Below, in pieces: positions 1 to 5,538 of a DNA stretch of 5,538 bases. Source of the DNA: Alphaproteobacteria bacterium. GTDB taxonomy: Bacteria > Pseudomonadota > Alphaproteobacteria > Rhodobacterales > Rhodobacteraceae. Under the pieces are notes generated by a model that saw only the letters and a program-made list of their open reading frames with translations, was not told where the DNA came from and searched no databases. The translations under genes were made by a program, and so were the position numbers. Location of the stretch: NCBI GenBank assembly GCA_030424705.1, contig JAUHWJ010000168.1, forward strand, positions 1-5,538, in the 5' to 3' direction. How positions within the stretch are numbered: position 1 is the first letter of the stretch; every line of letters begins with the position of its first letter.

Positions 1-12
1 GAGGCTCCGCAT
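1..12 (-). CDS. Start of the next operon gene, cut by the window edge
   Basis: Reading leftward, an ATG at 12-10 follows the previous stop (TAG, 17-15) by 2 nt and has GGAG at 21-18, 5 nt upstream. Only four codons (MRSL) are in the window, so nothing can be said about the product. The spacing matches the rest of the operon, suggesting the transcript continues leftward. Confidence 0.5.
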
Positions 13-14
13 GG

Positions 15-512
15 CTACTCCCACAGGTCGGGCGCGATGGTCATGAACGCGAGCGCGATGGCGGTGACGACCAGGCCGGCGCTGAGAGCCACGCCGACCG
101 CCATCATCAGGCGCATCCAGATCGGACGCTCCATGCGCCCGACGTCGTGCTCTTCGCCGGGAAGGAGGGACGCCTCGTCCTGCCCTTCGACGAGCGGCTC
201 CGGCGGACGGTCAAGTGCAGGCGGCGGCGCGGCGCGGCGCGACGCCTCCCACGGCGCTGGAATCCGGAAGCTGGTCGCGGTCAGGCAGGTGTCGACCGGC
301 CCGTCGGTCGCCTGGCGAAGGTCGAACTCGACGCGGCCCGAAACCAGAATCCGCAGCCGGTCGCCGAGGTTGAGGGAGACGTCCACTCTGGTCATCATCC
401 AGCCGGGCATCCCCTCCGCTTCGGGCGGGAGTTCTCGCATGTGGTAGCGGAACCCGAGCGCCCGGGCGGTCCTTTGCCCGAACGTCGGCGTTCGGTGCAT
501 CGCCCCGTTCAC
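15..512 (-). CDS. Small protein with C-terminal transmembrane helix
   Basis: A 165-residue hypothetical protein if it starts at GTG 512, or 161 residues from ATG 500. GTG is preferred because it makes the same 4-nt GTGA overlap seen at the previous junction; neither start has a strong Shine-Dalgarno. Residues about 37-86 alternate polar and hydrophobic residues (MMTRVDVSLNLG, RLRILVSGRVEFDLR, CLTATSFRIPAP) and look like a small beta domain. A Pro/acidic linker follows (95-125). Residues about 132-159 (IWMRLMMAVGVALSAG, then LVVTAIALAFMTIA) form one strong membrane helix preceded by Arg, with only PDLWE after it. There is no N-terminal signal, so it is predicted to be tail-anchored with the beta domain in the cytoplasm. 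Possible roles include membrane tethering of the replication machinery or superinfection control; neither is shown by the sequence. Confidence 0.75.
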   Translation of the reverse strand: MNGAMHRTPTFGQRTARALGFRYHMRELPPEAEGMPGWMMTRVDVSLNLGDRLRILVSGRVEFDLRQATDGPVDTCLTATSFRIPAPWEASRRAAPPPALDRPPEPLVEGQDEASLLPGEEHDVGRMERPIWMRLMMAVGVALSAGLVVTAIALAFMTIAPDLWE

Positions 513-802
513 GCCGCGGCCCGGTCGAAGAGGTCGGCGGGATCGAAGAGCGGGGTCGACGGCGTGTCGGAGAAGCGCGCCGACAGCCATGCGTCGAAGG
601 TCCGGAGACGCTCCTCGGGCTCCATCGCGGTGATCCGGTCGCCGTCGGCGCCGCATGTCGTCCAGAGGATCCACTGAGCGGCGAGCCAGCCGAGATAGTC
701 CCGCGCCTGTCCGCCGCCGGTGGCGCCTTTCCAGATGCCTACGCGGAACGATCCGCGCGCCAGCGTGGCCTCGTGCCGAAGGTCCTGCTCCGAGTAGATC
801 AC
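509..802 (-). CDS. Small hypothetical protein, GTG start
   Basis: A 97-residue protein that I do not recognise. The frame is open further upstream, but the GTG at 802 is the best start: it overlaps the previous stop as GTGA and has GGAG at 813-810, 7 nt upstream. Starting there the protein reads MIYSEQDLRHEATLARGSFR. It contains a Gly-rich turn (GATGGGQ, 26-32), an aromatic helix rich in Trp (DYLGWLAAQWILWTTCG, 35-51), and a charged helix (PEERLRTFDAWLSARF, 62-77), ending in an acidic/Phe segment. The Trp-rich segment is too short and too polar at its edges to be a confident membrane span. It overlaps the next gene by 4 nt, again as GTGA. Likely a cytoplasmic accessory protein of the early operon. 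Confidence 0.7.
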   Translation of the reverse strand: MIYSEQDLRHEATLARGSFRVGIWKGATGGGQARDYLGWLAAQWILWTTCGADGDRITAMEPEERLRTFDAWLSARFSDTPSTPLFDPADLFDRAAA

Positions 803-1005
803 TGCTGTTCTCCGATGCTGATCGCCGTCGCCTCGCCCTCTCCGAGCGAAATCCATCGCTCCGCCGCCACCTGATCGACCGGCGTCCGGCCCCAGGCCGC
901 GAGTCCGAACTGGTTGTCGTCGCCGATCGCGATCACGACGACGCGCTTCGCCCGGAGGTCGAGCCCGATGGTCTCTGCGGCGGCGGGGCTGATGGCCTTC
1001 ATCAT
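799..1005 (-). CDS. Small hypothetical protein, 68 residues
   Basis: Unrecognised. The sequence has a strand-like hydrophobic core (KRVVVIAIGDDNQFGLAAWG, residues 20-39) followed by a helix (TPVDQVAAERW) and a second short strand, suggesting a small alpha/beta protein. No cysteine, membrane span or catalytic motif is visible. Two adjacent ATG codons (1005 and 1002) are possible starts: the first overlaps the DUF1376-like stop by 4 nt, while the second has the better distance from GGAG in CGGAGAATGATG. It overlaps the following gene by 4 nt (GTGA). This coupling on both sides is the main evidence that it is a real gene. Confidence 0.7.
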   Translation of the reverse strand: MMKAISPAAAETIGLDLRAKRVVVIAIGDDNQFGLAAWGRTPVDQVAAERWISLGEGEATAISIGEQQ

Positions 1006-1643
1006 TCTCCGAGGTCTCCCTGCATCAGCGGAATGAGGCCGCCCTGGGCGTCCTCCATCTCCATCTGGTGAACGATCTGCCGGGCGAGCCGCGCATCCGA
1101 CTTGCCCTTTCCGTGCAGCTCCATGCGGGTCATGAACTCGCGGACCATGAGCGGATCGTCGACCATCCGGCGCGGAGCCAGCGCGCCGCTCATCTGGCGC
1201 CTGGCCGAACGCACGGCGCGGGCGTGCTCGGCGGCGAGGCGGCGCGCGGCGCCGTCCGTCATCGCCTCGGTGATGTCGAGCGCGACGGTGGTGACGAAGG
1301 GATGCGCGAGACGCCGCTCCTTCCGGCCGTCCTCATCGGTCACCATGATCGGCCGCCACTTGTGCATGATCTCCGGCAGGCGACGCTCGAAGGCGTCGAC
1401 GCGCCCGTCGAAAAGGGCCAGCCTCCGGAGCTCGTGCTTGTCGTCTGGCAGCGTGCCGATGGGGTCGCATCGGAGCGAGGCGAGCCAGAGGTTCATCGCG
1501 TAGAAACCGATCTCCGGCGCGACCTTCCGCCAGAACGACGACTCGAAGAGCTGCGAGATGTAGACCGGCGCCCAATGCAGGTTCGGGAACCGCATCCCCT
1601 TCTTGAGGGGATAGACGTCGCCGAGCTCCGTCTCGATCTTCAT
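1002..1643 (-). CDS. DUF1376-like (YdaU-type) phage replication protein
   Basis: A 213-residue protein. Residues about 23-125 resemble DUF1376, found in phage and prophage replication regions, often in place of or fused to replication initiators. Visible family features are an aromatic start (HWAPVYISQLFESSFW), a helix PEIGFYAMNLWLASLR (43-58), the turn PIGTLPDDKHELRRLA (61-76), and a C-terminal strand/basic segment KERRLAHPFV (108-117). The remainder (125-213) is a charged helical tail with many Arg and Met residues (ARAVRSARRQ; HQMEMEDAQ) that could bind DNA or the partner ATPase. The ATG overlaps the AAA gene stop by 4 nt (ATGA), with a weak Shine-Dalgarno, so expression is probably coupled. 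A role in origin recognition or helicase recruitment is inferred from context. The family match was made by eye. Confidence 0.8.
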   Translation of the reverse strand: MKIETELGDVYPLKKGMRFPNLHWAPVYISQLFESSFWRKVAPEIGFYAMNLWLASLRCDPIGTLPDDKHELRRLALFDGRVDAFERRLPEIMHKWRPIMVTDEDGRKERRLAHPFVTTVALDITEAMTDGAARRLAAEHARAVRSARRQMSGALAPRRMVDDPLMVREFMTRMELHGKGKSDARLARQIVHQMEMEDAQGGLIPLMQGDLGE

Positions 1644-2587
1644 CGCCGTCTCAAGGGCGTGACGACGCCGGTGCGCGGCTCCGGGCCAGACTCCTCCGCG
1701 TCCTCAATGTCGGCTGCTAGCGGCAACGGCCAAGGGATCGTCGGGAGCGCAGGATCGTCGGCCCCGAGCGACCAGAGACGCGGGCGCCCGTCCCCGGGCG
1801 CGGGCTCCACGGCCGCGATGGCGCGGAGGATCGTCGCTTTTCTGTCAAGCTGCCAGCCGAGCTTCGGCCCGATCACGATGGACCGCTTCACGCTCTCGCA
1901 GAGGCCGCGGATCAATGACGGACTCGCGCCTTCGAGCGCGGCTGCGAGCGCGGCGAGGGACCGCTTCGGCAGTCCCCAGGGCGCCAGATACCGGGAAACG
2001 ATCTGGCGCCGCCCGCGCGCGTCGGGATGCGCGATCTCGATCTGGAGCTCGAACCGCCGCCAGATGGCCTTGTCGATCTGGCTGGCGTGGTTGCAGGCCG
2101 CGATCACGATCCCTGGATGGAGCTCTATCCGGGCCAGCATCGTCCCGATCATCTCGTTGTGCTGGAGGTCCGCGCCCTGCCGCGCATCAAGGCGCAGCGT
2201 TGCGAGGCTCTCGAACTCGTCGAAGAAGAGGACCAGCGGCGGATCGGTCCGCGCGAGATCGAAGACCGCGCCGAGGTTCTTGGCGCTCGCCCCGACCCAA
2301 CAATCGACGATGCGCTCCGGCCGGACGGCGGCGAGGGTCATGCCGAGCCTGGCGGCGAGATGATGCGCCAGCGTCGTTTTCCCGACGCCCGGCGGGCCGT
2401 GAAAGAGCGCGCGGCGGCGGGGCGTCAGCCCCGCCGTCTTGAGCTCCTCGCCGCTCCATATCTCCGTGAGCCATTCGGTCAGCGCGCCGGAGACGGAGCG
2501 CGACAGCACCGGCTCGATCGCCTCGGAAGGCTCAAGGAGATCGGCATAGGCCGAGAGGCCGCCGGGTCGGGAGACCATGCGCGCCAT
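1640..2587 (-). CDS. Classic AAA-clade ATPase, possible helicase loader or unfoldase
   Basis: A 315-residue AAA ATPase. Walker A is GPPGVGKT (64-71), Walker B is LVLFFDEF (118-125, D123/E124), sensor 1 is N166 in VIAACNHAS, and the arginine-finger region is WRRFE (R177/R178). CWVGASAKNLGAVF (96-109) carries an aromatic-hydrophobic-Gly pore-loop pattern (W97-V98-G99), as in FtsH, Cdc48 and Vps4 proteins, rather than a DnaC-like loader. SPSLIRGLCESVKR (222-235) fits the small alpha-helical lid. There is no HEXXH protease motif and no membrane segment, so it is a cytoplasmic ATPase without a built-in protease. The ATG directly abuts the previous stop (TGAATG) with GAGGA 4 nt upstream. It overlaps the DUF1376-like gene by 4 nt, suggesting they work together in replication initiation or remodelling. 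An internal ATG at residue 4 is an alternative start. Confidence 0.9.
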   Translation of the reverse strand: MARMVSRPGGLSAYADLLEPSEAIEPVLSRSVSGALTEWLTEIWSGEELKTAGLTPRRRALFHGPPGVGKTTLAHHLAARLGMTLAAVRPERIVDCWVGASAKNLGAVFDLARTDPPLVLFFDEFESLATLRLDARQGADLQHNEMIGTMLARIELHPGIVIAACNHASQIDKAIWRRFELQIEIAHPDARGRRQIVSRYLAPWGLPKRSLAALAAALEGASPSLIRGLCESVKRSIVIGPKLGWQLDRKATILRAIAAVEPAPGDGRPRLWSLGADDPALPTIPWPLPLAADIEDAEESGPEPRTGVVTPLRRR

Positions 2588-3346
2588 TCAGTCCTCGTCG
2601 TCGTCTTCGGCGCCGCTCTCGAGGCGCCAGCCCATGTCCCATTTCGGGCGGCGCGGATCGTTATGCGGGAAGGGATTGGCGATGATCGGGCGGTCCTGCC
2701 GGAACGCCTGGCGCCCCGCCTCTTCGGCCTCGTCCTCGGACATGCCGGCGACCGCCGGATCGAGCTCCTTGCCCTTCTTCTTCCGCCGCTTCGGCACGGC
2801 GCCCTCCGCCGGCTCCATCGCCTCGGGCGGCGGCTCGTCGTCTCCGAGCGCGCCCTCGATGGTCCCGATGTCGCCGCTCGCGGTGCGGAAGATCGTGACG
2901 GTCCGCCCCTGCACGGTGACCTGGATGGAGCCCTCGTTCGGCGCCAGCTGTTTCAGGGCCTCGACGACGCTGTCCATCGCGTTCTTGTCGACGCCGGCGT
3001 TGTTCACATAGGCGAAGAGCGGAAGATCGCCCGTTCGCATCCCCATGGCGCCGAGGTAGAGATCGCACATCGTCTCCTCCTCCTGGCGTTCGCTCGGAGA
3101 TTTCTTGCGCATCTTGATGAGCCAGCGGACGTATTTGACGTCGAAGCCGCGCGAGGACATGGAGGCGTAGATCGACCTGATGTGGTCGGCGAGATCGTCC
3201 TTCTCCGACTGCGCGCGTTCGATCGCGTCGATGAAGGTCCGGAGCTCCTTCGCATGGAGCCGGTTCGACGTGTTCGGCGGCGGCGCCGGCTCGCCCGGAG
3301 GCGGTTTCCCGCCCGCCTTCTTGTCCTCGACGACGTCGTCCTTCAT
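2588..3346 (-). CDS. GapR-like (DUF2312) protein with C-terminal RMF-like domain
   Basis: A 252-residue multidomain protein. Residues about 30-103 match GapR/DUF2312: a helix ELRTFIDAIERAQSEKDDLA, then IRSIYASMSSRGFDVKYVRWLI, then SERQEEETMCDLYLGAMGM. GapR of Caulobacter is a nucleoid-associated tetramer that binds overtwisted DNA near forks. Residues about 108-166 form a second, strand-rich region (SIQVTVQGRTVTIFRT) that I cannot name. A Pro/acidic and basic linker (168-195, with KRRKKKGK) leads to residues about 203-243, which resemble ribosome modulation factor: EEAGRQAF, NPF at 224-226, and WDMGW at 236-240, compare the CPY and WLGGW of E. coli RMF. The tail is acidic (EDDDED). A Pro-rich leader (11-24) precedes the GapR part. 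The ATG overlaps the RusA stop by 4 nt (ATGA), with AGGA about 9 nt upstream. The GapR assignment is firm; the RMF one is by motif only. Confidence 0.85.
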   Translation of the reverse strand: MKDDVVEDKKAGGKPPPGEPAPPPNTSNRLHAKELRTFIDAIERAQSEKDDLADHIRSIYASMSSRGFDVKYVRWLIKMRKKSPSERQEEETMCDLYLGAMGMRTGDLPLFAYVNNAGVDKNAMDSVVEALKQLAPNEGSIQVTVQGRTVTIFRTASGDIGTIEGALGDDEPPPEAMEPAEGAVPKRRKKKGKELDPAVAGMSEDEAEEAGRQAFRQDRPIIANPFPHNDPRRPKWDMGWRLESGAEDDDED

Positions 3347-3927
3347 GGCGCGATCCTTTCGGGTTCGGGATCGGTGCGGCGGGGAACGATGAGGCCGAAG
3401 CCGACGGGCGCGGCGATCCAGCCGATCACGAAGCCGCGGACGTTCCGGTCGTCCTCCATGAGGCGCATCTCGACGGCGGCGTCGACATAGGCCTTCACGA
3501 CGTTGTCGACGTCCGCGCCGCTCTCGGGCGCGAGGAGGCCGAGCTCCACCGGACCCCTGACCATCACGCGCGGTCCGGCCTGCATGATCGCGATGCACTG
3601 GCGATTGCGCCACGCCCGGTATTCCGGGCTCTTCACGCGCCCGCCGCGCTCCCTCCCCGGCAGGCCGGCTTTCAGCATCTCCTGCGCCTCCGCCCGCGTC
3701 AGAACGCGCGTCTTGCCTCGTCCCTGGCCGACGACGGTGGCGGCGACGCCCGCCGCTCCCGGCGACGCGGCGCGCGCCGTGTTCAGGAAGGCGTTGTTGA
3801 GCGAGAAGGGCTCGATGAGCGGAAACGCCGTCCCGTCGAGTCGCCGCGCTGTGATCCATCCGCCTGCGACCGCGAGAAGCGATCCGGGCGCCGCCGCCGC
3901 CGCCTCCTCGAGAGCGGCGGGGTCCAT
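3343..3927 (-). CDS. RusA-like Holliday junction resolvase
   Basis: A 194-residue member of the RusA endodeoxyribonuclease family, which cuts four-way DNA junctions as a metal-dependent dimer. The catalytic block is DVDNVVKAYVDAAVE at residues 139-153, then EDDRNV at 159-164. D139, D141, K145 and D160 reproduce the spacing of E. coli RusA D70, D72, K76 and D91 as I recall that sequence. The N-terminal family motif appears as EPFSLNNAFLNTA (39-51), and KSPEYRAWRNR (99-109) matches the substrate-side helix. The protein is longer than the roughly 120-residue E. coli enzyme: about 38 residues precede the first motif, and a basic insert (about 52-98) separates it from the helix. The ATG lies 1 nt after the previous stop with no good Shine-Dalgarno, so translation is probably coupled. 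Role: resolving branched phage replication or recombination intermediates. Confidence 0.9.
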   Translation of the reverse strand: MDPAALEEAAAAAPGSLLAVAGGWITARRLDGTAFPLIEPFSLNNAFLNTARAASPGAAGVAATVVGQGRGKTRVLTRAEAQEMLKAGLPGRERGGRVKSPEYRAWRNRQCIAIMQAGPRVMVRGPVELGLLAPESGADVDNVVKAYVDAAVEMRLMEDDRNVRGFVIGWIAAPVGFGLIVPRRTDPEPERIAP

Positions 3928-3928
3928 G

Positions 3929-4540
3929 TCAGGCGAGGTCGCCGAAGACGAGCTCGGTGATTGTCCTGGGCGGCGCCAGCGGCTTGCTCGGCGCCGCGTC
4001 GAACGCCTGTCCGAGGACATAGGCCTCCAGTCGATCCGCGCGGCGGCGGAGCTCGTCATGGAACGCCTGCGGGTTCAGCGCGTCGTAGTAGATCGCTTCG
4101 GGCATGTGCCCGTGCAGCCAGTCCCAAAGATCGTCCGTGTCGAGCCACGGCGCGCCTTCCATCACGTCGGCGCAGAGGAGGCCGCTCCGGAAATTGTTGA
4201 TCGTGCGGAGTCCCGCTTGGTCGTCAGGGTGAACCTGTCCGACCGAGAGCTTGATCGGGGCAAGGGACTGATGCGGACGAAAGCCGAAGGTCTTCGCCAT
4301 CACGGCTCCCGAAAGGCAGACATGGCACTTGAAGCCGACGCCCGCCTCGCCCGCCTCGGCGATCTCCCAGGCCGACGCCGAAAGGCCTTCGATGCGCGGC
4401 TCATGCCAGGTGCGCATGTCGATCACGTAGCGCGGGTCCGCCTCGCAGAGCGCGAGGTCGCGCAGCGCGTGACGGATCAGGAGCCAAGGCTCGCGCGGCA
4501 GGATGCGCCCCGGAAGCTCGGTGCGAAAGACGTCGAACAT
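3929..4540 (-). CDS. Uncharacterised phage-type protein with CxxC motif
   Basis: A 203-residue protein of unknown function. The clearest motif is KCHVCLSGAVMAKTF at residues 71-85, with a CxxC at C72/C75 running into a small-residue helix. From memory, similar C-x-VCLxGAVMA motifs occur in uncharacterised proteins of proteobacterial phages, where the segment is followed, as here (residues 109-121, AGLRTINNFRSGL), by a helix with an INxxRxG pattern. The rest is rich in Trp and acidic residues (WLDTDDLWDWLHG, 132-144), then a charged helix (163-177). Only one CxxC is present, so a zinc ribbon would need other ligands or a dimer. The ATG start has GGAG 6 nt upstream (4550-4547) and follows the previous stop by 10 nt. 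Its stop is 1 nt before the RusA-like start, suggesting translational coupling. Confidence 0.8.
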   Translation of the reverse strand: MFDVFRTELPGRILPREPWLLIRHALRDLALCEADPRYVIDMRTWHEPRIEGLSASAWEIAEAGEAGVGFKCHVCLSGAVMAKTFGFRPHQSLAPIKLSVGQVHPDDQAGLRTINNFRSGLLCADVMEGAPWLDTDDLWDWLHGHMPEAIYYDALNPQAFHDELRRRADRLEAYVLGQAFDAAPSKPLAPPRTITELVFGDLA

Positions 4541-4550
4541 GGCGATCTCC

Positions 4551-4952
4551 TCAGTCGCAGGTGATGGTCTTCGGCTCGTCGGGGTCTCCGACCTCGAATT
4601 TCAGGGCGCCGTCCATGAACCGGCCCACCAGGGCGACTTGCGGACGGAAGCGATCGACGGAGCGGTCGGCCGGGCCATGCGCCGCGATCCAGGCGGCGAC
4701 GCCGATCAGGAGCTCGCGCACGCTGAACCGGCGGCCTGGGGTCCTCCACCGGGTCGTCTCTTTCTCGCCGAGGCGTTCCATCATCAGGAGCGCCCCTTCG
4801 CGGAGTCTCATCACGAAGAACGGCCACGCCTCATCCTCGAAGCGGATCGTCCGCGCGATGCGTTCGTGCTTTCCGCAGAGCAGCAGCGAGATGTCGAAGG
4901 GCGCGACGCGATCCGCGATGAAGGGTTTCGGCTTGCGATGTCTGGTCGTCAT
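4551..4952 (-). CDS. Hypothetical protein, 133 residues
   Basis: I do not recognise this protein. The reading frame stays open further upstream, but that part overlaps the helix-turn-helix gene and has shadow-like composition. The ATG at 4952 is preferred because GGAG lies at 4963-4960, 7 nt upstream, and it falls just after the previous stop. The protein starts basic (TTRHRKPKP), has a mixed central region with several aromatics (EAWPFFVMRL), and a likely helix near residues 77-92 (FSVRELLIGVAAWIAAHG). It ends acidic and has no signal peptide or clear membrane span; the 77-92 helix looks amphipathic and too short to cross a membrane. Two isolated cysteines (26 and 132) suggest no metal site. 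It lies between the DNA-binding protein and the CxxC protein with short gaps on both sides, so it is probably a cytoplasmic early-phage accessory protein. Confidence 0.75.
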   Translation of the reverse strand: MTTRHRKPKPFIADRVAPFDISLLLCGKHERIARTIRFEDEAWPFFVMRLREGALLMMERLGEKETTRWRTPGRRFSVRELLIGVAAWIAAHGPADRSVDRFRPQVALVGRFMDGALKFEVGDPDEPKTITCD

Positions 4953-4966
4953 GGGCCCTCTCCGGG

Positions 4967-5311
4967 TCAAGCGTCGGCTTTCGTGCGGCTGGAGCGCCTC
5001 GCCGGCGCAGCGGCGGGCGCAGCGGCAGGCGCGTCGACTGGAGCCTCCTCGGCGACCGGACGCGGCTGGATGCGGCGGCTGTCGATCCATTTCCGCACGT
5101 CTTCCGGCCGGAACCGGAGCATATTGCTGAAATCGTAGCAGGGCGGGCCCTCGCCCCGCCGGACCATCCTGCGGATCGTCTCCTTGTTCATCATCACGAG
5201 CGCCGCGACCTGCTCGGTCGTCAGCCACTCCGCGGCCGGCGCGTCGGGATCGACGACGGCGTCCGATTCGAGATCGTCATCGGTCTGAGCGACAATCGCT
5301 TTCCTCGCCAT
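4967..5311 (-). CDS. Excisionase/MerR-type helix-turn-helix DNA-binding protein
   Basis: A 114-residue small DNA-binding protein. Residues about 29-80 form a compact winged helix-turn-helix of the excisionase (HTH_17) type: LTTEQVAALV begins the first helix, NKETIRRMVRRGEGPP covers the recognition helix and turn, and MLRFRPEDVRKWIDSR is the strand plus final helix typical of this family. The N-terminus (residues 8-27) is acidic, and the C-terminus (residues 86-114) is an Ala/Pro-rich tail ending in basic residues. Being first in the operon, directly behind the promoter, it could be an excisionase or recombination directionality factor, an autoregulator of the operon, or a replication-control protein; the sequence does not separate these. 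The ATG start is supported by a strong GGGGAGG. The next gene begins after a 14-nt gap. Confidence 0.85.
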   Translation of the reverse strand: MARKAIVAQTDDDLESDAVVDPDAPAAEWLTTEQVAALVMMNKETIRRMVRRGEGPPCYDFSNMLRFRPEDVRKWIDSRRIQPRPVAEEAPVDAPAAAPAAAPARRSSRTKADA

Positions 5312-5316
5312 CGCGG

Positions 5317-5323
5317 CCTCCCC
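5317..5323 (-). promoter_or_regulatory. Strong ribosome binding site of the first operon gene
   Basis: Read on the minus strand, GGGGAGG occupies 5323-5317 and lies 5 nt before the ATG at 5311. It is the strongest Shine-Dalgarno match in the window. It fixes the start of the helix-turn-helix gene and supports the leftward reading direction of the operon. Confidence 0.7.
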
Positions 5324-5340
5324 GTTCGTCGTAGTCGCTG

Positions 5341-5376
5341 AACATATACCGTCAGTAGGCTTTTGTAGGCAATCAA
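5341..5376 (-). promoter_or_regulatory. Putative promoter of the early operon
   Basis: This is the only AT-rich stretch in an otherwise GC-rich window, and it lies just upstream of the first gene. Read on the minus strand it holds TTGCCT (5372-5367) and TATATG (5348-5343), separated by 18 nt, an acceptable sigma70-type pair. A start site near 5336 would give a leader of about 25 nt ending in a strong ribosome binding site. The -35 match is moderate. A second TTGATT at 5376-5371 would give a 22-nt spacer, which is too long. No other promoter-like sequence was seen inside the tightly packed operon, so this one may drive all of it. Inferred from sequence only. Confidence 0.45.
5355..5370. repeat. 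GTAGGC direct repeat, candidate operator
   Basis: On the plus strand GTAGGC occurs at 5355-5360 and again at 5365-5370, separated by TTTT, so the period is 10 bp, about one helical turn. The pair sits between and over the proposed -35 and -10 elements of the leftward promoter. Two identical half-sites on one face of the helix in a promoter spacer would suit a repressor or the helix-turn-helix protein encoded just downstream. No regulator is identified, and a six-base repeat can arise by chance. Confidence 0.3.
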
Positions 5377-5538
5377 ATTAGCGGCGAAATCAGCGAGGAA
5401 TCGCAAAGTCGCAAACGCGACGGAGCCGCGCCTTGCCCGATTGCCGCGCGAATCACTCTCTTGGCGACCGTCGGCGCGTTCGCTTCCCACGCCATGGCGG
5501 CTGCGGGTGTGATCTTTCTTTGTTCTCACGGAGGATTG

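Follow-up and report, generated by a model that had tools for sequence, protein, structure and literature searches.

What purpose is served by joining a DNA-binding domain of the GapR type and a domain that resembles ribosome modulation factor (RMF) in a single polypeptide? The question is raised by an open reading frame (ORF) on a whole alphaproteobacterial contig of 5,538 bases, referred to here as the window, which comes from an assembly of 654 contigs (3.03 Mb; 66.6% complete). The original prediction for this ORF proposed that a phage early protein holding both modules could link replication state to host translation shutdown or, as an alternative, that the RMF-like fold had been reused for another partner.

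Architecture of the fusion gene and its gene run

The fusion ORF does occupy positions 2588 to 3346, where it had been placed, and is read from the minus strand, with its start at 3346 and its stop codon at 2590-2588; the other features of the window are collected in Table 1. It belongs to a tight run of genes on the same strand: the end of a RusA-like gene and the start of the fusion gene share an ATGA overlap (3343-3346), and an ATGA overlap likewise joins the AAA+ ATPase gene to the 213-aa gene (1002-1643) downstream of it. The RusA-like gene is given from its likely start, the ORF itself opening at 4059. The 213-aa product returned no Pfam match at an E value of ≤1 and no PADLOC match at an E value of ≤0.001; by eye, it may resemble phage replication initiators of the DUF1376 type. 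No virion gene was recognized among the window ORFs scanned, and the window is likely to be phage DNA, a reading made because the relatives of the fusion gene are phage sequences. An artifact created by fusing two frames is rejected, as dozens of contigs carry this gene as one ORF; at two loci, L008 and L066, its reading frame is broken, and the pieces were scored apart and not mended.

Table 1. Coordinates of features in the window
Feature	Position	Strand	Basis or remark
GapR-RMF-like fusion gene	2588..3346	minus	252 aa; stop codon included; ORF and homologues
GapR DNA-binding domain, residues 32-102	3041..3253	minus	Pfam PF10073 match and PDB chains
Middle domain, residues 104-166	2849..3037	minus	predicted helices and three strands; no known family
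Linker with basic stretch, residues 167-203	2738..2848	minus	poorly predicted
RMF/CrpP-like domain, residues 204-246	2609..2737	minus	GRQA...NPFP...RRPKWDMGWR; predicted helical hairpin
TGAATG: fusion stop codon, then at once ATG of AAA+ gene	2585..2590	minus	read from sequence
AAA+ ATPase gene, 315 aa	1640..2587	minus	PF00004, E 2e-25; IetA models, residues 18-241
Walker A of AAA+ protein, GPPGVGKTT, residues 64-72	2372..2398	minus	sequence
PRLW...PWP C-terminal motif of AAA+ protein, residues 269-287	1727..1783	minus	typical of fusion-paired ATPases; proposed docking site
RusA-like gene, upstream of fusion	3343..3927	minus	PF05866, E 0.0012, below cut-off
213-aa gene downstream of AAA+ gene	1002..1643	minus	family not recognized
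HTH_17/excisionase-type gene	4967..5311	minus	near head of same-strand gene run; Pfam

Identity of the domains

A close match to GapR/DUF2312 had been read at residues 30-103, and the profile search bore this out: PF10073 aligned with residues 32-102 over model positions 2-72 of 72 (E 7.9e-23; 80.3 bits against a cut-off of 22.6), solved GapR chains in the PDB matched the fusion protein at E 1.8e-14 and weaker, and PF10073 was found in 49/49 fusion-family proteins at an E value of ≤0.05. Excerpts of PMC7373187 describe a structural pair, E28-R65, and six DNA-contact lysines in GapR. The pair is invariant in 49/49 family members, falling at E43/R80 in the window protein, and lysine or arginine occupies the positions of K34 (40/49), K42 (30/49), K49 (41/49), K56 (30/49), K59 (30/49), and K66 (25/49); in the window protein, five of these six are basic (K49, R57, K71, R74, and K81), S64 being the exception. 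Its predicted helices (residues 32-65, 70-81, and 84-100) agree in order with the one long helix and two shorter ones given for GapR in excerpts of PMC6853979. Thus, the DNA-binding domain is shared with the nucleoid-associated protein of Caulobacter (PF10073/DUF2312); GapR itself is a protein of about 90 aa, whereas in the fusion it is joined to two further domains and is accompanied by an ATPase gene that was seen beside 0/29 GapR loci of other genomes.

The RMF identity, read originally at residues 203-243, is below threshold in the window protein and solid across the family. In the window protein, Pfam RMF (PF04957) matched residues 205-241 at E 0.003, with 18 bits against a cut-off of 27.9; the NCBIfam model Rmf_CrpP_fam reached E 1.8e-4 with the full protein and 1.3e-5 with the domain alone, and the bit scores of the domain alone (24.7 against 28 and 19.3 against 40) lay under the curated cut-offs of the Rmf/CrpP models NF041886/NF041887. 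The match is beyond chance, because it is repeated throughout the family: at an E value of ≤0.05, Rmf_like_phage (NF041887) was found in 46/54 family domains (best, 1.3e-7), Rmf_CrpP_fam (NF041886) in 39/54 (best, 1.9e-6), and Pfam RMF in 18/49 proteins (best, 7.8e-7). The two NCBIfam families, whose models span 43 (NF041887) and 39 (NF041886) positions, are the best sequence match of the phage domain, which here forms part of a fusion. Comparison of the domain profile with gammaproteobacterial RMF by hhalign was weak, both with 14 sequences (probability, 4%; E 0.01) and with 54 (18.5%; E 0.0013), and the profile retrieved no RMF chain from PDB sequences up to E 10. The model of the full protein had a pTM of only 0.31, and neither GapR nor RMF was among the best 50 entries of each structure list obtained with it, an absence that carries little weight at such a score. 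The C-terminal domain was therefore predicted by itself, and the structural check that had been proposed for it gave a helical hairpin with the RMF fold, for which the top match among 350,542 PDB chains was E. coli RMF within a hibernating ribosome (TM, 0.63/0.69; Foldseek E of only 3.3). Of 25 columns invariant across 22 aligned relatives, 15 fall in residues 207-245, so the RMF-like domain has not been lost in close homologues; one relative with a degenerate copy (L067) was encountered among the contigs examined. The GapR-RMF fusion is real.

Between the two lies the strand-bearing region that had been left unnamed. Residues 104-166 form a conserved stretch predicted to contain helix and three strands, modeled with moderate confidence (pLDDT block means of 55-75), and three copies scanned alone gave no significant Pfam match. 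The same middle domain lies after GapR in Bradyrhizobium phage ppBeUSDA76-1 (L004), a phage in which the RMF-like domain was not found, and it was undetected in seven divergent viral contigs with GapR, the RMF-like domain, and the AAA+ gene. Foldseek rows for the full model included ribosome-associated factor Y/hibernation promoting factor domains (3lyv, 6t7o, and 3ka5) at nonsignificant E values of 0.55-2.3; these might concern the middle domain and are possibly due to chance. In the linker that follows, the mean pLDDT fell to 55, 44, and 49 for residues 161-170, 171-180, and 181-190 of the predicted model, respectively.

Distribution of the fusion

The protein search returned 11 proteins, including that of the window. 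Among 50,697 phage records, 151 matched the fusion, and 11 did so over at least 80% of the query; all 11 are phages of Rhodobacter capsulatus YW1, with 40 of the 151 matches listed. The scan of genome contigs yielded 4 loci. A first scan of viral contigs with the single window protein confirmed no relative, and alignments were therefore used, the first of which retrieved 8 loci, that of the AAA+ protein 58, and that of the RMF-like domain 39, on 62 distinct contigs, a count that differs from the number of independent events (L100/L101 and L105/L106 are near-identical pairs). The link to phages that had been assumed is supported, and the search for other proteins with the same domain order, suggested at the outset, found it in dozens of viral contigs as well as in isolated R. 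capsulatus phages. The fusion matched 270/385 host-class genomes at an E value of ≤1e-10; among the matches listed, that of the window is the only one to extend into the RMF-like part, and the idea of a plain host GapR gene was rejected on this ground. No RMF-like domain, middle domain, or ATPase was found at the 29 GapR loci of other genomes, inspected mostly over 1.5 kb per side, and none of the 64 matching plasmid records covered more than 80% of the protein. The full module looks mainly viral, whereas GapR alone is widespread in cellular genomes.

A phage-borne GapR gene is also described in excerpts of PMC12185513, where it is an auxiliary gene of Erythrobacter phage R34L1 and the excerpts mention neither a second domain nor an ATPase. 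The main text of the R. capsulatus phage paper (PMC8601537) mentions neither GapR nor FtsK, and within the literature searched, which lay outside most subscription journals, GapR was combined with "ribosome modulation factor" in a single paper, which deals with a cell cycle regulatory network.

Neighboring genes were compared across 60 loci, with one representative scanned per gene cluster: clusters whose representatives were S24-type repressors and DUF5131 proteins were each shared by 19 loci, several clusters comprised DNA methyltransferases, and a GcrA cluster was present in 8 loci. From 53 loci, 201 downstream ORFs were picked by a simple rule and 120 of them were scanned; MT-A70 (15) and DUF5131 (8) lead the 25 of 33 families listed, among which replication families are few (AAA_25, DnaA-like HTH, HTH_36, Prim-Pol, and D5). 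To judge from these neighbors, the surroundings look like the early region of temperate phages. Genes for the GcrA cell cycle regulator lie near the module at L009:8894-9331 and L005:3209-4135, a possible link to the host cell cycle.

Pairing with an AAA+ ATPase

The adjoining gene encodes an AAA+ protein that was matched by the PADLOC IetA models (E 4.8e-50), TRIP13 (E 2.5e-12), and NCBIfam IetA (E 1.5e-45; 155.9 bits against a cut-off of 510); its IstB match reached only E 0.27. Its AAA+ core aligns with IetA of the IetAS system, from which the window protein differs in its own C-terminal PxLW..WP tail and in having a GapR fusion as its neighbor in place of a protease: the flanking genes are those of the fusion and the 213-aa protein, and neither is the protease partner IetS. 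In 14/14 ATPases, the Walker A and B motifs, sensor 1, and the pair of arginines are preserved. The pore-loop position is aromatic in the same 14/14 and in 114 of the 115 sequences that the pattern could parse among 120 listed AAA+ homologues; in classic AAA proteins, a loop of this kind threads polypeptides. In one viral contig (3300036851_000172; L011:7852-8886), the AAA+ gene carries a 345-codon in-frame insert at Walker A with a match to LAGLIDADG_3 (E 1.7e-8), a feature suggestive of an intein within the ATP-binding loop.

The two genes were found together in most cases, whichever one was used to find the locus. Viral loci retrieved by ATPase patterns alone have an RMF-like domain upstream in 49/58 cases, and loci retrieved by RMF-like patterns alone have the ATPase downstream in 38/39, the 39th contig ending after the fusion gene; 36 of these 39 combine GapR, the RMF-like domain, and AAA+, and GapR is visible in 37, the other two stretches beginning inside the fusion gene with AAA+ present. 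Over all scans, made partly with an AAA+ alignment that was seeded from fusion-adjacent ATPases and so favors their clade, an AAA+ relative was present on 61 distinct contigs and was preceded by the RMF-like domain on 52, with a gap of ≤100 bases between the two matches in 43/52 and with GapR in 50/52. The nine contigs outside the 52 comprise L067, in which GapR is present and the RMF-like domain is degenerate; L068, which begins inside the ATPase; L071, which has a partial AAA+ relative and in which GapR was not found; and six with distant ATPases. The set of 11 phage records that carry the full fusion coincides with the set matching the AAA+ protein over at least 80%. The presence of the ATPase follows that of the RMF-like domain rather than that of GapR or the middle domain, because Bradyrhizobium phage ppBeUSDA76-1, with GapR and the middle domain, lacks the RMF-like domain and showed no AAA+ gene in 12.4 kb; because the 29 GapR loci of other genomes have neither; and because the seven contigs without a middle domain keep both.

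An RMF-like domain also forms the C-terminal end of the ATPase in four contigs (L011, L013, and L100 with its near-identical counterpart L101) and in 5 of the 120 listed AAA+ homologues. A tail motif, P-x-L-W and then W-P, fits the pattern in 49/52 partner ATPases and in 1/9 others, the one being L068, which has no upstream DNA; L064 and L071 are near-variants, and L067, the contig with the degenerate RMF-like domain, has lost the W-P.

The distant IetA-like phage ATPases that occur without a fusion (L070 and L072 to L076) had a C-terminal helix-turn-helix over the Pfam cut-off in two of four scanned. The fusion protein of Rhodobacter phage RcKvothe (L002:8326-9000), annotated as 441 aa, has two N-terminal FtsK gamma domains before GapR (PF09397; E 1.5e-28), and the N terminus in RcOceanus is nearly identical in sequence. 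What these arrangements share is an ATPase linked, in cis or in trans, to DNA binding.

RMF residues and the ribosome

Excerpts of PMC8126665 report that ribosome binding by RMF is lost when G16, C29, W40, or W44 is changed to alanine, that dimerization is nearly lost with alanine at R3, K5, R11, G23, P30, G43, or R45, and that deletion of the five N-terminal residues abolishes both; several of these residues are taken there as structural. The 54 phage domains do not keep the full set of these 11 positions, on which the formation of 100S particles by RMF depends. The equivalents of G16 (54/54), P30 (54/54), G43 (53/54), W44 (53/54), and R45 (47/54) are retained, and together with the predicted hairpin and the best PDB match they make up the likeness to RMF; the W40 position holds tryptophan in 34/54 and phenylalanine in 19/54. 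The C29 position is asparagine in 54/54 and cysteine in none, G23 is glycine in 11/54, and the positions of R3, K5, and R11 are basic in 0, 1, and 1 of 54. The mean net charge of the whole segment, tails included, is -4.8 in the 54 phage domains (range, -9 to +5) against +6.8 in 17 RMF proteins, and that of the aligned core is -0.5 against +1.4. Unlike RMF, the phage domain is part of a larger protein, acidic, without the basic arm, and linked to an AAA+ ATPase; the predicted RMF fold has been retained, and much of the rRNA-facing surface has not. A DGMG-type tail follows the domain in most homologues and is absent from the window protein. Pfam RMF was matched in only 1 of the 31 genomes searched (that of the window and 30 relatives), and in L018, a genome of the host's family, the match over the cut-off lay in a 97-aa open frame.

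These data bear on the proposal that the RMF-like domain binds ribosomes and so couples replication state to host translation shutdown. The retained core residues and the RMF chain as best structural match speak for it, whereas the substituted cysteine, the missing N-terminal basic residues, the acidic charge, and the near absence of Pfam RMF from the genomes searched speak against it; ribosome shutdown is not supported, because of these missing residues, the charge, and the 1/31 genomes, and we regard it as the least likely of the readings considered here. The alternative that was offered alongside it, reuse of the fold for another partner, agrees better with the data, and the obvious candidate for that partner is the product of the adjoining AAA+ gene, on which the original prediction was silent.

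Discussion

We suggest, with a confidence somewhat short of even, that the two genes form a phage module whose DNA-bound half is the fusion protein, and that the RMF-like domain of this protein docks the AAA+ ATPase encoded by the next gene. The GapR part would bind or encircle DNA as does GapR of Caulobacter, the RMF-like hairpin would serve protein contact in place of rRNA contact, and the docked ATPase may remodel or strip proteins on GapR-bound DNA, probably early in infection, given the replication and DNA modification genes nearby. TRIP13 and ClpX, which work with an adaptor, provide the comparison for such a module. RMF is not known to have a protein partner of the AAA+ kind in its action on the ribosome; docking would therefore be a new role for the fold. 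We favor docking because the two genes are paired from either side and the ATPase tracks the RMF-like domain, because the ATPase sometimes carries that domain itself, because the PxLW..WP tail is concentrated in the partner ATPases, because targeting to DNA recurs, through helix-turn-helix tails in cis and FtsK gamma domains on the fusion, and because the Walker motifs, sensor 1, arginines, and pore-loop aromatic are intact. Against it, gene adjacency can reflect nothing more than shared transcription, and the tail motif could be the signature of a clade; the distant, fusion-free AAA+ proteins are few (six contigs) and the AAA+ alignment was seeded beside fusions; L071 has a near-variant of the tail motif with no GapR found; and the window protein lacks the DGMG-type tail. 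A bolder form of the proposal, in which the RMF fold is a docking module that brings a protein-threading ATPase of the IetA/TRIP13 class to overtwisted, GapR-bound DNA in phages of Alphaproteobacteria, as a topology-guided remodeler brought in through the fusion in trans and helped in some phages by FtsK gamma domains, is doubtful.

The conserved pore-loop aromatic is also compatible with the fusion protein being a substrate, the ATPase taking the RMF-like tail as a tag and pulling GapR off the DNA, thereby setting the residence of GapR on the DNA of phage or host. Because GapR encloses the DNA, its release may call for an active process, and the RMF-like domain lies at the C terminus, with a DGMG-type end in most homologues; a folded domain of 43 residues is, however, large for a tag, and its occasional presence on the ATPase would be odd for one. 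We consider this reading unlikely. The pair might also be a device for starting replication, in which the fusion would mark the phage origin and the AAA+ protein would act as a helicase loader; loaders of the DnaC type are AAA+ proteins. The replication families noted beside some loci agree with this, but they are few among the neighbors found, and the best matches of the ATPase are PF00004, IetA, and TRIP13 models, not DnaC/IstB; we hold such a function to be rather improbable. The IetA matches could also speak for defense or superinfection exclusion, systems that phages do carry, with a DNA-sensing partner in place of the protease IetS. The NCBIfam IetA score is far under its cut-off, however, none of nine window ORFs showed a protease-domain match against Pfam, and replication and methylation genes lie close by in several loci, and this reading is improbable.

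If the docking proposal is correct, it would give a function to a gene pair that is labeled only "hypothetical protein" and "AAA-ATPase" in 11 Rhodobacter phage records, and the RMF/CrpP fold would be not only a ribosome factor but also a protein-contact module, which would bear on the role of CrpP-type proteins. The ATPase would then be one that is steered by DNA twist. The pair is carried by isolated phages of R. capsulatus and is thus accessible to experiment.
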